A stretch of 62,479 nucleotides of DNA from Halorubrum californiense DSM 19288 (GTDB lineage: Archaea; Halobacteriota; Halobacteria; Halobacteriales; Haloferacaceae), in NCBI RefSeq assembly GCF_000336875.1, contig NZ_AOJK01000024.1, positions 1 through 62,479 on the forward strand, given 5' to 3'. The translations under genes were made by a program, and so were the position numbers. Every line of letters begins with the position of its first letter. The stretch's first letter is position 1. The notes beneath the pieces are model-generated. The model ran no database searches and was not told where the DNA came from. It saw only the letters and a list, made by a program, of their open reading frames with translations. This document shows, piece after piece, positions 1 through 62,479 of the stretch.

Positions 1-4
1 TCGT

Positions 5-1909
5 GTGGACCCGAGCCGGATCCCCGCCGAGTTCCCCGCGCCGAGCTTCCGCGGGGCCCAAGAGCAGGCCCTCGCCGACATCCGCGACGCCTTCGCCGCC
101 GGCAACCGGGTCGTGCTGGTGCGCGCGCCGACGGGCAGCGGCAAGTCGCTGCTCGCCCGGGCGATCATGGGCGCGGCCGCGAAGGCGGGCGAGGCGGCCC
201 CCAGCGAGGCGACCGGCGCCTACTACACGACCCCGCAGGTGTCGCAGATCGACGACGTCGAGGCCGACGACCTCCTCGACGACCTGGCGGTGATCCGCGG
301 GAAGTCGAACTACGACTGCGTGCTCCCGGGCGAACACGACACGCCCGTGAACCGCGCCCCCTGTGCGCGCCAGCAGGGGTTCGACTGCTCGATCCGACAC
401 CGCTGCCCGTACTTCTCCGACCGCGCCATCGCCTCCGGCAACCGCTTCGCCGCGATGACGCTCGCGTACTTCATGCGCACCGCCGGCTCCGAGGTGTTCC
501 GGAAGCGAGACGTGGTCGTCATCGACGAGGCCCACGGCCTCGCGGAGTGGGCCGAGATGTACGCCACCATCGAGATATCGCCGGAGCGCGTCCCGGTGTG
601 GGATTCGGTCGGCGTCCCCGACGTCGCGGCCGACGCGGGCCCCGAGGAGGACGCGCTCGACCGGACCGCGCGGTTCGTCGAGGCGCTGCGCGACGTGTCG
701 ATCCGCGCGAAGGACGACTTGGTCGGCCGCCCCGAACTCGACCGCGAGGAGGTCGCCCGCCGCGACCGGCTTCAGGAGCTGATCAGCGAACTCGGCTGGT
801 TCCTCGAGGACTACCGCGACCCGGAGTCGCCGACCTCGTGGGTCGTCGATCAGCCGGGCGGCGAGGGGTCGACGATGGAGATCAAGCCGCTCGACCCCGC
901 GCGATACCTCAGACACACGGTGTGGGACCGCGGGAACCGGTTCGCGCTGCTGTCCGCGACCATCCTCTCGAAGGAGGCGTTCTGCCGCGGCGTCGGCCTC
1001 GACCCCGCCGACGTCGCCCTCGTCGACGTCGAGCACACGTTCCCGCTCGCGAACCGGCCGCTGTACGACGTGACGCAGGGGTCGATGACGTACGAACACC
1101 GCGACGAGACGGTGCCGGAGATCGCCCGCCTGATCGTCCGGCTGATGGCCGAACACCCCGACGAGAAGGGACTGATCCACGCGCACTCGTACGACATCGC
1201 GGAGCGGATCACGGAGCGCCTCGGCGAGTTCGGCGTCGCCGCGCGCGTCAGGCGCCACGACCGAGAGAACCGGGACGCCGAACTGGAGGCGTGGAAGGCG
1301 AGCGCGGACCCGGAGGTGTTCGTCTCCGTGAAGATGGAGGAGGCGCTGGACCTGAAGGGGGACCTCTGTCGCTGGCAGGTCGTGTGCAAGGCCCCGTACC
1401 GGAACACGAACGACTCGCGGGTCGCCCGCCGGCTGGCGGACGGCCAGTGGGCCTGGTACCACCGTACGGCGCTGCGAACCGTCATTCAGGCGTGCGGGCG
1501 GGTCGTCCGCGCGCCCGACGACCACGGCGCGACGTACCTCGCCGACGACTCCCTCCTCGACCTCTTCGAACGCGCCGCGGCCGACACGCCCGACTGGTTC
1601 CGCGACCAAGTCGACGCGATGACGACCCCGTCGCTGCCGGCGGTCGATCCGGAGGCGGCACTGGCCGGCATCAACGCGTCGCCGTCCGGCGGCGCGGGGG
1701 CGGGACGGCGGCGGAGTCGCCGTTCGGGCGGGTCGGCGGGCGCGAACGCGGGTCACTCGTCTCGCGGCGAGGAGGGCTCGGAGGCCGGCGACGGCGACCC
1801 GACCGCCGAGGGCGGAACGGCCGGCGACGAGTCGGTCCGGACCCGCTCCGAGCGGGACGCGGAGCGCCGGCAGGATCACCCGCTGTCGGACGTGTGGGGC
1901 GACGGCTGA
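5..1909 (+). CDS. XPD/Rad3-like Fe-S DNA helicase
   Basis: Superfamily 2 ATP-dependent helicase of the XPD/DinG type, expected to unwind DNA 5' to 3' in repair. Seen: Walker A APTGSGKS at residues 41-48, DEAH box at 174-177 (VVVIDEAHG), and four cysteines at 105, 120, 128 and 134 between them, the spacing of the family's 4Fe-4S cluster. The motif VI region reads QACGRVVRAPDD. The last 80 or so residues are a low-complexity acidic and glycine-rich tail. The call begins at a GTG four bases into the window, so the true start could lie upstream. The protein (634 aa) fits a complete family member. The next gene is on the opposite strand. Confidence 0.88.
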   Translation: MDPSRIPAEFPAPSFRGAQEQALADIRDAFAAGNRVVLVRAPTGSGKSLLARAIMGAAAKAGEAAPSEATGAYYTTPQVSQIDDVEADDLLDDLAVIRGKSNYDCVLPGEHDTPVNRAPCARQQGFDCSIRHRCPYFSDRAIASGNRFAAMTLAYFMRTAGSEVFRKRDVVVIDEAHGLAEWAEMYATIEISPERVPVWDSVGVPDVAADAGPEEDALDRTARFVEALRDVSIRAKDDLVGRPELDREEVARRDRLQELISELGWFLEDYRDPESPTSWVVDQPGGEGSTMEIKPLDPARYLRHTVWDRGNRFALLSATILSKEAFCRGVGLDPADVALVDVEHTFPLANRPLYDVTQGSMTYEHRDETVPEIARLIVRLMAEHPDEKGLIHAHSYDIAERITERLGEFGVAARVRRHDRENRDAELEAWKASADPEVFVSVKMEEALDLKGDLCRWQVVCKAPYRNTNDSRVARRLADGQWAWYHRTALRTVIQACGRVVRAPDDHGATYLADDSLLDLFERAAADTPDWFRDQVDAMTTPSLPAVDPEAALAGINASPSGGAGAGRRRSRRSGGSAGANAGHSSRGEEGSEAGDGDPTAEGGTAGDESVRTRSERDAERRQDHPLSDVWGDG

Positions 1910-2015
1910 CGCGGACTCGAATCCGGGAGTGACGGCAAGTGGAGACCGAACTCACCGAGCAGCGGCGGCTGATCGACGCGAAGCGGGGACCCGTCCGCCC
2001 GGCATCGCCCGCCGG

Positions 2016-2099
2016 TTACAGCAGCGAGACGCCGTACGCGACCATGGAGCTCACCATGAGGAACGCGAAGAACAGCGCCATGACCTGTTGTCTGTCCAT
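2016..2099 (-). CDS. Very small single-span membrane protein (27 aa)
   Basis: A 28-codon frame starting at ATG (2099) and ending TAA (2016). It begins MDRQQVMALFFAFLMVSSM and is almost entirely one hydrophobic helix (about residues 6-27) with a short charged N-terminus. A TATA-like element (GTTATACC on the minus strand, about 2118-2125) lies at the right distance for a nearly leaderless transcript. I recall small single-span proteins of this kind in haloarchaeal genomes but give no function. It is the only coding feature between the helicase and the small protein at 2270. Confidence 0.6.
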   Translation of the reverse strand: MDRQQVMALFFAFLMVSSMVAYGVSLL

Positions 2100-2229
2100 G
2101 CCGCCGTTTCGGCCGCAGAACGGTATAACTCCTGCGGGCGAGGGCCCGCGGAGCGCGAGCCATATTATCACTCCCGGGCCGATCATTCGTCAATATATAT
2201 CGTATAAGGTGTATCAGGTCCCTCCATGA

Positions 2230-2263
2230 AGTAGTAACCTTCATAATCCCTCACGTTACTACT
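2230..2263. promoter_or_regulatory. 9-bp inverted repeat upstream of small gene
   Basis: AGTAGTAAC (2230-2238) and its exact reverse complement GTTACTACT (2255-2263) are separated by 16 bp and end 6 bp before the ATG at 2270. A TATA-like stretch (CGTATAAGG, about 2199-2207) lies upstream. The repeat would lie in the 5' leader or at the transcription start, where it could serve as a dimer-binding operator or an RNA hairpin. Confidence 0.5.
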
Positions 2264-2269
2264 GGATGT

Positions 2270-2461
2270 ATGGCCACGAACGGGCTGTCGAGTGCGCTGA
2301 CGCTGTACGGTGCGCGAACCCTGACGCTGTCGCAGGCGGCCGCACAGGCAGGGCTCAGCGAAGCCGAATTCATCGAGCAGCTCGAACGCCGCGGCATCGA
2401 GGTAACCGACTCCGAGCGCGCCGCAGCGCTCGGCCGCGAACAGCCCGCCCGCGCCGACTGA
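2270..2461 (+). CDS. Small haloarchaeal HTH-like protein (63 aa)
   Basis: A 63-residue acidic protein. The segment LTLSQAAAQAGLSEAEFIEQLERRGIEV (quoted here in two parts: LTLSQAAAQAGLSEAEF, then IEQLERRGIEV) looks like a short helix-turn-helix of the UPF0175 or small haloarchaeal DUF type. That suggests a DNA-binding or antitoxin-like role, but the assignment is weak. The ATG at 2270 is chosen over an out-of-frame ATG at 2266. The 9-bp inverted repeat just upstream may be its own operator. No partner toxin gene is adjacent. Confidence 0.6.
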   Translation: MATNGLSSALTLYGARTLTLSQAAAQAGLSEAEFIEQLERRGIEVTDSERAAALGREQPARAD

Positions 2462-2589
2462 GCGTCTCCCGTCCCCGCTGACGACGTCGACACGCCGACC
2501 CGGCTTTCCGGCTCTCTTCCACGACCGATCAGTTCTGCCTCTCGCGTGAGCTATTCCCGGGAGGCGTTCGACGCGGTTCGCGAGCGGTT

Positions 2590-3735
2590 TCAGTCTCGAT
2601 CCGGCGCCGACTCGACGGTCGTTTCGGTCCCCGCTTCCGGCACGAGGTGAACGTCGCCGCCGTGTTCGAACGCGAGGACCGAGTCCGCGTTCCCGTCGAC
2701 GAACGCCGGGTTCGGGACGGTCTTCGCCTCGTACGTGACGGGGTCGAGCACCTGAATCGCGTTCTCGTCCTCGACGGTCACGACCGTCGTCTCCGTCGCG
2801 TCGTCGCGGGTACCGAGCCGGGTCGCGTCCGGCGCCTCCGCGTCCGCGAACGCGGAGGTGTACTCGGCGCCGGTGGCGAGCCGGACCCCCTGAAGGCGGC
2901 CGGAGACGCCGGTGACGAGGACCGGCCCGTCGCCGTCCTCGGGGTCGACTATCTCGCCTTCCGCGTACTTCGGCAGCCGGACCGCGAAGGTGACGCGGTA
3001 CACCTCGTTGCCGTCGCCGTCCTCGGTGACGAGCGTCGGGTACGACTCGAAGCTCCCGCCGAGCGACTCGGTGATCCGCGTCGCGACGTTCTGCGCGAGC
3101 CGGTTCGACGAGAGCTTGACGTCCGGCCCGTCGTCGGTCTCGTTCACCTCGGTGATGAACGCCTCGCGGTCGCCGTCGGCCTCCTGGTCGGCCACGTACG
3201 TCTCCGCGATGTCGAGCGCCTCCGCGCGCTCCGCGGGCGTGAGGTCCCGCTCGTCCGCGCGGACCTGAACGATCCCCGCGTAGTAGCCGCCGGCGATGCG
3301 CCCGCAGCGGTCGCAGGTCCCGCGCGATATCTTCACGGGGACGGTGACCTCCGCGGAGCGCAGAGTACCGTGGACGACGCCCGAGAAGCGGCAGTGCATC
3401 CGGACGTTGTTCTCGTCGACCTGCTCCGGCTCGACGCCCCACTCGACGTCCTCGGCGTCGACGTGGACGCCCAGCGCCTCCGCGACCTCGTCGACGGCGA
3501 CGTCGGTGTAGTCGCGCGCGCCGACGTCGCGCCACGACTCGCCGCGCCTCACCGCGCCGCAGCCGGAACAGACCAGCACCTCGATCCGGTCCGGCGCGTC
3601 GACCAGGTCGAAGTCCTCGAAGTAGCAGTCGTCGCAGAGCAGCGCGTCTCGCCCGCGCGGCTCGCCCGGAAGGGGGTCGCGCCGCTCGGGGACCGGGTCG
3701 CCGCAGCGCGGACAGAACTCCCGCGACTCGCTCAT
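2590..3735 (-). CDS. NMD3-like ribosome export/assembly homologue
   Basis: Archaeal homologue of eukaryotic Nmd3, which binds the large ribosomal subunit; in archaea a role in 50S maturation is inferred. Zinc-binding CxxC pairs are visible at C8/C11, C34/C37 and C56/C59, with another further on (TCDRCGR). A beta-rich C-terminal region follows. The length of 381 aa suits archaeal NMD3. The start (ATG at 3735) gives MSESREFCPRCGD, placing the first zinc pair at the expected N-terminal position. The divergent neighbour at 3877 also belongs to information processing. Confidence 0.85.
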   Translation of the reverse strand: MSESREFCPRCGDPVPERRDPLPGEPRGRDALLCDDCYFEDFDLVDAPDRIEVLVCSGCGAVRRGESWRDVGARDYTDVAVDEVAEALGVHVDAEDVEWGVEPEQVDENNVRMHCRFSGVVHGTLRSAEVTVPVKISRGTCDRCGRIAGGYYAGIVQVRADERDLTPAERAEALDIAETYVADQEADGDREAFITEVNETDDGPDVKLSSNRLAQNVATRITESLGGSFESYPTLVTEDGDGNEVYRVTFAVRLPKYAEGEIVDPEDGDGPVLVTGVSGRLQGVRLATGAEYTSAFADAEAPDATRLGTRDDATETTVVTVEDENAIQVLDPVTYEAKTVPNPAFVDGNADSVLAFEHGGDVHLVPEAGTETTVESAPDRD

Positions 3736-3876
3736 TGGAGGCGGCTACGCCGAGGATCCGTTTAAACGGCGCGGACCGCCCCCGTCGCGGCCGACGAGCG
3801 CGAGGCCGAATCCGGCCGGCCTGCGCGGGTCGCGACCTCCGAAATGGTTTTTCGCACGGACCGAGAACGGGGGCGT

Positions 3877-4230
3877 ATGAGCGGCAACCCCGACGACGAA
3901 CGGCTCGAGGAACTGCGCGAACAGAAGATGGAGGAGCTCCGCGAGCGACAGGGGGGCGAGGGCGACGCCGCCGAGGCCCAACAGGAGGCCCAGGAGCGCG
4001 CCGAGGCCCAGCAGGAGGCGGTGTTGAAACAGCACCTGACCGACGGCGCGCGCCAGCGGCTCAACGCGGTCGAGATGTCGAAGCCGCAGTTCGGCGAGAA
4101 GGTGAAACAGCAGGTCGCCGCGCTGGCACAGAGCGGACGCGTTCAGGGACAGATCGACGAAGACCAGATGCGAGAGCTCCTCAAGGAGCTCCAGCCCGAA
4201 CAGAAGAGCTTCGACATCCGCCACCGGTAG
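3877..4230 (+). CDS. PDCD5-family DNA-binding protein
   Basis: Small helical protein of the PDCD5/TFAR19 family, present in most archaea and annotated as DNA-binding. Its 117 residues carry a charged glutamine-rich N-terminal helix, then the conserved core ([19 protein letters not shown]) and the [19 protein letters not shown] helix, ending in a basic tail. The ATG at 3877 is preferred over an in-frame upstream ATG at 3844, because the latter lies at the likely TATA/transcription start region and would add a non-conserved extension. Its stop codon directly abuts the ATG of the PP-loop gene, so the two are probably co-transcribed. Confidence 0.85.
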
Positions 4231-4824
4231 ATGGAGCTCGCGCTGCTGTACAGCGGGGGGAAAGACTCCTCGCTCGCCGCCCACCTCCTCGACCGGTTCT
4301 ACGACGTCCGCTGCGTCACCGGCAGCTTCGGGCTCACGGACGACTGGGAGCACGCCGAGCGGGCGGCCGCCGAACTCGGGTTCCCGTTCGAGCGCGTCGC
4401 CCTCGACCGCGAGGTGGCCGAGAGCGCCGCCGAGACCATGGTCGCGGACGGCTACCCCCGAAACGGGATCCAGCGCGTCCACGAGCACGCGCTGGAGACT
4501 ATCGCCGCGCTCGACGTCGACGCCATCGCGGACGGCACCCGCCGCGACGACCGCGTCCCCACGGTGTCGCGGGCGCAGGCGCAGAGCCTCGAAGACCGCA
4601 ACGGCGTCGACTACATCTCCCCGCTCTCCGGGTTCGGCCGCCACGCCGTCGACCAGCTCGTCGACGCCACCTTCGACGTCCAGCAGGGGCCGAGCGAGGA
4701 GGTTCCGAAGGCGGACTACGAGGACGAACTTCGGACGCTCATCGCCGACGAGTACGGCGAAGAGACCGTCGGCGACGTGTTCCCGGACCACGACCAGACG
4801 TACGTCCACGGCCGGAACGACTGA
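4231..4824 (+). CDS. PP-loop (alpha-hydrolase-like) ATPase
   Basis: Begins MELALLYSGGKDSS: the SGGKDS pyrophosphate-binding loop (residues 8-13) marks the ATP pyrophosphatase superfamily, whose members activate tRNA bases, carboxylates or cofactors by adenylation. A later IADGTRRDDRVPTVSRAQ segment resembles the second conserved region of tRNA-thiolation-type PP-loop enzymes. The protein is short (197 aa) and shows no CxxC motifs, so a tRNA thiolation role cannot be asserted; the substrate is unknown. The ATG follows the TAG of the PDCD5 gene with no gap, which implies translational coupling. Confidence 0.75.
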   Translation: MELALLYSGGKDSSLAAHLLDRFYDVRCVTGSFGLTDDWEHAERAAAELGFPFERVALDREVAESAAETMVADGYPRNGIQRVHEHALETIAALDVDAIADGTRRDDRVPTVSRAQAQSLEDRNGVDYISPLSGFGRHAVDQLVDATFDVQQGPSEEVPKADYEDELRTLIADEYGEETVGDVFPDHDQTYVHGRND

Positions 4825-4872
4825 TCGACTGCGGCCGGAACTACTTTCGACCCCGCGAGCGTAGCGCCAAGT

Positions 4873-5328
4873 ATGTCATCCGAACGAGTCGTCGACCTGC
4901 TCAGGACGGCGTACGCCGACGAGATCGAGACCGTGATGAACTACCAGACGAACGCGATCGTCTTCGACGGCGTCCGCGCCGAGGAGATCAAAGAGAGCCT
5001 CAAACAGGACGTCCAGGAGGAGCTCGGCCACGCCGAACAGCTCGGCCAGCGGCTCAAACAGCTCGACGCGCGCCCGCCCGGCTCCGCCGAGTTCACGGCC
5101 GGGCAGGAGTCGCTCCAGCCGCCCGAAGACTCGACGGACGTGTTGGCCGTCATCAACGGCGTACTCGACGCCGAGGCGGACGCGATCGCGACGTACCGGG
5201 ACCTGATCGACGCCGCCGAAGCGGCCGACGACCCGGTCACCGAGGACCTCGCCGTGACGCTCCTCTCGGACGAGGAGGCCCACCGGACCGAGTTCCGCGG
5301 GTTCCAGAAGGAGTATCAGCGCGAGTAG
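4873..5328 (+). CDS. Ferritin-like (rubrerythrin/bacterioferritin-fold) protein
   Basis: A 151-residue four-helix protein with di-iron type motifs: an early glutamate (YADEIETVMNYQ), EELGHAEQ near residue 55, a third helix with DAEADAIATYRD, and DEEAHRTEF near residue 135. The ExxH pairs point to an iron or manganese centre as in bacterioferritin and Dps-related proteins. The likely role is iron storage or oxidative protection in the cytoplasm. It is preceded by 48 bp without an obvious TATA box, so it may be read through from the PP-loop gene. Confidence 0.75.
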   Translation: MSSERVVDLLRTAYADEIETVMNYQTNAIVFDGVRAEEIKESLKQDVQEELGHAEQLGQRLKQLDARPPGSAEFTAGQESLQPPEDSTDVLAVINGVLDAEADAIATYRDLIDAAEAADDPVTEDLAVTLLSDEEAHRTEFRGFQKEYQRE

Positions 5329-5432
5329 ACGGGCACGGAGTCGCGGCTCCCGGGCCGCGACCGCGCTCGTCGGCCCCGCTTATCCCGCCCCGAAAGGATG
5401 GTTTCAAGCGGGCGCTCGCCGAAGCGACGCCC

Positions 5433-6755
5433 ATGTACGACGGCCTCAAGGGATTCCGAGATTTCTACCCCGGCGAGCAGTCCGCTCGCCGCGAGGTGAC
5501 GGACGCGATCGAGGACGCCGCGAGCAGACACGGCTTCCGCGAGATCGCCACCCCCGCCTTGGAGCGGACGGAGATGTACGTCGACAAGTCCGGCGAGGAG
5601 ATCGTCGAGGAGCTGTACGCCTTCGACGACAAGGGCGGCCGCGGCGTCTCGATGACGCCGGAGCTCACGCCCACCGTCGCCCGGATGGTCGTCGAGAAGG
5701 GTCAGGAGCTGTCGAAGCCGATCAAGTGGGTCTCCACCCGGCCGTTCTGGCGCTACGAGCAGGTCCAGCAGGGTCGCTTCCGCGAGTTCTACCAGACGAA
5801 CATCGACGTGTTCGGCTCCTCGGCGCCCGAGGCCGACGCCGAGGTGCTCGCGGTCGCCGCCGACGCCCTGACCGACCTCGGGCTCACCGGCGACGACTTC
5901 GAGTTCCGCGTCTCGCACCGCGACATCCTCGGCGGCCTCGTCCGCTCGCTCGCCGCCGACCCCGACGCCGTCGACACCGCCGCCGCGATCCGCGCGGTCG
6001 ACAAGCGCGCGAAGGTCGACGACGGCGAGTACGTCGGCCTCCTCTCCGACGCGGGGCTCGCCCGCGACACGGCGCGCGACTTCGACGATCTCATCTCTGA
6101 CGCCGAGACGGTCGACGACCTCGACGCGGTCGCCGAGGCGGGCGACGAGTCGGTCGAGGACGCGGTCGAGAACCTCCGGAACGTCCTCGCCGCCGCCGAC
6201 GACTTCGGCGCGGGCGAGTTCTGCGAGGTGTCGCTGACGACCGCCCGCGGGCTCGACTACTACACCGGGGTCGTCTTCGAGTGCTTCGACTCCACGGGCG
6301 AGGTGTCCCGCTCCGTCTTCGGCGGCGGACGCTACGACGACCTCATCGAGAGCTTCGGCGGGCAGCCCACGCCCGCGGTCGGGGTCGCCCCTGGCCACGC
6401 AACCCTCAAGCTGCTCTGTCAGCGCGCGGGCGTCTGGCCCGACGAGGAGCTTGCGACCGACTACTACGTCCTCTCGGTGGGCGACACGCGGAGCGAGGCG
6501 GCCGCGCTCGCGAGCGACCTCCGCGCGCTCGGCGACGACGTGGTCGTCGAGCAGGACGTCTCCGACCGCTCGTTCGGCGCGCAGCTCGGCTACGCCGACT
6601 CGATCAACGCCGAGACGGTCGTGGTCGTCGGCGAGCGCGACCTGGAGAACGGCGAGTACACGGTGAAGGACATGGCGAGCGGCGACGAGACAACGGTCCC
6701 GGTCGAGCAGTTCCCGCCCGAAGACGGGCTTCCGACGTCCGAGGACTACGAGTAA
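5433..6755 (+). CDS. hisS: Histidyl-tRNA synthetase
   Basis: Class II aminoacyl-tRNA synthetase that charges tRNA-His. Motif 2 (RPFWRYEQVQQGRFREFYQ, residues about 103-121), the histidine-specific GLDYYTG signature near 273 and motif 3 GGGRYDDL near 297 are all present. A C-terminal anticodon-binding domain (VLSVGDTRSEAAALASDLR onward) follows. The length of 440 aa is normal. The ATG at 5433 is chosen because it yields MYDGLKGFRDFYPGE, the standard family N-terminus; the reading frame stays open far upstream only because the DNA is so GC-rich. Confidence 0.95.
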   Translation: MYDGLKGFRDFYPGEQSARREVTDAIEDAASRHGFREIATPALERTEMYVDKSGEEIVEELYAFDDKGGRGVSMTPELTPTVARMVVEKGQELSKPIKWVSTRPFWRYEQVQQGRFREFYQTNIDVFGSSAPEADAEVLAVAADALTDLGLTGDDFEFRVSHRDILGGLVRSLAADPDAVDTAAAIRAVDKRAKVDDGEYVGLLSDAGLARDTARDFDDLISDAETVDDLDAVAEAGDESVEDAVENLRNVLAAADDFGAGEFCEVSLTTARGLDYYTGVVFECFDSTGEVSRSVFGGGRYDDLIESFGGQPTPAVGVAPGHATLKLLCQRAGVWPDEELATDYYVLSVGDTRSEAAALASDLRALGDDVVVEQDVSDRSFGAQLGYADSINAETVVVVGERDLENGEYTVKDMASGDETTVPVEQFPPEDGLPTSEDYE

Positions 6756-6808
6756 GCGCCGGGTCGCGGCCTGAACCCTTTTGAGGATCCGACGGGCAAC
6801 GGGAGACG

Positions 6809-7885
6809 ATGATCCCGCTCGCGACGGCGATGCCGTCGACCGAGGTCGCCCTCCGCGTGGCGGCCGGCGTCGCCCTCATCCTGATCAACGCGTACTTCGT
6901 GGCAATCGAGTTCGGCCTGACGCGGCTCCGGCAGTACCCCGAATCGGAGATGGACACTCCCGGACTGCGGCGCGCGTGGGAGATGACCGACGACCTGGAG
7001 TTCTACCTGACGACCTGTCAGGTGTGGATCTCCGGGACGAGCATCGCGCTCGGTATCGTCGCCGAGCCGGGGCTCGCGGCGCTGTTCGCCCCAATATTCG
7101 AGAACACGGCGCTCGCGTCCGCGGGCGCGGGCTCGTTCCTCGGCTTCTTCCTCATCAACATGGTCCACCTGACGCACGGCGAGCAGACGCCGACGTACCT
7201 CGGCGTCGAGCGCTCGAAGCAGGTGGCCCAGTACGGCTCCCGACCCCTCTACTGGTTCGCGTGGCTCATCTCGCCGCTGATCAAGTTCGGCGACTGGGTC
7301 GCGAAGGCCACCCTCGGACTCTTCGGCGTGGAGATGACCGGCTCGTGGACCGAGGCCGAAGAGGAGGTGTTGGAGACGCGCGCGGAGCTCCGCAACCGCC
7401 TCGGCTCGATGATGGAGGAGGTGGAACTCCCCGAGGAGCGCCGCGAGGAGGTCCTCAACGCGCTCGACGTCGGCGAACTCGCGGTTCGGGAGGTGCTGAC
7501 GCCGGCCGACGAGATAATCTCGCTGTCGACGACAGTCTCCGCCGAGGAGAACCTCGACCGGATCCGCGACACCCCGCACAGCCGGTTCCCACTCGTCGGC
7601 GACGACCCGAACGAGTTCGAGGGGATCGTGTACGCCCCGTCGATCGTGAGCCGCTTCGACGAGCTCCGCGACGGCGACCTGGCGTTCGCGGACGTCGCGG
7701 CCCCGCCGATGACGGTGTCGGCGGACGCGAGCGTCAGCGACGCCTTCGACAGGTTCCAGGCGGAGTCGCAGGAGCTCGCCCTGGTGGTCGAGGACGGCGA
7801 GGTCGTCGGGCTGCTCACCGCCACCGACGCGATGGAGGCGGTGATGGGTCAGCTGGAGGACCCGCTCGACGCCGGCAATTTATAA
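6809..7885 (+). CDS. DUF21/CBS-domain (CNNM/CorC-like) membrane protein
   Basis: An N-terminal DUF21 transmembrane domain (residues about 10-165, with several hydrophobic segments and the characteristic NAYFVAIEFGLTRLR start) is followed by a tandem CBS pair (MMEEVELPEERREEVLNAL; LTPADEIISLS; GEVVGLLTATDAMEAV). Proteins of this CNNM/CorC/HlyC group are linked to Mg2+ or Co2+ homeostasis. The sequence stops soon after the second CBS at 358 aa, so the CorC_HlyC C-terminal domain of longer members is absent. The gene converges on the liv operon. Confidence 0.8.
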   Translation: MIPLATAMPSTEVALRVAAGVALILINAYFVAIEFGLTRLRQYPESEMDTPGLRRAWEMTDDLEFYLTTCQVWISGTSIALGIVAEPGLAALFAPIFENTALASAGAGSFLGFFLINMVHLTHGEQTPTYLGVERSKQVAQYGSRPLYWFAWLISPLIKFGDWVAKATLGLFGVEMTGSWTEAEEEVLETRAELRNRLGSMMEEVELPEERREEVLNALDVGELAVREVLTPADEIISLSTTVSAEENLDRIRDTPHSRFPLVGDDPNEFEGIVYAPSIVSRFDELRDGDLAFADVAAPPMTVSADASVSDAFDRFQAESQELALVVEDGEVVGLLTATDAMEAVMGQLEDPLDAGNL

Positions 7886-7930
7886 AAACGGCGCAGTGGC
7901 GTCGCCGGCGGTTCCGGCGGGCTCCGCCGC

Positions 7931-8716
7931 CTATCCGCCGAGGAAGTCGCGGCGCACGTCCTCGTCGGAGAGCAACACCTCGCCGCGGTCGGTGTACCGG
8001 TTCTCGCCGTTCACCAGCACGTAGCCGCGGTCGCAGCGCCGCAGCGCCTCCTTCGCGTTCTGCTCGACCATCAGCACCGCCGTCCCGTTCTCGTTGATCC
8101 GGTCGATCCGGTCGAACATGTCCGAGACGAGGTCCGGGGCGAGCCCGGCCGAGGGCTCGTCGAGCAGCAGGAGGTCGGGGTCGAGCATGAGCGCCCGCCC
8201 CATCGCGACCATCTGCCGCTGGCCGCCGGAGAGCGTCCCCGCCTTCTGGTCGCTGCGCTCGCGGAGGATGGGGAACCGGTCGTAGATCGTCTCGATCTGG
8301 TCTTCGGGCACCTCGTCGAGGATGTACGCGCCCATCTCGAGGTTCTCGCGGACGCTGAGCCCGGGGAACACGTTGTCGTTCTGCGGGACGAACCCGATCC
8401 CCTCGCGGATGATCTGCTCGGGCGCGAGCCCCTGAATCGACCGCCCCTCGAACTCGACGGTGCCGCCCATGTGCGTCGTGAGTCCGAAGACGGTCTTCAT
8501 CACCGTCGACTTGCCGGCGCCGTTGGGGCCGACGATGGTGACGTACTCCTCGTCCGCGACGTCGAGGACCACGTCGGTGAGGATCTGGAGGTCGCCGTAG
8601 CCGGCGTCGAGGTCGCGGATGCGGAGGATCGCGTCGTCGTCGATCGCGTGGTCGGTGCCGGCGGTAGCGGCCGCATCCGTCTCGTTGTCGGCCGATTCCG
8701 CCTCGTCGACGCTCAT
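7931..8716 (-). CDS. livF: Branched-chain amino acid ABC transporter ATPase LivF
   Basis: Second ATP-binding subunit of a LivFGHM-type importer. Walker A GPNGAGKST, signature LSGGQRQ and Walker B LLLLDEPSAGL are intact, and the sequence matches LivF rather than LivG in its short core and C-terminal RRDFLGG end. An acidic N-terminal extension of roughly 30 residues precedes the core. Its ATG overlaps the livG stop by 4 nt. It is the last gene of the operon; a short GC hairpin (7916-7928) and a run of five T (7884-7888, minus strand) downstream may help termination. Confidence 0.88.
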   Translation of the reverse strand: MSVDEAESADNETDAAATAGTDHAIDDDAILRIRDLDAGYGDLQILTDVVLDVADEEYVTIVGPNGAGKSTVMKTVFGLTTHMGGTVEFEGRSIQGLAPEQIIREGIGFVPQNDNVFPGLSVRENLEMGAYILDEVPEDQIETIYDRFPILRERSDQKAGTLSGGQRQMVAMGRALMLDPDLLLLDEPSAGLAPDLVSDMFDRIDRINENGTAVLMVEQNAKEALRRCDRGYVLVNGENRYTDRGEVLLSDEDVRRDFLGG

Positions 8717-9678
8717 AGGTCCTCCCCCAGGTACGCCTCGATGACCCGCTCGTCGTTCCGTATCTCGTCGCCGGTCCCCTCGGCGAGCACGCTCCCCTGA
8801 TGCATGACGATGACGCGTTCGCAGTTCTCCATGATGATGTCCATGTCGTGTTCGACGAGCAGGAAGGTGTAGCCGTCCGCACGCAGGTCGTGGATTCGGT
8901 CCAACAGCTTCTCTTCGAGGGTCGGGTTGACCCCGGCGAGCGGCTCGTCGAGCAGCACCATCTCGGGGTCGGTCATCAGCGCGCGGGCCATCTCCAGCAG
9001 CTTCCGCTGGCCGCCGGAGAGGTTCCCCGCGTGTTCGTGCGCGAGGTGGTCGATCTCGAAGAACTCCAGCGTCTCCCAGGCCCGCTCGCGGAGTTCGGTC
9101 TCCTCCTCGACCACCGCGCCGCGGAGCCCGGGCGTCACCGCGCGGATCGCGGACTCGCCGAGCTGCCCCTGCGGCGCGAGCATGAGGTTCTCGAGGACGG
9201 TCATCTCGCCGAGTTCCCGGGCGATCTGGAACGTCCGGACCATCCCCTTCCGCGCGATCTGATACGGTTTGAGGCCGGTGACGTCCTCGCCCTCGAAGTA
9301 CACCTTACCGGCGGTCGGCTCGTGGACGCCCGTGATACAGTTGAACGTCGTCGACTTCCCGGCGCCGTTCGGGCCGATGAGCCCCGTCAGCGACCCGGAC
9401 TCCACCTCGAAGGAGGCGCCGTCGACGGCGGTGACGCCGCCGAACCGCTTGACCAGCCCCTCCACGCGGAGCGGGGGGGTCCCCGAGGGGGACCCCGACG
9501 GGACGTGTTTCGCCGCCTCCTCGACCGCGCTGTCGTTCGCCTCCGGTTCGTCCTCGGCGCCGTCCGTCGCCGCGACGGCCTCGGCCGCGCCGAGGTCTCC
9601 GGGATCGGTCGCATCGCCCGGGTCGGCGGCGGCGTCCCCGTCCGCGGCGTCGCTCCGGTCGGGCGCGTCGCTACTCAT
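8713..9678 (-). CDS. livG: Branched-chain amino acid ABC transporter ATPase LivG
   Basis: First ATP-binding subunit: Walker A GPNGAGKST, signature NLSGGQRK and Walker B MVLLDEPLAGV, with the LivG-type insert after Walker A. An acidic, alanine-rich N-terminal extension of about 70 residues precedes the fold. I place the start at the ATG at 9678, since a strong Shine-Dalgarno GGAGGTGA (9685-9692) sits 5 nt upstream. The alternative GTG at 9687 lies inside that SD sequence. It overlaps the end of livM by 8 nt and livF by 4 nt. Confidence 0.88.
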   Translation of the reverse strand: MSSDAPDRSDAADGDAAADPGDATDPGDLGAAEAVAATDGAEDEPEANDSAVEEAAKHVPSGSPSGTPPLRVEGLVKRFGGVTAVDGASFEVESGSLTGLIGPNGAGKSTTFNCITGVHEPTAGKVYFEGEDVTGLKPYQIARKGMVRTFQIARELGEMTVLENLMLAPQGQLGESAIRAVTPGLRGAVVEEETELRERAWETLEFFEIDHLAHEHAGNLSGGQRKLLEMARALMTDPEMVLLDEPLAGVNPTLEEKLLDRIHDLRADGYTFLLVEHDMDIIMENCERVIVMHQGSVLAEGTGDEIRNDERVIEAYLGEDL

Positions 9679-11020
9679 CGGACTCACCTCCGTTCGGCCG
9701 CTCCGAGAGGTCGACGGCCGCGGCCGTCTCGATCCGGTCGCCGAGGATCCCCTCCGGCCGCCGGTGGATGATGAACACGAGGACTATCCCGAGGAAGACG
9801 AACTGGAGCGGCGCGATGTTGTCGGTCGCGTACGCGAGGAACGTCACCGGGTCGAGCGAGACGAGCGCGTCGGCGAACGACGGCGGCGTCTCCGCGTCGA
9901 TGAGGCCCCGCACCACCCCGCCGACGCGCCGCGGCCCCTCGAACAGCGCCGCGGCGAAGACGATGCCGCCGAGGACGGAGCCGGTGTTCGACCCGGATCC
10001 GCCGATGATCACCGCGATGAACACGTAGAAGGTCAGGAGCGGCCGGAACTGGGGAGTGGGCGAGACGTTTCCCTGACTGCCGAACCAGAGGATGCCGGCG
10101 AGCCCCATCAGCGCGCAGCCGATGACGAACACCTTGATCTTCACGAGGTTCACGTCCTTCCCGAGCGAGTTGGCGACGAGTTCGTCCTCGCGGATCGCCT
10201 TCATCGTCCGGCCGAACGGCGAGCGGCCGAGGCGTTCGAGTATGAGGTAGAAGGCCACCAAGAACGCCGCGAGGACGGCGATGTACCCCCAGCCGATGAG
10301 TATCGGGTGGGAGATGCCGAGCCCGTCGTTCCCGAAGACGCCGAAGACGAGGTCGCCGAGCGCGGTCGGCGTCCCCGCCTGTCCGTCGACGAGGAACAGG
10401 TCGCGGACGGGGTTGTCCGGCATCCCCATCCCGCGGCCGCCGCCGGTCCCGGCGCCGATCGTGTCGCGCAGGAAGTTGTCGAAGGTGCTCGACTGGAGCG
10501 ACAGGCGGATGATCTCCGAGAGCCCGAGCGTCACGATCGCGAGGTAGTCGGCCTTGAGTCGGAGCGCCGGCAGGGCCGCGACCGCGCCGAGCAGCGCCGC
10601 CATCCCCATGCCGGCGACGATTCCGACCGGGAGCGGCAGTCCGAGTCCGGGCGGGCCGAACGCGGGGTCCGGCGACCGGACGACCATCCCCATCGTGTAC
10701 ACGCCGACGGCCATGAAGCCGGCGACGCCGATGTTGAACAGGCCGGTGTACCCCCACTGGAGGTTGAGGGCGAGCGCGGTGAGCGCGTAGACGAGTCCGA
10801 GGAACGTCAGCGTCTCCAACAGGCCGACGACGCTGTTGAGCCCGTCGGAGAACGTCAGCAGCGTCGCCGCGGCGTAGATCACGAGCAGCGTTCCGACCAC
10901 GAGGCCGAGGTCGCTCTCGCGGGCGGCCTCGACCAGCGCTGCCGTGGCGCTCTCGGGCGCCTGCGGCCCGTTCGCCGGGGGCCCAGACGCGGAGCCGCCG
11001 GATGCGTCGGCGTCGCTCAT
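9671..11020 (-). CDS. livM: Branched-chain amino acid ABC permease LivM
   Basis: Inner-membrane permease subunit of 449 aa. After a hydrophilic N-terminal tail of about 40 residues come multiple transmembrane helices, including the LivM core NLQWGYTGLFNIGVAGFMAVG, a KADYLAIVTLGLSEIIRL loop and the FGRTMKAIREDE cytoplasmic EAA-like loop that contacts the ATPases. The ATG at 11020 overlaps the livH stop by 4 nt (ATGA). A longer open frame runs upstream but only as an antisense-type shadow of livH. Confidence 0.9.
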   Translation of the reverse strand: MSDADASGGSASGPPANGPQAPESATAALVEAARESDLGLVVGTLLVIYAAATLLTFSDGLNSVVGLLETLTFLGLVYALTALALNLQWGYTGLFNIGVAGFMAVGVYTMGMVVRSPDPAFGPPGLGLPLPVGIVAGMGMAALLGAVAALPALRLKADYLAIVTLGLSEIIRLSLQSSTFDNFLRDTIGAGTGGGRGMGMPDNPVRDLFLVDGQAGTPTALGDLVFGVFGNDGLGISHPILIGWGYIAVLAAFLVAFYLILERLGRSPFGRTMKAIREDELVANSLGKDVNLVKIKVFVIGCALMGLAGILWFGSQGNVSPTPQFRPLLTFYVFIAVIIGGSGSNTGSVLGGIVFAAALFEGPRRVGGVVRGLIDAETPPSFADALVSLDPVTFLAYATDNIAPLQFVFLGIVLVFIIHRRPEGILGDRIETAAAVDLSERPNGGESDE

Positions 11021-12138
11021 GTGGTCGTCACCCCCCCGAACAGCCCCTCCGGGCGCAACAGCAGCATGAGGATCATCACGCCGAACGCCGCGGCCTGATT
11101 GAAGTCGGAGGGGATCCAGATCGTCGACGTGGTGAACACCACGCCGATGACGAGGCCGCCGGCGATGGCGCCGTACACGGAACCGATCCCACCGAGGATC
11201 ACGGCCGCGAAGATGAGGAGGAGGAGGAGCCAGCCGAAGTCGAACTGGATCGTCCCGCGGAGCAGCACGTAGAGGTAGCCCGACGCGCCCGCGAGCCCAC
11301 CGCCGATGATCCACGTGGCGGTGACGACGCGCTCGGCCGGAATGCCGGTGATGAGCGCGAGGTCCTTGTTGTCGGCCATCGCCCGCATCGCGGTGCCGAG
11401 CTTCGTGTGCTGGAGCATGCCGTGCATCGCGAGCATCAGTCCGAGTGCGGCCACGAGGATGGTAAGCTCGTGCGCGTTCACCGAGAGCCCGAGCGGGGCG
11501 AACGCGATGTTCGACGCCTCGACGCTGGCGGTTATGCCGCGCCGGTCGGAGCCGTAGACGAACTGGAGCAGGTAGCGGACGATGAGCGCCGCGCCGATGG
11601 AGGCGATGAGCAGGGAGATCCCGTCGCGGTCCCGCATCGGCTTGTAGAACGCGCGGTCGAGCGCCACCGCGAGGAGGGCGGTGACGACGAACGCCGCGAG
11701 CAGTCCGACGAGGATCCCGCCCGGCGTCGTGAGGATGTGCGCGCCGATGTCTCCCGGCGCGGCGTTCCCGGCGTCGCGGACCGTCAGGAGCGCGCGCGCC
11801 GGGATGTCGCCGAAGCCGGCTATCAGGAACGCGACGCCCCACCCGGAGAACGCGCCGACGCTGACGAGGTCGCCGTGCGCGAAGTTCGCGAACGAGAGGA
11901 TGCTGTACGTCATCGAGAGCCCGATGCCGGCGAGCCCGATGACGAGGCCGATGACGATGCCGCTCCAGAGGTTCGAGCCGAGCCGATCGACCGAGAGCGA
12001 CCCCCCGATCGGGCCGAGGCCGACCCCCGCGAGCTTCGCCGCGAGGTCGACGAGGAGCAGGCCGCCGAGGAGGGCGACGAAGAGAAGCCCCGGCCGGGCC
12101 CGCGCCGAGTCAACGATCGACGAGTCAGTTGTTCCCAT
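11017..12138 (-). CDS. livH: Branched-chain amino acid ABC permease LivH
   Basis: First gene of the liv operon: a 373-aa permease with about eight transmembrane segments. Conserved features include GLSMTYSILSFANFAHGDLVS, the AMRAMADNKDLALITGIPAERV loop (cited in part: AMRAMADNKDLAL) and GGIGSVYGAIAGGLVIGV. Together with LivM it forms the channel. No periplasmic binding protein (LivJ/K type) is encoded next to the operon; it must lie elsewhere or be shared. A TATA-like element lies about 40 bp upstream with a palindrome between it and the ATG. Confidence 0.9.
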   Translation of the reverse strand: MGTTDSSIVDSARARPGLLFVALLGGLLLVDLAAKLAGVGLGPIGGSLSVDRLGSNLWSGIVIGLVIGLAGIGLSMTYSILSFANFAHGDLVSVGAFSGWGVAFLIAGFGDIPARALLTVRDAGNAAPGDIGAHILTTPGGILVGLLAAFVVTALLAVALDRAFYKPMRDRDGISLLIASIGAALIVRYLLQFVYGSDRRGITASVEASNIAFAPLGLSVNAHELTILVAALGLMLAMHGMLQHTKLGTAMRAMADNKDLALITGIPAERVVTATWIIGGGLAGASGYLYVLLRGTIQFDFGWLLLLLIFAAVILGGIGSVYGAIAGGLVIGVVFTTSTIWIPSDFNQAAAFGVMILMLLLRPEGLFGGVTTT

Positions 12139-12159
12139 GTGTACGTCTCACTGACGCAG

Positions 12160-12184
12160 GGTGAGTCACCGAGAGGTAAATAAC
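12160..12184 (-). promoter_or_regulatory. liv operon promoter with palindromic candidate operator
   Basis: Read on the minus strand, a TATA-like TTATTTAC (12177-12184) is followed by GGTGACTCACC (12160-12170), an 11-bp palindrome around one central base. It sits where the transcript should begin, about 22 nt before the livH ATG. A regulator bound there would block initiation. The palindrome is read directly; its function is inferred. Confidence 0.4.
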
Positions 12185-12283
12185 TCGCTGTTCGGACAAA
12201 CATCGAGACCTCGAAACCACCTGACAGCTACAGCGACTCCGCCGAAGGCCGTAATCCCCCGCCCCGGCGTTCGGAAACCCGCG

Positions 12284-13222
12284 TCAGTCGCCGCCCGCGG
12301 CCCGCGCTCGGCGCCGCGCGTCCTCGGGCGACCGGCCCTCGCGCACCAGCGCCTCGACGAACAGCTCTCCCGCCTTGTACGACGACCGGACCATGGCGCC
12401 CGACGCGCAGTAGAGGAAGTCGAACTCCGTCTCGGCGACCCGACGCCACGTCTCGAAGACGTCCGGGTGGACGTACTCGAACACGTCGAGGTGCGATCGG
12501 GAGGGCTGGAGGTACTGGCCGAAGGTGACCACGTCGACGCCGACCTCGCGGAGGTCGCCGAGCGTCCGGTACACCTCGTGGTCGTACTCGCCGACGCCGA
12601 GCATCAGGCTCGTCTTCGTGTGGATGTCCGATTTCTTGTCGACCCGGTCGAGGACCGAAAGCGACTGCTCGTAGTTCGCGCGGCGGTCCCGGACCGGCCA
12701 CTGGAGCCGCTCGACCGTCTCGACGTTGTGGGCGATCACGTCCGGTTCCGCGTCGATGATGCGATCGATCGCCTCCGGGTCGCCCTGAAAGTCCGGGATG
12801 AGCGTCTCGACGAGAATTTCCGGGTCCCGGCGCTTGATCGCTCGGATCGTCTCGGCGAAGTGCGCCGACCCGCCGTCCGCGAGGTCGTCGCGGTCGACGG
12901 AGGTGAGGACGACGTAGTCGAGCCCGATCTCCGCGACCGCGTCCGCGACGTTGGCGGGCTCCTCGGGGTCGAGGGCCTCCATCCCGCCCGTCTCGACGTC
13001 ACAGAAGTTGCAGCCGCGCGAGCAGCGGTCGCCCATGAGCATGAACGTCGCCGTTCCCGGGCCGTCCTCGCCCGACCAGCACTCGCCCATGTTCGGGCAG
13101 TTCGCCTCCTCGCAGACCGTGTGGAGGTCGCGGTCGCGCAGGGTGGACTTGATCTCGGTGAACCGACTCCCGGACGGCGGGCGCGACTTCAGCCAGTCCG
13201 GCTTCCGGCGGCCGCGTGACAT
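12284..13222 (-). CDS. lipA: Lipoyl synthase
   Basis: Radical SAM enzyme that inserts two sulfurs into protein-bound octanoyl groups to make lipoate for 2-oxoacid dehydrogenases and glycine cleavage. Both cluster motifs are present: the auxiliary 4Fe-4S set C37, C42, C48 (CEEANCPNMGEC) and the radical SAM CxxxCxxC at C67, C71, C74 (CSRGCNFC). The 312-aa length is typical. The ATG at 13222 begins MSRGRRKPDWLK, the usual family start (DWLK). The genes on either side are unrelated. Confidence 0.93.
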   Translation of the reverse strand: MSRGRRKPDWLKSRPPSGSRFTEIKSTLRDRDLHTVCEEANCPNMGECWSGEDGPGTATFMLMGDRCSRGCNFCDVETGGMEALDPEEPANVADAVAEIGLDYVVLTSVDRDDLADGGSAHFAETIRAIKRRDPEILVETLIPDFQGDPEAIDRIIDAEPDVIAHNVETVERLQWPVRDRRANYEQSLSVLDRVDKKSDIHTKTSLMLGVGEYDHEVYRTLGDLREVGVDVVTFGQYLQPSRSHLDVFEYVHPDVFETWRRVAETEFDFLYCASGAMVRSSYKAGELFVEALVREGRSPEDARRRARAAGGD

Positions 13223-13317
13223 GGATGGTCCTTGGCGTCCGAGCGCAAAAGGGTGCGGGTCGCCCGGGCGGATCCGGGGTCACGCCGACCGGAATCTCAC
13301 GCCCCGGGGACGGAGCC

Positions 13318-14319
13318 TCACGCCTCCGGGACGAACACGTTCATCGACGGCGTCTGGATCCCCTGGAACTTGTTCTTCCAGTTGTACGCGATGTTCAGCA
13401 CGCGCCGCCGGTTCTCGGGGGGCCCGGTCACCACGCTCACGGAGGTCCCGTCCTCCGGGATCTCGACGCGGGTGTCCTGCCAGTCGAAGCCGGCGAGCAG
13501 CGCCGATGGATTCTCGACCGACACCGTCCCGCTGTTCTTGTTTACCTCGTACAGTCGATAGGCGTCGGCTTCGAGCAGCCGCTTGATCTCGTCGAGGTCG
13601 TCGTCGAAGTGTTCGTCGAGCGCGTCGGCGGTGTGGTAGCCGCAGACGATGAGGTGCGCGAACGTCTCGACGTTGCGCGGGTTCTGGTCGGCCTCGCGGA
13701 GGTGGTCGAAGTACGCCAGCTTCTCCTCCCTATCGAGGTCGAGGATCGCGTTGACGATCCGGGCCGCCTCGCGCTCCTCTTCTGTCGCGTCCGAGTCCGC
13801 GAGGACCTCGTCCGCCCGGGACCCCGTGTTCTGGCCCCGCGACACGTCGAGGACGTTCTTGAGGTGTTTCGCGCGGTCGTACACCGCCGACTTGTACGAC
13901 CAGTCGCGGACGTCGTCCGGGTAGTCGTCGAACTCGCGAAGGAGCGCCTCGCGGTCCTCGGGGAACCCGATCTCCTCGCGGAAGTCGCTCCACGCCGTCG
14001 CGTCCTCGAACAGGTCGAACTCGGTCAGCGTGTCCTGCCCGAGGTTCGCCCGCGTGCCGCCGCTGGCGACGAACTTCGCCTCGACGAACGTCTCCCCGCC
14101 GGGCGACTCGACGATGAGGTCGCCCAGCGAGTCGTAGGAGTTGCCGGCGTGGCGCACCGCGGTCAGGTCGGGGAAGTCGCTCCGGAGCCGGTCGGCGAGC
14201 GCCTCGGCGAGATCGGGTCGCCCCCGCTCTTCGAGGTCGGCGTCCGGCTCCGCGCCGTTCGCGAGCTGCGCCGTCAGCTTCTCGGTGGCCTCGACCCAGC
14301 CGCGCTCGTGTTTGCCCAT
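13318..14319 (-). CDS. Putative PD-(D/E)XK nuclease-like protein
   Basis: A 333-aa acidic protein I do not recognise by family. Residues 66-82 read GDLIVESPGGETFVEAK: an aspartate (D68) after hydrophobic residues, then E80-A-K82, which is the D-(X)n-ExK active-site layout of PD-(D/E)XK nucleases. The middle is helical and charged, and the C-terminal 100 residues look beta-rich. The start is the ATG at 14319; a TATA-like CTTTATTCC lies 30 bp upstream. It sits one gene away from the island boundary. Nuclease activity is an inference from one motif; it could equally be a structural relative without activity. Confidence 0.55.
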   Translation of the reverse strand: MGKHERGWVEATEKLTAQLANGAEPDADLEERGRPDLAEALADRLRSDFPDLTAVRHAGNSYDSLGDLIVESPGGETFVEAKFVASGGTRANLGQDTLTEFDLFEDATAWSDFREEIGFPEDREALLREFDDYPDDVRDWSYKSAVYDRAKHLKNVLDVSRGQNTGSRADEVLADSDATEEEREAARIVNAILDLDREEKLAYFDHLREADQNPRNVETFAHLIVCGYHTADALDEHFDDDLDEIKRLLEADAYRLYEVNKNSGTVSVENPSALLAGFDWQDTRVEIPEDGTSVSVVTGPPENRRRVLNIAYNWKNKFQGIQTPSMNVFVPEA

Positions 14320-14467
14320 GTGATGTGTCGGTCGGCGACGGGGAATAAAGGAACCGCGTGCGGGCGGCGAGCTCCCGACCGCCGTCGGTCGTCTGATAAA
14401 CCGCGTCGAGAACGGCGTGCGTTTAATGCGGTCGCGGCCGAACGGCGGGCCAACGGCGTGTCTCGAA

Positions 14468-14884
14468 ATGGATGAGGTCGCCGACGGGATCTTCGTCGGG
14501 ACAGTGTCGGACGCCGAAGACGAGTCGCTGCTCCGCCGCCGCGGCGTCGACGCCGTCGTGTCGCTGACGCACGACGACCCGGACACGGGGGCCGTCGCTC
14601 GCGTCGACGCGCCGATGACGGACGGGCCGCGAAACGAGTACGACGCGTTCGCCGCCGCCGCGGAGACGGTCGTGAAGCGGCGCGAAGCCGGCCAGCGCGT
14701 CCTGATCCACTGTTCGGCCGGCGCTTCCCGCAGCCCGGCGGTCGCCGCGGCGGCGATGACGCGACTGACGGACCGGAGCCTCGGCGAGGCGTTCGAGCAG
14801 GTGCTCGCGCCGCGATCCGAAGTCGACCCGCACGACGCGCTGGTCCGGCGCGCGGCGACGTTCGCAACCGAAGGTCGAGAGTGA
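14468..14884 (+). CDS. Dual-specificity protein phosphatase
   Basis: Cysteine phosphatase with the P-loop HCSAGASRSP at residues 81-90 (catalytic C82, R88) and a likely general acid in PMTDG (D52). The 138-aa length matches compact archaeal dual-specificity phosphatases. I chose the ATG at 14468 because the upstream candidates (GTG 14417, ATG 14426) lie in or before a TATA-like TTTAAT at 14422-14427. The substrate is unknown. It is the last chromosomal gene before the integrated element, whose left repeat begins 20 bp after its stop. Confidence 0.85.
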   Translation: MDEVADGIFVGTVSDAEDESLLRRRGVDAVVSLTHDDPDTGAVARVDAPMTDGPRNEYDAFAAAAETVVKRREAGQRVLIHCSAGASRSPAVAAAAMTRLTDRSLGEAFEQVLAPRSEVDPHDALVRRAATFATEGRE

Positions 14885-14903
14885 GACGCGGCGTCGCAGG
14901 AAG

Positions 14904-14914
14904 AGCCTAGGCCG
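14904..14914. repeat. Left attachment repeat (att core)
   Basis: AGCCTAGGCCG, an exact 11-bp copy of the 3' end of tRNA-Thr at 41307-41317, in the same orientation. It is interpreted as the displaced tRNA end left by integration. The sequences diverge immediately to the right (GGCTAT versus AGATTT). Confidence 0.65.
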
Positions 14915-14959
14915 GGCTATGCGCGATACGTTCAATAAGCCCTACCGCGTGTGAGAGCC

Positions 14960-16309
14960 ATGGCAGTTGACCCGGCACGGCAAATCGAAGTTCTTCGCGG
15001 AAAGCTTGAAGCTGGTGACCGGGGGCTGAACAAACCAGACCGGACTCTCATCCTCAGATTTCTCAAGCGCATGAACCGGAGACAAGAGAACTACGGTGAC
15101 TACCGCCGAATCAAACTACTCCGGCATGTCACTCGCATCAGCGAGCATACGCTGATGCCTACTCTTGAAAACTTCGCAGAGGCCCAGGAGACAGCGGTGG
15201 CAGACGTAGACTCTGATGGGGATGTCGAGACATTAATCGACAAGCTCGGCATTCTAGGCAGCGCACTTGAGTACCGTGCCGTGACCAACGCAATTGTTGA
15301 TTGGGTCAACGACACCTACGACAACGAAGAGACCAACCGGGACTACCGACAGGCAACGCGAACGTTTGGCCTGGAAATGTACAACGGAGATGACATCGCC
15401 CCATCTATCTCATGGGTCAGTTCGTCATATCCACGAAATTACGACCCTACTCCCTCACGAATCGATATCCTAGAGTGGGACGATGATATCAATCCGATGA
15501 TTCAAGCAGAAAGTAACGACAGAACGCGAGCTATGATGGCTCTCGCTTTCGATGCGGGGCCAAGGAGTGGAGAGCTCTATGATATGCGCGTCGGCGATAT
15601 TGATGATGCAAGTATTGGTCTTATTGCGAATGTGAATGGTAAGCGAGGTCGCAGGGACGTAGAACTGATTCTAAGCGTCCCGTACCTCAACCAATGGCTC
15701 CAGAAGCATCCAAAAAAGAAAGACAAGCAAGCGTACCTCTGGATACGTCGTGACGGGGAAGGGCGCATTAGCGAACGGAGAATGTACGATGCGCTACAAG
15801 CTGCAGCCAAACGGGTGGATGTCACAAAGAAGGTCACACCCACCGCATTTCGGAAAGCCAATGCTTGCTGGCTCGCGGAAAATGGGGTGAGTGAGCCAGA
15901 AATCAACTCTCGTCAGGGACGAAAGCAAGGAAGTAGACAGATTGCACGGTACGTTGCGGACTTTGCTCCAGGGAAGAATGTAGGCTATCGAAGAATGCTC
16001 GGTATTGAAGTTGAGGAAGAAGAACAGTCCGGCCCTGGGGTTCAGCTTTGCCCTCGGTGTGATAAAGAGACACCCGAAGACCCCGTCAACTACCCTCGCT
16101 GTGTCTTCTGTGGCCAGGCACTAACCTACGAAGCAATCGACCGCGCAGAGTCTCAGGACGACGCTGTCGTCGAGCGGTCGTTTGATGAGGAACCAGATTC
16201 GGATATGTCTGAAGGACTACGAGAATTGCGAGAATTGCTCAAAGAGTTCCCCGAACTCCGTGATTCATCTGACGCACTCGATGCGGACCCCGATTCTGTC
16301 GAGTCATAA
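14960..16309 (+). CDS. Tyrosine recombinase/integrase of the island
   Basis: A 449-aa phage-type integrase. The catalytic domain shows the first arginine in AFDAGPRSGELYDMR (about residue 201), the box II segment TPTAFRKANACWLAENGVS (arginine near 297; the usual histidine is replaced, as I recall is common in haloarchaeal integrases) and the tyrosine in RQIARYVADF near 330. A C-terminal extension carries four cysteines (LCPRCDKE, then YPRCVFCGQ) forming a probable zinc ribbon, followed by an acidic tail. The ATG at 14960 follows a TATA-like sequence near 14931. It probably catalysed insertion at the tRNA-Thr att site. Confidence 0.87.
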   Translation: MAVDPARQIEVLRGKLEAGDRGLNKPDRTLILRFLKRMNRRQENYGDYRRIKLLRHVTRISEHTLMPTLENFAEAQETAVADVDSDGDVETLIDKLGILGSALEYRAVTNAIVDWVNDTYDNEETNRDYRQATRTFGLEMYNGDDIAPSISWVSSSYPRNYDPTPSRIDILEWDDDINPMIQAESNDRTRAMMALAFDAGPRSGELYDMRVGDIDDASIGLIANVNGKRGRRDVELILSVPYLNQWLQKHPKKKDKQAYLWIRRDGEGRISERRMYDALQAAAKRVDVTKKVTPTAFRKANACWLAENGVSEPEINSRQGRKQGSRQIARYVADFAPGKNVGYRRMLGIEVEEEEQSGPGVQLCPRCDKETPEDPVNYPRCVFCGQALTYEAIDRAESQDDAVVERSFDEEPDSDMSEGLRELRELLKEFPELRDSSDALDADPDSVES

Positions 16310-16808
16310 CGCTTCAGAACACCAGCCATAAATTGTACCATCGGGTCAGTCGGGTCTCCTTTAGCAACCACCCGGCGCATTGCCGAAGTGGACATCTCGT
16401 CCTTATTCATTATATAAATTATTGGTGCGACATCTCATAAATACTTCTAGTTTTGAGATTTTCCTAAACCAATAGACGGCACCGACTTACTGTATGATGG
16501 AACCACAAATTTAGCAAACTTTAAGCATAGTTCTGAGGCCGGTCAAGTGCATTTTTATCGAATGTGTATCACTCACCTTAGCCATCTTTTTGAGACCACT
16601 AATTAGAGAAGTAGTTCAGAAGGCGAAAAGTATTCTAAAGAATCCTCTAATGGAATATTTCTCTTGCTAGTTAGATAATTTGATGATATATTTACGATTT
16701 TATACTACAACTGCCTATCTCACAACTCTACACGTAGTCTTAGATTATCTTGGAATACAAACTGAACCACCACATCAGCAAAGCAGTAGTACATCGTCAA
16801 TACATACT
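16310..16808. other. AT-rich intergenic stretch
   Basis: About 500 bp of AT-rich sequence between the integrase and the zinc-finger gene. No convincing gene is visible. A minus-strand frame from 16410 overlaps the integrase end and is discussed as rejected. TATA-like runs (TATATAAAT at 16410-16420) occur. I see no tRNA and no clear repeats. Confidence 0.5.
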
Positions 16809-16979
16809 ATGATACCACGTATTCCGAATATTCTGGACAGCCACTTTGACAAAACTGGTGGGATGTATCAGTGTCGCGATTGTAATTCAGAACATCGCGA
16901 AGACGACATCCTTGTCCATCTATTTACCGTACACGGTTACACGCATATTGAGCTTCTCCTTGACGAACCACATAATTAA
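16809..16979 (+). CDS. Small C2H2 zinc-finger protein (56 aa)
   Basis: The ATG at 16809 opens a 56-residue protein containing one C2H2 finger: C22-x2-C25 and H37-x4-H42 (YQCRDCNSEHREDDILVHLF, then TVHG). Small single-finger proteins of this kind are frequent on haloarchaeal plasmids and viruses and are thought to bind nucleic acid or protein partners. The reading frame is open further upstream from 16680, but that extension is hydrophobic and low quality, so the internal start is preferred. Confidence 0.6.
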   Translation: MIPRIPNILDSHFDKTGGMYQCRDCNSEHREDDILVHLFTVHGYTHIELLLDEPHN

Positions 16980-17090
16980 CACTCTCTTCTGTGTCAACGT
17001 GGGAGACTCCCAAGCGTTGGATTGTCAGGTTCGCAACTATGAGTCCAGTTTTTATTCGGAAATGTGTTTAATCCATTGCGAAAATAAGTG

Positions 17091-17399
17091 TTATTTTTGA
17101 TTGAATTCTGCGGCGAGGTCTTCAACAATTACCTCATTTTCAAAAGCTCCATTAAACACAATCGCCTCAAGCACGGTTCCTCGTGGCGGCTTATCGTCAT
17201 CTGAAAATTCTTCACGAATCTCATCAACCACGCGCATTAATCCGACAAATGGGCTCGTATCTGTCTCAATACTGAATTGTACTCGTTCGGCATTCATCGT
17301 TTGGTCAGATGACCAGTCATCTGGGTCAACAGTCACTATGTCGCCGCGAGCATGGTCTGGGTGATACGGCATATTTATCCTACTATCGTGGTCCCACAT
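17091..17399 (-). CDS. Hypothetical island protein (102 aa)
   Basis: Unrecognised. The 102-residue acidic protein starts MWDHDSRINMPYHPDHARGD and ends in a helix GTVLEAIVFNGAFENEVIVE. Composition is normal for a folded haloarchaeal protein. An in-frame ATG ten residues in (MPYHPDH) is an alternative start. A stable hairpin lies 47-66 nt upstream (17446-17465). No neighbour gives a clue to function. Confidence 0.5.
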   Translation of the reverse strand: MWDHDSRINMPYHPDHARGDIVTVDPDDWSSDQTMNAERVQFSIETDTSPFVGLMRVVDEIREEFSDDDKPPRGTVLEAIVFNGAFENEVIVEDLAAEFNQK

Positions 17400-17865
17400 A
17401 ATTATATTGAATTTGATACTTTGACCAAATATGAAGCGAAATCGCTCAGCCAGAGAACTGGCTGACTTTCTAGGAGATATAAGTTGGTAGAATAATCTAT
17501 TCGGCCCTGTCGAAATTCTCTACGGATAAAAGGAAGACGTGCTGAGTATAGAGCATGTATCTTTGAGTAAGTCTACGTATAGTTGGGGATTCAGGTGGAT
17601 GCACCTGAAAAGGAGGGGTTCAGAGAGAGGGCGAACCGACGGTGTACACGTATTATACGCGGTACAGTGGCAAGGTAATTTAGGATACAATAGAACGCAA
17701 CAGCATTCCAAGGGTGCGTTTCGACTGTAAGATGACGACCTCCGCTGCTACGTAGACGGCCCCACTACTTCCACTCTTTCAAACCCCATGGTGTCAATCC
17801 GGTACAAACCCCCCACTATTTCCAACTAAGTTCAGGAATATGAACTGGGAGAATTTTGAGAGTGA
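17400..17865. other. Intergenic region with hairpin and IS-like end
   Basis: No credible gene. It contains (1) a perfect 8-bp hairpin with an AGAA loop (TCAGCCAG and CTGGCTGA, 17446-17465); (2) a sequence GGCCCTGTCGAAATTC at 17503-17518 resembling the GGCTCTGTTGAAA ends of the two cargo elements in this island, but with no matching right end; (3) two similar pyrimidine blocks CCCACTACTTCCA (17761) and CCCACTATTTCCA (about 17812). It looks like a decayed mobile-element landing area. Confidence 0.4.
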
Positions 17866-18165
17866 TTAGCCATTCATCCACCATACGGCAATGCCGTTGT
17901 CGGTCGCGTTATCCTCATACGTCACGTTGACCCGCACCGGAAGGGTTCTGGTGCTTTTGTTTAGTTCAGATTTGAAGAGGTAGAGGCCAAATTTCCGCCG
18001 CTCAGTAATGGAAAGGCCTGGCTCAAACCAGACATTCACCCAGAGTTCTTCAGTTACCTCGTCAATATACACTTCCCAATCAATAGGCTGTAAGCCCCAT
18101 CTTTTCATCTCACGTACGCTGGCCTTAGTGATAGATTCTAATTCTTCAATTGCAGAACTCATCAC
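17866..18165 (-). CDS. Hypothetical island protein (99 aa)
   Basis: Unrecognised protein of 99 aa with a helical N-terminus (SSAIEELESITKASVREMKR) and alternating hydrophobic strands (WEVYIDEVTEELWVNVWFE; LPVRVNVTYEDNA), suggesting a small alpha/beta domain. The ATG at 18165 is used; a second ATG follows directly (MMSS). It ends just left of the HalOD1 cargo element and is read towards the left, so the element did not interrupt it. Confidence 0.5.
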   Translation of the reverse strand: MMSSAIEELESITKASVREMKRWGLQPIDWEVYIDEVTEELWVNVWFEPGLSITERRKFGLYLFKSELNKSTRTLPVRVNVTYEDNATDNGIAVWWMNG

Positions 18166-18216
18166 TAGTTTCTAAGATACGTCCGGCTAAGTACATCACT
18201 CATGCTCAAACAATAC

Positions 18217-18642
18217 ACAAATTCGACCCTGCTGAAATCCTCTTTTTTAAATATATTCTCGCCTGAAACAGCTGGTCTCTGAGTAGTGCGAATTGGTCCT
18301 GCTTGGGGCCAGTGTTATACGTTTGAAACGATTAAACGTAACATCGCACTATCCATCAATATAGATACAGAAGTAGTATCCGCCGTCGCAGATAAGAAGA
18401 ATGTCTCGGAAAGCGAGCTTCCGATACTGTACGAATCTATTGAGACAGACGCTCTGAGAGAATTATTTGAGCACGGAACCACAGAAACTGGTACTAACCT
18501 AGCGGTTCAGTTCCCCTACGCGGGCTACACTGTCACGGTTCGATACCCGGGCGAGATTACGGTTGAGAAGTAGCTAGTCTGTACTGACCACGCTCGGCCA
18601 GAACATATCACTCCCAAATAATTTCAACAGAGCTACAAATTT
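18217..18642. mobile_element. 410-bp transposase-less element carrying HalOD1 gene
   Basis: Terminal inverted repeats at 18225 (GACCCTGCTGAAAT) and, reading inward from 18634, AGCTCTGTTGAAAT, both variants of GGCTCTGTTGAAAT. They are flanked by ACAAATTC (18217-18224) and ACAAATTT (18635-18642), a 7-of-8 match taken as an 8-bp target duplication. The inside holds a TATA-like TTTAAATATATT and one gene (18286-18573), with no transposase. The 8-bp duplication and GGC...TGTTG-type ends suggest mobilisation by an IS6-like transposase from elsewhere. The repeats are somewhat decayed, so this is an older insertion than the one at 38193. Confidence 0.6.
18286..18573 (+). CDS. HalOD1 output-domain protein
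   Basis: A 95-aa protein whose residues from about 26 (TEVVSAVADKKNVSESELP) to the end (GYTVTVRYPGEITVEK) match the HalOD1 domain, a small alpha/beta module found in haloarchaea alone or fused to response regulators. It is thought to act in signalling output. The GTG at 18286 is 30-40 nt after the TATA-like TTTAAATATATT at 18247-18258, so a near-leaderless transcript is plausible. The whole gene and its promoter lie between the inverted repeats of a small mobile element. Confidence 0.7.
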   Translation: MRIGPAWGQCYTFETIKRNIALSINIDTEVVSAVADKKNVSESELPILYESIETDALRELFEHGTTETGTNLAVQFPYAGYTVTVRYPGEITVEK

Positions 18643-18815
18643 GCCATCTCGTCATATCGGAAATCAATCTTGTAAAGCTACATCAGATGTGTTGTATTAT
18701 TGGTGAAAAGGAAGGCCTGGCCAGTGAAAACGCAGTAAGACTTGAGAGACTGTAAAGAGCTCGACGGAACACAAACCATCCAGAAAGCTTTGTACAAGTG
18801 CTGAGAACATATAAT

Positions 18816-19010
18816 ATGGGTCGAAAAAAGGTCTGTCCAGTGACTTTGGAAATTGAAGGGCTCGATATGATAGGCAGTGGAGGAAAGTGTAGTGGGTGTG
18901 GTACGATATTCACACCCAGATTGGGTTCGGACCGTCCAGCTATAGATTGTATCGAGCAATTCCGCGAACACTCGGTTGAGCGTGAGGTAAGTGACTCCGA
19001 TAATCAGTAA
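18816..19010 (+). CDS. Small CxxC protein (64 aa)
   Basis: ATG at 18816 just after a CATATAAT box. The 64-residue product has C7 and a C25-x2-C28 pair (GGKCSGCGTIFTPRLG), enough for part of a zinc knuckle, and an acidic C-terminal helix. No family recognised. It faces the replication operon tail-to-tail. Confidence 0.45.
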   Translation: MGRKKVCPVTLEIEGLDMIGSGGKCSGCGTIFTPRLGSDRPAIDCIEQFREHSVEREVSDSDNQ

Positions 19011-19022
19011 CTCTAGTATTCT

Positions 19023-19262
19023 CTACAAGCGTTCCATCTCTTCCTCGTGTAGCACTCCAGGGACCTCTACTGCTCCTGCTGTGTAGTTCCAATTCGCATC
19101 CGTTGGTGCGTGGAATTCTCCTGTAGCATCACAGTTGTTACAGTGACAATTCCCCTCCTCTTCGTAGTAATTTCGGTGAATGTCCCAGTCGCCCACCTGA
19201 CCACCCTCTCGACATTTCATCGCCTCTGCCCGCTTCCGCCAGATGTGGACAGACCGGACCAT
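19023..19262 (-). CDS. Hypothetical cysteine-containing protein (79 aa)
   Basis: The ATG at 19262 overlaps the stop of the primase gene by one base (TAATG), so it is the fourth gene of the replication operon. The 79-residue product contains a basic N-terminal helix (VRSVHIWRKRAEAMKCREGG) and NCHCNNC (a CxCxxC cluster) near residue 42, a likely metal site. A GTG six bases upstream is an alternative start. Function unknown; its position suggests a role with the primase. Confidence 0.5.
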   Translation of the reverse strand: MVRSVHIWRKRAEAMKCREGGQVGDWDIHRNYYEEEGNCHCNNCDATGEFHAPTDANWNYTAGAVEVPGVLHEEEMERL

Positions 19263-20476
19263 TAGCACTCACCCCTCTTTGAGACCGTACCATCCAGAGT
19301 GGGTACCTGCTTACCGAAATCTTCCGGTCGTGATGCATCATAGAATTTTCTCGTGATTTTGTAGATGTGCTTGATTTGGCTCTCTGGGTCGGAGATGAGG
19401 TCATACGCGAGCGCAGTGCCACGGATGGCACGAGCAGGCGGCTTGCCGTCGAATCCATACCAGTCTCGTGCGAGGAGACACAAGCGAGCGAACTCTTCAT
19501 CCTCAAGCTCAGATAGAGAATTTGTGCCAGCTCTATCACAGGTGATGAACCCTTCTAGAACTGCGACTAGCATGAGCGAGTTCCCCCCTACATTATGTCG
19601 GTGGCAGTACCAGACTTCGCCTTCTACACCGAGGTTGTTTCCGTTTCTCGACCCGTGAACAGGGTGGGCACATCTATATCCACTTCCCTGCTGCCTGAGT
19701 TGAGCACCCGAACGCTGAAGAACATCGACCGAGTCTACGTCGAAATACGGACTTTGATTGCCCTGTTGAACAGTAGAACCCCGAGGTTTTGCCTGGCGCT
19801 CCTCAAGGTCACAGATGTCCTCGATAGTATCGATAGACTGGTCATACTCTCGTATTAATTCGTCTACAATCTTCTGCCTCCGCGCTGCCTTAGGTGGTGT
19901 TTCAGTTAGATGCTGACCGGTAGTGAGACAGACCCGGGCTCTGTCATACATCTCAATCTTTGGTACCTTTCCATCAACCCAGGTTTCTGTATCAAGCTCA
20001 GCCGAAAATGTGCTGCCTGGATACCAGTCAGGGATATTTGCCCGGACAAAGACATGGATTCCCTGGCCGCTGCCCGATATTTCAGCATAACTGCTGAGGC
20101 GACTGAGAAGGTCGACTACAATTGGATGGACCTCTCCGGTATCACTCTGTCGCACGTTGTCGAAGTCAACCATGAGAATCGATGCGTCACTCTCAAATGG
20201 AAGAATGTATGCGATACCAAGGTCACCGAGTTCACCTTGATGAGTGATATCTCTTGTTCCTGGATGGCCAGCCCAGTTCTTTGCGACTTCAAAAGCCCTC
20301 TCTGGACGCTCATTCTCGTCGAGATTCCCATTCCACCGGCAAGGATTGAGATGGCCCAACCACGGAGCCAGAGGGCGTTTGTCTGTTGTTGACCAGACTA
20401 CCCAGTTGGGTAGGTCTGTCATCGTTTCCTCATATACCGGTTCTTCTGCGACGCTGTTGAATTTTGTTTCACTCAT
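19262..20476 (-). CDS. PrimPol-type DNA primase with zinc motif
   Basis: A 404-aa primase-polymerase of the kind found on plasmids and viruses. The catalytic motifs are visible: D104 and D106 in ILMVDFDNV, and SGSGQGIHVFV (S135, H141). A C-terminal zinc motif (C269, H274, C291, H294; GYRCAHPVHG ... WYCHRHN) resembles CHC2-type primase fingers. It should lay down primers, and possibly extend DNA, for the island's own replication. It overlaps the upstream helicase by 4 nt and the downstream small gene by 1 nt, forming a replication operon with the gene at 22302-23222. Confidence 0.8.
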   Translation of the reverse strand: MSETKFNSVAEEPVYEETMTDLPNWVVWSTTDKRPLAPWLGHLNPCRWNGNLDENERPERAFEVAKNWAGHPGTRDITHQGELGDLGIAYILPFESDASILMVDFDNVRQSDTGEVHPIVVDLLSRLSSYAEISGSGQGIHVFVRANIPDWYPGSTFSAELDTETWVDGKVPKIEMYDRARVCLTTGQHLTETPPKAARRQKIVDELIREYDQSIDTIEDICDLEERQAKPRGSTVQQGNQSPYFDVDSVDVLQRSGAQLRQQGSGYRCAHPVHGSRNGNNLGVEGEVWYCHRHNVGGNSLMLVAVLEGFITCDRAGTNSLSELEDEEFARLCLLARDWYGFDGKPPARAIRGTALAYDLISDPESQIKHIYKITRKFYDASRPEDFGKQVPTLDGTVSKRGEC

Positions 20477-22302
20477 ACAATTTCACCCTGGTTAACGACA
20501 GTGCTCGGCAGATACGGTGTAATCCAGTCGAAGCCGCCGCGCACAATTACGAGATTTTGTGAACTCCGGGTGAGTCCAACATACCAAATCAAGTCTTCAG
20601 TAGCCTTTGCGCCGGGTCGGTGAAGCGATTGCGTCACTCGTGGGGGTACTCCATCATAGCAAATTGTAGTCTCTGCTTGACCCCCCTTTGTCGAATGGAT
20701 GGTAGACACCCGTGGCGTCGCTTCGAGCGACGTGATAGGCCTGTTTGTTCGCTGTAACGCATTCCGTAGTGCTATCTGCTCTTCTGGCTTTTCGAAGAAG
20801 CCACTAAGCCATTCAACGGCCCCGGGCCCGGTTGTATATCGAACCCAGAATTCTTTCGTGAGATGCCAGTCTAGTTTTTTCAGAGAGATGTTGTCATGTG
20901 GGTGTTTGTTCAGCATCTCCCAAACAGAATCCGTGGTCCTTCTAAACCGGTTCTTCCGTGAACGGATACACTTGGAATCTATCGCCCGGAGTAAGGTTCG
21001 TGCTTCATCGAGGGTCAGCGCCAGTTCTGAAGATTCAAGCTTTTCTGGAGCCCTGGAACCACCATCAGATTCGTCAGGGGATAGGCCTCGGATTTTCTGT
21101 AACGCGTTAAACAGCCGTGTTCGGCCCTCACCGACACCGGGCGTGTCCCATCCAAGCAATCCATTCTGTGACCGGAACAGAGCGCCAGCTTCCATCAGAC
21201 TCCAAGCGATTCCTAGACACTGTAGTCGTGTGCGCGCTATCAGAAGCGCATCGCCATCAGGTGCGTACTGCTTCAACAACCAGGGCGGACTGGATTTCCC
21301 TGTCGGAGCAATCCATTGACCTCTGTTGTACCCAAATCTTGGAGAGCGGACTTCTTCCAACGTCGCTTCGCGGGTATCCCTGACGTTGAGTTCGGGAGGC
21401 TCATGATGGCGGTCAAGTAGTCGACGAGCTGTCTGCCAGTGAAGTTCTGGAACACGGTGTGAGTCAGGTAAGACTACAGTTGGGAGTTCAATAGCGTCGA
21501 AGAACTTCGGTGAGGCTCCTTCGTGAGTGTTGACCGTCTGGTGAGGGTCACCAGCGATAACGACCACGTCGGCGTCTTTTCGCCACTCGTTAACCAACTT
21601 TGAGAGCAGCGGAAACATATCCTGCGCCTCATCAACGATTAACACCGGTGTCGACGGAGATTTTTTCTCGTCAAGTGCGTGCGTCAACTGGTCGGTGAAA
21701 TCAAACAATCCCTTTTCAGTTTTGTACTCTTCCCACTCTCTTTGGAACTCTCTGAGACTAGGGGCTCCACGCCAGTTTGAGCGATATTCGACGTATTGAG
21801 GTGCACGAGTTGGTTGAGAGATGGGTATTCGATTCTTTTTGAGCCACTCAATACAGTCAAATGCTAACTCCCCTATCGGAGTAATGTCTGAACGAGTCGC
21901 AGGGGCATCATAAGGACGAGAATAGACTTCTCGCATGAACTCTCGGCGGTGCTTAGTCTTCGCACTCTCCAGGTTACGGAATGCGCCCCCACTGATACGG
22001 CTCGCAATCCCATGGATTGTTCCGATGTATCGGGTCTCACCAGTTGTTGGCTTGTCCAACTCCTCAGAGCCGATGAATCCGTACTCCTCCAATCGACTCA
22101 AGATATCCGAGGAGAGCTCCTTGTGGTAGGTAACGAACGCTATGTCACTCAGAGAATATCCTGCCTCTAGCAAGCCCATCAGACGAAGTAACAGCTGAGT
22201 CGTCTTCCCCGAACCAGGCGGTCCGTGAATCTTGAGCGAACTCGTGGGAGGGTACTCGTCTTCGGCGAAGATTGGGTAGTTCGGCGGACTCTTCCGAGTC
22301 AT
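20473..22302 (-). CDS. SF1 (UvrD/Rep-like) DNA helicase
   Basis: A 609-aa superfamily 1 helicase. Walker A GPPGSGKTTQ at residues 27-36, motif II LIVDEAQD, motif III VVIAGDPHQTVN, motif V STIHSTKGGQAETTI and motif VI YVGLTRSSQNLVIV are in the UvrD/Rep order. It is shorter than chromosomal UvrD, as is usual for mobile-element helicases. It overlaps its upstream gene by 1 nt and the primase by 4 nt. The likely role is unwinding at the island's replication fork, paired with the PrimPol. Confidence 0.85.
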   Translation of the reverse strand: MTRKSPPNYPIFAEDEYPPTSSLKIHGPPGSGKTTQLLLRLMGLLEAGYSLSDIAFVTYHKELSSDILSRLEEYGFIGSEELDKPTTGETRYIGTIHGIASRISGGAFRNLESAKTKHRREFMREVYSRPYDAPATRSDITPIGELAFDCIEWLKKNRIPISQPTRAPQYVEYRSNWRGAPSLREFQREWEEYKTEKGLFDFTDQLTHALDEKKSPSTPVLIVDEAQDMFPLLSKLVNEWRKDADVVVIAGDPHQTVNTHEGASPKFFDAIELPTVVLPDSHRVPELHWQTARRLLDRHHEPPELNVRDTREATLEEVRSPRFGYNRGQWIAPTGKSSPPWLLKQYAPDGDALLIARTRLQCLGIAWSLMEAGALFRSQNGLLGWDTPGVGEGRTRLFNALQKIRGLSPDESDGGSRAPEKLESSELALTLDEARTLLRAIDSKCIRSRKNRFRRTTDSVWEMLNKHPHDNISLKKLDWHLTKEFWVRYTTGPGAVEWLSGFFEKPEEQIALRNALQRTNRPITSLEATPRVSTIHSTKGGQAETTICYDGVPPRVTQSLHRPGAKATEDLIWYVGLTRSSQNLVIVRGGFDWITPYLPSTVVNQGEIV

Positions 22303-23222
22303 TATTCCTCCCCCCCGTCAACATCAGGACCATCGACCCAGCCTCGTCGGATTTGCCAGAGTGAGACCACCTCACCCGTATCCATCCGAACTCGTTTTGC
22401 GTTTGACTGTAGGAAGCCTCGCGCGTGTAACTCACGATGGAGGTTTGCTGGAGGCACGTCTTCATAATCAATCAGCACCCTTGCGATGAACTCGTAGGGG
22501 ACCTGAAGAACATCAGACCCCTCAGACTCCACGTAAGGACTCGCCTGCAAGAACGCTTCCTGAAGTACTGTTGTAGGAACTTGATTGATAAGGGCCGCAC
22601 GGAGTGTCTCAGCAGCTAGTGTCCGTGCGCCGTCAAAGTGGACGGTTGAATCCGGATTGCTCTCAAGATAATCTTCGAGATACTGCTGTATCCAATCGGC
22701 CCAATCTCCAATCCCATCTTGGGCTGGGGCCACAAAGTGCTCTGACGCATCAAAGTAGAGCCGGCGTAGTTCAGTCTGATTCAGGTGCTCTCTGCTAGTC
22801 TCTATCTGGACATCCGGGTCAGAGAACTCAAACACGTAGAAGGTATCTACGTTGGTGTCACTGGACACGTGTCGGGTGACAGATGAGAGCTTCGTGCGAA
22901 CGAGAATATCGGCTGGAAGCCCATTATCCCAAGAGACCTCCATAGAACTCTCGTCGATGAGTTCTTCTAGATGCTGCTGGAACATCTTCTCCAGAGTCTC
23001 CTTTTTCGTTTGTGCGTAGGCTGCGAGCGTGCTAAGGAGCTGAGTAGCTTCATCTCGCTCATAGTCTCCATCCGCCACGACCGTAGCCAACTTCCCGCAG
23101 AAGTCGTCTAAGCAAGCCTTACGCTCGAATGGGTCATGACGAGTCTCGGATATCTCATCCTTGACAGTCACATACGCATTTCGAATATCTATACCGTCTT
23201 GTGTATCTGTTCTTGAATTCAT
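22302..23222 (-). CDS. Replication-operon protein of unknown function (306 aa)
   Basis: First gene of the operon with helicase and primase. It has no recognisable catalytic motif. The N-terminal third is helical (LSTLAAYAQTKKETLEKMF), a middle part includes strands (TFYVFEFSDPDVQIE), and the C-terminal 70 residues (VPYEFIARVLIDYEDVPPAN ... LWQIRRGWVDG) look like a winged-helix DNA-binding fold. By position it may be the initiator or origin-binding subunit. It ends TAATG, overlapping the helicase start by one base. Confidence 0.6.
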   Translation of the reverse strand: MNSRTDTQDGIDIRNAYVTVKDEISETRHDPFERKACLDDFCGKLATVVADGDYERDEATQLLSTLAAYAQTKKETLEKMFQQHLEELIDESSMEVSWDNGLPADILVRTKLSSVTRHVSSDTNVDTFYVFEFSDPDVQIETSREHLNQTELRRLYFDASEHFVAPAQDGIGDWADWIQQYLEDYLESNPDSTVHFDGARTLAAETLRAALINQVPTTVLQEAFLQASPYVESEGSDVLQVPYEFIARVLIDYEDVPPANLHRELHARGFLQSNAKRVRMDTGEVVSLWQIRRGWVDGPDVDGGEE

Positions 23223-23304
23223 ATTTTTTCATGAATGCGAGTCCAAAAACCGACGACAAGAGAGACTAAGAAGTATGTCAGCGAAATGGTTAAGACCACT
23301 TGCT

Positions 23305-23383
23305 GCGTATATACGCTTAGTCCCAGGCTGTTGTTGTCAGACCATGGGGACTCGGACTATGTTCCGGGTGGACCAACACCCGG
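23305..23383. promoter_or_regulatory. Palindrome and hairpin upstream of replication operon
   Basis: GCGTATATACGC (23305-23316) is a perfect 12-bp palindrome containing a TATA core, 83 bp before the ATG of the operon's first gene. A second structure, CCGGGTG-GACCAA-CACCCGG (23364-23383), is a perfect 7-bp hairpin between that palindrome and the end of the RHH gene. The first may be promoter or operator; the second may be a terminator for the RHH gene, or both may be part of an origin. Confidence 0.45.
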
Positions 23384-23404
23384 TCCATCTCTCACTCAAA
23401 CGCT

Positions 23405-23557
23405 CTAGAGCTCACGCTCCATGAGCTTCTCAGCGACAAGTGCCTCAACCACGGACTTCTTCGTAGCGGTGACACCGTCAACGAAAAAGTCCTCACAAAG
23501 GATGTCTATTTCCTCTGAGATTTTTGGGGCAATTGACACAGTCGTATACTCATTCAT
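23405..23557 (-). CDS. Ribbon-helix-helix-like small protein (50 aa)
   Basis: ATG at 23557, TAG at 23405. The 50-residue product starts MNEYTTVSIAPKISEEIDIL, a beta strand followed by a helix, then a turn and a second helix (ATKKSVVEALVAEKLMEREL). This is the layout of CopG/Arc ribbon-helix-helix repressors. Such proteins often control copy number or their own operon on plasmids. It lies directly upstream of the replication operon on the same strand, so regulation of replication is a reasonable inference. Confidence 0.55.
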   Translation of the reverse strand: MNEYTTVSIAPKISEEIDILCEDFFVDGVTATKKSVVEALVAEKLMEREL

Positions 23558-23876
23558 GTATATTCTATTAGGTGCTGTCCGTACATATACTTTCCCTCGC
23601 CCCTGTCATATTCAAATCGATATACGTGGAAGCTTTAGTGAAAAATATGATTGCTACTGTATGGTAAGACTACTTCTGCGCTCCACTGCTGTATAAGGGT
23701 AAAGCCGTAGTGAGGGGGGGGAGGGGTATACCCCCACCCCCTTACAGCTCCAATCACCCCTATTATTACTATGGCAAGGTGTGTTGCTGGAGGAAGAGAG
23801 CACCCGGACCGTGGCGCTCTGGAGGCGCAAAAAGAGAAACCGGCTCTGCTGAAATCATTACTTCAGCTACTACATT
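23558..23876. other. Intergenic region with G/C-rich cruciform and IS-like end
   Basis: No gene seen. Positions 23714-23743 hold eight G, an A, four G, then TATA, then C5-A-C5: a near-palindrome centred at 23728/23729 with GGGGTATACCCC at its core. The G run could also fold as a quadruplex. At 23842-23856 is GGCTCTGCTGAAATC, a near match to the ends of the two cargo elements but without a partner. The region lies between the RHH gene and the DUF45 gene and is a candidate replication origin or termination zone. Confidence 0.45.
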
Positions 23877-24599
23877 CTACAAATCATCAGGAGTGAAGAT
23901 GAGTTGTACGCTATTCTCTTTGAGCCACCGATTGTGTTCTTTGTATGAGGAGTCATATTCCTCAACGTAGGACCAAAATTCGTCTGTATGGTTTTGCTCA
24001 CGGAGATGCGCGAGTTCATGAATGACCACGTATTCCGCAACATCAGGTGGTGCCATCAGCAATCGCCAGTTGAGCCCAAGTGTTCCCGTCGTTGAGCAAC
24101 TTCCCCACTTCGTTCGTTGATTCCGGACTTCGATTTTATCGTACTCAACATCCATGCGCTCGGCATATTGCTCGATACGATTGGTAAAGAAGTCCCGTGC
24201 CTGACGCCGATAGAAATTTTCGAGAACTTGCTTGACCGACGACTGCTTGACTGCACTCTCGCGAAGGCGAATCGTATCCTCGTCTACACCATTTTTTGTG
24301 CGTGATTCTATGACCAATTCACGGTCCTTGCCGAGAAGGGGAAAGGACTCACCAACCTCAAACGTCCGGTCGGGGATTTGCTCTCGATAAGCCTCATAAC
24401 TTCGTTGCTTGTCTACCACCCACGCTGCGTTTTCCCTAAGAATTTTGCTTGGCTGTATATCCTCGTTTTGAGGAATAACAACCGTCACACCGTGTATATC
24501 CACATCGATTCGCGGCTTGCTCGCAGCTGAACTCCGCCGGACTTCGAACTCCACGGAGTCACCCAGCAAGTCAATCATCCGTCGTTGCGGTTTAGCCAT
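23877..24599 (-). CDS. DUF45/YgjP-type zinc metalloprotease in RM operon
   Basis: A 240-aa protein of the YgjP/DUF45 (SprT-like) group: the signature WGSCSTTGTLGLNWRLLMAP is followed by HELAH (about residues 194-198) and a downstream NHTDEFW, the family zinc site. Members of this family often lie beside type I restriction genes, and their substrate is not established. The ATG at 24599 is used, not the open frame further upstream, because it overlaps the hsdR stop by 8 nt exactly as the other genes of this operon overlap. Confidence 0.8.
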   Translation of the reverse strand: MAKPQRRMIDLLGDSVEFEVRRSSAASKPRIDVDIHGVTVVIPQNEDIQPSKILRENAAWVVDKQRSYEAYREQIPDRTFEVGESFPLLGKDRELVIESRTKNGVDEDTIRLRESAVKQSSVKQVLENFYRRQARDFFTNRIEQYAERMDVEYDKIEVRNQRTKWGSCSTTGTLGLNWRLLMAPPDVAEYVVIHELAHLREQNHTDEFWSYVEEYDSSYKEHNRWLKENSVQLIFTPDDL

Positions 24600-27552
24600 C
24601 GTTCTGAACCAGGTAATCCCGTACGGCGTCAACAAACTCGTCATTGTCTCTGATGAGGTGGCCAAGGTCGTTCTCTACCACCAGCACGTCCAGCAAGAGT
24701 CGCTCAATTTCAGCGATGGTCTGTCGATTTGTTCTCCAGCCGGGATAGTCACGGTCAACACGCTCGCGGAACTGCGTCACAATCTCCTCTGCGACAGCCT
24801 CCGCCTGCTCATCGGACTCTATGGTCTCGGGCGTCTCCTCGGTCAAGTGCGTGTAGATAGCGAACTCAGCGGCGTCCATCCCTTGCTCATCGGCTTCCTT
24901 CTCAACCTTCAACACTTCCTCCTCCACCGATTTCAACGCCTCCACCGCCTCAGGGTCGCCTATCTGTTCGCCGTGCCACCGTTCAACAATGTCGGTGACG
25001 CGCTCACTCAGTCGCTTGTACCGTGGGTTCTGATTCTCTCGCGGGTGAAGATGCTCGCGGGTGGCGTGGGCAATCTGAGAGGCTTTCACGCCGGGGTTGT
25101 CGAGTCCCTCTACCTCTTCAAGGAACTCCTCCCCGAGTTTGTATGTCGGGAAGTCCCGTTTGATTTCGCCAATCTCAACGTGGTCGTTGATTATCTCCCG
25201 TGTCTTTTCTCGCATCTCCTCCTCGGGGTCGTCCTCTCCCGAGGTGGTGCGCTTGAACGCGACGTGAATCCGACTCAGCCACTTGTAGTCGCGCTCAATG
25301 CCCTCACTCACCAGCCGACCGTCCGGGGCGACCGCTTCGTAGAGATTCTGGAGTCGGCGGAACTGCTGTTTGAACTCGCGGCGTTCAGGATGGGTACTCA
25401 CGCGCTCAACGGCGTCGTAGGTCGCCTCCTGTGTGTCGTCCTTCGGAATCCCGTCGAAAATGTCCATCACCCGTTCAATTTGCTCCACGAGGTCGTCGTA
25501 TAGCTCGTCCTTGTCACGGGCGGCGTACGCTTTCGTCTCGGCGTCGTAGTCAAGTGCCTCGTCGATGTTCTCGAAGACACCCTGGAAGTCCACAATCTCG
25601 CCATTCTCCTTACCTGCGGCAGGCCGGTTCGTCCGAGCGATGGCCTGCATTAAATTGTGGTTCTTGAGGTTCCGGTCGAGATACATAGTCTTCAGAATCG
25701 GGGCGTCGAACCCCGTCAGGAGCATATTGTGAACGACGAGGAGTTTCGGGTTCGACTCCTGCTTAAACGCCTTGACAATGCTGTCACGTTCCTCAGAGTC
25801 GGTGTGGAACTGCTCGATGAGGTCGGAATCATCCTTCGTAGCAGTATAGAGAACTTCCACCTCCTCGTCGCCCCGCCGCTGGCGGAGACGCTCGCCGTAC
25901 ATCGCCGCGGACCGGCGACTCGGAGTCACGACCATCCCTTTCCAGTCGTTCGGCGCGACGTGGTCGTCGTAATGCGCGTCGATTTCTTCCACGGCGCGGT
26001 CAACACGCGGTTCGAGTTCCGCGAGCGTCCTCGCCGTGGCGTTCTCGCGGATGGCCTCGCGTTTCTGGTCGGTCGTCATCCCGCGGAACTCCTGCTCGAA
26101 CTCCTCATCGAGTCCCGCCTCGTCAATCTCCCACTCCATTTCGTGCCGAAGTGTGAAGTACACAGGTAGAATCAGGCCGTCGTCAATCCCCTGCTTGACC
26201 GTGTAGCGGTGGAGGTAGTCCTCACCCTCGGGGGAGAACTCGCGGAACGTGTTGCGGTCTTCATGGCGTTCGCCCTCGCGAACGGGAGTTCCAGTGAATC
26301 CGAAATGCGTACAGTCGGGGAGAGCCGCGTCGAGACGACTTCCGAGGTCGGCCTCCATGAACCGGTGTGCCTCGTCTGACATTACGATGACCTCGTCGTT
26401 CCCCTGTACGCCGGGGTCAACGTCCTCGAACTTCTGGATGGTCGTTAGGACGAGTTGACTGCTGCCCTCCTCGATAAGCCGTTGGAGGGGGTCGATGCTT
26501 TCGGCCTCCGTCCACTGCTCCAAGGAGAGGTTCGCCAGTTGGTCGCGCATCTGCGAATTGAGCTTATCGGTGTCCACGATGATGAACACCTGCGGGTTGC
26601 GCGTGACCTCAGGACGCGAGAGAAGGTTCTCAGCGGCATAGAGCATCGTGAAAGACTTCCCCGACCCTTGTGTATGCCAGATGAGTCCTCGGTCGTATTC
26701 GCTCTCCGCGACGCGGTCGAGAATACTATTCACCGCGTAGTACTGCATATATCTCGGGACGATTTTCGCGTCGCCACCGGCTTGCTGTTCGTAAAACACG
26801 AAGTGCTTGAGCAGGTCGAGAAGTGTCGCGGGATTACAGAGAGCCTTGATGGCCTGCCTCGTCGCGTTGTCATCCGCGAACTCCTCCGGAGCGTCGTTCC
26901 ATGGCTCATAGAACTCACGAGGAGCGCCGACCGCCCCATACCGCAGTTCCATCGTATCGGCGGCGACGTTGAACAGACCGGGGACGAACAAGCGCGGTAC
27001 GTCCTCCTCGTAGGCCACTAGGTCGCTCACCGCGTCGTGCCAGTCGTTATCCTGCGCGACGCTTTTCAGTTCCATCGTCACGAGCGGAATCCCGTTGACG
27101 AACAGGGTCACGTCCGGGCGAATGGTAGTCTCGCGGGAGACGGAGAACTGATTCACCGCGTGGAAGCGATTGTTCTCGGGGTTCTCGTGGTCAATGAGGT
27201 CAACGTAGATTGTGTCGCTCGCCCCGTCATCGCGCTGGATATTGAACGACTTCCCCTTTGTGAGTAACCGATGAAACGCGCGGTTACCGTCCATCAGATG
27301 TTCCACGTCGAGGTCGCGCTTGAGCGAGGAGACAAACTTGTCCACGTTCTTCTCGGTCACGTTATCATTCAACGCGACGACCTGCTCGGCGAGGAGGTTC
27401 CAGTAGACGACTTCGCGGTTGCTCCGTTCGTAGGCTTCATCGAGGACGCCAGCACCCCGCCCGCCGTCCAATCCATGTGTCTCCCATCCGACGCCGTCGA
27501 GCCACGAGAGAAGTGAGCGTTCGACGCCCCCCTCGGACGGGAGACTAACCAT
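24592..27552 (-). CDS. hsdR: Type I restriction endonuclease subunit R
   Basis: A 986-aa motor and nuclease subunit. The N-terminal nuclease motif is present (RPDVTLFVNGIPLVTMELKS: D147, E161, K163). The SF2 translocase follows, with Walker A QGSGKS near 294-299, DEAH box (MSDEAHRFM) and the AIARTNRP motif VI region. The C-terminal part is helical. It cleaves DNA after HsdM/HsdS recognise unmethylated sites. The start overlaps the hsdS stop by 8 nt. No frameshift or motif loss is visible, so restriction should be functional. Confidence 0.92.
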   Translation of the reverse strand: MVSLPSEGGVERSLLSWLDGVGWETHGLDGGRGAGVLDEAYERSNREVVYWNLLAEQVVALNDNVTEKNVDKFVSSLKRDLDVEHLMDGNRAFHRLLTKGKSFNIQRDDGASDTIYVDLIDHENPENNRFHAVNQFSVSRETTIRPDVTLFVNGIPLVTMELKSVAQDNDWHDAVSDLVAYEEDVPRLFVPGLFNVAADTMELRYGAVGAPREFYEPWNDAPEEFADDNATRQAIKALCNPATLLDLLKHFVFYEQQAGGDAKIVPRYMQYYAVNSILDRVAESEYDRGLIWHTQGSGKSFTMLYAAENLLSRPEVTRNPQVFIIVDTDKLNSQMRDQLANLSLEQWTEAESIDPLQRLIEEGSSQLVLTTIQKFEDVDPGVQGNDEVIVMSDEAHRFMEADLGSRLDAALPDCTHFGFTGTPVREGERHEDRNTFREFSPEGEDYLHRYTVKQGIDDGLILPVYFTLRHEMEWEIDEAGLDEEFEQEFRGMTTDQKREAIRENATARTLAELEPRVDRAVEEIDAHYDDHVAPNDWKGMVVTPSRRSAAMYGERLRQRRGDEEVEVLYTATKDDSDLIEQFHTDSEERDSIVKAFKQESNPKLLVVHNMLLTGFDAPILKTMYLDRNLKNHNLMQAIARTNRPAAGKENGEIVDFQGVFENIDEALDYDAETKAYAARDKDELYDDLVEQIERVMDIFDGIPKDDTQEATYDAVERVSTHPERREFKQQFRRLQNLYEAVAPDGRLVSEGIERDYKWLSRIHVAFKRTTSGEDDPEEEMREKTREIINDHVEIGEIKRDFPTYKLGEEFLEEVEGLDNPGVKASQIAHATREHLHPRENQNPRYKRLSERVTDIVERWHGEQIGDPEAVEALKSVEEEVLKVEKEADEQGMDAAEFAIYTHLTEETPETIESDEQAEAVAEEIVTQFRERVDRDYPGWRTNRQTIAEIERLLLDVLVVENDLGHLIRDNDEFVDAVRDYLVQNDG

Positions 27553-28858
27553 ACTGTGCGATTTTCTCGGGAACCTCTATGTTAGTGTCGGTTGTTCGGA
27601 CTGTTCCCGAGAGGAGGTCTTGCATTAGACCACGCTTGAGACGCTTGAGTTGAGACTTATACTGCTCATTCGTCTCAATTTGCGAGTCAATACTACTGAG
27701 TCGGTCTACAATCTCCTTTTGTTCCTCAATAGGTGGGAGTGGAAGCTTTACTTGCTGAATACTGTTGGCGTTAATATTTGCTTGGCTGACCCCCTTCGTG
27801 GCAAAATCCATCATCCTGTTTTGTGCCTCTGAAGAATTCATGTAATAGTTCAAATAATGAGAGTCAGCCTTTGTGTTTGTTTGTAGTCGGACAAGGTAAG
27901 ATGCGAAGACGTGGTCGCCTTCAAGTTCGTAGATGCCAGTTTTCCCTACAAGTTCGAGACTGTTTGTTCTATTGAATAGAATATCCCCCTTCTCAACTCG
28001 GTATTTTTCAAACTCGTCGTCATCAAGGTCGATATATTTCAGAGGCTCGTCGACCATCTTCCCGTTCTCTATATTGTTCATCCGAAAGATGGGGTACTGA
28101 CCTTCCTCAGACAAACTTTCTGAAATGCCGTACTGCGCTGTGTGAACCACATCGCCAATGCTCGCGACCGACCAATGTGGAGGTATTTCACCGACTGGCG
28201 TTGACTGATTGTCTTCAAAATTCTTGTGACGCCCATGAAATAGGTCCTGAATTAACGCCTTCTTGACAGAGTGAGTTTGCTCAATAATTTCTTTAGTCTT
28301 CTCAATCGCCTGGTCAGCTGTGTAGAGTACGGTGGCGATTTTGCGCTGTTCGGAGAGGGGTGGTGTTGGGATTTTATGTTTCTTTACAATTCCCTTTCCT
28401 AAGTTCGCCTGAGTTGTTTGACGGCTTAGACTCGCTAATTTTGGCTGCGTATTGTCTATTGCATAGCGGAGGTAGAGTACGTTATCCTCGTCAGCATCCC
28501 AGAGTCCAAGAATTCCCTGATTTGTCGCCACACGGCTGTGAACTATTGCTGTTTCAGCGAGACTTCCGTAGATAGTCATTAGAAGCGTTCCCGAATCGAA
28601 CGCTCTCGTACTTGTTTCATCGAGTGCTTGCTCGGTGATAAAGTCCTTAGCCGTTGTAACACCGTCACCTTGTTGCTCGTTTAAGTCTTCAATTTTGACA
28701 AACGGTATATTCCCACCGTAATACCCATCTACTCCTTTTTTTGGGGTACCACCGCTGTAGATTGAGTCAAAAACATCACCGAGGCGTTTCTCAACCCACG
28801 CAGAACCCTCTTCGGCATCAGAATCTGTGTAATCCGTGAGGTCAATTTGCTCACTCAT
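27545..28858 (-). CDS. hsdS: Type I restriction specificity subunit S
   Basis: A 437-aa specificity subunit with two target-recognition domains. TRD1 begins WVEKRLGDVFDSIYSGGTPK; the central conserved helix contains PLSEQRKIATVLYTADQAIE; TRD2 begins HWSVASIGDVVHTAQYG; and the distal helix contains PPIEEQKEIVDRLSSIDSQIE. The two PP(L/I)xEQ-type repeats mark the spacer helices that set the gap in the split recognition site. The base composition is AT-richer than hsdM and hsdR, consistent with separate acquisition of TRDs. It overlaps hsdM by 8 nt. Confidence 0.9.
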   Translation of the reverse strand: MSEQIDLTDYTDSDAEEGSAWVEKRLGDVFDSIYSGGTPKKGVDGYYGGNIPFVKIEDLNEQQGDGVTTAKDFITEQALDETSTRAFDSGTLLMTIYGSLAETAIVHSRVATNQGILGLWDADEDNVLYLRYAIDNTQPKLASLSRQTTQANLGKGIVKKHKIPTPPLSEQRKIATVLYTADQAIEKTKEIIEQTHSVKKALIQDLFHGRHKNFEDNQSTPVGEIPPHWSVASIGDVVHTAQYGISESLSEEGQYPIFRMNNIENGKMVDEPLKYIDLDDDEFEKYRVEKGDILFNRTNSLELVGKTGIYELEGDHVFASYLVRLQTNTKADSHYLNYYMNSSEAQNRMMDFATKGVSQANINANSIQQVKLPLPPIEEQKEIVDRLSSIDSQIETNEQYKSQLKRLKRGLMQDLLSGTVRTTDTNIEVPEKIAQYG

Positions 28859-30356
28859 AACTCAGCGCCTCCATATGCTGGCTCATTGTCTCCTCAATCT
28901 CCCCCCGTTTGTCCTGTAACTCGCGTAACTTCGCCAGTTCCTTTCCTACGTCGATATCTTCCTCAGGCTCCGTTGTATCGACGTATAGTGCGATATTGAG
29001 GTTGTAGTCATTCTCTCGAATTTCATCAAGTGACACCGTGCGGCTCACGCGCTCCTCCGTCGTCCATTCGCGAAAGTTCCCAACGATGTGGTCGAGTCCG
29101 TCTCTGGTGAGTTCGTTCTGGTTCGACAACTCCTCGTAGAACGCCTCGTCTGCAGCGTGGATAAACTGTACTTCGTCCTCACGCTCAGCAGGCTTGTTCG
29201 TATTCAACACGAGAATGGCGGAGGGAATCGAGTTGTTCTGGAACAGATTTTCGGGGAGTCCAACGATGGCCTCCACCATATCCTCTTCAAGCATATGCGT
29301 CCGATAGCGCCCCTCGTGCTTACGAAACAGTACGCCGTGGGGAATAACGATAGCAGCCTTGCCCCCCGCCTCATCGCGCTCGGGACGCCTGAGCTGCTTC
29401 GCCATGTGCATGATGAAGGCGTAGTCGCCTCGGTCGGCACGCGGCAATTTCTCGTGCCAGTTGAAGCGTTCGTAGGGGTCATCCTGAAGACCGTCTTTGT
29501 CCCAGTCAGCGGAGAATGGGAAGTTTGCCAGCACACGGTCGAAGCGCGTGAGTTCGTTACTCTCCTCGTTAGTGAACGCAGGCTTCGAAAGGGAGTCTTC
29601 ACGCTCAATCTCCCCATCCAACCCGTGAATGGAGAGGTTCATTTTCGCAATCGCAGCGATGTCCGGATTAACCTCTTGGCCGGTGAAGGTCATCTTCGTG
29701 GAGTCGCCACCTTGCTCCTCCCGATAGTATCGTGCGGCCTCGATGAGCATCCCACCAGAGCCGACAGTCGGGTCGTGGAATGTCATCCCATCCTCGAACT
29801 CGTCGATGAGCCGAACGCAGAGATTGACGATGTGAGGTGGCGTAAAGAACTGTCCACCGGACTTACCCTCTTCTTCTGCAAATTGACGCACTAGGTCCAT
29901 GTACGCCTCTCCGAGCATGTCCGGTGGAATACTGTCGCGGTCGAGGTCGTGTGTAGAGAGGTGTTCGACGAGCCGTCCCAGGCGGTCATCGTCAAGCGCG
30001 TCAGCGTCGATATAGTCCGCACGGAACACTCCCTGAAGCTCCGGATTCTCGTCGGTAACGGCATCGAACGCTTCGTTCAGTGCCTGGTCCACGTTGTCGC
30101 TGACTGCGCGCAGGTCATCCCATAGATATCCTTCGGGGACGACCGGTACGTCGTAGAGGTTCGGACGACGTGCGAGTTCCTCGTCACCGTACTTCTCGAC
30201 GTTCTCTTCGTACTGCTTCTCAAACTCATCCGAGACTGCCTTGTAGTAGACGAGTGGGAGAATGAATTCCTTGTAGTCAGTTGGGTCGACTGCGTCACGG
30301 ATTATGTCCGCGCACTTGAAAAGGTGTGAATCGAGTTCCTGTAGGGAGAGGGTCAT
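28851..30356 (-). CDS. hsdM: Type I DNA methyltransferase subunit M
   Basis: A 501-aa N6-adenine methyltransferase subunit. The SAM-binding region (FHDPTVGSGGMLIEAARYY) and the following helix are clear. The catalytic motif IV reads NFPF (VLANFPFSADW, about residues 276-279) where the family usual is NPPF or NPPY. The N-terminal helical domain (HLFKCADIIRDAVDPTDYKE) is typical. The ATG at 30356 lies downstream of a TATA-like TTTTTACGG. It modifies host DNA at the sites recognised by HsdS and is first in the four-gene operon. Confidence 0.9.
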   Translation of the reverse strand: MTLSLQELDSHLFKCADIIRDAVDPTDYKEFILPLVYYKAVSDEFEKQYEENVEKYGDEELARRPNLYDVPVVPEGYLWDDLRAVSDNVDQALNEAFDAVTDENPELQGVFRADYIDADALDDDRLGRLVEHLSTHDLDRDSIPPDMLGEAYMDLVRQFAEEEGKSGGQFFTPPHIVNLCVRLIDEFEDGMTFHDPTVGSGGMLIEAARYYREEQGGDSTKMTFTGQEVNPDIAAIAKMNLSIHGLDGEIEREDSLSKPAFTNEESNELTRFDRVLANFPFSADWDKDGLQDDPYERFNWHEKLPRADRGDYAFIMHMAKQLRRPERDEAGGKAAIVIPHGVLFRKHEGRYRTHMLEEDMVEAIVGLPENLFQNNSIPSAILVLNTNKPAEREDEVQFIHAADEAFYEELSNQNELTRDGLDHIVGNFREWTTEERVSRTVSLDEIRENDYNLNIALYVDTTEPEEDIDVGKELAKLRELQDKRGEIEETMSQHMEALSYE

Positions 30357-30461
30357 ACTGTCACCATACTCCCAGGGGTGTTATCTTCTACGGTGTACCG
30401 TAAAAACCGTCTCACGCTAGGTGGGGGTGTTACGCCTGTGTAAAACAGGAGCTATTCGTAA

Positions 30462-30911
30462 CTAATCCCGAGAAGGTCTCGGAGCATCCTCATAGCGTTT
30501 GATTTTATCCGACTTCTCCATATTCTCATAGAGGTATTGTAGAGTGTTTTCAACGTCTAAGAGTCCAAATTCGGATAGAATATCTCTACCTTGGTCGCTA
30601 ATCCCATAGAACACTTTGGGAGAGTCCCTTGTTTGCCTCTCTTTTGGAAGCTTGAGTTTATCTACAATCCCTAACGAGCAAAGCTTTTCGAGGTGCTCAC
30701 GAAGCGTTGCTTTGCTTCTATCCGGGTGCATGTATTCAACCTCGTTGAGCGATGGTAGTTGGTCAGGATGCATCAGAATCGTCTGAATCAAATCGAACCG
30801 TGTATCCTGAGTTATTTCGTGTAGTAGCTCCCGCTTCTCCTCGTACTCGTTAATTTCCGGAGCGCCGCTTTGTTCCCAGTCCGACTTTCTTTTTGATGTT
30901 TTTTGTGTCAT
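30462..30911 (-). CDS. Winged-helix transcriptional regulator
   Basis: A 149-aa regulator. The central segment (LIQTILMHPDQLPSLNEVEY, then SKATLREHLEKLCSLGIV) and the wing (FYGISDQGRDILSEFG) form an ArsR/PadR-like winged helix. The ATG at 30911 is chosen over a GTG at 30926. It lies 105 bp upstream of hsdM on the same strand, so it may control the restriction-modification operon, for example delaying restriction after transfer. It is divergent from the deoxyribosyltransferase-like gene, so either could be the target. Confidence 0.75.
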   Translation of the reverse strand: MTQKTSKRKSDWEQSGAPEINEYEEKRELLHEITQDTRFDLIQTILMHPDQLPSLNEVEYMHPDRSKATLREHLEKLCSLGIVDKLKLPKERQTRDSPKVFYGISDQGRDILSEFGLLDVENTLQYLYENMEKSDKIKRYEDAPRPSRD

Positions 30912-31123
30912 TTTATTGATTATCACAGGCCGCAGCCTACTCTATAGGCTACTACGATTTCGTAGTACACGCCAGATGAGGTGACCCTATTTCATAGTAT
31001 CATTTTGTCGGTTTTCGTGCTCTTGAGCTTCTCTGACGCCGACTTTTGACAGGAGTTAGTGTCCATCATGGGCTTAGACAGGAGAACATTATTATCGGAT
31101 GGTTAAATAGGTAACGACCGATT

Positions 31124-31156
31124 TGGTCTAGACCATACTGGTCGGAACCTTTTAGT
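31124..31156 (+). promoter_or_regulatory. Palindrome and TATA box upstream of NDT-like gene
   Basis: TGGTCTAGACCA (31124-31135) is a perfect 12-bp palindrome. A TATA-like CTTTTAGTT begins at 31149, 38 bp before the ATG at 31187. A regulator dimer bound to the palindrome would sit just upstream of the TATA/BRE elements, a position suited to activation or to repression of either divergent gene. Confidence 0.4.
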
Positions 31157-31186
31157 TGAGTGCTACCTTACAATTCGATTGAACAA

Positions 31187-31792
31187 ATGCCCTCGGCCGA
31201 CAATCCCTCACTCGCTCTAATTCAAAGGGTTACTCAATCCTATCTTAGTCGCGATATCACGCGTGAAGAAATGATTAACGTGAGAACCGCTATCAGCCAA
31301 CATCTACTGCCCTTGATGGATAATGAGTACAAGATATTCGTTCTTGGGAGCTACGGCGACGGTGAGAAGCAATATCTTGAGACAGTTCAAGAGATTCTAA
31401 GAGATGAGTACCGAAACCGGTGTTCCAGTCGAGCACGTGTCTTTCTAATGGACGACGTTCCTGGAGACGATATATGGATTAATCTGGGTATAAAATTCCG
31501 TCTGTTAGCGGATATCTCTGATTCGATTGTGGGAGTCGCCGAGAACGACCAAGGCGGGTTTATGTTTGAACAGGGAATTATCGCCACACACGAAGACTAC
31601 GTTCGGAAAACACACCTTTTGAAGCGTCAATATGCCTCTAAAAAAGAGGAGCACTCACACTATTCTGCGATGCAAGCCTCAGGCTTATTTGATGAACTGA
31701 GAGCTGACAACCGTCTATTCGAGTGGAGCGATACACAGGGGCTCGCCGCTTCAACAATCGCTGCGTTTGAACGTATTGAGAAGGGCGATTAA
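31187..31792 (+). CDS. Nucleoside-deoxyribosyltransferase-like (DUF7509-like) protein
   Basis: A 201-aa protein with an N-terminal helical region and then an alpha/beta core: KIFVLGSYGDGEKQYLETV, ARVFLMDDVPGD, LADISDSIVGVAENDQGGF, MFEQGIIA. The strand order and the D...GGFMFEQG element (E128) resemble the nucleoside deoxyribosyltransferase/TIR-like superfamily, and I recall similar haloarchaeal proteins as DUF7509. Such folds cleave N-glycosidic bonds, which fits an NAD- or nucleotide-depleting defence effector, but activity is not shown. The ATG at 31187 fits the TATA spacing better than a GTG at 31160. Confidence 0.55.
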   Translation: MPSADNPSLALIQRVTQSYLSRDITREEMINVRTAISQHLLPLMDNEYKIFVLGSYGDGEKQYLETVQEILRDEYRNRCSSRARVFLMDDVPGDDIWINLGIKFRLLADISDSIVGVAENDQGGFMFEQGIIATHEDYVRKTHLLKRQYASKKEEHSHYSAMQASGLFDELRADNRLFEWSDTQGLAASTIAAFERIEKGD

Positions 31793-31890
31793 TCATTGAT
31801 ACTCGGTAAAAAGTTGTCTCAAACTCTAGGATTGTTTACTTTCGCCATGGTTTCACGAGTTTTATCCAGATTTGTGTTCACCAATAATCT

Positions 31891-32160
31891 ATGACTGTTT
31901 ACTCAATCAGCTACGACCTCCACGACCCAGGACAGGACTACGAAGAATTACATGAAGAAATCAAGGATTTCGGTGCTTGGTGGCACCACCTCGAATCAAC
32001 ATGGCTAGTCGACACGTCTAGCACCGCATCAAAGATTGTGGACGAATTAAGCCCACATCTCGACTCAAACGACGAGCTACTCGTTACTCGTTTGTCCGGC
32101 AGTTGGGCTTCGTGGGGTATCAATGATAGTGGGAACGACTGGTTGCACGAACACCTCTGA
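31891..32160 (+). CDS. Stand-alone Cas2/SinR-like protein
   Basis: An 89-aa protein beginning MTVYSISYDLHDPGQDYEEL: a first beta strand ending in the D of YDL, then a helix and the WWHHLESTWLVDT strand pair, as in the ferredoxin fold of Cas2, VapD and SinR-type proteins. In Cas2 the equivalent first-strand aspartate binds metal. No cas1, CRISPR repeats or adaptation genes are in the window, so it is probably a free-standing nuclease-like or toxin-like protein. It is on the same strand as, and 98 bp after, the NDT-like gene, with its own TATA-like TTTTATCC at 31860. Confidence 0.6.
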   Translation: MTVYSISYDLHDPGQDYEELHEEIKDFGAWWHHLESTWLVDTSSTASKIVDELSPHLDSNDELLVTRLSGSWASWGINDSGNDWLHEHL

Positions 32161-32228
32161 GTATCATGAAAAGCGTAGAGAGATGACTGGTGAGTAGGGT
32201 AATGACGGTGAGATTTGTAGAAATAGAC

Positions 32229-32990
32229 TCAGGTAAGAATATTTTCCGTAACGGCACTAAGATAGGATTTGAGACATGCTACTGCCCTTGGGCCCACCCG
32301 CTCAGCGGCCTTCGGCTCTAAAATCATCAGAGCAAATGCGTCCGCAAGGAGCTCCTCTTCGCTCAGTCGATATGACGAATACTCTCCCTCGCCTTCTGGT
32401 ATTGTTCCTCTCAACCGCTCAGATAGCCGAATGGCATCCTCATGACCACCGTCTGTGTCGAATACGCTCTCCTTTGTTTCGTCGAAGCCCGCTCTCTCAC
32501 TCTTTTGTCCAACACCTATATCGAAGGCATGCCCAAGCTCGTGTGCGACTGTCGGCCCCTTTCTCGCTCCTAAGAAGTCATCGGAGTCAGTATCTATGAC
32601 GACTCGCTTCGGGACTGGGTCAAAATACCCCATCACATTCTCCTCATCAATACCTCCATCCAGCTCAGATTCATTTACATATCCACTTTGCTCTGCATAT
32701 TCAAGCACTCGAATTGCTCGATTGAGGAGCTCTGAGTGGGGAATCGTATCTACATGAGGAAAGTCTAGTTCCCAGATATCGTCTTCCCAAGCGTCTACAT
32801 CAAGAGTGATTGGCTCATTTGAGCTCTCGTCCTCCTGCTGGTCAACATCTGGTCTGTTTGCGTGAATAGCCTCAGCGTTACTTTTGTTTTCCCCGCCACC
32901 TCGTAGAGTGTATGGTGTGGGATTATCACCCAATTGCTCAAATCCGTCTACTATTCTAATAAATGATTCTGACTTCTGGAATAAATACAT
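32229..32990 (-). CDS. ImmA/IrrE-like metallopeptidase
   Basis: A 253-aa zincin. HELGH at residues 150-154 (TVAHELGHAFD) is followed about 55 residues later by EEELLADAFALMI, the third zinc ligand region in ImmA/IrrE peptidases. The N-terminal 75 residues are acidic and probably disordered. Its ATG directly follows the stop codon of the HTH gene upstream, so the pair is one operon. In bacteria, ImmA-type proteases cleave an HTH repressor to induce a mobile element or a damage response; the same logic is inferred here. Confidence 0.7.
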   Translation of the reverse strand: MYLFQKSESFIRIVDGFEQLGDNPTPYTLRGGGENKSNAEAIHANRPDVDQQEDESSNEPITLDVDAWEDDIWELDFPHVDTIPHSELLNRAIRVLEYAEQSGYVNESELDGGIDEENVMGYFDPVPKRVVIDTDSDDFLGARKGPTVAHELGHAFDIGVGQKSERAGFDETKESVFDTDGGHEDAIRLSERLRGTIPEGEGEYSSYRLSEEELLADAFALMILEPKAAERVGPRAVACLKSYLSAVTENILT

Positions 32991-33533
32991 TTAATGGGCG
33001 TTTGGAGCCGTTTCGTCGCTGTTCTGTGTGATATCAGAATCGCCTTTCTCCTCAATCTGCTTTACACGTGCGACGAACGTCTTCGCAGCGTCCGCTTTTC
33101 CTGTCGCATCGTACCGATGTGAATCGACTGTACTCGGTTCAATGTTCAGAATCTGAGCTATTTCACTGCGGGTGAAGTTGGCCCTGTGTAACGCGAGTAC
33201 GTGGGCCTGCTGTATCCCAATCATATCGGAGTCGTGTAAGGCCCAGGCGTTATGAAGCGCACGGCCAGTACGGGAGAGTTCAACGTTAGGAGTCGAGGTC
33301 TTGAATTTGTGAACTTGTTCAGACATTGCCCCACCCTCAGTACCGGGAGAGTAGCGCGGACTGAACCGCTCATCCTGTTCATTGTACGTACCGACGAACA
33401 GGCCCCCTCTCCAATGGATGTAGTACGCAGGCATTCCGTTCATTTCTGACTCCTCGTCAGCTATCCATCCAATAAAAACAGCCTGCTGGTCCGGAATGAA
33501 GCTAGGAAACTCCGGTTCCTCATTTTCGGTCAT
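32991..33533 (-). CDS. HTH regulator paired with ImmA-like protease
   Basis: A 180-aa protein. Residues about 112-150 contain a LuxR/sigma-region-4-like helix-turn-helix (HRANFTRSEIAQILNIEPST, then VDSHRYDATGKADAAK). The N-terminal 90 residues (AVFIGWIADEESEMNGMPAY) look like a beta-rich sensor domain. The stop codon abuts the ATG of the metallopeptidase gene. The arrangement recalls ImmR/ImmA or DdrO/IrrE pairs, although the HTH is not the XRE type usual there. It could be the master repressor of the island. Confidence 0.65.
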   Translation of the reverse strand: MTENEEPEFPSFIPDQQAVFIGWIADEESEMNGMPAYYIHWRGGLFVGTYNEQDERFSPRYSPGTEGGAMSEQVHKFKTSTPNVELSRTGRALHNAWALHDSDMIGIQQAHVLALHRANFTRSEIAQILNIEPSTVDSHRYDATGKADAAKTFVARVKQIEEKGDSDITQNSDETAPNAH

Positions 33534-33783
33534 AGTCTTAGTACCTTGCTACTGAATAGTGGCAACCAAGCCCTATAATATTTTCCCTGAGTCACTCGTG
33601 CCAAGAAGATAGTCCACAATGGCAGGGCATCGGTCGTGGTAGATAAATTGAGGCTTGTTTATTTTACCTGTCACCAATAAATAATTACAACTTGAACACA
33701 AGAATTAGTCCAGCATCTCATGTTCCACTTTCACCCCGGTTAGCGTGATTTTTTGTTCCGTAAAAAGAGAATACACACACATA

Positions 33784-34434
33784 ATGTCAGGAAAGGTCTT
33801 CATTTCCCATTCTCGTCGGGATGAGGAGTTGGTAGACCGCATAGACCGTGCGCTGGATTTGGTCGGGTATGACACGCTGATTTACGAATGGGAGAACATA
33901 CCAGAAGAAGAACCAGACCGTGAGGCAATCAAACAGAAGATGAGTGAGTGTGACGCTTGCTTTGTCTTCCCAACACCAACGGTCCGAGAACAAAAAGTCA
34001 CTCCCGCCTGGCTCATTGCTGAATCGTCTATCGCTGGCGACCAGAATATTCCGACAGCGATATTCAAAGAGCAAGGCGATAGCTACGAGATTAATTTCCC
34101 GTATTTTGACATTTTGGTAGTCTACGACAGGGCAGAGTTGCCTCTTCAGCTTCAGGAACGAATTGAAGAGCTGATGGACGCTCAAGGGAATGAGGCGGCA
34201 GGCGCAATAGGTGGTGGGCTACTTGGAGTGGCCGCAGTGGGAACCGGTGGAGCCGCCTTGGTCGGCGCTCTTATCGGGGCCGCGTTGTCCTCTGGTAGTG
34301 ATACTGCACCACAGGTTCAATGTCCTGCCTGTGAATGGGCGTTCACGTATTGGGGGGACAGCGACGAGTTTCGTTGCCCTCATTGCCACACCGAGATGGA
34401 TTCGACATCACACGCCATCGGCGAGGAAGATTGA
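33784..34434 (+). CDS. TIR-transmembrane-zinc ribbon protein
   Basis: A 216-aa protein with three visible parts. Residues 3-115 are a TIR domain (KVFISHSRRDEELVDRIDRA; DACFVFPTPT; AWLIAESSIAG with E80 as the likely catalytic glutamate). Residues 138-170 are a glycine/alanine-rich transmembrane or glycine-zipper segment (GGGLLGVAAVGTGGAALVGA). The C-terminus is a zinc ribbon (C180, C183, C198, C201). TIR domains in prokaryotic defence hydrolyse NAD+ or make cyclic ADP-ribose signals. The ATG at 33784 directly gives the family start. The HEPN-type gene follows after 35 bp on the same strand. Confidence 0.8.
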   Translation: MSGKVFISHSRRDEELVDRIDRALDLVGYDTLIYEWENIPEEEPDREAIKQKMSECDACFVFPTPTVREQKVTPAWLIAESSIAGDQNIPTAIFKEQGDSYEINFPYFDILVVYDRAELPLQLQERIEELMDAQGNEAAGAIGGGLLGVAAVGTGGAALVGALIGAALSSGSDTAPQVQCPACEWAFTYWGDSDEFRCPHCHTEMDSTSHAIGEED

Positions 34435-34469
34435 GTTCCGGGTCAGTCAAAGGAGCCACACAATATCGC

Positions 34470-35276
34470 ATGAAATCATCCGTTGGCGTAATTGAACGAT
34501 ACGTTGAGCAATTAGAAGAAGATGCAGAACATATCATTTCGAAGATTGAACGGCTCTATCATGAGGCAGAGAAGGGTTATGAACTTACTCGTAGCAATCA
34601 CCCAGTCGGTGCCGCACAAAGGGGAGATGCAAAGCAGATTTGGCAAGACCCTGAAGGGGAAACAAAGAACCTCCAAGATGAGCTCAGAGAGGAATACGAA
34701 TCCTGGTACGCACAAGCCGAAGAACTCGTTTCAACGCATCTTCCTCAACGAACCGAAGAGTTCGAGAGACGGCGTACTGACGTGAAAAAATATATCAAAT
34801 TGGAAAAGAATGCGAAATTTGACCCGGAGAGGTACGTGAACAGCGCATCAGATTATTTTGCTGAGCAACGGAATATAGTCAAGGCAGTACCGGGGAAGGT
34901 TGAAGCTGAAAAACTAAGCCTTCGTCAACAAATCTCAGATACTTTCTCGAAAGATGAGATACAGCAAGCTCGGGAACTCCTTGATGAGGAACTCATGCGA
35001 GCGGCCGGAGTGCTCGCCGGTGTAGCTCTGGAGCGGCACCTTCAGATAGAGTGCGATGAGGCGGAGCTTGGGTACGAACATAATGATGGAATTGCGAGTT
35101 TGGCTCAAACTCTATATGAGGCGGATGAAATCAACAGTACCACACTGAGTAGTCTTGAGACGCTGGGCCAAATCAGAAACGACTGTGCTCATGCGAATCA
35201 GCAGGGGCCGAACGAACACAAAGTTAGGAAACTAATCGATGATACCGACGATTATATTCGAGGCCGTGGAGTATAG
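34470..35276 (+). CDS. HEPN-type protein paired with TIR gene
   Basis: A 268-aa protein. The N-terminal half is a long charged helical, probably coiled-coil, region (residues 5-170). The C-terminal 95 residues form a HEPN-like bundle: LLDEELMRAAGVLAGVALER, then SSLETLGQIRNDCAHANQQG with the R236-x4-H241 motif that marks HEPN ribonucleases. It starts 35 bp after the TIR gene and has no separate TATA box in that gap that I can see, so co-transcription is likely. RNA cleavage in an abortive-infection response is inferred; RNA targets are unknown. Confidence 0.7.
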   Translation: MKSSVGVIERYVEQLEEDAEHIISKIERLYHEAEKGYELTRSNHPVGAAQRGDAKQIWQDPEGETKNLQDELREEYESWYAQAEELVSTHLPQRTEEFERRRTDVKKYIKLEKNAKFDPERYVNSASDYFAEQRNIVKAVPGKVEAEKLSLRQQISDTFSKDEIQQARELLDEELMRAAGVLAGVALERHLQIECDEAELGYEHNDGIASLAQTLYEADEINSTTLSSLETLGQIRNDCAHANQQGPNEHKVRKLIDDTDDYIRGRGV

Positions 35277-35564
35277 TCCAAATCTTCGAAAGCGGTCAAA
35301 GCCATTCACAAGGAGATACCGGCTGGCTAACTCTATGTTCAATAGATTCCCAGCAAAGACAGGTACTACCTCCGGGGCGAAGGAGGAATAGATGGAACGA
35401 CGGGAGGACTACCTCGCAGACGCTTAAATCCACTTTGCCGCTATTCTGGATACGAACTTCTCGCGTGTTGGGCGTGAATTAGGATAGGTCCAGTCAAACG
35501 CGTTTTCACTACCTTCGCAACAACATATCGATAGTATTCACAGCCTCCGGTGCCGGTGTCTCCG

Positions 35565-35687
35565 CTAGAGCGCCCAGCCGACGAGGACGCTGAGTAGCAA
35601 GAGTACCACCCCAGCTAGCAGACTCCAGTAGAGGAATCCACCGGGCGTTGACGCCAACTTCTCAGTTTGAGAAGAGTCTCCCTTCAT
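35565..35687 (-). CDS. Small single-span membrane protein (40 aa)
   Basis: ATG at 35687, TAG at 35565. A 16-residue polar N-terminus (MKGDSSQTEKLASTPG) is followed by one strongly hydrophobic helix (YWSLLAGVVLLLLSVLVGWA). It starts 11 nt after the stop of the hypothetical gene at 35699-35935, so the two form an operon. No function assigned. Confidence 0.55.
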   Translation of the reverse strand: MKGDSSQTEKLASTPGGFLYWSLLAGVVLLLLSVLVGWAL

Positions 35688-35698
35688 CAGTCAGGTTT

Positions 35699-35935
35699 TC
35701 ATTCTGGGTTTTCCTGCCGGTGAGTGATGTGGATACCATCATCTTCTGCGATGTAAAGGTCGTAGTGATGGTCTGGCTCATCAGGGTCGTCCGTGTACGC
35801 ACATATCCAGACTCCATCGAACCCCATTCGCTCAATTCGAAAGTTGGTATTCTCAATATATTGGTCAATATCAGTGTGTGGCGGATGCTCCGTAATTTGG
35901 CTGCTGTCGTTATCGATGTCGTCGGGATTAGTCAT
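35699..35935 (-). CDS. Hypothetical acidic protein (78 aa)
   Basis: The ATG at 35935 gives a 78-aa acidic protein (MTNPDDIDNDSSQITEHPPH) with a short alpha/beta core (NFRIERMGFDGVWICAYTDD ... YDLYIAEDDGIHI). Not recognised. An open frame continues upstream to 36052 but the extension is cysteine-rich and overlaps the promoter of the divergent AbrB gene, so it is not used. It is divergent from the AbrB/recombinase operon and 11 nt ahead of a small membrane protein gene. Confidence 0.5.
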   Translation of the reverse strand: MTNPDDIDNDSSQITEHPPHTDIDQYIENTNFRIERMGFDGVWICAYTDDPDEPDHHYDLYIAEDDGIHITHRQENPE

Positions 35936-36055
35936 ACTTCTGTATTGGTTGGTTGACCAATTGACTGTGCTGGTAGGTGTGTTCTGTAAATCGGGATTTC
36001 TGGAACGGAGTGTAGGCAGGTTAATAGTTGGACTACACGTTGTGCAACACAAGAC

Positions 36056-36262
36056 ATGGCGAAATCAACCGTGCAAAAGACCTCTTCAGAGATTACTGAC
36101 CCGGACGGGTCGACTCGAACAATCACACAGTACAGTACATCAGTTCCGAAGCAACTGGCCGAGTTCTTTAGTCTCGACCAGGGTGATAAGCTGGAGTGGT
36201 CGATGGGTAGCTCCCGGGACAAAATTGAGCTGACTGTAATTAGGGATGAAGATGGTGACTGA
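36056..36262 (+). CDS. AbrB-family (SpoVT/MazE-like) DNA-binding protein
   Basis: A 68-aa protein with the swapped-hairpin AbrB signature TSVPKQLAEFFSLDQGDKLE and a following strand DKIELTVI. Such proteins are transition-state regulators or antitoxins. The preceding residues (STRTITQYSTS) form the first strand. The stop overlaps the start of the serine recombinase by 17 nt, so the two are translationally linked and this protein probably regulates the recombinase. Confidence 0.75.
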   Translation: MAKSTVQKTSSEITDPDGSTRTITQYSTSVPKQLAEFFSLDQGDKLEWSMGSSRDKIELTVIRDEDGD

Positions 36263-36932
36263 GGTTGCAATAGGCTATACCCGTCTCTCCCAGAAGTCAG
36301 ACGCGAGTATCGACGACCAGAAGCAAGAGATACGCGACCTTGCCGACGAGCAGGGATTCAACCTGACGCGTATCTATGATGATGGCGAACTTGCGTCTGG
36401 GTTCGACTCTGAACGCCCAGAGTATCTTCAGATGCAAACAGACCTGGAAGACGGACTCGCAGACGTACTCATCGTTCGTGGCCGCGACCGTCTGTCGCGT
36501 GACAAACGAGAGCGGTCAATGCTGATGTACGACATCGGAGACTGGGGCATTGAATTGTGGACAACTACCGACAGAGCGCGTATTGAGCTCAACTCTGATG
36601 AAGCATGGCTTATCGAAATGATTCAAGCCTACATCGATGATGTCGCTAAGAGACGAGAAATTCAGCGAGCTCGGACAAAGATTCAACAACGAGTTGATGC
36701 CGGGTTTCACCAAGGAAGACCTAGGTACGGCACTAAATTTGATGAACAGAGAGAACACCTTGTCCCCGGAGACAACTTTGGGGAGGTGATAACCGCTATA
36801 GAAATGCGGGAAGCTGGAGAATCTTTCCGGTCTATCGTAGAGCAGACCGCAATTCCTTCCACGAGTACCCTGTCTCGTATCCTTGAGAGGGAAGACTGGT
36901 ATCACGCGCTCGCGAAGGAATCCCGTGCTTAG
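36246..36932 (+). CDS. Serine recombinase (resolvase/invertase family)
   Basis: A 228-aa serine recombinase. The N-terminal catalytic domain reads AIGYTRLSQKSDASIDDQKQ with the nucleophile at S15 (YTRLSQ), and LIVRGRDRLSRDKRERSMLM holds the catalytic arginines. A helical linker (IDDVAKRREIQRARTKIQQR) and a C-terminal HTH (GESFRSIVEQTAIPSTSTLS) follow. The ATG at 36246 lies inside the end of the AbrB gene; ATG 36252 is an alternative. It is the island's second site-specific recombinase and may resolve multimers or invert DNA. Confidence 0.88.
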   Translation: MKMVTEVAIGYTRLSQKSDASIDDQKQEIRDLADEQGFNLTRIYDDGELASGFDSERPEYLQMQTDLEDGLADVLIVRGRDRLSRDKRERSMLMYDIGDWGIELWTTTDRARIELNSDEAWLIEMIQAYIDDVAKRREIQRARTKIQQRVDAGFHQGRPRYGTKFDEQREHLVPGDNFGEVITAIEMREAGESFRSIVEQTAIPSTSTLSRILEREDWYHALAKESRA

Positions 36933-37373
36933 ACAGGGGGTCGTTGCTCTATTCACACAGCTATCAGACGGAGCCAAGGATACACACACTATCGTTTTGG
37001 CTTTATTTATCTTGGGCCAAATGTGTCAGGAGACCTTTTTTTATCGGTGAACGGCGTGGTTTCCCACATCGACCGTCCTTGTTGGGTTGAGAACCTCAGG
37101 TTTGTATCTCGTCTTGGGACCGGGAGTGCCGCGCCCCACTATCCTATCTTGATAAGTTCAGCATTACTTTTCTTAATTTCTGATAGTATCCACAATAGAT
37201 ATTTCAGCGGGGATACTGTCAACTGGATAACTAGAACTCTCGATACTGTCTCATTATATCGAACGGATAGACTCCCTCGGTTTATTTCACAGACAACCTA
37301 TACCCGTTCCCCGAGAAAATGACAGATAAAACTAGTAACCACTAATATACTAGTTGCCATCTTTACAATTGCA
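36933..37373. other. Intergenic region with inverted repeat before 37374
   Basis: No convincing gene. A 99-codon frame at 37023-37322 has poor composition and is rejected. The right end holds AACTAGT (37330-37336) and ACTAGTT (37349-37355), a perfect 7-bp inverted repeat around a TATA-like CTAATATAC, 19 bp before the next ATG. Bound protein there would block the promoter of the gene at 37374. Confidence 0.4.
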
Positions 37374-37724
37374 ATGATAGGAATAGAAAAGGTAGAGACA
37401 GCCCGAAAAGCGGCGAAAGCAATCGCAATTAACGCAGGAAAAACGGTTCATGAATGGGACGGCGAGGTCACTTCAGGTCAACACTCACTTTATTCATTTA
37501 TGAACGCCGAAGAAAAGAATATACTACGAATAACCCCTGGAGAGCCATCGGTTTTCTTTGGTAGAGTGGTGTCACATGATAGGAACGAGATTGAGGGAAT
37601 TATGATTCTCTGCGATACAGAGGACATCATGGAACTGATTGTTACGTTCTTTGTTGTACCTGAGGAAACTTATGAGTCATTCCTGAATATGGAAGGCATA
37701 ATGCGGATTTCCTCGTCCCGATAG
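37374..37724 (+). CDS. Hypothetical island protein (116 aa)
   Basis: Unrecognised 116-aa protein starting MIGIEKVETARKAAKAIAIN. An N-terminal amphipathic helix is followed by alternating strands (NILRITPGEPSVFFGRVVSH; GIMILCDTEDIMELIVTFFV), suggesting a compact alpha/beta fold. The ATG follows a TATA-like CTAATATAC at the usual distance, and an inverted repeat overlaps that promoter. No neighbour suggests a role. Confidence 0.5.
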   Translation: MIGIEKVETARKAAKAIAINAGKTVHEWDGEVTSGQHSLYSFMNAEEKNILRITPGEPSVFFGRVVSHDRNEIEGIMILCDTEDIMELIVTFFVVPEETYESFLNMEGIMRISSSR

Positions 37725-37993
37725 AAGATTACCGTTCGTAGTCGTAAACACGAATTCGTTCTTTATTCGTCAGCAGAGATTCTATACCACAATCTCGGCT
37801 TCAGCCACTCTTGATTTAAATACGCTAGGTAACACGTCATCACAACTGTTTCGATAGAGTCCTTCATTTCAATACCACATAGTAGTATCTCAAATTTTCA
37901 ACGGACACAATGTAATAGCGCATGCTCCTAGCGTCCACAGAAATCCAATAGAGCGACCTGAGAACTAAGTTCATACAACGACTCTGTAGAAAT

Positions 37994-38113
37994 ATGACTG
38001 ACCCGTCGCTTGAGGATGCAGATGTGAAAGACAATACGGTATCAGAATGGCGATGGTCACTAATTGGATGGATTCACCGTCGACTTGGGAACGATAATGA
38101 TGAGCCTGATTAA
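37994..38113 (+). CDS. Possible small protein (39 aa)
   Basis: ATG at 37994, TAA at 38111-38113. The product (MTDPSLEDADVKDNTVSEWR, then WSLIGWIHRRLGNDNDEPD) has a tryptophan-rich amphipathic centre between acidic ends, plausible for a small haloarchaeal protein. There is no database support available to me, and its length makes chance possible. Confidence 0.35.
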   Translation: MTDPSLEDADVKDNTVSEWRWSLIGWIHRRLGNDNDEPD

Positions 38114-38192
38114 TCAGATGATTATTTGATTAACCGGCTATGTATGGCCTCTACTCACGGAATAATCGATTACTTAACAAACCCAGTAATCT

Positions 38193-40377
38193 GGCTCTGT
38201 TGAAACCCTTAGAAGTTGACAGAATCCGCGTGACACAGACAGAGGATGTATGGAGCGGTCTCACTCGTACCGAGGCAATCCTCAGTGAAGAGGCATGCCG
38301 GTGACCTATCACAGGCCGAGCAACGAGAGAGCCACTGAGCCGGACGGTTTAATTCACGTTTTTCGAGAGCTCAGCTCCAGCTTTGAACTTCACGTCGTCC
38401 GAGGTGTTCACTCCCGTGAAGTGGAGAAGTCGACCTTGTTGGGCCATCGTGACAGGCACATCAGCGGCAGCCCCCTCCTCTTGCTGGGTCCTTCGCCCCG
38501 GCTTCTTTCGAAGCAGTAGGTCATCGCCTTCCGCTTCTGAGAGGACCCCATCGGCAACTGCGTCTGAGACCATCCCATCGAACAGTCTCGCCCCTCGTCG
38601 CTCTCGGTCACCCGACAGGCGACGAGCCATCATGTCACCGTACCCGTCTCCATCTAAGTCACCAGCGCCAACACCGATGACTGCTGTTGGTTCTCGCACT
38701 GCCACGAGCGTGAGTGAATCCTCGTAGAGGCTGCCGTCATCGATGACCCAACCACCTGTGTAGATGAACTGGTCAGCGTTCTTACACCGGCTCACATACA
38801 ACAGCGCAGGGAACGGAAGCGGGCACTCTGGGGGCGCGACCATAATCGGGCACATCAGCGTCGATGTGGTCGAACCCTCTCCGAGCTCAGACCCCCAGTC
38901 GTCGAAGTCTGCTGGTTCGGACGAGGACCCGTCTGCGCTGACCGCAAGCGAGGTCTTCTTATTTGTGGCCGTCGGTGGGTCGTTCACCGGATTGACCGTT
39001 ACTCGTCCGTCAACGACGTGTGATTCGAGGTGGATGCCCGTGTCAACGGGTCCAGAGACGGCGGAGAGGAACGTGTCCGAGTTGTACAGCGAAGTGTCGT
39101 CGGAGATGAGGCCTCTGTTCAGCAGGTTGTCACCTCCTCTCCTTTCGGCCTCGTAAAGCGGACTGGTTTCCCCACCTCCGTTTCCTACCTCGTAATCGTT
39201 TTGCCCCCACGCGTAGAGCCGCCCATTATCGTCGGCTCGCCCTGTTACGTACTCGATGATGCGGCGCGGGGTGAGCTCGTTTTTGAGTGTTGCGTCACTT
39301 CCCGGGAGGCTGACATCAGGCACGGTAATTGTGAATTGCTCGTTGATGACTGGCGCTCCAGCGAGGTACTCGTACAGGGCGGCGATGTCTTCGTCACTCG
39401 CTCCGGTCAAGTCCTGAAGCGGGGGGTTTTCGAGGACATGTTCGGAGGTGTCCTGTAACGACTTTTCGAGTAGTTCGATGTCCCTCTCGACAATTGCTTG
39501 TATCTCTTGGAGGGCCTCGGCAGCGTGGTCCCATTCTCCGTTGTCAACGTGCGTTGCCGCTTGCTGAGTCAGTTCTCTTTGTCCCTCAGCGTGTTCTCGG
39601 ACGGTTACGCACACGTCGTCAGAGCAGCTTTCCAGCGTCTCCTGTATCTCATTTATACTGCTCCTCATATTGTCGAAATATTTATCTATGTCGTTTGAAT
39701 TTGTCCCCCGGCCAGTTCGAGCACTACGCTTGCTGATGGATACTGCCTCCGTTGTCTGAGAGAGAAGCGTATTCTCCAAGTCTAACGCAGGCCTAATGTC
39801 ATTGAAATCATGGTCACCTAATCCGCCGCCATCCGACCGAATCTTCGACTTATTGCTCCGACTGTTTTTGTAGTTGGCTTGGTCAGAATGAACCGTGTCC
39901 TCGTTGTAGTCAAAGCAGCAGGTGGCTGCGATGTATTGTGCTGTGACCCATGCTTCGAGTTCGACCTCTCCGGAGAGTGGTCCCGATTCAGCGGTTACAG
40001 TTGGGGTCAGTTTGTACACAGTGGCTCTACTCGTCGGTGAGGGGCCAGTGTATGTGCCGATGCCTGCGAACGGTGCTGCTGGCGATGCGCCCGTGTTCGC
40101 CACGGACGATGCCACTCGATTCAGACACCCACTCAGCCCACCAACCGCAACGATACCGCTCGCTGACAGTAGCTTTCGACGGCTAATGATAGCACGTGAC
40201 ACACGGCCTGCGTGACTGTCTCGTCCTCGTGAATTCATACTCGGATGATGGAGGAGAGGCATTATGATAAGTATTCGTATAATTGTAGAGAGAAAAATAC
40301 CGGCGGCTGGCCGACTAGCGCGCTGTATTCAGCACGGCCTCAACAAACTATCAGTGACTGAGGATTTCAACAGAGCC
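38193..40377. mobile_element. 2.2-kb transposase-less element carrying lipoprotein gene
   Basis: Ends are GGCTCTGTTGAAACCCTTAG (38193-38212) and, reading inward from 40377, GGCTCTGTTGAAATCCTCAG: 18 of 20 identical, the first 13 perfectly. The element is flanked by an exact 8-bp duplication AGTAATCT (38185-38192 and 40378-40385). The only sizeable gene inside is the Tat lipoprotein on the minus strand; no transposase is present. The 8-bp duplication is the IS6-family hallmark, so mobilisation in trans by an IS6-type enzyme is inferred. The intact repeats imply a recent insertion. Confidence 0.8.
38349..40262 (-). CDS. Tat-exported lipoprotein with Ca-binding-like C-terminus
   Basis: A 637-aa exported protein. 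The N-terminus carries a twin-arginine signal (ISRRKLLSASG, RR at 28-29) and a lipobox LSGC (C46), so it should be folded, exported by Tat and anchored by lipid. The middle is acidic and helical; the C-terminal part contains AGDLDGDGYGD, a DxDxDG loop as in FG-GAP or dockerin-type calcium sites. The start at 40262 fits a TATA-like AATTATACG about 25 nt upstream; ATG 40238 is an alternative. It is the sole cargo of the surrounding mobile element. Function unknown. Confidence 0.75.
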   Translation of the reverse strand: MPLLHHPSMNSRGRDSHAGRVSRAIISRRKLLSASGIVAVGGLSGCLNRVASSVANTGASPAAPFAGIGTYTGPSPTSRATVYKLTPTVTAESGPLSGEVELEAWVTAQYIAATCCFDYNEDTVHSDQANYKNSRSNKSKIRSDGGGLGDHDFNDIRPALDLENTLLSQTTEAVSISKRSARTGRGTNSNDIDKYFDNMRSSINEIQETLESCSDDVCVTVREHAEGQRELTQQAATHVDNGEWDHAAEALQEIQAIVERDIELLEKSLQDTSEHVLENPPLQDLTGASDEDIAALYEYLAGAPVINEQFTITVPDVSLPGSDATLKNELTPRRIIEYVTGRADDNGRLYAWGQNDYEVGNGGGETSPLYEAERRGGDNLLNRGLISDDTSLYNSDTFLSAVSGPVDTGIHLESHVVDGRVTVNPVNDPPTATNKKTSLAVSADGSSSEPADFDDWGSELGEGSTTSTLMCPIMVAPPECPLPFPALLYVSRCKNADQFIYTGGWVIDDGSLYEDSLTLVAVREPTAVIGVGAGDLDGDGYGDMMARRLSGDRERRGARLFDGMVSDAVADGVLSEAEGDDLLLRKKPGRRTQQEEGAAADVPVTMAQQGRLLHFTGVNTSDDVKFKAGAELSKNVN

Positions 40378-40398
40378 AGTAATCTAGTAAAGAATAGG

Positions 40399-40830
40399 CT
40401 AATTTGTAAGTTGTTCTTCTAGCTTATTTATTCGCTTCTTATTTAATTTAATACTATTATACATATCCTCTGCAATATATTCCTGTATTTCTTCAATCGT
40501 CGTCGTGAGCTTGTCTACCTCGTTGGCGAGCTCCACAATGTCAACACTCGTCCGCTCTGGTTTTCTATTATGAGACAGGAGTGCTTCCGCTTCCTCACGC
40601 TTTGTCTCCGGAATAACTGCAATTTTCATTCGAGAACCGCTCTGACTCTCAACGCTTGAGCGGTCTATCTCGATAAATCCATAACGCTCAAGCTTTCTAA
40701 ACTGATGTTGGAGCTGTCCTTCTGTAAGGTCAGTCCGCCGCCGTATCTTCGCCGTCGACGCGCTCCCGCTTTCTTCGAGAATCGCCGATATGAACTGACG
40801 CGTTTCGTCAGTCTGCTTCATTCGTTTCAT
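40399..40830 (-). CDS. Winged-helix regulator with C-terminal coiled coil
   Basis: A 143-aa haloarchaeal regulator. Residues 8-65 form a winged helix (RQFISAILEESGSASTAKIR; TEGQLQHQFRKLERYGFIEI). A basic linker and a long heptad-like helix (ELANEVDKLTTTIEEIQEYI ... INKLEEQLTN) follow, suggesting a dimer. ATG at 40830 or the in-frame ATG three codons later. It is the last gene inside the island's right end, just outside the lipoprotein cargo element, whose insertion lies 13 bp after its stop. Confidence 0.7.
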   Translation of the reverse strand: MKRMKQTDETRQFISAILEESGSASTAKIRRRTDLTEGQLQHQFRKLERYGFIEIDRSSVESQSGSRMKIAVIPETKREEAEALLSHNRKPERTSVDIVELANEVDKLTTTIEEIQEYIAEDMYNSIKLNKKRINKLEEQLTN

Positions 40831-41306
40831 ATCACATTATTGAAAAGAAGATTGCAAAGGTGTGTGGGTAAAACAGGCTTTGATGGCATGGGAAGCGAGG
40901 CTTTGGCGGGCTGAAATCCAAAGGCTTGGTCAGAGCCTTCGGAAGGGGTTGAACATCTTTAACGACCCTTGTATAAGGAACACCCCCTCAAAGGAGGACA
41001 ATAATCATAATAACATTCCGTACTACTGTGCTAGCCGCTTGAATAGTTCCTATTAAGCGGGGAGCACAGGCGATGGCCAAGAGCCAGGCCCCAATTACCG
41101 AGATAGTCATAGGCCAATTGTGGTTAGAGTGAGTGCGCTTGGAGTTGATTCAGCGGTCGTCTTGATACAGGTGAGCGTACGCCGGTGTGTGTCGTTGACC
41201 GCGCGAAAAAGCCGCGCGTGAATAAGGCTGGAAGCGCCGGGAAAATTGCTAACCTAAAACCGGTGAATTTGGCCTCTACTAAGAGATTACTGAACGAAAA
41301 GGTCGA
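40831..41306. other. Intergenic region at island right end
   Basis: About 475 bp between the last island gene and the tRNA-Thr 3' end. No credible gene on either strand. AT-rich near the regulator's promoter (ATATCACATTATTG, 40829-40842), then mixed composition. It probably contains the attP arm; no clear integrase arm repeats could be identified by eye. Confidence 0.4.
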
Positions 41307-41317
41307 AGCCTAGGCCG
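41307..41317. repeat. Right attachment repeat inside tRNA-Thr 3' end
   Basis: AGCCTAGGCCG, identical to 14904-14914. It includes the discriminator, the 3' acceptor strand and the start of the T stem. The element supplies this copy and so keeps the tRNA intact. Confidence 0.7.
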
Positions 41318-41378
41318 AGATTTGAACTCGGGGTCTCGTCCTTACCAAGGACGCGCTTTACCGCTAAGCTACCCAGGC
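41307..41378 (-). tRNA. tRNA-Thr(GGT), integration target of the island
   Basis: Full cloverleaf on the minus strand: acceptor GCCTGGG with CCTAGGC (one G-T pair), D stem GCTT/AAGC, anticodon stem CGTCC/GGACG with loop TTGGTAA (anticodon GGT, reading ACC), T stem CCGAG/CTCGG with loop TTCAAAT. The unpaired discriminator is T, as expected for archaeal tRNA-Thr. No encoded CCA. The last 11 nt (41307-41317) are repeated at 14904-14914, the far end of the island. Confidence 0.95.
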
Positions 41379-41476
41379 GCGCAATCAGTCGTTAACCGGA
41401 TTCGACTTTATGGGTTTCGATTCGCGGGCGCGGCGTCCGGGAATCGGGACCGCTCCGGGCGTCGTCCCCGCGCCGA

Positions 41477-42142
41477 TCACCGGTCGGTCGCGCTGACGGC
41501 GCGGTCCGAGATGTCCGCGATGCGGTCGGCGGTCGTCTCGGGCAGCGCTCGGCCGGCGGGCGGGAACTCCCCCTCGCAGTCGGCCGCGAGGTCGCGGGCG
41601 TACGCGAGCAGTTCCTCGGGCGGGTCGCCGCCGACGGCGGTGGTGCCGGCGACGACCGCGAGTTCCAGCGCGTCCACCTCCAGGTTCCGGTCGAGCGTGG
41701 CCGCCGCCTCGGCGTCCGTCCCCTCGCGGTCGCGCAGCGTCTGGTCGCGGCCGAACGCGCGAACCACGTCGACCGCGGGGCGGGCGGCGTCGGTACACGC
41801 AAGCAGCGAGAAGCCGCGCGAGACGAGTACGTCGGCGGCGAGGATCTCCATGTCGGCGTCGATGTCGGCCGCGGCGGTCGCCGCTGTCACCCACGGCTCG
41901 TCGCGGGCGACCGTGCGGGTGAGCCGCAGCCCCTCGTAGATGAGTTGCACGCCCGCGGCGCGGTCGCCAACGTCGCCGAGGTCGACGTCGGGCTCCAGCG
42001 CGCGAGCGGTGACCAGCGCCAGCACGCCGGGGGTCACCGCCGCGTCGAGGAGGCGGTCGTCGAGGGCCTCGCGGAGCTGTTCGGGTTCGACGTCCGCGAG
42101 CGCCTCACGCGCGGCGTCACGCGCTCGCGCGGCATCGTCCAT
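41477..42142 (-). CDS. DUF7114-like, isoprenyl-synthase-related protein
   Basis: A 221-aa, all-helical acidic protein. The segment GVQLIYEGLRLTRTVARDEPW and the spacing of later helices recall the trans-isoprenyl diphosphate synthase fold, but the aspartate-rich metal motifs (DDxxD) of active enzymes are not seen. I recall this as a haloarchaeal DUF (DUF7114). If the fold is right, it is probably a non-catalytic partner or regulator. It is divergent from the enoyl-CoA hydratase gene. Confidence 0.5.
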   Translation of the reverse strand: MDDAARARDAAREALADVEPEQLREALDDRLLDAAVTPGVLALVTARALEPDVDLGDVGDRAAGVQLIYEGLRLTRTVARDEPWVTAATAAADIDADMEILAADVLVSRGFSLLACTDAARPAVDVVRAFGRDQTLRDREGTDAEAAATLDRNLEVDALELAVVAGTTAVGGDPPEELLAYARDLAADCEGEFPPAGRALPETTADRIADISDRAVSATDR

Positions 42143-42201
42143 TGCCGTTCAGTAGACGAGCGAAGGGCAAAGACCTTTGGAAACGAACGGAATCCCGTAC
42201 C

Positions 42202-42909
42202 GTGATTCGAACACGAACCGACGGCGACGTGCGCGTCGTCACGCTCGACCGCCCCGAGGCGCGCAACGCGCTCCGCCCCGACGATCTGACCGCCCTCCGC
42301 GAGGCGTTCGACGGGACGGGGAGCGAATCGAACCCGCCGGTGACGCTCCTCCGCGGCGCGGGCGACGCCTTCTGTGCGGGCGCCGACCTCGACGCGGTCG
42401 CCGCGCTCGACGATCCGGCGGCGTTCGCGCGGCGGGGGCAACGCGCGGCCGCTGCGATCGAGGAGTCGCCGTCGGTCGTCGTCTGCGGGATCGACGGACC
42501 GGCCCGCGGGGGCGGAGTGGAGCTGGCGCTTTCGGCGGACGTCCGCGTCGCGACCCCGGGGGCGACGCTGGGCGAACCCGGCGTCTCCCTCGGGCTGTTC
42601 GGCGCGTGGGGCGGGACCGTCAGACTTCCGCGCGTCATGGGCGAGGGCGACGCGCTCGACTTCGCGCTCTCGGGGCGAGTCCTCGACGCGGAGGCGGCTC
42701 TCCGGACCGGGCTCGTCTCGCGCGTCGTTGACGATCCGCGCTCGGTGGCCAACGAGATCGCCGCGGGCGAGGGTGACGCGCTCGCGGCGATCAAGTGCCG
42801 GCTCCGCGACCGACGCGACGACGGGACGCAGGAGGATGCGGAGGCCGCGGCGTTCGCCGAACTCCACGAGGCCCACGCGGCGGAGATCGCTCGGCGACGC
42901 GAGCGGTGA
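42202..42909 (+). CDS. Enoyl-CoA hydratase/isomerase family protein
   Basis: Crotonase-fold enzyme of 235 aa, acting on acyl-CoA double bonds. It has the family start VRVVTLDRPEARNALRPDDL, the oxyanion loop GAGDAFCAGADLDAV, and the second oxyanion region GPARGGGVELALSADVRVAT followed by GEPGVSLGLFGAWGGT. One catalytic glutamate position is kept (GEPG); the other region reads GGGVEL where hydratases often have a glycine-rich AxGGGxEL, so it is compatible with activity. The GTG at 42202 is chosen because it gives MIRTRTDGDVRVVTL. Confidence 0.85.
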   Translation: MIRTRTDGDVRVVTLDRPEARNALRPDDLTALREAFDGTGSESNPPVTLLRGAGDAFCAGADLDAVAALDDPAAFARRGQRAAAAIEESPSVVVCGIDGPARGGGVELALSADVRVATPGATLGEPGVSLGLFGAWGGTVRLPRVMGEGDALDFALSGRVLDAEAALRTGLVSRVVDDPRSVANEIAAGEGDALAAIKCRLRDRRDDGTQEDAEAAAFAELHEAHAAEIARRRER

Positions 42910-42997
42910 GGCGGGGGCGTCGGGCCGACGCACCGCGCCGCCGTCCCGAGGTGACAGACTTAAGTGAGTCTCTGACAAACCAGCAAGTGCGAAGCAC

Positions 42998-43068
42998 GCA
43001 CCGGTAGTGTAGTGGTATCACGCAACCTTGCCATGGTTGCAACCCGAGTTCAAATCTCGGCCGGTGCA
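42998..43068 (+). tRNA. tRNA-Gly(GCC)
   Basis: Acceptor GCACCGG pairs with CCGGTGC; D arm GTGTAGTGGTATCAC; anticodon stem CAACC/GGTTG with loop TTGCCAT (anticodon GCC); T stem CCGAG/CTCGG with loop TTCAAAT; discriminator A at 43068. No encoded CCA. A TATA-like CTTAAGTG lies upstream at 42959-42966. Its 3' end is partly repeated twice downstream. Confidence 0.95.
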
Positions 43069-43309
43069 TTTTCTGACTGACTGCGTCAGTCAGCGTCCGC
43101 TTCGCTCCGCTCAGCGGACTTGCGAACGAAGTGAGCAAAATCACCGAGAGAGATTTGAACGCTATCAGTCGGGCGCAGCAAACGGCGAGCGGAACGAGCC
43201 GTGAGCGAGCACGTCTGATTCTGAGTTCAAATCTCGGCCGGTGCACTCCCTGCCGTCGTGCCCCGGCCTGACTCCCGTTCGCTCTGCTCACGCGAGTCTC
43301 GGCCGGTGC
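43046..43309. repeat. tRNA-Gly 3'-end scars (old att sites)
   Basis: The last 23 nt of tRNA-Gly (43046-43068) are repeated exactly at 43223-43245, and a 13-nt part, TCTCGGCCGGTGC, again at 43297-43309. Between them, GAGATTTGAAC (43149-43159) is an inverted copy of part of the T arm. This is what repeated integration and loss at a tRNA 3' end leaves behind. No integrase gene remains in the interval. Confidence 0.65.
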
Positions 43310-43607
43310 TGCTTCTAAGGTTATGAGTCGACTCAAAAAGGGATTCCTGTCGGTCGCAGTCGCCGTGGAATTGGCGTTTCTCTCGCGGACCGCACAGCAC
43401 CTCACGCCTCCCCAGCCTCGTCGCTGGCGGCCGTCGCTCCGCTCCGGCCGCCAGCGACTCCCTCGCGCGTGCGACTCGCAGCCTGACGGCTGCTCGTCGG
43501 CACGCGCCACCGTTATGACTCGTGACCGGGGGCGACCCTCGGGCGGGCGGCGCTGACGCGGACGGACCCCGTCCGTTTAACAGCGCGTGCGTTCTCTATC
43601 TGCGTAT
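43069..43607. other. Non-coding stretch after tRNA-Gly
   Basis: Holds the tRNA-Gly scars and the 12-bp hairpin described separately, and near its right end a TATA-like GTTTAAC (43575-43581) that probably serves the transporter gene. A 77-codon frame at 43323-43556 crosses the hairpin and has arginine/serine-rich composition, so it is not called. Confidence 0.45.
43422..43456. repeat. Perfect 12-bp GC-rich hairpin
   Basis: CGCTGGCGGCCG (43422-43433) and CGGCCGCCAGCG (43445-43456) pair perfectly over an 11-nt loop. It lies in the 540-bp stretch between tRNA-Gly and the phosphate transporter, which holds no convincing gene. It may be the core of a dispersed haloarchaeal repeat; I recall similar sequences in Halorubrum but cannot check this. 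Confidence 0.5.
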
Positions 43608-44786
43608 ATGATTGAGATTCTTCTTCTCGTCGGCCTCGCGGTGGCGGCGTTCGTCGGATACAACATCGGCGGGGCGACGACGGGACCGGCGTTCGGGCCG
43701 GCGGTCGGGGCGAACGTGTTATCGAAGGCGGGCGCGGCGGCGCTGATGTCCGTGTTCTTCTTCATCGGCGCGGCGACGCTGGGACGGCGCGTGGTGACGA
43801 CGCTGGGCGAGGACCTCGTCACCGGGGCGAGCGTGTTCACGCTGGAGACGAGCATCATCGTGCTCTTCTTCATCGGCGGCGCGCTGTTCATCGGCAACTT
43901 CGCCGGCGTGCCGGCGTCGACGTCGATGACGGCGGTGGGTGCCATCGCGGGGCTGGGCATCGCGACGAACACCCTCGACTGGGCCGTGATGGGCGAGATC
44001 GCGATCTGGTGGCTCGTCGCGCCGATCATCGGGTTCTGGGTGTCGGGGGTCGTCGGTCGCTACTTCTACTCGGCGATCGACCGCTGGGTGGCGATCGAGA
44101 GTACCGAGGGCGCGCTGTTCGAGTTCGACCGATCGGGGCTGATCCCAAAGCCGGTCCCCGGACCCAACACGACGCGGCGCGAACTGACGGGCGGGATCGT
44201 CGTCATCGCTATCGGCTGCCTGATGGCGTTCTCCTCCGGGACCTCGAACATCGCCAACGCCATCGCGCCGCTCGTCGCGCTCGACGGCGTGGAGATGACG
44301 CCGATGATCCTCCTCGGCTGCGCCGCGGTCGCGGTCGGCGCGTTCACCATCGCGCGGCGGACCCTCGACACGCTCGGCAACGACATCACCGACCTCCCGC
44401 TGACGGCCGCCATCGTCGTCGCGGTCGTCTCCTCGGGGATCGTCATCAGCCTCTCGGCGGTCGGTATCCCCGCCTCCTTCGTGATCATCGCGACGATGTC
44501 GATCGTGGGGCTTGGCTGGGGGCGCGCGACGCGCACCGTGACCGTGCGACAGGGGATCAAAGGCGAGAAGGAGCCGAAAGTCTCCGTCGGCGCGCTGACG
44601 GCCGACGAGATGCCGGCGATCGGCGAGGGCGACGCGAGCGACATCCCCTCGGCGTCGGACCTGTTCAACCCGGCCACGAGCGCACGCGTCGTGCTGATGC
44701 AGAACGTCGTGCCGATCCTCTCGACGGTGGGCGCGCTGGTGGCGTTTACCCTGCTTTTCACCTTCGTCTGGCAGGGTCAGTTCTGA
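43608..44786 (+). CDS. Pit-family inorganic phosphate transporter
   Basis: A 392-aa membrane protein with about ten transmembrane helices and an inverted duplication. Conserved PiT features: an N-terminal GYNIGGATTGPAFG, a second-half SSGTSNIANAIAPLVALDG, and GNDITDLP. It should move phosphate by cation symport across the cytoplasmic membrane. Near its C-terminus (about residues 330-365) is an acidic soluble loop (ALTADEMPAIGEGDASDIPS). The ATG at 43608 follows a TATA-like GTTTAAC by about 28 bp. Confidence 0.88.
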   Translation: MIEILLLVGLAVAAFVGYNIGGATTGPAFGPAVGANVLSKAGAAALMSVFFFIGAATLGRRVVTTLGEDLVTGASVFTLETSIIVLFFIGGALFIGNFAGVPASTSMTAVGAIAGLGIATNTLDWAVMGEIAIWWLVAPIIGFWVSGVVGRYFYSAIDRWVAIESTEGALFEFDRSGLIPKPVPGPNTTRRELTGGIVVIAIGCLMAFSSGTSNIANAIAPLVALDGVEMTPMILLGCAAVAVGAFTIARRTLDTLGNDITDLPLTAAIVVAVVSSGIVISLSAVGIPASFVIIATMSIVGLGWGRATRTVTVRQGIKGEKEPKVSVGALTADEMPAIGEGDASDIPSASDLFNPATSARVVLMQNVVPILSTVGALVAFTLLFTFVWQGQF

Positions 44787-44787
44787 G

Positions 44788-45435
44788 TCACCGACCGAAC
44801 CGGCGCTGCCGGTTCTGATAATCCAACACCGCGCGGAGGTACTCCCGCCTGCGGAGGTCGCGCCAGTTCACGTCGGTGAAGTAGAGTTCGGCGTACACCG
44901 ACTGCCAGATTGCGAAGTCGGAGAGCCGCTCGGCCCCGGTCTTGATGACCAGGTCGGGCTCCTCGGGGAACAGCAGCCGCTCCGCGACGTCGGTCTCGTC
45001 GATGGCCTCGGGCGGTATCTCGCCGGCCGCGACGTCGCTCGCCAGTTCGCGGACCGCGCCGGCGAACTCCGCTTTGCCGCCGAGCCCGACCAGGATCCGA
45101 ACCGGGGCGTCGGCGTCGGACTCCGCCGTCGTGTCCGGGCTCCGCCGATCCGACGACCCGTCGGCGTCCGGACCCCTGACCACCGTCTCGGCGGGCGCGT
45201 CGAGGCGGCGTAGCTCTCGGACGAGCGTTGGGGCGACCGCGCGGTCGAGGACGGAGACGGAGACGGTGACGCGCTCCGCGCCGTACTCGAACGCCCAGCC
45301 GATCGCCGACGAGAGCGTGTCGAACGCGCCGTCGGCGAGGAGGTCGCGCTCGGTGAGAACCAAGGCGACGTGTGCCGGCGGCTCGGCGTCGTGGAGGCGG
45401 TGGCGCGTCGCGAGGTAGGCGTCGTAGAGACCCAC
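44788..45435 (-). CDS. Degenerate cis-prenyltransferase (UPP synthase family)
   Basis: A 215-aa protein whose C-terminal half is a typical undecaprenyl/dolichyl diphosphate synthase end (PDLVIKTGAERLSDFAIWQS; YAELYFTDVNWRDL; LDYQNRQRRFG). The N-terminal catalytic loop is not: where active enzymes read HVAIIMDGNRRWA, this reads HVALVLTERDLLADGAF, losing the catalytic aspartate. An acidic insertion (PDADGSSDRRSPDTTAESDA) sits in the middle. The end RRFGR keeps an RxG-type motif, known from the non-catalytic partner subunit NUS1/NgBR. It may be an accessory subunit for dolichol-type lipid synthesis. Confidence 0.72.
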   Translation of the reverse strand: MGLYDAYLATRHRLHDAEPPAHVALVLTERDLLADGAFDTLSSAIGWAFEYGAERVTVSVSVLDRAVAPTLVRELRRLDAPAETVVRGPDADGSSDRRSPDTTAESDADAPVRILVGLGGKAEFAGAVRELASDVAAGEIPPEAIDETDVAERLLFPEEPDLVIKTGAERLSDFAIWQSVYAELYFTDVNWRDLRRREYLRAVLDYQNRQRRFGR

Positions 45436-45513
45436 GTGGGAGGATCCGGCCGCGCGTATAAATGGCTTCTCGCCGACGAGGGGTTTAATTCGCCGACGCG
45501 CCTACCACGGGTG

Positions 45514-46080
45514 ATGGCAGATGCCTACCGCGGGGTGTTCGGCGCGATCCCCTACGCGTTCCGCGCGACCGAGTCGTGGACCATGCGGGCCTACGCCGCG
45601 CTCGGCGCGCTGGCGGCCGGGTTCGTCGCGGTCGTCGTCACACTCGCTCTGGTCGTCTGGATGGGCGAGACCGTCTCGGCGCAGGGGGGGACGTTCCTCT
45701 TTTCGCGGTCGCTGTTCGTGGTCGCCGGGCTCGGCGCCGTCGGGCCGCTGCTCGCGCCGATCCTGTTCGTCGCCCGCCGCCACCGCCGCGGGGACCGGGT
45801 CGCCGACACGTACGACCGGTGGATGGGGGTCGCCGGCTTCCTGTTCCTGCTCTCTCTGTACCTCGCCATGGTGATCTCGGCGCCGGAGGGGCTCCGGGAC
45901 CCGAGCGACTCCGTCCTCCTCAACGCGCTGTACGACCTCCCCCAGTTGGCCGGGTTCGTCCCGCCCGTCGCGGCCGCGCTCGCCGTCTTCGCGACGCACT
46001 TCCGACTTCGCGGCGGGGCAGACGACGACGGCGCGGCGACCGACGGCGATACGCCGGCCGACCTCGACGAGTCGACGTGA
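45514..46080 (+). CDS. Four-span membrane protein of unknown function
   Basis: A 188-aa protein with four hydrophobic helices (for example AYAALGALAAGFVAVVVTLA; FLFSRSLFVVAGLGAVGPLL; GVAGFLFLLSLYLAMVISA; LAGFVPPVAAALAVFATHF) and an acidic C-terminal tail. I do not recognise a characterised family. The ATG at 45514 gives MADAYRGVFGAIPYAFRATE and fits a TATA-like GGTTTAATTC about 30 bp upstream (45482-45491). It is divergent from the cis-prenyltransferase gene. Confidence 0.7.
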   Translation: MADAYRGVFGAIPYAFRATESWTMRAYAALGALAAGFVAVVVTLALVVWMGETVSAQGGTFLFSRSLFVVAGLGAVGPLLAPILFVARRHRRGDRVADTYDRWMGVAGFLFLLSLYLAMVISAPEGLRDPSDSVLLNALYDLPQLAGFVPPVAAALAVFATHFRLRGGADDDGAATDGDTPADLDEST

Positions 46081-46141
46081 GCGGCATCCCGCCCATCGCG
46101 GCTCGAAAGCCGGAAGTCGCCCGAGCGCCTATCCGAGCGCA

Positions 46142-46612
46142 ATGACCGACGAGAAGGAGAGCACGTTCCTCGTCACGCACGTCGAGAGCGACTCTGCCGT
46201 GCTGAAAGACGTCAACGACGGACAGGTACACACGCTGAGTTCGAACCCCGGCTTGGCGGTCGACGACGCCGTCGAGGCGACGGTCGCCCCGGACCCGCCG
46301 ATGGAGGTCACCTATCAGGTGATCGAGGTGGCGGAGCGCCGGCCGCTGTCGATCGAGGAGAGCCCGGAGCCGCCGACCGTCCACGAGCGCGAACTCGCCG
46401 CCGAGACGCCGACCGGGGAGCTCGCCCGGGAGGAGCGCGCGGGCGTCGGCGAGGTCCACGTGCTGACGCCGCCGGAGGCGGAGACCGAGGCGGCGGTCGA
46501 GGACGTGATCGACGACCGCGAGGGGACGCTCTCGCGCGCGGCCCGGTTCGGCGTGAACCGCGTCGAAATCCGCTCGGAACCGGGCGTCGTGGCGGTCCGA
46601 TACCTCCCGTAA
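46142..46612 (+). CDS. DUF5812-like haloarchaeal protein
   Basis: A 156-aa acidic cytoplasmic protein. The N-terminal half looks like an OB-type beta barrel (STFLVTHVESDSAVLKDVND; QVHTLSSNPGL; EATVAPDPPMEVTYQVIEV); the C-terminal half ends AARFGVNRVEIRSEPGVVAV. I recall this as DUF5812, function unknown. It sits 80 bp before secF on the same strand, but a TATA-like TAAGAAGGCTTATTC region separates them. Confidence 0.65.
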   Translation: MTDEKESTFLVTHVESDSAVLKDVNDGQVHTLSSNPGLAVDDAVEATVAPDPPMEVTYQVIEVAERRPLSIEESPEPPTVHERELAAETPTGELAREERAGVGEVHVLTPPEAETEAAVEDVIDDREGTLSRAARFGVNRVEIRSEPGVVAVRYLP

Positions 46613-46693
46613 CGGGGGCGGCTGCGGCGCCGTTCCCGCCGACGGGTCACCAGATAAGAAGGCTTATTCGCGCACGCGGGGGAAGCGGTGTTT

Positions 46694-47575
46694 ATGGTAG
46701 CGATCGAGGTGCCGAAAGTCAACTACACCGACTACTCGAACCGGCAGCTCGCGGCGGTGCCGCTCGCCTTTCTGGTCCTCGCGCTGGCGATCATCGGCGG
46801 GTGGGTCGTCGCCACCGGTGCGCCGGCGAACCTCGGACTGGAGTTCACCGGCGGCGTCGAGCTGCGAGTCGCGGACGACGGGGGCGACGTCGAACAACAG
46901 ATCCAGACCGCCTTCGAGCGGGAGCCCGACTCGGTCCGGACGATCCCCGGCGACGACGTGGTCGTCGTCACGTTCCAGGCGGCCGAAGACGATCCGGAGG
47001 GGCTCGCGAACGACCTCCAAGATCAGGCGGAGGCGGCGGGGCTGACGACGACCGCGGTCGACCAGGTGTCGCCGAGCTTCGCCAGCGACACCGCGCGGAC
47101 CGCGATCTTTGGCGTGGCGCTCGCGTTCCTCGGGATGAGCGTCCTCGTCTTCGCGCTGTTCCGCACGTTCGTCCCCTCGCTGGCGGTCGTCGCGTCCGCG
47201 TTCTCCGACCTCGTCATCCCCATCGCGGCGATGAACCTCCTCGGGATCCAGATGACGCTCGGGACGATCGCGGCGCTGCTGATGATCATCGGGTACAGCG
47301 TCGACTCGGACATCCTGTTGAACGACTCCGTGCTGCGCCGCACCGGCGAGTTCTACGAGTCGGTCAGCCGCGCGATGCGGACCGGGGTGACGATGACGCT
47401 CACCTCCATCGCCGCGATGGTCGTGATGGCGGTCGTCGCCTCGGTGTTCGGGATCGGCCTGCTCCGCGACATCGGGATCATCCTCTCGGTGGGACTGTGC
47501 GCCGACCTGATGAACACCTACCTGCTGAACGTCTCGCTGCTTCGCTGGTACAAGTTCGAGGGGGTGGCCCGCTGA
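46694..47575 (+). CDS. secF: Protein-export membrane protein SecF
   Basis: A 293-aa RND-type subunit that, with SecD, uses the ion gradient to help release translocated proteins outside the membrane. Seen: first transmembrane helix (AAVPLAFLVLALAIIGGWVV), the periplasm-like loop start GLEFTGGVELRV, and five further helices including MIIGYSVDSDILLNDSVLRR, the conserved SecF membrane motif. The ATG at 46694 is preferred over a GTG at 46688. Its stop overlaps the secD ATG (TGATG). Confidence 0.92.
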   Translation: MVAIEVPKVNYTDYSNRQLAAVPLAFLVLALAIIGGWVVATGAPANLGLEFTGGVELRVADDGGDVEQQIQTAFEREPDSVRTIPGDDVVVVTFQAAEDDPEGLANDLQDQAEAAGLTTTAVDQVSPSFASDTARTAIFGVALAFLGMSVLVFALFRTFVPSLAVVASAFSDLVIPIAAMNLLGIQMTLGTIAALLMIIGYSVDSDILLNDSVLRRTGEFYESVSRAMRTGVTMTLTSIAAMVVMAVVASVFGIGLLRDIGIILSVGLCADLMNTYLLNVSLLRWYKFEGVAR

Positions 47576-49167
47576 TGCTCGAACCGATCAAGAAGAACTG
47601 GCGGATCCTGCTGCTCGTCGTCGTCGTGCTCGGCTCGACCGTGGCGCTGTTCGGCCCCGGGTTCGGTCCGGAGCCGGCGCCCGGCGAGAACGCGAGCGAG
47701 GCCCAACAGGGGATCACGAACCTCCAGTACGGGCTCGACCTCGCGGGCGGGACGCGGGTCCGCGCGCCGCTCTCGGGGTACACCGCCACCGACGTCGCGC
47801 TCGGGGGTGAGACTCCCGAGGCGGTCGCGGAGGCGGTCGCGGCCGAGCTGGACAACGCGTCGACGGTGGACGTCGGCGTCGTTCCCGAGGAGCGCGCGGT
47901 GGAGGTCACGGAGGCGTCGGTGACCGAGTCGCAGTTCCGCGCGGCGATGGACGCCGCGGGCTACGAGTACGGCGGCATCCGGGAGGGCGTCACCCAGCAG
48001 ACGCGCGACGCGACGATAGGCGTCATCCAAGAGAAGATCAATCAGGCCGGCCTCTCCGGCGGAAGCGTCCAGCAGGTCCAGTCGATCACCGGCGAGTACT
48101 TCATCCTCGTCGAAGTCCCCGGCCAAGGCCGCGAAGAGGTTATCGACCTCCTCGAAGAGCGCGGGACCGTCCGGATCGACATCGCGTACCCCGACGCGAA
48201 CGGAACTGCCGTTCAAGAGGGCGTGCTGGTACAACGGGACTTCGAGACGATCGGGACCGCGGCACAGAGAGAGCGCGGCACCGGGGCATACGTGCCCGTC
48301 ACCGTGCGTAACACCGCCGACAACGGCCAGTCGCCGGCGCACGCTTTCCAAGACGCCGTGGAGCAGCGCGGCTTCGCCGACGCGTACCAGACGCAGGCGG
48401 ACCGGTGCGGGTACAACTCGGAGACCGGAGAAATCGAGAACTCGAACCCGTGCCTCCTCCTCGTCGTCGACGGCGAGGTCGTCAACTCCTTCGGGATGGA
48501 CCCGGGCCTCGCCGACAGCATGGCGGCCGGCTCATGGGCCGACACCGGGAACTTCCGGCTCACGACGACGGAGTTCGCCGAGGCGGAGCGCATCTCGCTG
48601 AACCTCCGCGCCGGCGCGCTCCCGGCCGACCTCGACATCAGCGGCGAGGGGACCTCGTCGTCCATCTCGGCCTCGCAGGGGGAGAACTTCCGGACGTACT
48701 CGGTCGTCATCGGGGTGCTCTCGGTGTTCGCCGTCGCCGGGATGGTGTTCCTCCGCTACCGCGAACCGCGCGTGGCCCTGCCGATGATCCTCACGGCGCT
48801 GGCCGAGGTGTACGCCCTGCTCGGGTTCGCGGCGCTGCTCGGCTACCCGCTCGAACTCGCGGTGATCGCCGGCTTCATCGCCGTGGTCGGGACCGGGGTC
48901 GACGACCTCGTCATCATCGCCGACGAGGTGATGAGCGAGGGCGACGTGAACTCCAAGAAGGTGTTCGACTCTCGGTTCCGTCGGGCGTTCTGGGTCATCG
49001 GGGCGGCCGCGGCCACGACGATCATCGCGATGTCGCCGCTGATGGTGCTGTCGCTCGGCGACCTCTCCGGGTTCGCCATCTTCACCGTCCTCGGTGTGCT
49101 GATCGGCGTGCTGATCACCCGCCCCGCGTACGGCGACATCCTGCGCCGCCTGCTGACGGTCAGGTGA
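47575..49167 (+). CDS. secD: Protein-export membrane protein SecD
   Basis: A 530-aa partner of SecF. The first helix (WRILLLVVVVLGSTVALFGP) is followed by the large extracytoplasmic domain, beginning LQYGLDLAGGTRVRAPL, with D1 region motifs such as AGLSGGSVQQVQSITGEYFI, and by five C-terminal helices including IAVVGTGVDDLVIIADEVM. The order secF-secD (not secD-secF) is as usually found in euryarchaea. It starts on the last base of secF, so the two are translationally coupled. Confidence 0.92.
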   Translation: MLEPIKKNWRILLLVVVVLGSTVALFGPGFGPEPAPGENASEAQQGITNLQYGLDLAGGTRVRAPLSGYTATDVALGGETPEAVAEAVAAELDNASTVDVGVVPEERAVEVTEASVTESQFRAAMDAAGYEYGGIREGVTQQTRDATIGVIQEKINQAGLSGGSVQQVQSITGEYFILVEVPGQGREEVIDLLEERGTVRIDIAYPDANGTAVQEGVLVQRDFETIGTAAQRERGTGAYVPVTVRNTADNGQSPAHAFQDAVEQRGFADAYQTQADRCGYNSETGEIENSNPCLLLVVDGEVVNSFGMDPGLADSMAAGSWADTGNFRLTTTEFAEAERISLNLRAGALPADLDISGEGTSSSISASQGENFRTYSVVIGVLSVFAVAGMVFLRYREPRVALPMILTALAEVYALLGFAALLGYPLELAVIAGFIAVVGTGVDDLVIIADEVMSEGDVNSKKVFDSRFRRAFWVIGAAAATTIIAMSPLMVLSLGDLSGFAIFTVLGVLIGVLITRPAYGDILRRLLTVR

Positions 49168-49306
49168 GTCGGCGTCGAGCCCTCGACCCCTACTCTCGGC
49201 CCTGTGTGACGTTCGATCGGCTTTTCCCCGCACGCGGTGGACTTTTTCCCCATCAGGGGATCGACTCCGTCTTCGTTGCGGCTTCGACAAGAACAGACGG
49301 CGCTTC

Positions 49307-49337
49307 CAATAAATTATTAATTTAGACCGGTCAAAAT
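49307..49337 (+). promoter_or_regulatory. dtxR-family gene promoter with 18-bp palindrome
   Basis: An AT-rich TATA region (about 49309-49323) merges into ATTTAGACCGGTCAAAAT (49320-49337), a palindrome matching at 16 of 18 positions around a perfect GACCGGTC core. The ATG is at 49343, so the palindrome covers the probable transcription start. This is a good candidate for autoregulation by the metal-dependent repressor encoded just downstream. Confidence 0.55.
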
Positions 49338-49342
49338 CGGGC

Positions 49343-50047
49343 ATGACCACCGACGCCGTCGAAGATTATCTCAAGGCGATCTATCGGATCGAGTCGCGGG
49401 CGGAGGCGCCCGTCTCGACCTCCCAGATCGCGGAGGCGCTCGACAAGACTCCCGCGACCGTAACGAGCATGGTGGAGACGCTCTCGGATCGGGGACTGCT
49501 CTCCCGCGAGAAGTACAAGGGCGCCGAACTCACGCCCGCCGGCGAGGTGGCCGCGCTGGAGGTCGTGCGCCGGCACCGCCTCATCGAGGCGTTCCTCGCC
49601 GAGCAGTTGGACTACGCGGCGACCGAGGTGTACGACGAGGCCGACGCGCTCGAACACCACGTCAGCGAGGAGTTCACGCGGCGCGTCGAGCGCATCCTCG
49701 ACTACCCCGCCGCCGACCCGCACGGAGACCCGATCCCGCCGGCGGACCTGTCGACGCCGGAAGACGCCGGAACCGCGCTCGTCGCGGCCTTAGAGCCCGG
49801 CGAACGGGGAACCGTCGCCCGGATCAGCGACCGCGACCCCGACGTGTTGGAGTTCCTCGTCGACGCGGGGATCACCCCGGGCACGACCGTCGAAGTCGTC
49901 GACGTCGCCTCGTTCGGGCTGGTCACCGTGCGGACGAGCGACGGCGACGAACACGGACTGCCGGAGGCCGTCGCGGACCACGTATCCGTCCGCCGCGCCG
50001 CGGAGTCGAGCGCCGCCGGCGACGGGCAGGAGGCGAGCGACGCATGA
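49343..50047 (+). CDS. DtxR/SirR-family metal-dependent transcriptional regulator
   Basis: A 234-aa regulator: N-terminal winged helix (AVEDYLKAIYRIESRAEAPV; STSQIAEALDKTPATVTSMV), metal-binding dimerisation domain (VVRRHRLIEAFLAEQLDYAA; DEADALEHHVSEEFTRRVER) and a C-terminal SH3-like domain (RDPDVLEFLVDAGITPGTTV). Family members use Fe2+ or Mn2+ as co-repressor. It overlaps a GDT1-family transporter gene by 4 nt, and a palindrome covers its own promoter, which suggests a metal-responsive autoregulated operon. Confidence 0.88.
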   Translation: MTTDAVEDYLKAIYRIESRAEAPVSTSQIAEALDKTPATVTSMVETLSDRGLLSREKYKGAELTPAGEVAALEVVRRHRLIEAFLAEQLDYAATEVYDEADALEHHVSEEFTRRVERILDYPAADPHGDPIPPADLSTPEDAGTALVAALEPGERGTVARISDRDPDVLEFLVDAGITPGTTVEVVDVASFGLVTVRTSDGDEHGLPEAVADHVSVRRAAESSAAGDGQEASDA

Positions 50048-50745
50048 CCGGCTACGCCGAGATCGCCGTCATCGCGTTCGCCGCCCAGCTCGCGGTGCTC
50101 CCGGGCGAGAAGGTTCAACTGATGATCGCCGGGCTCGCCACGAAGTACGACCCGAAGATCGTCGTCGCCGCGGCCGGCTCCGCGTTCGCCGGGTGGACCG
50201 CCGTCGAGATCGCGTTCGGACAGGCGCTCCAGTCGGCGCTGCCGCCGCTCGCGCTCAACGTCGTGACCGCCGCGCTGTTCTTCGTCTTCGCGGTGCTCCT
50301 GTACCGCTCCGCCCCACCCCGCGGAACGAACCCCGAGGCGGAGCGGACCGACGGCGGGATGGCCGCGTTCGACGACCTCTCGCTGCCGGGGCGGCTCGAC
50401 AAGTACTCGGGGTCGCTCGGGGGCTTCCTGCCCATCTTCGCGCTCACCGCGACCGGCGAGTTCGGCGACAAGACCCAGCTCGTCACGATCGGCTTGGCCG
50501 TCCAGTACGGCGCGACCTCCGCCATCTGGGTCGGGGAGATGCTCGCGATCATCCCGGTGAGCCTCGCGAACGCGTACTTCTTCCACACGTTCGCCGGGCG
50601 GGTCGACATGCGGCTCGCACACCTCGGCTCCGCGCTGCTGTTCGCCTTCTTCGGCGCGGACACCGTGTTGGCGATCCTGACCGGCTTCTCGGTGTGGGAG
50701 ACGTTCGTCGGGGCGGTCGGCGGCCTCGTCGCCGGGCTGGTCTGA
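50044..50745 (+). CDS. GDT1/TMEM165 (UPF0016) family Mn/Ca transporter
   Basis: A 233-aa membrane protein with six helices in two halves. The second half has the family motif ATGEFGDKTQL intact; the first half has a relaxed version, AVLPGEKVQL, where ExGDK/R is expected. Characterised relatives export Mn2+ or Ca2+ in exchange for H+. The ATG overlaps the stop of the DtxR-like regulator gene by 4 nt, which supports manganese as the substrate. An acidic linker separates the two halves. Confidence 0.82.
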   Translation: MTGYAEIAVIAFAAQLAVLPGEKVQLMIAGLATKYDPKIVVAAAGSAFAGWTAVEIAFGQALQSALPPLALNVVTAALFFVFAVLLYRSAPPRGTNPEAERTDGGMAAFDDLSLPGRLDKYSGSLGGFLPIFALTATGEFGDKTQLVTIGLAVQYGATSAIWVGEMLAIIPVSLANAYFFHTFAGRVDMRLAHLGSALLFAFFGADTVLAILTGFSVWETFVGAVGGLVAGLV

Positions 50746-50767
50746 CGCGGCGTCCCCTGCCTCCGTT

Positions 50768-51478
50768 TCAGAACTCGTCGAGCGCCGACTGCTCGGCGGC
50801 CGCGAGCGCGTCCTCGCAGGTGCTCCACGACGTGCGCGCGCAGTCGGGAAGCGTCTCGTGGTCGCCGACGTACGCGGCGAGGAACGACCGCGTCGCGGGG
50901 TCGCTCGGGTAGCCGCTTCCCAGATCGTCGTAGTCGGGATAGGCGGCGTCGATATCTGCCATCGCGGCGTCTCGGACCGTTTTGGCGACGACGCTCGCCG
51001 CGCCCACGACGGGGTCGTCCCCGTCGGCGCCGTGGGCGGCGGTCACGTCGACCGCGGGGAGGGATATCCCGTCGCCGACAGATTCGTCCGCATCGTCGCC
51101 CTCGACGAAGCGCACGAGCCGCTCCGCGAACCGCTCCTCGCTGGTGTCGCCCGCGTCGGCGACGACGCGAACCGGCTCGGCGGTTTCGGCGGGGCGGTCG
51201 GCGAGGGCGTCGCGGACCGCCCGCGCCTGTCCGCGGACGGTGAGCGTGTTCATGTCGGTGTCCGGGCGGTCGATCTCGGTGGGTTCGACGCGGGCGACGC
51301 CGACGGCGACGGCCGGGTCGTCCCGGAGGGCGGTCGCCATCTCCTCGCGCCGAGCCGGCGCGATCCGCTTCGAGTCGTCCACGTCGGCGGGCAGGCTCGT
51401 CGGGTCGGCGATCACCGCGGCCGCGGCCATCGGTCCGAGCGCGGGCCCCTTTCCGGCTTCGTCGACGCCGAGGTACAC
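50768..51478 (-). CDS. rnhB: Ribonuclease HII
   Basis: Endonuclease that nicks RNA in RNA-DNA hybrids and misincorporated ribonucleotides. Catalytic residues are visible in YLGVDEAGKGPALGP (D and E), later VVADAGDTSEE, and the DVTAAHGADGDDPVVGAASV region. The family usually has DEAGRG; here it is DEAGKG. The length of 236 aa is slightly long owing to an acidic insertion (VEGDDADESVGDGIS). The GTG at 51478 is used since it directly precedes YLGVDEAG. Confidence 0.88.
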   Translation of the reverse strand: MYLGVDEAGKGPALGPMAAAAVIADPTSLPADVDDSKRIAPARREEMATALRDDPAVAVGVARVEPTEIDRPDTDMNTLTVRGQARAVRDALADRPAETAEPVRVVADAGDTSEERFAERLVRFVEGDDADESVGDGISLPAVDVTAAHGADGDDPVVGAASVVAKTVRDAAMADIDAAYPDYDDLGSGYPSDPATRSFLAAYVGDHETLPDCARTSWSTCEDALAAAEQSALDEF

Positions 51479-51526
51479 GCGTGGCTGGTGGGTGCGCGGG
51501 GGGAAATAGCTTCAGAAAGGGCGCGC

Positions 51527-51898
51527 TCAGTCGAGGAGAACCGCGTTGACCTGACCGGTCTGGCCGGGGCGGGAGGTGACGCGGGCGCGGCCGGCGGACG
51601 TCTCGATGACGGCGCCCTTCGTGACGATGTTCCGTCGGGCGTAGTTGACGTTCGCGGGGTTGTCGGCGACGTTCTCGATCTCGGCTTCGGTGACCTCGCC
51701 GCCGTCGGCGACCTGCGCGACGTTCGTCGAGAGCGCGCGGACCTTCTTCTCCGTGCCGCGGGAGTCGATGTACTGGAGTCGCGTCTCGCCGACCGTGGTC
51801 TCGGCGGGCTCGCGGCCGAGCTGGTGGCGCTTCTTGTTCGAGGCGTGCTTGAGTCGGCCGCCGGTCCGCTTGCGCGTGGAGCGTCCCTGATCTTTCAT
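51527..51898 (-). CDS. rps8e: 30S ribosomal protein S8e
   Basis: Archaeal/eukaryotic-type small-subunit protein, 123 aa, starting MKDQGRSTRKRTGGRLKHAS, the basic family N-terminus, and including RGTEKKVRALSTNVAQVADG and NPANVNYARRNIVTKGAVIE. The length is complete. It lies 48 bp upstream of rnhB on the same strand, so the two are probably co-transcribed. Confidence 0.95.
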   Translation of the reverse strand: MKDQGRSTRKRTGGRLKHASNKKRHQLGREPAETTVGETRLQYIDSRGTEKKVRALSTNVAQVADGGEVTEAEIENVADNPANVNYARRNIVTKGAVIETSAGRARVTSRPGQTGQVNAVLLD

Positions 51899-52006
51899 AC
51901 GGTTATGAACAGCCAGCGAATACTTGAACCGTTCGACTCGTCCCGGCGGGATCGGCGCCGCGAGCCGAGTCAGCGCCGCGAGCCGAACGGGCGGGACCGA
52001 GCCGAC

Positions 52007-53644
52007 TCAGGCGAACGCGCGCTCGAACGCGCGGACGCCCTCGTCGGTGCCGGCGACGACGAGTTCGTCGCCCCGCTCGATCCGCGTCTCCGGCCCCACG
52101 TCGGTGACGAGGCCGTCGCCGCGCTCCACGGCGATGACGGTACAGCCGGTGGTCTCGCGGACGGCCGCCTGCCCGATCGTCCGGCCGACCAAGGCGGGGG
52201 CCTCGCTCCTGACGACCTCGACGTGGGTGTCCAGCGAGAGCACGTCCCGGTCCGCGAGGACGGCCGACGCCGACATCCGACCGGTCACCGTCGAGAGGGA
52301 GAGGACGTAGTCGGCGCCGGCCCGGTGCATCTTCGGCACGCTCTCGGGGTCTTCGACCCGCGCGAGCAGTTCCACGTTCGGCGCCAGATCGCGGACCACG
52401 AGCGTCGCGAACTCGGCCGTCGTGTCGTCGGGGAGCGCGAGGACGACGGTCCGCGCGTCGGCGACGCCGGCCGCCCGCAGCGTCTCCGGGTCGGTCGCGT
52501 CGCCGACCACGTCGATCGCCTCGCCGCCGTCGCGGTCGACGACGGTCACGGGGAGGTCCGCTTCCTCGAGTGCGTTCACGACGGTCTTCCCGACCTGTCC
52601 GTGGCCGACGACGACGGTCTCGCCGGCGCCGAACCGGCGGGCCGCCGAGTTGGTCAGGTCGACGAGCTGCTCTACCTGTCCCTCGGTCCCCGAGACGAGG
52701 AGCACTGTCCCCGCAGACAGCGTCGCGTCCGGCGGCGGGGCCGCCTCGAACGATCCGTTGAACCACGCGCCGATCACGTCGACGCCGGTCCGTTCGCCGA
52801 TCCGGCTCCCCGCGAGCGTCGACCCGGCGAGCCCGCTGCCGTGGTGGATCGACACCTCCGCGATCCGGAGCGAGTCGCCGATTTCGACCGCCTCGTCGAG
52901 GTCGGTCCGCACCGCCGTCGTCACCTTCGAGGCGAGGCTCTCGCCGAGCAGCGACCGCGGGGAGAGCACCTCGTCCGCGCCGGCGAGGCGGTGGTACCGC
53001 TCGCGGGTCGGGTCCTCGACGACGCTTATGGCGCGGACGTCCGTCGAGAGCTCCTTCGCGGCGAGGACGATGCTCGCGTCCACCCGGTCCGAGACGTCGG
53101 TGACGAGCGCACGCGCGTCCGTCAGCCGCGCGCTGGAGAGCCCGTCGGTCGTCTCTGGGTCGGCCCGGATGACCGTGTGCCCGGCCTCGTACAGCGCCAG
53201 CGCCCGGTCGGGGTCGGGTTCGACGACCACGTACGACACCGCCTCCGACTCGAACTCGTCCAAGAGCGCGTCGGAGCGCGTGGTGTCGGAACAGACCACG
53301 ACGTGCCCCTCCGCGTCGCCCTCCAGCGACCGGGGGACGGTCGTCGCGAACGCGGACTCGAGGAGCGGGGTCGCGACCACCGGCAGCGCGCCGATGAGCA
53401 GCACCATCCCGACGAGGTCCATCACGGCGACGAACGCGTGCATCTGCTGGCTCTGCCACGACGCCGAGTCGCCGCCGAACCCGGTCGTGGTGAACATCTC
53501 GACCGCGAACTGGAACGACTCGATCAGGGTGCGGGGGGCGTCCTCGAAGACACGCATCCCCCACTGGTAGGCGACGGCGGTGACCGTGAGCATGACGCCG
53601 AGGAAGGCCGCGTACAACACGACCCGCCGCTTCCACGTGTCCAT
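52007..53644 (-). CDS. Potassium channel family protein with two RCK domains
   Basis: A 545-aa membrane protein. Two transmembrane helices (residues 8-27 and about 66-90) flank a pore-loop region EMFTTTGFGGDS, whose TTTGFG resembles a K+ selectivity filter. Two RCK/TrkA-N units follow: the first (HVVVCSDTTRSDALLDEFES) lacks the GxGxxG nucleotide motif, the second (TVVVGHGQVGKTVVNALEEA) keeps it. TrkA-C-type domains are present after each. It likely gates K+ flow in response to nucleotide. The ATG at 53644 gives MDTWKRRVVLYAAFLG; the open frame upstream is not family-like. Confidence 0.85.
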   Translation of the reverse strand: MDTWKRRVVLYAAFLGVMLTVTAVAYQWGMRVFEDAPRTLIESFQFAVEMFTTTGFGGDSASWQSQQMHAFVAVMDLVGMVLLIGALPVVATPLLESAFATTVPRSLEGDAEGHVVVCSDTTRSDALLDEFESEAVSYVVVEPDPDRALALYEAGHTVIRADPETTDGLSSARLTDARALVTDVSDRVDASIVLAAKELSTDVRAISVVEDPTRERYHRLAGADEVLSPRSLLGESLASKVTTAVRTDLDEAVEIGDSLRIAEVSIHHGSGLAGSTLAGSRIGERTGVDVIGAWFNGSFEAAPPPDATLSAGTVLLVSGTEGQVEQLVDLTNSAARRFGAGETVVVGHGQVGKTVVNALEEADLPVTVVDRDGGEAIDVVGDATDPETLRAAGVADARTVVLALPDDTTAEFATLVVRDLAPNVELLARVEDPESVPKMHRAGADYVLSLSTVTGRMSASAVLADRDVLSLDTHVEVVRSEAPALVGRTIGQAAVRETTGCTVIAVERGDGLVTDVGPETRIERGDELVVAGTDEGVRAFERAFA

Positions 53645-53827
53645 CGAGCCGCGATACGTCGCGGCCGTACAAAAACGGGTGGAATCGCGGGGTCGGCCGT
53701 CGCGTCCGTGACTCGGCCGCACGCGAGTCCGCCGACCGGTCCTCGTTCGCCGGTCGTCGTCGGTCGGACCGCTCCGGCGCCGGACCGAAGTTCGATGGTT
53801 TAAGTTCCGCGGGCCGAACTTCCACCT

Positions 53828-54226
53828 ATGGTGCGGGACCCGTCGCGAGACCCGGAGCCGCCGTCGGTCGACGAGGTGCTTGACGCGCTGGCCGACGACG
53901 CGGCCCGTCGGATCGTCGCGGCGCTCACCGAGCCGAAGACCGCGAGCGAGCTCTCTGAGGAGTGCGACATCCCCCTGTCGACGACCTACCGGAAACTGGA
54001 GCTGCTCACCGACGCCTCCCTGCTGTCTGAGTCGACCGACATTCGGCGGGACGGGCAACACACGACGCGGTACTCGGTGTCGTTCGACGCCGTCACCGTC
54101 TCCGTCGACGACGGCGCGGAGGGCGACGGAGACGGTCGCGAGTTCGACGTGGAGTTCTCTCGGCCCGAGCGGACCCGAGACGAGCGACTGGCCGACCTGT
54201 GGTCTGAGCTACGAGAGGAAACATGA
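53828..54226 (+). CDS. ArsR-like winged-helix regulator
   Basis: A 132-aa regulator with a winged helix at residues 13-75 (VDEVLDALADDAARRIVAAL; TASELSEECDIPLSTTYRKL; GQHTTRYSVSFDAV) and an acidic tail. It overlaps the following small membrane protein gene by 4 nt, a pairing common in haloarchaea, where the regulator may sense a membrane signal through its partner. A TATA-like GGTTTAAGTT lies about 28 bp upstream. The target is unknown. Confidence 0.8.
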   Translation: MVRDPSRDPEPPSVDEVLDALADDAARRIVAALTEPKTASELSEECDIPLSTTYRKLELLTDASLLSESTDIRRDGQHTTRYSVSFDAVTVSVDDGAEGDGDGREFDVEFSRPERTRDERLADLWSELREET

Positions 54227-54501
54227 ACCCCTACATCGACCTGACTATCATCGCCGCAAAGACCGCCATCCTAGTACTCGGTGGCAGCATCACCTACTAC
54301 GCGCTCCGCGCGTACGACCGGACCGGCGACCGCTCGCTCCGGGAGCTCGGCGTCGGCTTCGGCATCGTCACCGTCGGCGCGCTGTTGGGCGGGGTCTCCC
54401 ACCAGATCATCGGCGCAGACCTCGCGGTCGGCATCGCCATCGACGGGCTCCTCACGGCGGTCGGGTTCGCCGTCATCGTCTACTCGCTGTACTTGGAGTA
54501 G
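54223..54501 (+). CDS. Three-span membrane protein (DUF7521-like)
   Basis: A 92-aa protein with three hydrophobic helices (DLTIIAAKTAILVLGGSITY; LGVGFGIVTVGALLGGVSHQ; IAIDGLLTAVGFAVIVYSLY) and a basic loop YALRAYDRTGDRSLRELG. I recall this family as DUF7521, always downstream of a winged-helix gene. The 4-nt overlap with the regulator indicates a functional pair; whether it signals to or is regulated by it is open. Confidence 0.75.
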   Translation: MNPYIDLTIIAAKTAILVLGGSITYYALRAYDRTGDRSLRELGVGFGIVTVGALLGGVSHQIIGADLAVGIAIDGLLTAVGFAVIVYSLYLE

Positions 54502-54566
54502 GCCGAGCGGCTTTCGACGCGCGACGAACGGTACCCTTTTGCGGCGCTCGGTCGTCCGTTCACGGC

Positions 54567-55268
54567 ATGAGCGACGCACGTGAGGAGCTCTCCCGCCGGA
54601 TCGCCGGCGAGATAACGCTGAGCGACGACCCCGGAGCGACCCTCCGGAAGTGGCGGACCGACTTCGACGTCTCGCAGACGGAGCTGGCCGACCAGCTCGG
54701 CGTCTCCTCGTCGGTCGTCTCCGACTACGAGAGCGGTCGCCGCGAGAGCCCGGGGATCGGCGTCGTTCGCCGGACCGTCGAGGGGCTGCTCGACATCGAC
54801 GAGCGGCGCGGCGGCGGGCGCCTCCGCCAGCACGCCCGGGTGCTCTCGGCCGGCTTCGAGAGCGACATCGTCCACGACCTCCGCGAGTACTCGACGGCGG
54901 TCCCCCTGTCGGAGTTCTACGAGGCGATGGGCGCGACGGAGATCGTCCGGGGCGACCACGACCACGTGAACGGCCACACCGTCATCGACTCGATCCAGGC
55001 GATCACGCGGCTCTCCAGCGAGGAGTTCTACCGACTCTACGGCCAGTCGACGAACCGCGCGCTCGTGTTCACGCGGGTGACCCGCGGCGAGTCGCCGCTG
55101 GTCGCGCTGCGGGTCGTGAGCCCGACGCCGAACGCGGTCGTGCTCCACGGGATCGAAGACGGCGACCTCTGGGACCACGCCGCTGACCTCGCCCGCGTCG
55201 ACGGGGTATCGCTGGCGACGTCGAACCGCGACCTCGACGACTGCCTCGCCGATCTTCAGGCGCTGTGA
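54567..55268 (+). CDS. XRE-type helix-turn-helix regulator
   Basis: A 233-aa archaeal regulator. The N-terminal HTH is WRTDFDVSQTELADQLGVSS, then SVVSDYESGRRESPGIGVVR, a typical XRE/Cro motif. The C-terminal 150 residues (FESDIVHDLREYSTAVPLSE; LYGQSTNRALVFTRVTRGES) form a conserved archaeal domain without an assigned ligand. The ATG at 54567 follows a T-rich box (CCCTTTTGCG, 54534-54543). Target genes not evident from context. Confidence 0.8.
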   Translation: MSDAREELSRRIAGEITLSDDPGATLRKWRTDFDVSQTELADQLGVSSSVVSDYESGRRESPGIGVVRRTVEGLLDIDERRGGGRLRQHARVLSAGFESDIVHDLREYSTAVPLSEFYEAMGATEIVRGDHDHVNGHTVIDSIQAITRLSSEEFYRLYGQSTNRALVFTRVTRGESPLVALRVVSPTPNAVVLHGIEDGDLWDHAADLARVDGVSLATSNRDLDDCLADLQAL

Positions 55269-55359
55269 GGCCGCCGCGACCGCCTCGCCGATGGGTCTGG
55301 CGGCGCGTCGTCCCGCCCGAACCGCGGCCCTGAAACCGCCGGCGCTCGTCGGACCGCCC

Positions 55360-55905
55360 ATGAGCGAGGATTACGCCGACGAACTCCGCGCGAACCGCCG
55401 GGAGAAAGACGAGTTCTTCGCCGACCACCCGCAGTCCCCGATCCCCCCGGAGCACCGCGACGACTTCGACGGGCTGGACTACTTCCCGCCGGACCCGGAC
55501 TACCGCGTCGAGGCGACCGTCACCGTCCACGACGACCCGGACCCGGTCGAGATGGAGACGACCGCGAGCAATCCGGTCCGCTACCTCCGGATCGTCACGT
55601 TCGCGTTCGAGGTGAACGACGAGGAACACACGCTCGCGGGCTACCGACAGGAGGGCGACGACGGCGCCATCTTCGTCCCCTTCCGCGACAAGACGACCGG
55701 CCAGCAGACGTATCATCAGGGCCGGTACATGGAGCTTGCCCCCGAGCGCGACCTCGACGACGGCGACAGCGTCACGGTCGACTTCAACCTCGCGTACAGC
55801 CCCTTCTGCGCGTACAGCGAGACGTTCTCCTGTCCGCTGCCGCCCGAGGAGAACTGGCTGGAGATCGTCGTCCCGGCGGGCGAGCGGGCACCGGATCTCG
55901 AGTAA
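55360..55905 (+). CDS. DUF1684 family protein
   Basis: A 181-aa cytoplasmic protein with the DUF1684 pattern: N-terminal ELRANRREKDEFFADHPQSP, middle AGYRQEGDDGAIFVPFRDKT followed by TGQQTYHQGRYMELAPER, and the end DFNLAYSPFCAYSETFSCPL. The family is of unknown function but widespread in bacteria and haloarchaea. Start ATG at 55360. Transcribed away from the regulator gene without overlap. Confidence 0.85.
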   Translation: MSEDYADELRANRREKDEFFADHPQSPIPPEHRDDFDGLDYFPPDPDYRVEATVTVHDDPDPVEMETTASNPVRYLRIVTFAFEVNDEEHTLAGYRQEGDDGAIFVPFRDKTTGQQTYHQGRYMELAPERDLDDGDSVTVDFNLAYSPFCAYSETFSCPLPPEENWLEIVVPAGERAPDLE

Positions 55906-55997
55906 GCGAGGCGGTATCGGCGGCGTAGTCACTGGGTGCGTGAAAAAACGGAGAATCGAACGCCGGAACGCCCCGGAAGCAGTCCGCCGCGGGCGGC

Positions 55998-56546
55998 CTA
56001 TTCGAGCGTCTCGCTCGTGACGAGCGTGTCGTCTTCGAGGTAGTGCTCGAGGTGGTGGCCGTGTTCCTCGACGTCTTCGAGGATCTCGCGGAGCTGCTCT
56101 TCGGTGTTGTAGTCGCCGAGGTTGTTGGCGAGCTGGATGTGCTCGCGGAGCTGCTCGGTGATGTCGCCGAACATCTCGAGGTCGTGTTCCAGGGAGGTCC
56201 GGATGTCGTAGGCGTCGGCGTCCTCGGGGGTCACCGGCGCGTGCTCCTCGTAGTTCGCGCCGCCGGAGAGCGGCACGCCGCCGAGCGCCTGTGCGCGCTC
56301 GGCGAGGACGTCGGCGCCCTCTTCGAGGTCGGCCGCGACCTCGCCGAGGTACTCGTGGATGCCGAGGAACTCGGCGCCCTCGACGAGCCAGTGGTGCTTC
56401 TTCACCTGGTGGTAGAGGACGTACGTCGCCGCGAGGTCGCTGTTGAGCGCGTCGACGAGCTGTTCGGCCTTCTCTTCGGGGACGCGGAGCGCTTCGCTCT
56501 CGTGAACGTCGCCGTATCGCTGACGGGCCTGCTTCTGTGTACTCAT
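55998..56546 (-). CDS. dpsA: DNA-protecting ferritin DpsA
   Basis: A 182-aa Dps protein, which forms a 12-subunit shell, stores iron and protects DNA from peroxide. The ferroxidase site motifs are clear: the helix LAATYVLYHQVKKHHWLVEG and HEYLGEVAADLEEGADVLAE, with AQALGGVPL following. The length and C-terminal helix (REILEDVEEHGHHLEHYLED) match haloarchaeal DpsA. Its promoter region holds three AGTAG repeats. It could work with the ferritin-like protein at 4873 in iron homeostasis. Confidence 0.92.
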   Translation of the reverse strand: MSTQKQARQRYGDVHESEALRVPEEKAEQLVDALNSDLAATYVLYHQVKKHHWLVEGAEFLGIHEYLGEVAADLEEGADVLAERAQALGGVPLSGGANYEEHAPVTPEDADAYDIRTSLEHDLEMFGDITEQLREHIQLANNLGDYNTEEQLREILEDVEEHGHHLEHYLEDDTLVTSETLE

Positions 56547-56570
56547 GTCTGTCTCTATGTACGCGCGCGA

Positions 56571-56602
56571 CCTACTTAAAAGTTCCTACTGAAGAAACTA
56601 CT
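56571..56602 (-). promoter_or_regulatory. dpsA promoter with three AGTAG repeats
   Basis: On the minus strand a TATA-like CTTTTAAGTAGG (56571-56582) lies 25-36 nt before the dpsA ATG. AGTAG occurs three times (56572-56576, 56586-56590, 56598-56602), spaced 14 and 12 nt apart, about one helical turn. They could be binding sites for a metal or oxidative-stress regulator. Confidence 0.4.
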
Positions 56603-56626
56603 TTTTCTGATTTTGAAAGAATATTT

Positions 56627-57463
56627 TCAATCTTGGCCGACCGCCCCCACCAGATCCCGCTGTGCCGAGAGCGTGTCGCGGTCGAGCGACGTGGTCAGCG
56701 TCGTCGACGCTCGATCAAGTTCGGCCGCGACCGCGCCGTCGGGGCGGACGACGAGGGAGTTGCCGGCGTAGGTCGCCTCGTCGGCCGGCAGCTCGCCGCC
56801 CGCGGTCCCGGTGCGTCCGGCGCCGACGACCCACCTGACGCCGTCGAGCGCGCGGGCCCGGCACAGGAGCCGCCAGTTGGCGACGTGGTCGGCGGGCCAC
56901 GCGCCGCCGACGACGAGGGCGTCGACCGCGCGCTCGGCGAACCACGCGCTCTCCCCGACGAAGTTGAGGTCGTAGCAGGTCAGCAGTCCCGTCGGTCCGG
57001 CCGGCGTCTCGACGACGACGCGGTCGCCGCCGGGTTCGACCCACGCGGCCTCCTCGTCCCACAGGTGTCGTTTGCGGTAGACGGAGTGCGCTCCGGCGCC
57101 GTCAGTCGCGTCCGCGCTCGAATCGCCGCTCGGGGACCGTCCCGGCGGCGGAACGTACGCGGTCGCGTTGTACACGGCCGCCCTGTCCCGTTCGGCGTAC
57201 CCCGCGACCACGGCCGCGTCGGCGGCTTCGGCGACGGATTCGAGCCGTGCGCGCGCCGCGTCTCGGGGCAACGCGGCCTCCCGGAGCCGTTCGTTGGCCG
57301 CGAACCCCGTGAGCGCGTACTCGGGGAAGACCGCGAGGTCGACGTCCGTCGGCAGGTCGGCCGCTCGGCGTCGGATCCGGTCGAGGTTCGCGTCGGCGTC
57401 GAGGTCGTCGACGGGGATCTGCGGGACCGCGACGGTCGGGCTGTCGTGTGCTCGGTCGCTCAC
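56627..57463 (-). CDS. Carbon-nitrogen hydrolase (nitrilase superfamily)
   Basis: A 278-aa amidase-type hydrolase. The catalytic triad is visible as E (LAVFPEYALTG), K (VYRKRHLWDEE) and C (GLLTCYDLNFVGES). Its substrate cannot be told from sequence; relatives cleave amides or omega-amides. I choose the GTG at 57463 (MSDRAHDSPTVAVPQIPVDD), because VAVPQIPVDD is the normal first strand and the upstream open frame (to 57517) is unlike the family. The gene is divergent from the hypothetical gene at 57550. Confidence 0.82.
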   Translation of the reverse strand: MSDRAHDSPTVAVPQIPVDDLDADANLDRIRRRAADLPTDVDLAVFPEYALTGFAANERLREAALPRDAARARLESVAEAADAAVVAGYAERDRAAVYNATAYVPPPGRSPSGDSSADATDGAGAHSVYRKRHLWDEEAAWVEPGGDRVVVETPAGPTGLLTCYDLNFVGESAWFAERAVDALVVGGAWPADHVANWRLLCRARALDGVRWVVGAGRTGTAGGELPADEATYAGNSLVVRPDGAVAAELDRASTTLTTSLDRDTLSAQRDLVGAVGQD

Positions 57464-57549
57464 GCCACGGGCTTCGGCGGGGCGGACAATAACGTCCGGC
57501 CTCCGCGCCGGCCGCAAGGACGATACGCCCGCGGCGCCGACCGGCGGGT

Positions 57550-58221
57550 ATGACCTTCGCCGACCTGTTCGAGCGCGCGGCCGCGTTCGACGGCGACCTC
57601 GACGAGGCGGACGTGCGACGCGCGCTCGACGACGTGCGTTCGACAGCGGATGGAGACAGTGATGGTACAGATGGAAATGACGAGGCCGCCGGCGACGAGA
57701 ATGCGGTCGCCGACCCCCTCGACCCCAGTCCCGCGCGCGTCGTCGCCGACGCCGACGCGCTCGCCGCGGACCTCCTCCTCGGCGGCGACGCCCGCGAGGC
57801 GCTCGACGCGCTCCGGTCGCACGCGTGGACGACGCTGGTCGCCAGCGACCCGCTCCTCGACGACGCCGAGGCGGTGATCGCCTCGCTCGCGGCCCCCGAC
57901 TTGGCGGCGGACTGGCGGACCGCTGTCGAGTCGTGGCGCGAGCCGATCGCGCAGCCGCCGGGCGATCACCCCGCGCTGGCGTCCGCCTATCGGGGCGGCG
58001 CGATGCAGGTCGTGAGCCTCGACCCCTCGCTGACGGGTCCGGGGGCGGCCGCCGGGCTGCGCGACCGCCTGCCCGTGAGCGTCCGCGAGCCGCGCGCGTT
58101 CGCGACGGTGTTCGACCCGGCGAAGCTGTACCCGGACGCGGTCGGCGGGGAGTACCCCGGTCTCGACCGCGACCCGCGGACGATGGCGGCGACCAGCGTC
58201 GACGGGGACCAGCACGGATAA
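57550..58221 (+). CDS. Hypothetical haloarchaeal protein upstream of mutY
   Basis: A 223-aa acidic protein I do not recognise. The first 40 residues form a helix pair (FADLFERAAAFDGDLDEADV), then a low-complexity aspartate-rich linker with slightly different codon use (about 57640-57720), then a helical domain (ADALAADLLLGGDAREALDA) ending in a strand region (GAMQVVSLDPSLTGPGAAAG). It lies 24 bp before mutY on the same strand, but nothing ties it to base excision. Confidence 0.65.
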   Translation: MTFADLFERAAAFDGDLDEADVRRALDDVRSTADGDSDGTDGNDEAAGDENAVADPLDPSPARVVADADALAADLLLGGDAREALDALRSHAWTTLVASDPLLDDAEAVIASLAAPDLAADWRTAVESWREPIAQPPGDHPALASAYRGGAMQVVSLDPSLTGPGAAAGLRDRLPVSVREPRAFATVFDPAKLYPDAVGGEYPGLDRDPRTMAATSVDGDQHG

Positions 58222-58245
58222 ACCGCCGCCGCCCGGACCGTGGAT

Positions 58246-59247
58246 ATGACCGATTCGGACGGCGCGGCCGCGGGCGAGGGCGCGGTCGGTGACGGCGCGG
58301 AAGGCGGCAGCGAGACGGCCGACGGCGACGAGGTCACGCCGGAACTCCCGGCCGACCGCGACGCGGTCCGCGACGCGCTCGTCGACTGGTACGAGGCGGA
58401 CCACCGCGAGTTCCCGTGGCGCCGCACCGAGGACCCCTACGAGATCCTCGTCAGCGAGGTGATGAGCCAGCAGACCCAGCTCGACCGCGTCGTGCCGGCG
58501 TGGGAGGACTTCCTCGACGAGTGGCCGACGGCGGCGGCCCTCGCCGACGCCGACCGCGCCGACGTGGTCGCCTTCTGGTCGGACCACTCCCTCGGCTACA
58601 ACAACCGCGCGAAGTACCTCCACGAGGCGGCCGGGCAGGTCGAGGAGGAGTACGACGGAGCCTTCCCCGAGGACCCGGACGAGCTGAGCGAGCTGATGGG
58701 CGTCGGGCCGTACACCGCCAACGCGGTGGCGTCGTTCGCGTTCAACAACGGGGACGCCGTCGTCGACACCAACGTGAAGCGGGTGCTGTACCGCGCGTTT
58801 GCAGAAATCCATAATGCGGACGATCCGGACTATGAAACCGTTGCGAACGCGCTCATGCCGGCCGGAGAGTCGCGTGTGTGGAACAACGCGATCATGGAGC
58901 TCGGCGGCGTCGCCTGCGGAAAGAAACCACGGTGTGACGAGGCGGGCTGCCCGTGGCGCGAGTGGTGTCACGCCTACCAGACGGGCGACTTCACCGCGCC
59001 CGACGTGCCCGAACAGCCGAGCTTCGAGGGGAGCCGCCGGCAGTTCCGCGGCCGGATCGTCCGCCTCCTCGGCGAGCACGACGAGATGGACATAGACGCG
59101 CTCGGCCACCGGATCCGCGTCGACTACGCCCCGGACGGGGAACACGGGAGGGAGTGGCTCCGGGGCCTCGTCGCCGACCTCGCGGACGACGGGCTGATCG
59201 AGGCCGACGACGGCGAAGACGGAGCCGTCGTCTCGCTCCGCCGCTGA
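58246..59247 (+). CDS. mutY: A/G-specific adenine DNA glycosylase MutY
   Basis: A 333-aa base-excision glycosylase that removes adenine opposite 8-oxoguanine. Seen: EVMSQQTQLDRVVPAW, the helix-hairpin-helix with LMGVGPYTANAVASFAFNNG followed by DAVVDTNVKRVLYR (catalytic D in the VDTNVKR region), and the Fe-S cluster cysteines CGKKPRCDEAGCPWREWC. An acidic N-terminal extension precedes, and a winged-helix-like C-terminus (LLGEHDEMDIDALGHRIRVD) follows. ATG at 58246 or GTG 58240 are possible starts. Confidence 0.9.
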   Translation: MTDSDGAAAGEGAVGDGAEGGSETADGDEVTPELPADRDAVRDALVDWYEADHREFPWRRTEDPYEILVSEVMSQQTQLDRVVPAWEDFLDEWPTAAALADADRADVVAFWSDHSLGYNNRAKYLHEAAGQVEEEYDGAFPEDPDELSELMGVGPYTANAVASFAFNNGDAVVDTNVKRVLYRAFAEIHNADDPDYETVANALMPAGESRVWNNAIMELGGVACGKKPRCDEAGCPWREWCHAYQTGDFTAPDVPEQPSFEGSRRQFRGRIVRLLGEHDEMDIDALGHRIRVDYAPDGEHGREWLRGLVADLADDGLIEADDGEDGAVVSLRR

Positions 59248-59319
59248 GACGTGCCGTCGCCGGAATCCGCCAGCCCCGCGAACCGTCACCCGTTTATTAC
59301 GGGAGCCGGAAGGGAGACC

Positions 59320-59718
59320 ATGAGCGAGACCGTCGATTCGGACCTGTACACCCGTGCGAAGGCCCTCTTAGAGCCCGGCGACATCGAGCTGGTGGGCTGT
59401 ATCGTCCACACGAATCTTGCGGGTGAGCAGGACTTGGAGATGCACGAGCTGACGGTCGCCGCCAACGAAGTCATCGCCGAGCACGCGGAGAAGGGCGAGA
59501 CGTACATCGAGGCGGGCAACGACGACACGAACTTCTCGTCGAACCAGTTTCAGGGGCTGACGCTCGACGACGAGGCGTTCGTCTGGGAGTGCCAGCAGCT
59601 GCTCCGCGGCGGCACCTTCGACATCGTGTTCTACTACGAGGCCGGCGTCGATCAGGCTGCGCTCGCGGGCGACCTCGCCGACCTCGACGGCGTCGACCGC
59701 GTGACGCAGGTGCCCTGA
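59320..59718 (+). CDS. DUF5778-like haloarchaeal protein
   Basis: A 132-aa acidic protein of alpha/beta type (ALLEPGDIELVGCIVHTNLA; EMHELTVAANEVIAEHAEKG; GTFDIVFYYEAGVDQAALAG). I recall it as DUF5778 with no known function. The ATG at 59320 lies about 20 bp after a TATA-like GTTTATTAC (59292-59300), giving a nearly leaderless message. Confidence 0.7.
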   Translation: MSETVDSDLYTRAKALLEPGDIELVGCIVHTNLAGEQDLEMHELTVAANEVIAEHAEKGETYIEAGNDDTNFSSNQFQGLTLDDEAFVWECQQLLRGGTFDIVFYYEAGVDQAALAGDLADLDGVDRVTQVP

Positions 59719-59752
59719 ATCGGGTCGACCGGTTCCACCGTATCCGATCCCC

Positions 59753-60403
59753 GTGACTGACACCGTCCTGATCCCCGGCGGCCGCGACGTGCGCGCCACC
59801 CTCGACACCGCCGCGAGCGACGGGTCTCGGGGGGAGTCCGGCGGTGCGCCCCGCGCCGAGACGGTCGTCGTCGCCTGCGCCCCGCACCCCCAACAGCGCG
59901 GTCATCGCGGCGACGAACGCTTGACGGCCGCGAGCGACGCCCTGACCGACCGCGGGGTCGACTGCCTCCGGTTCGACTACGGCGACTGGGACGAGGGGTA
60001 CGGCGAGACCACGGACGCGGACGCGGCGGTCGGCTGGGCGCTCGACCGTTACGACCGCGTCGGGCTGTTCGGCTTCTCGTTCGGCGGCACGGTCGCGCTC
60101 GTCGCGGCCGCGTCGCGGCCCGAACTCGCGGGCGTCTGCGCGCTCGCGCCGACCGCCCGGCTGAACCCCGACGTCGACGCGGTCGCCGCGCTGGACGAGG
60201 TGGTCACCCGGGACGTGCCGGCCCGGATCCTGTACGCCACGCGGGACTCAACGGCCGACTGGGAGCCCGTGGTCGAGCGTGCGGAGGAACTGAGCGTCGA
60301 GACGGTCGCGTTCGACTCCGACCACTTCTTCGTCGGGCGGACCGCGAAGGTGGGTGAGGCGGTGGCAGCGTTTTTCGGGCCGCTGCTTGGTGACGATTTG
60401 TAA
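59753..60403 (+). CDS. Alpha/beta hydrolase (dienelactone-hydrolase-like)
   Basis: A 216-aa serine hydrolase. The nucleophile elbow is GFSFGGTVA; a histidine in FDSDHFFVGR and an aspartate in YATRDSTADW complete a plausible triad; CAPHPQQRGHRGDERL near residue 42 forms the usual HP loop. The fold and size fit small dienelactone-hydrolase-like enzymes. The GTG at 59753 is the first usable start. Substrate unknown. Confidence 0.8.
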   Translation: MTDTVLIPGGRDVRATLDTAASDGSRGESGGAPRAETVVVACAPHPQQRGHRGDERLTAASDALTDRGVDCLRFDYGDWDEGYGETTDADAAVGWALDRYDRVGLFGFSFGGTVALVAAASRPELAGVCALAPTARLNPDVDAVAALDEVVTRDVPARILYATRDSTADWEPVVERAEELSVETVAFDSDHFFVGRTAKVGEAVAAFFGPLLGDDL

Positions 60404-60488
60404 GTCGTGACGAGCGATCGCCAGCCGAGTCGATGTCGGCGCGCCCGAATCGAGAACGAGTTCCGTTGAGCGACCGCGCTCGGCCGGG

Positions 60489-61733
60489 TTACTCGCTGCC
60501 GACCTTCGTCGTCACCCGGAACGTCTCGGGCGGCTTGAGGATGCCGGCGACCGTTCCCATCGAGTGGACGACGGTGATCAGCGGCGCCAGCGGGACCGCG
60601 AGCGCCCACTGCCGGTGGTCGTCGCCGTAGTAGCCGACGCCGAGGAGGAACCAGCCGAGGGTACACAGCGCCAGCCCCATCGACGCCGCGAAGAACAGCC
60701 CGCTGTAGGCAATGGTCACGCTCAAAAGCGACAGCGGGACGACGAGCAGGGTGACGATCGGCGAGAGCGCCCACGCGTAGTTCCGCACCCGCGTCAACAG
60801 CTCGTACCGGAACGGGAGCATCGCCGACGCGTTGAGGTTCCCGGCCGCCCAGCGGCGGCGCTGCTGGAGGATCTCGTACAGCGACGGCGGCGCCTCGTTC
60901 CGACAGACGGCGTCCGACAGCGCGAACGTCACGTCGAACTCCCGGAAGGCCGCCCAGACGAACGCGGTGTCCTCGACCAGCGTCTCGCGGTCCCACGTGG
61001 TCTTCTCCTCCACCTCGGTGCGGACCGCGATGCCCCCGCCCCACGCGAACAGCGGGATCGAGAGCCGCGCGAACGCGCGCTGTTCGATCTGGACGCCCAT
61101 CCGGTACATGTCGGCCAGGTAGCTGAGGTTCGACCCCGTGAGCCGGGGCTTCTCGCGGAGCTGGACGATGTCCGCGTCCGGGAGCCCGTCGAGCGACTCC
61201 ACGACGCTGTCCTCGTCGAGATAGAGGACGAACTCCGTCCGGCAGTCCAGCGCCTGCCGCGCCCACTCCTGCGCGCGCCCCTTCCGGACCGCCTCACACG
61301 TGAACTCCTCCGGGACGGCGTGGACCGTCGCCCCGTCCACGTCGATGGCCGACTCCGCGATCACGTGGATGTCGTCGAGCCCCTCTGGCAGCGAGTCGAC
61401 CGTGTCCTGAACGACGTCGGCGGCGTCGACGGTCATGATCCGGACCTGTATCTCGTCGAGGCCGTACTCGTTCGGCGGCGTCTCGTAGCCCGCGCCAACG
61501 ACCCCCGTGAGCACGAACCAGACGAGCGCCGTCGCGCCGAAGAGGAGCGTCACGCCCCAGAGCGCGACGCCGAACAGCGATCCGAGCCCGCCGTCGGCGA
61601 CGGCGGTGGTGACTGCCGCCTGTCCGGGAGCCCCGCCCGGTCCGGAGACGACGGTCGGCGCGAACAGCGTCGCGAGCCCGCCGACGACGAGCGCCAGCGT
61701 CACCGCGACCAGTGCGATTCGTTCGGTGTTCAT
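60489..61733 (-). CDS. Membrane glycosyltransferase, GT2 family
   Basis: A 414-aa membrane-bound glycosyltransferase. After one N-terminal helix and a second near residue 65 comes a GT-A domain: LYLDEDSVV (DxD-type site), GGGIAVRTEVEE, and the acceptor-site LQQRRRWAAGN (QxxRW-type). At least three C-terminal helices follow (IVTLLVVPLSLLSVTIAYSG). The arrangement is like beta-glycan or egghead-type synthases. The ATG at 61733 is used; a TATA-like GATTTAAGCC lies at 61817-61826. Sugar donor unknown. Confidence 0.82.
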   Translation of the reverse strand: MNTERIALVAVTLALVVGGLATLFAPTVVSGPGGAPGQAAVTTAVADGGLGSLFGVALWGVTLLFGATALVWFVLTGVVGAGYETPPNEYGLDEIQVRIMTVDAADVVQDTVDSLPEGLDDIHVIAESAIDVDGATVHAVPEEFTCEAVRKGRAQEWARQALDCRTEFVLYLDEDSVVESLDGLPDADIVQLREKPRLTGSNLSYLADMYRMGVQIEQRAFARLSIPLFAWGGGIAVRTEVEEKTTWDRETLVEDTAFVWAAFREFDVTFALSDAVCRNEAPPSLYEILQQRRRWAAGNLNASAMLPFRYELLTRVRNYAWALSPIVTLLVVPLSLLSVTIAYSGLFFAASMGLALCTLGWFLLGVGYYGDDHRQWALAVPLAPLITVVHSMGTVAGILKPPETFRVTTKVGSE

Positions 61734-62075
61734 CGTGCCTCTCCCTCCCGCGCCGAGCCGTATGAACCGTCCAAACGCTACAGCGGGATTCAGTCGCGTT
61801 TCGACCGAGTTCACGGGCTTAAATCCGACCAACTCGAATAAACCGGCAGACTGCGGCGCTGTGGTGTGTGCTACTTCGAGACAAGACAACAAGAAACAGG
61901 AACCGCGGTGTGTCGCCGCTCACGCCGCGTCGTCGCCACGCCGTCGCCGCGCGCGCACCGGCGGTCGTCGATCAGTTCGGCCGCCGCCCGCGGCCAGCGG
62001 GCGGGGTGTACCCCCGTCCGCAGGTGCGCCCGCGGGGCCACGTGCGGGTTCCCGAGGGCTCCCGACGCCGTCCGG
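61734..62075. other. Intergenic region between TFS and glycosyltransferase genes
   Basis: No credible gene. Left part: promoter region of the glycosyltransferase with a TATA-like GATTTAAGCC (minus strand, 61817-61826). Right part: extremely GC-rich, with GCCGCCGCCCGCGGCC-type runs and short self-complementary blocks that may terminate the transcription factor S message. Confidence 0.45.
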
Positions 62076-62405
62076 TCAGTTGTACCCGCGCCAGCGGTGG
62101 CCGCACTCCTTGCACTTGAAGAAGCGCGTCGGCGGCTCGTCGGCGGCGCCCGTCTGTTTGATCGTGTACCACGCCTCGCCGTGGCCGCACTCGTCGCAGA
62201 CGATGTCGTTCGCGGTGGGCTTCCCCTCGAAGTTCGCACCCTCCTCCGTCTCGATCACCTCTTCGCCGGTCTGTTCGGTCGTCGACTCGAACTCGGCGGC
62301 GAGCGCCTCGTCGCGCTCGGTCGTGGCGCCGCAGTCGTCGTTCTGACACACCATCTCCCCGTCGCGAGAGACCATCATCGAGCCGCAGTCGTCACAGAAC
62401 TGCAT
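62076..62405 (-). CDS. tfs: Transcription factor S (TFIIS-like)
   Basis: A 109-aa archaeal TFS, which stimulates RNA cleavage by stalled RNA polymerase. Two zinc ribbons are present: C4, C7, C20, C25 (FCDDCGSMMV ... CQNDDC) and C70, C73, C98, C101 (VCDECGHGEAWY ... FKCKECGHRW). The acidic hairpin tip needed for cleavage is kept as D89-E90 (GAADEPPTRFF). The linker is acidic. ATG at 62405 gives MQFCDDCGS, the family start. Confidence 0.93.
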   Translation of the reverse strand: MQFCDDCGSMMVSRDGEMVCQNDDCGATTERDEALAAEFESTTEQTGEEVIETEEGANFEGKPTANDIVCDECGHGEAWYTIKQTGAADEPPTRFFKCKECGHRWRGYN

Positions 62406-62479
62406 ATACGTGTTCGACAGGGCGTCGAGCGGTTTAGGTCCGGTGGGTACGGTCGAATACGTCGGGTGAGGTGCGAGAC

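Follow-up and report, generated by a model that had tools for sequence, protein, structure and literature searches.

Gene organization and genomic context

The two genes considered here lie side by side on the forward strand of contig NZ_AOJK01000024.1 of Halorubrum californiense DSM 19288 (GCF_000336875.1), and all positions refer to the window, i.e., the whole stretch of DNA analysed, positions 1 to 62,479 of this contig. The upstream gene (ATG at 33784, stop codon ending at 34434) encodes a TIR protein and the downstream gene (ATG at 34470, stop codon ending at 35276) encodes a HEPN-domain protein, with 35 bp between them (34435-34469); each is present in a single copy in the host genome. 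The original prediction, which was made from the sequence alone, had described two same-strand genes with this spacing and had named E80 (within AWLIAESS), C180, C183, C198 and C201 in the first protein and R236 and H241 in the second; both ORFs are found at this place and all of the named residues are correct. The ORF finder also offers longer alternatives, starting at GTG 33745 for the TIR gene and at ATG 34335 for the HEPN gene, but the shorter starts are preferred because the HEPN homologues share the same alignment start position. The sequence AAGGAG sits 14 bases before the HEPN start. The 35 bp gap permits co-transcription, which by itself is no proof of a joint function. The features of the locus and of its surroundings are as follows.

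14904..14914, strand not assigned: probable left attachment site AGCCTAGGCCG, an 11-mer that copies the tRNA-Thr 3′ end
14951..16309, + strand: tyrosine integrase of the island (PF00589, E = 1.8e-14)
33784..34434, + strand: TIR, Gly-rich hydrophobic stretch and zinc ribbon protein, 216 aa (Pfam, family alignment, AF2 model)
33784..34185, + strand: TIR domain, residues 1-134, with predicted catalytic E80 at 34021-34023 (W76-x3-E80 aligns with WxxxE)
34204..34293, + strand: Gly-rich hydrophobic stretch that may span the membrane, residues 141-170 (Kyte-Doolittle)
34321..34386, + strand: zinc ribbon C180-x2-C183-x14-C198-x2-C201 (four cysteines invariant in the family)
34470..35276, + strand: HEPN-domain protein, 268 aa (family alignment, Pfam HEPN in relatives, AF2 model)
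34470..34913, + strand: N-terminal helical bundle, residues 1-148 (helices 4-41, 48-58, 64-90, 92-110 and 119-138 in the model)
34914..35267, + strand: HEPN domain, residues 149-266, with R236 at 35175-35177 and H241 at 35190-35192 (VIA-align to HEPN structures)
41307..41378, − strand: tRNA-Thr, right island edge (ARAGORN; GC drop)

From roughly 15 to 41 kb of the window the GC content falls from ~0.70 to ~0.50. This drop, together with the tRNA-Thr gene, the repeated 11-mer and the tyrosine integrase, identifies the region as an integrated element. The island also encodes a complete type I restriction system (24592-30356) and a serine recombinase, and thus the earlier description of the surroundings as an integrated, defence-type island is borne out by the tRNA-Thr site, the integrase and the restriction system. 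Divergent from the TIR gene, with ~250 bp between, lie an HTH gene and the gene of a protease bearing HELGH (ImmA/IrrE-like) at 32229-33533 on the − strand; a homologue of the protease occurs in 3 of the 117 sampled genomes of the order, the host counted, and a second relative is encoded elsewhere in the host genome (C20).

Three further island genes were observed. A 210 aa protein (31160-31792, + strand) appears TIR/deoxyribosyltransferase-like by eye (KIFVLGSYG...GGFMFEQGII), with no match in Pfam or NCBIfam, and it is followed by an 89 aa Cas2-like ORF (31891-32160, + strand; PADLOC Cas2d, E = 0.02). A UvrD-like helicase (20473-22302, − strand) shows a weak similarity to GajB (PADLOC, E = 1e-19), and no GajA-like gene was noticed adjoining it.

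The TIR protein

The presence of a TIR domain is indicated by a match to Pfam TIR_2 (PF13676) over residues 5-81 (E = 2e-8; 35.2 bits vs. a cut-off of 28). In an alignment of five sequences from five lineages, F6, S8-H9-S10, D13, W76, E80 and the four zinc-ribbon cysteines are invariant, and an alignment with solved structures places W76-x3-E80 on the WxxxE motif of AbTir and of one related bacterial TIR. The AF2 models of the TIR and HEPN proteins, both of which were built from shallow alignments (of 5 and 6 sequences, with the window and relatives from viral and genome contigs as input), reach pLDDT values of 70.5 and 80.7, respectively. The best Foldseek match of the TIR model is SpbK (9phb, E = 4e-4), VIA-align gives a Z of about 10 for the TIR domains of plants, bacteria and SARM1, and the structural matches include SpbK, SPARTA, AbTir and SARM1. 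The nucleotide hydrolase DNPH1, which scores slightly above the TIR domains in VIA-align, was set aside, as the sequence evidence favours TIR. The TIR assignment with E80 as its key residue is thus supported by the Pfam match, the invariant WxxxE glutamate and the modelled fold. The C-terminal zinc ribbon likewise stands, given that its four cysteines are invariant across the family; in the model this part forms short strands at 177-206, mostly with pLDDT 79-88.

The original prediction of a glycine-rich membrane segment fared less clearly. The 19-residue Kyte-Doolittle mean reaches 2.03 at residues 146-164, which is enough for a membrane helix. However, residues 141-170 are modelled with low confidence (pLDDT 33-37), and one relative (L083) has no Gly-rich hydrophobic stretch, so anchoring of the TIR protein at the membrane through this stretch is a plausible prediction.

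Methanophagales (L052/L082), two further euryarchaeal records (L080 and L083), another genome of the same phylum (L053) and bacterium HR33 (L081) encode relatives that combine a TIR domain with a zinc ribbon, and a broken or partial copy occurs in Alkanophagales (L087). The family is small but recurring, spanning several euryarchaeal lineages and one bacterium, and the Gly-rich stretch is usual in it. The TIR profile matches 11 of 393 genomes of the phylum, several of these matches being partial or weak, and the broad haloarchaeal matches to it (22 of 392) fall mostly on the zinc ribbon alone. No match to the TIR protein was found in the plasmid, phage and viral-contig collections, suggesting that plasmids and phages in the collections searched do not commonly carry it.

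The HEPN protein

The HEPN protein itself matches PF18735 with E = 0.002, which lies under the Pfam cut-off, and four of its relatives match PF05168 HEPN (best 2.9e-7). A search of the HEPN profile against PDB sequences gave only coiled-coil and other chance matches. In structure comparison, residues 149-266 superimpose on the HEPN protein AF_0298 (2hsb) with a VIA-align Z of 14.4 and an rmsd of 2.4 over 115 residues, and they also match HepT, the Csm6 HEPN domain and AbiV; VIA-align Z is inflated for helical folds, but HEPN structures nevertheless dominate the matches to this part. In an alignment of 22 members, R236-x4-H241 is at least 90% conserved, with H241 absent in L066 and L073 and R236 absent in L045. 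The earlier call of a HEPN-like domain carrying this motif is thus upheld by both the fold and the conservation.

For the region that precedes it, which had been described as a long coiled coil, the model shows more than a simple coiled coil: long helices pack into a bundle in which several residues (Y76, W79, Y80, F98 and Q133) are conserved. Residues 1-148 match generic helical bundles only, and Pfam reveals no nucleotide-sensor domain (for example SLOG, CARF or macro) in the protein.

The HEPN family is broad and largely orphan. It occurs in 46 of the 393 sampled genomes of the phylum, in 7 of 170 genomes of the host's family, in a Paraburkholderia record of the plasmid collection and on nine viral contigs, several of which have phage-type neighbours and none of which carries a TIR gene. 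On proteobacterial phage contigs (L102-L108) the HEPN-family gene is probably cargo, and in several of these it lies just upstream of an adenine-methylase-like gene and a lysozyme-like gene.

Conservation of the pairing

The original prediction had joined the two genes into one system, in which a membrane sensor feeds an RNase. An adjacency search in other genomes had been set beforehand as the test able to refute it, and the result was 0 of 42 HEPN loci with the TIR protein's own family profile and 0 of about 20 distinct TIR loci with the HEPN profile. When the genes around the HEPN homologues were clustered, only lineage-specific synteny was seen, with no partner recurring across lineages, and when 51 genes near the TIR relatives were scanned with Pfam, no HEPN stood among the 25 commonest of 116 matched families, which by itself is weak evidence. 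The two families are thus nearly never neighbours elsewhere, and a conserved TIR-HEPN two-gene system was rejected on this ground. We note that a pairing specific to haloarchaea would be poorly sampled here, since there are only about six full-length TIR relatives.

A broader TIR profile did find TIR genes of another kind, the ThsB type, no more than about 5 kb from the HEPN gene at 2 of the 42 HEPN loci. At L072, a ThsB-type TIR gene (PF08937, E = 2e-17) lies two genes upstream of the HEPN gene on the same strand, whereas at L037 ThsB-type TIR genes lie 3-5 kb away. These TIR proteins belong to a different family and are non-adjacent, which suits shared defence neighbourhoods; a looser functional link of the HEPN family to TIR proteins in general is possible. 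At L072 (3976-6145, − strand) the ThsB-type TIR gene, an overlapping 187 aa gene of no assigned family and the HEPN gene may form a small operon.

Proposed functions and alternative explanations

The two genes are probably independent of each other, i.e., two predicted abortive-infection genes that adjoin in the cargo of the tRNA-Thr-integrated island. This reading follows from the different spread of the two families (46 of 393 genomes for HEPN vs. 11 of 393 for the TIR profile), from their never being direct neighbours at the other loci examined and from the phage HEPN genes that occur without a TIR gene. By analogy with SpbK, an NADase which acts via clustering/self-association in abortive infection (PMC12847820), and with the archaeal TIR protein TcpA, a known NADase (PMC10937652), cleavage of NAD+ upon clustering is the most likely activity of the TIR protein; TIR NADase activity requires a conserved glutamate (PMC10937652). 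It would most likely be an NAD-consuming enzyme kept near the membrane by its Gly-rich stretch, in which the zinc ribbon may sense an infection cue (a nucleic acid or a viral protein). Sensing would then cluster the TIR domains so that an active site forms around E80, NAD+ would be cleaved and cell growth would stop. The HEPN protein would most likely be a stand-alone RNase, given that the R-x4-H motif is the predicted RNase site of HEPN proteins (PMC3710099): its N-terminal bundle may restrain it or sense a cue, and its C-terminal HEPN domain may, as a dimer, cut RNA using R236 and H241.

Independence has to be set against the gene order itself, as two same-strand genes 35 bp apart resemble many true operons, and against the ThsB-type TIR genes at L072 and L037. 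The same spacing, the AAGGAG before the HEPN start, the TIR gene two genes upstream at L072 and a TIR-HEPN(DUF4145) fusion on record in Thiorhodococcus drewsii (PMC3710099) would fit a genuine two-gene system, in which a membrane TIR sensor switches on the HEPN RNase through an NAD-derived signal or direct binding, as in the ThsB-ThsA pair of Thoeris. However, the families are not neighbours at any other examined locus, and Pfam recognises no nucleotide-sensor domain in the HEPN protein, so we regard such a system as unlikely. More doubtful still is a specific relay limited to a few haloarchaea, in which zinc-ribbon sensing at the membrane would yield an NAD-derived product (cyclic ADP-ribose or deNAMed NAD-capped RNA) that activates the HEPN RNase.

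It is also rather unlikely, slightly more so than a genuine two-gene system, that one or both proteins are not defence enzymes at all, the TIR domain serving as a scaffold while the HEPN protein binds RNA or has a regulatory role. NAD cleavage is not universal among TIR proteins, the motif is lost in some HEPN families (PMC3710099) and three relatives here lack R236 or H241; however, few residues in the two families are conserved as strongly as E80 and R236/H241. The divergent HTH/protease pair, with its HELGH motif and ~250 bp spacing, could be taken to control the TIR and HEPN genes for island maintenance rather than virus defence, but homologues of the protease are rare in the order, and we give this explanation very little credence. 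Independent abortive-infection genes thus remain the preferred reading.

Comparison with known systems

The locus is best described as a new TIR protein variant with a likewise new HEPN superfamily member next to it. A word-based literature search found no description of the TIR / Gly-rich / zinc-ribbon layout, whereas the combination of TIR and HEPN is not unprecedented, given the recorded fusion. If true, it adds a small TIR / Gly-rich / zinc-ribbon family across euryarchaeal lineages and one bacterium, as well as a widespread HEPN family of which the libraries scanned (Pfam, NCBIfam, PADLOC and PHROGs) capture very little, and both families are candidates for archaeal defence. Of greater importance would be a new paired system, but the comparative evidence gives no support for it.

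Among described systems, the Bacillus subtilis ICEBs1 protein SpbK (PMC12847820) likewise has a TIR domain on an integrated mobile element and acts as a single-gene NADase. However, the TIR domain of SpbK lies at the C terminus (residues 111-266) and no zinc ribbon is reported, whereas here the TIR domain is N-terminal and is followed by the Gly-rich stretch and the zinc ribbon. The TIR domain is also shared with Thoeris ThsB, to whose models the protein has a weak match (E = 2e-5), and with the CBASS/Pycsar TIR effectors (PF10137, E = 4.6e-4, under the cut-off). No ThsA effector, nucleotide cyclase or SAVED partner was found by Pfam and PADLOC among ten neighbouring proteins, and the lack of ThsA and of a cyclase among them argues against assigning the locus to Thoeris or CBASS/Pycsar. 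The HEPN protein shares the fold of residues 149-266 and the R-x4-H motif with HepT/HEPN-MNT toxins, AbiV and Csm6 HEPN, but it has its own N-terminal helical bundle and its sequence relation to them lies under the Pfam cut-off. No MNT nucleotidyltransferase was found beside the HEPN gene among its neighbours, which argues against a locus of the HEPN-MNT type, and no CARF domain of the Csm6 kind was found in the protein.

A likeness is also seen in haloarchaeal TIR-zinc-ribbon proteins encoded next to tpiA (L132-L135), which are of similar length (about 200-208 aa) and also have a TIR domain followed by C-terminal cysteine pairs. They differ in that the hydrophobic stretch is absent, the loop separating the cysteine pairs is longer and the neighbourhood, which looks near-housekeeping, is a repeated one. 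The triosephosphate isomerase gene lies upstream in L134 and L135, and a similar zinc-binding gene lies upstream in L132, L134 and L135. At another locus (L137:5438-9930), the gene of a small TIR protein that ends in a hydrophobic tail immediately precedes those of an OLD-type ATPase nuclease and a UvrD helicase, which form a Gabija-like pair.
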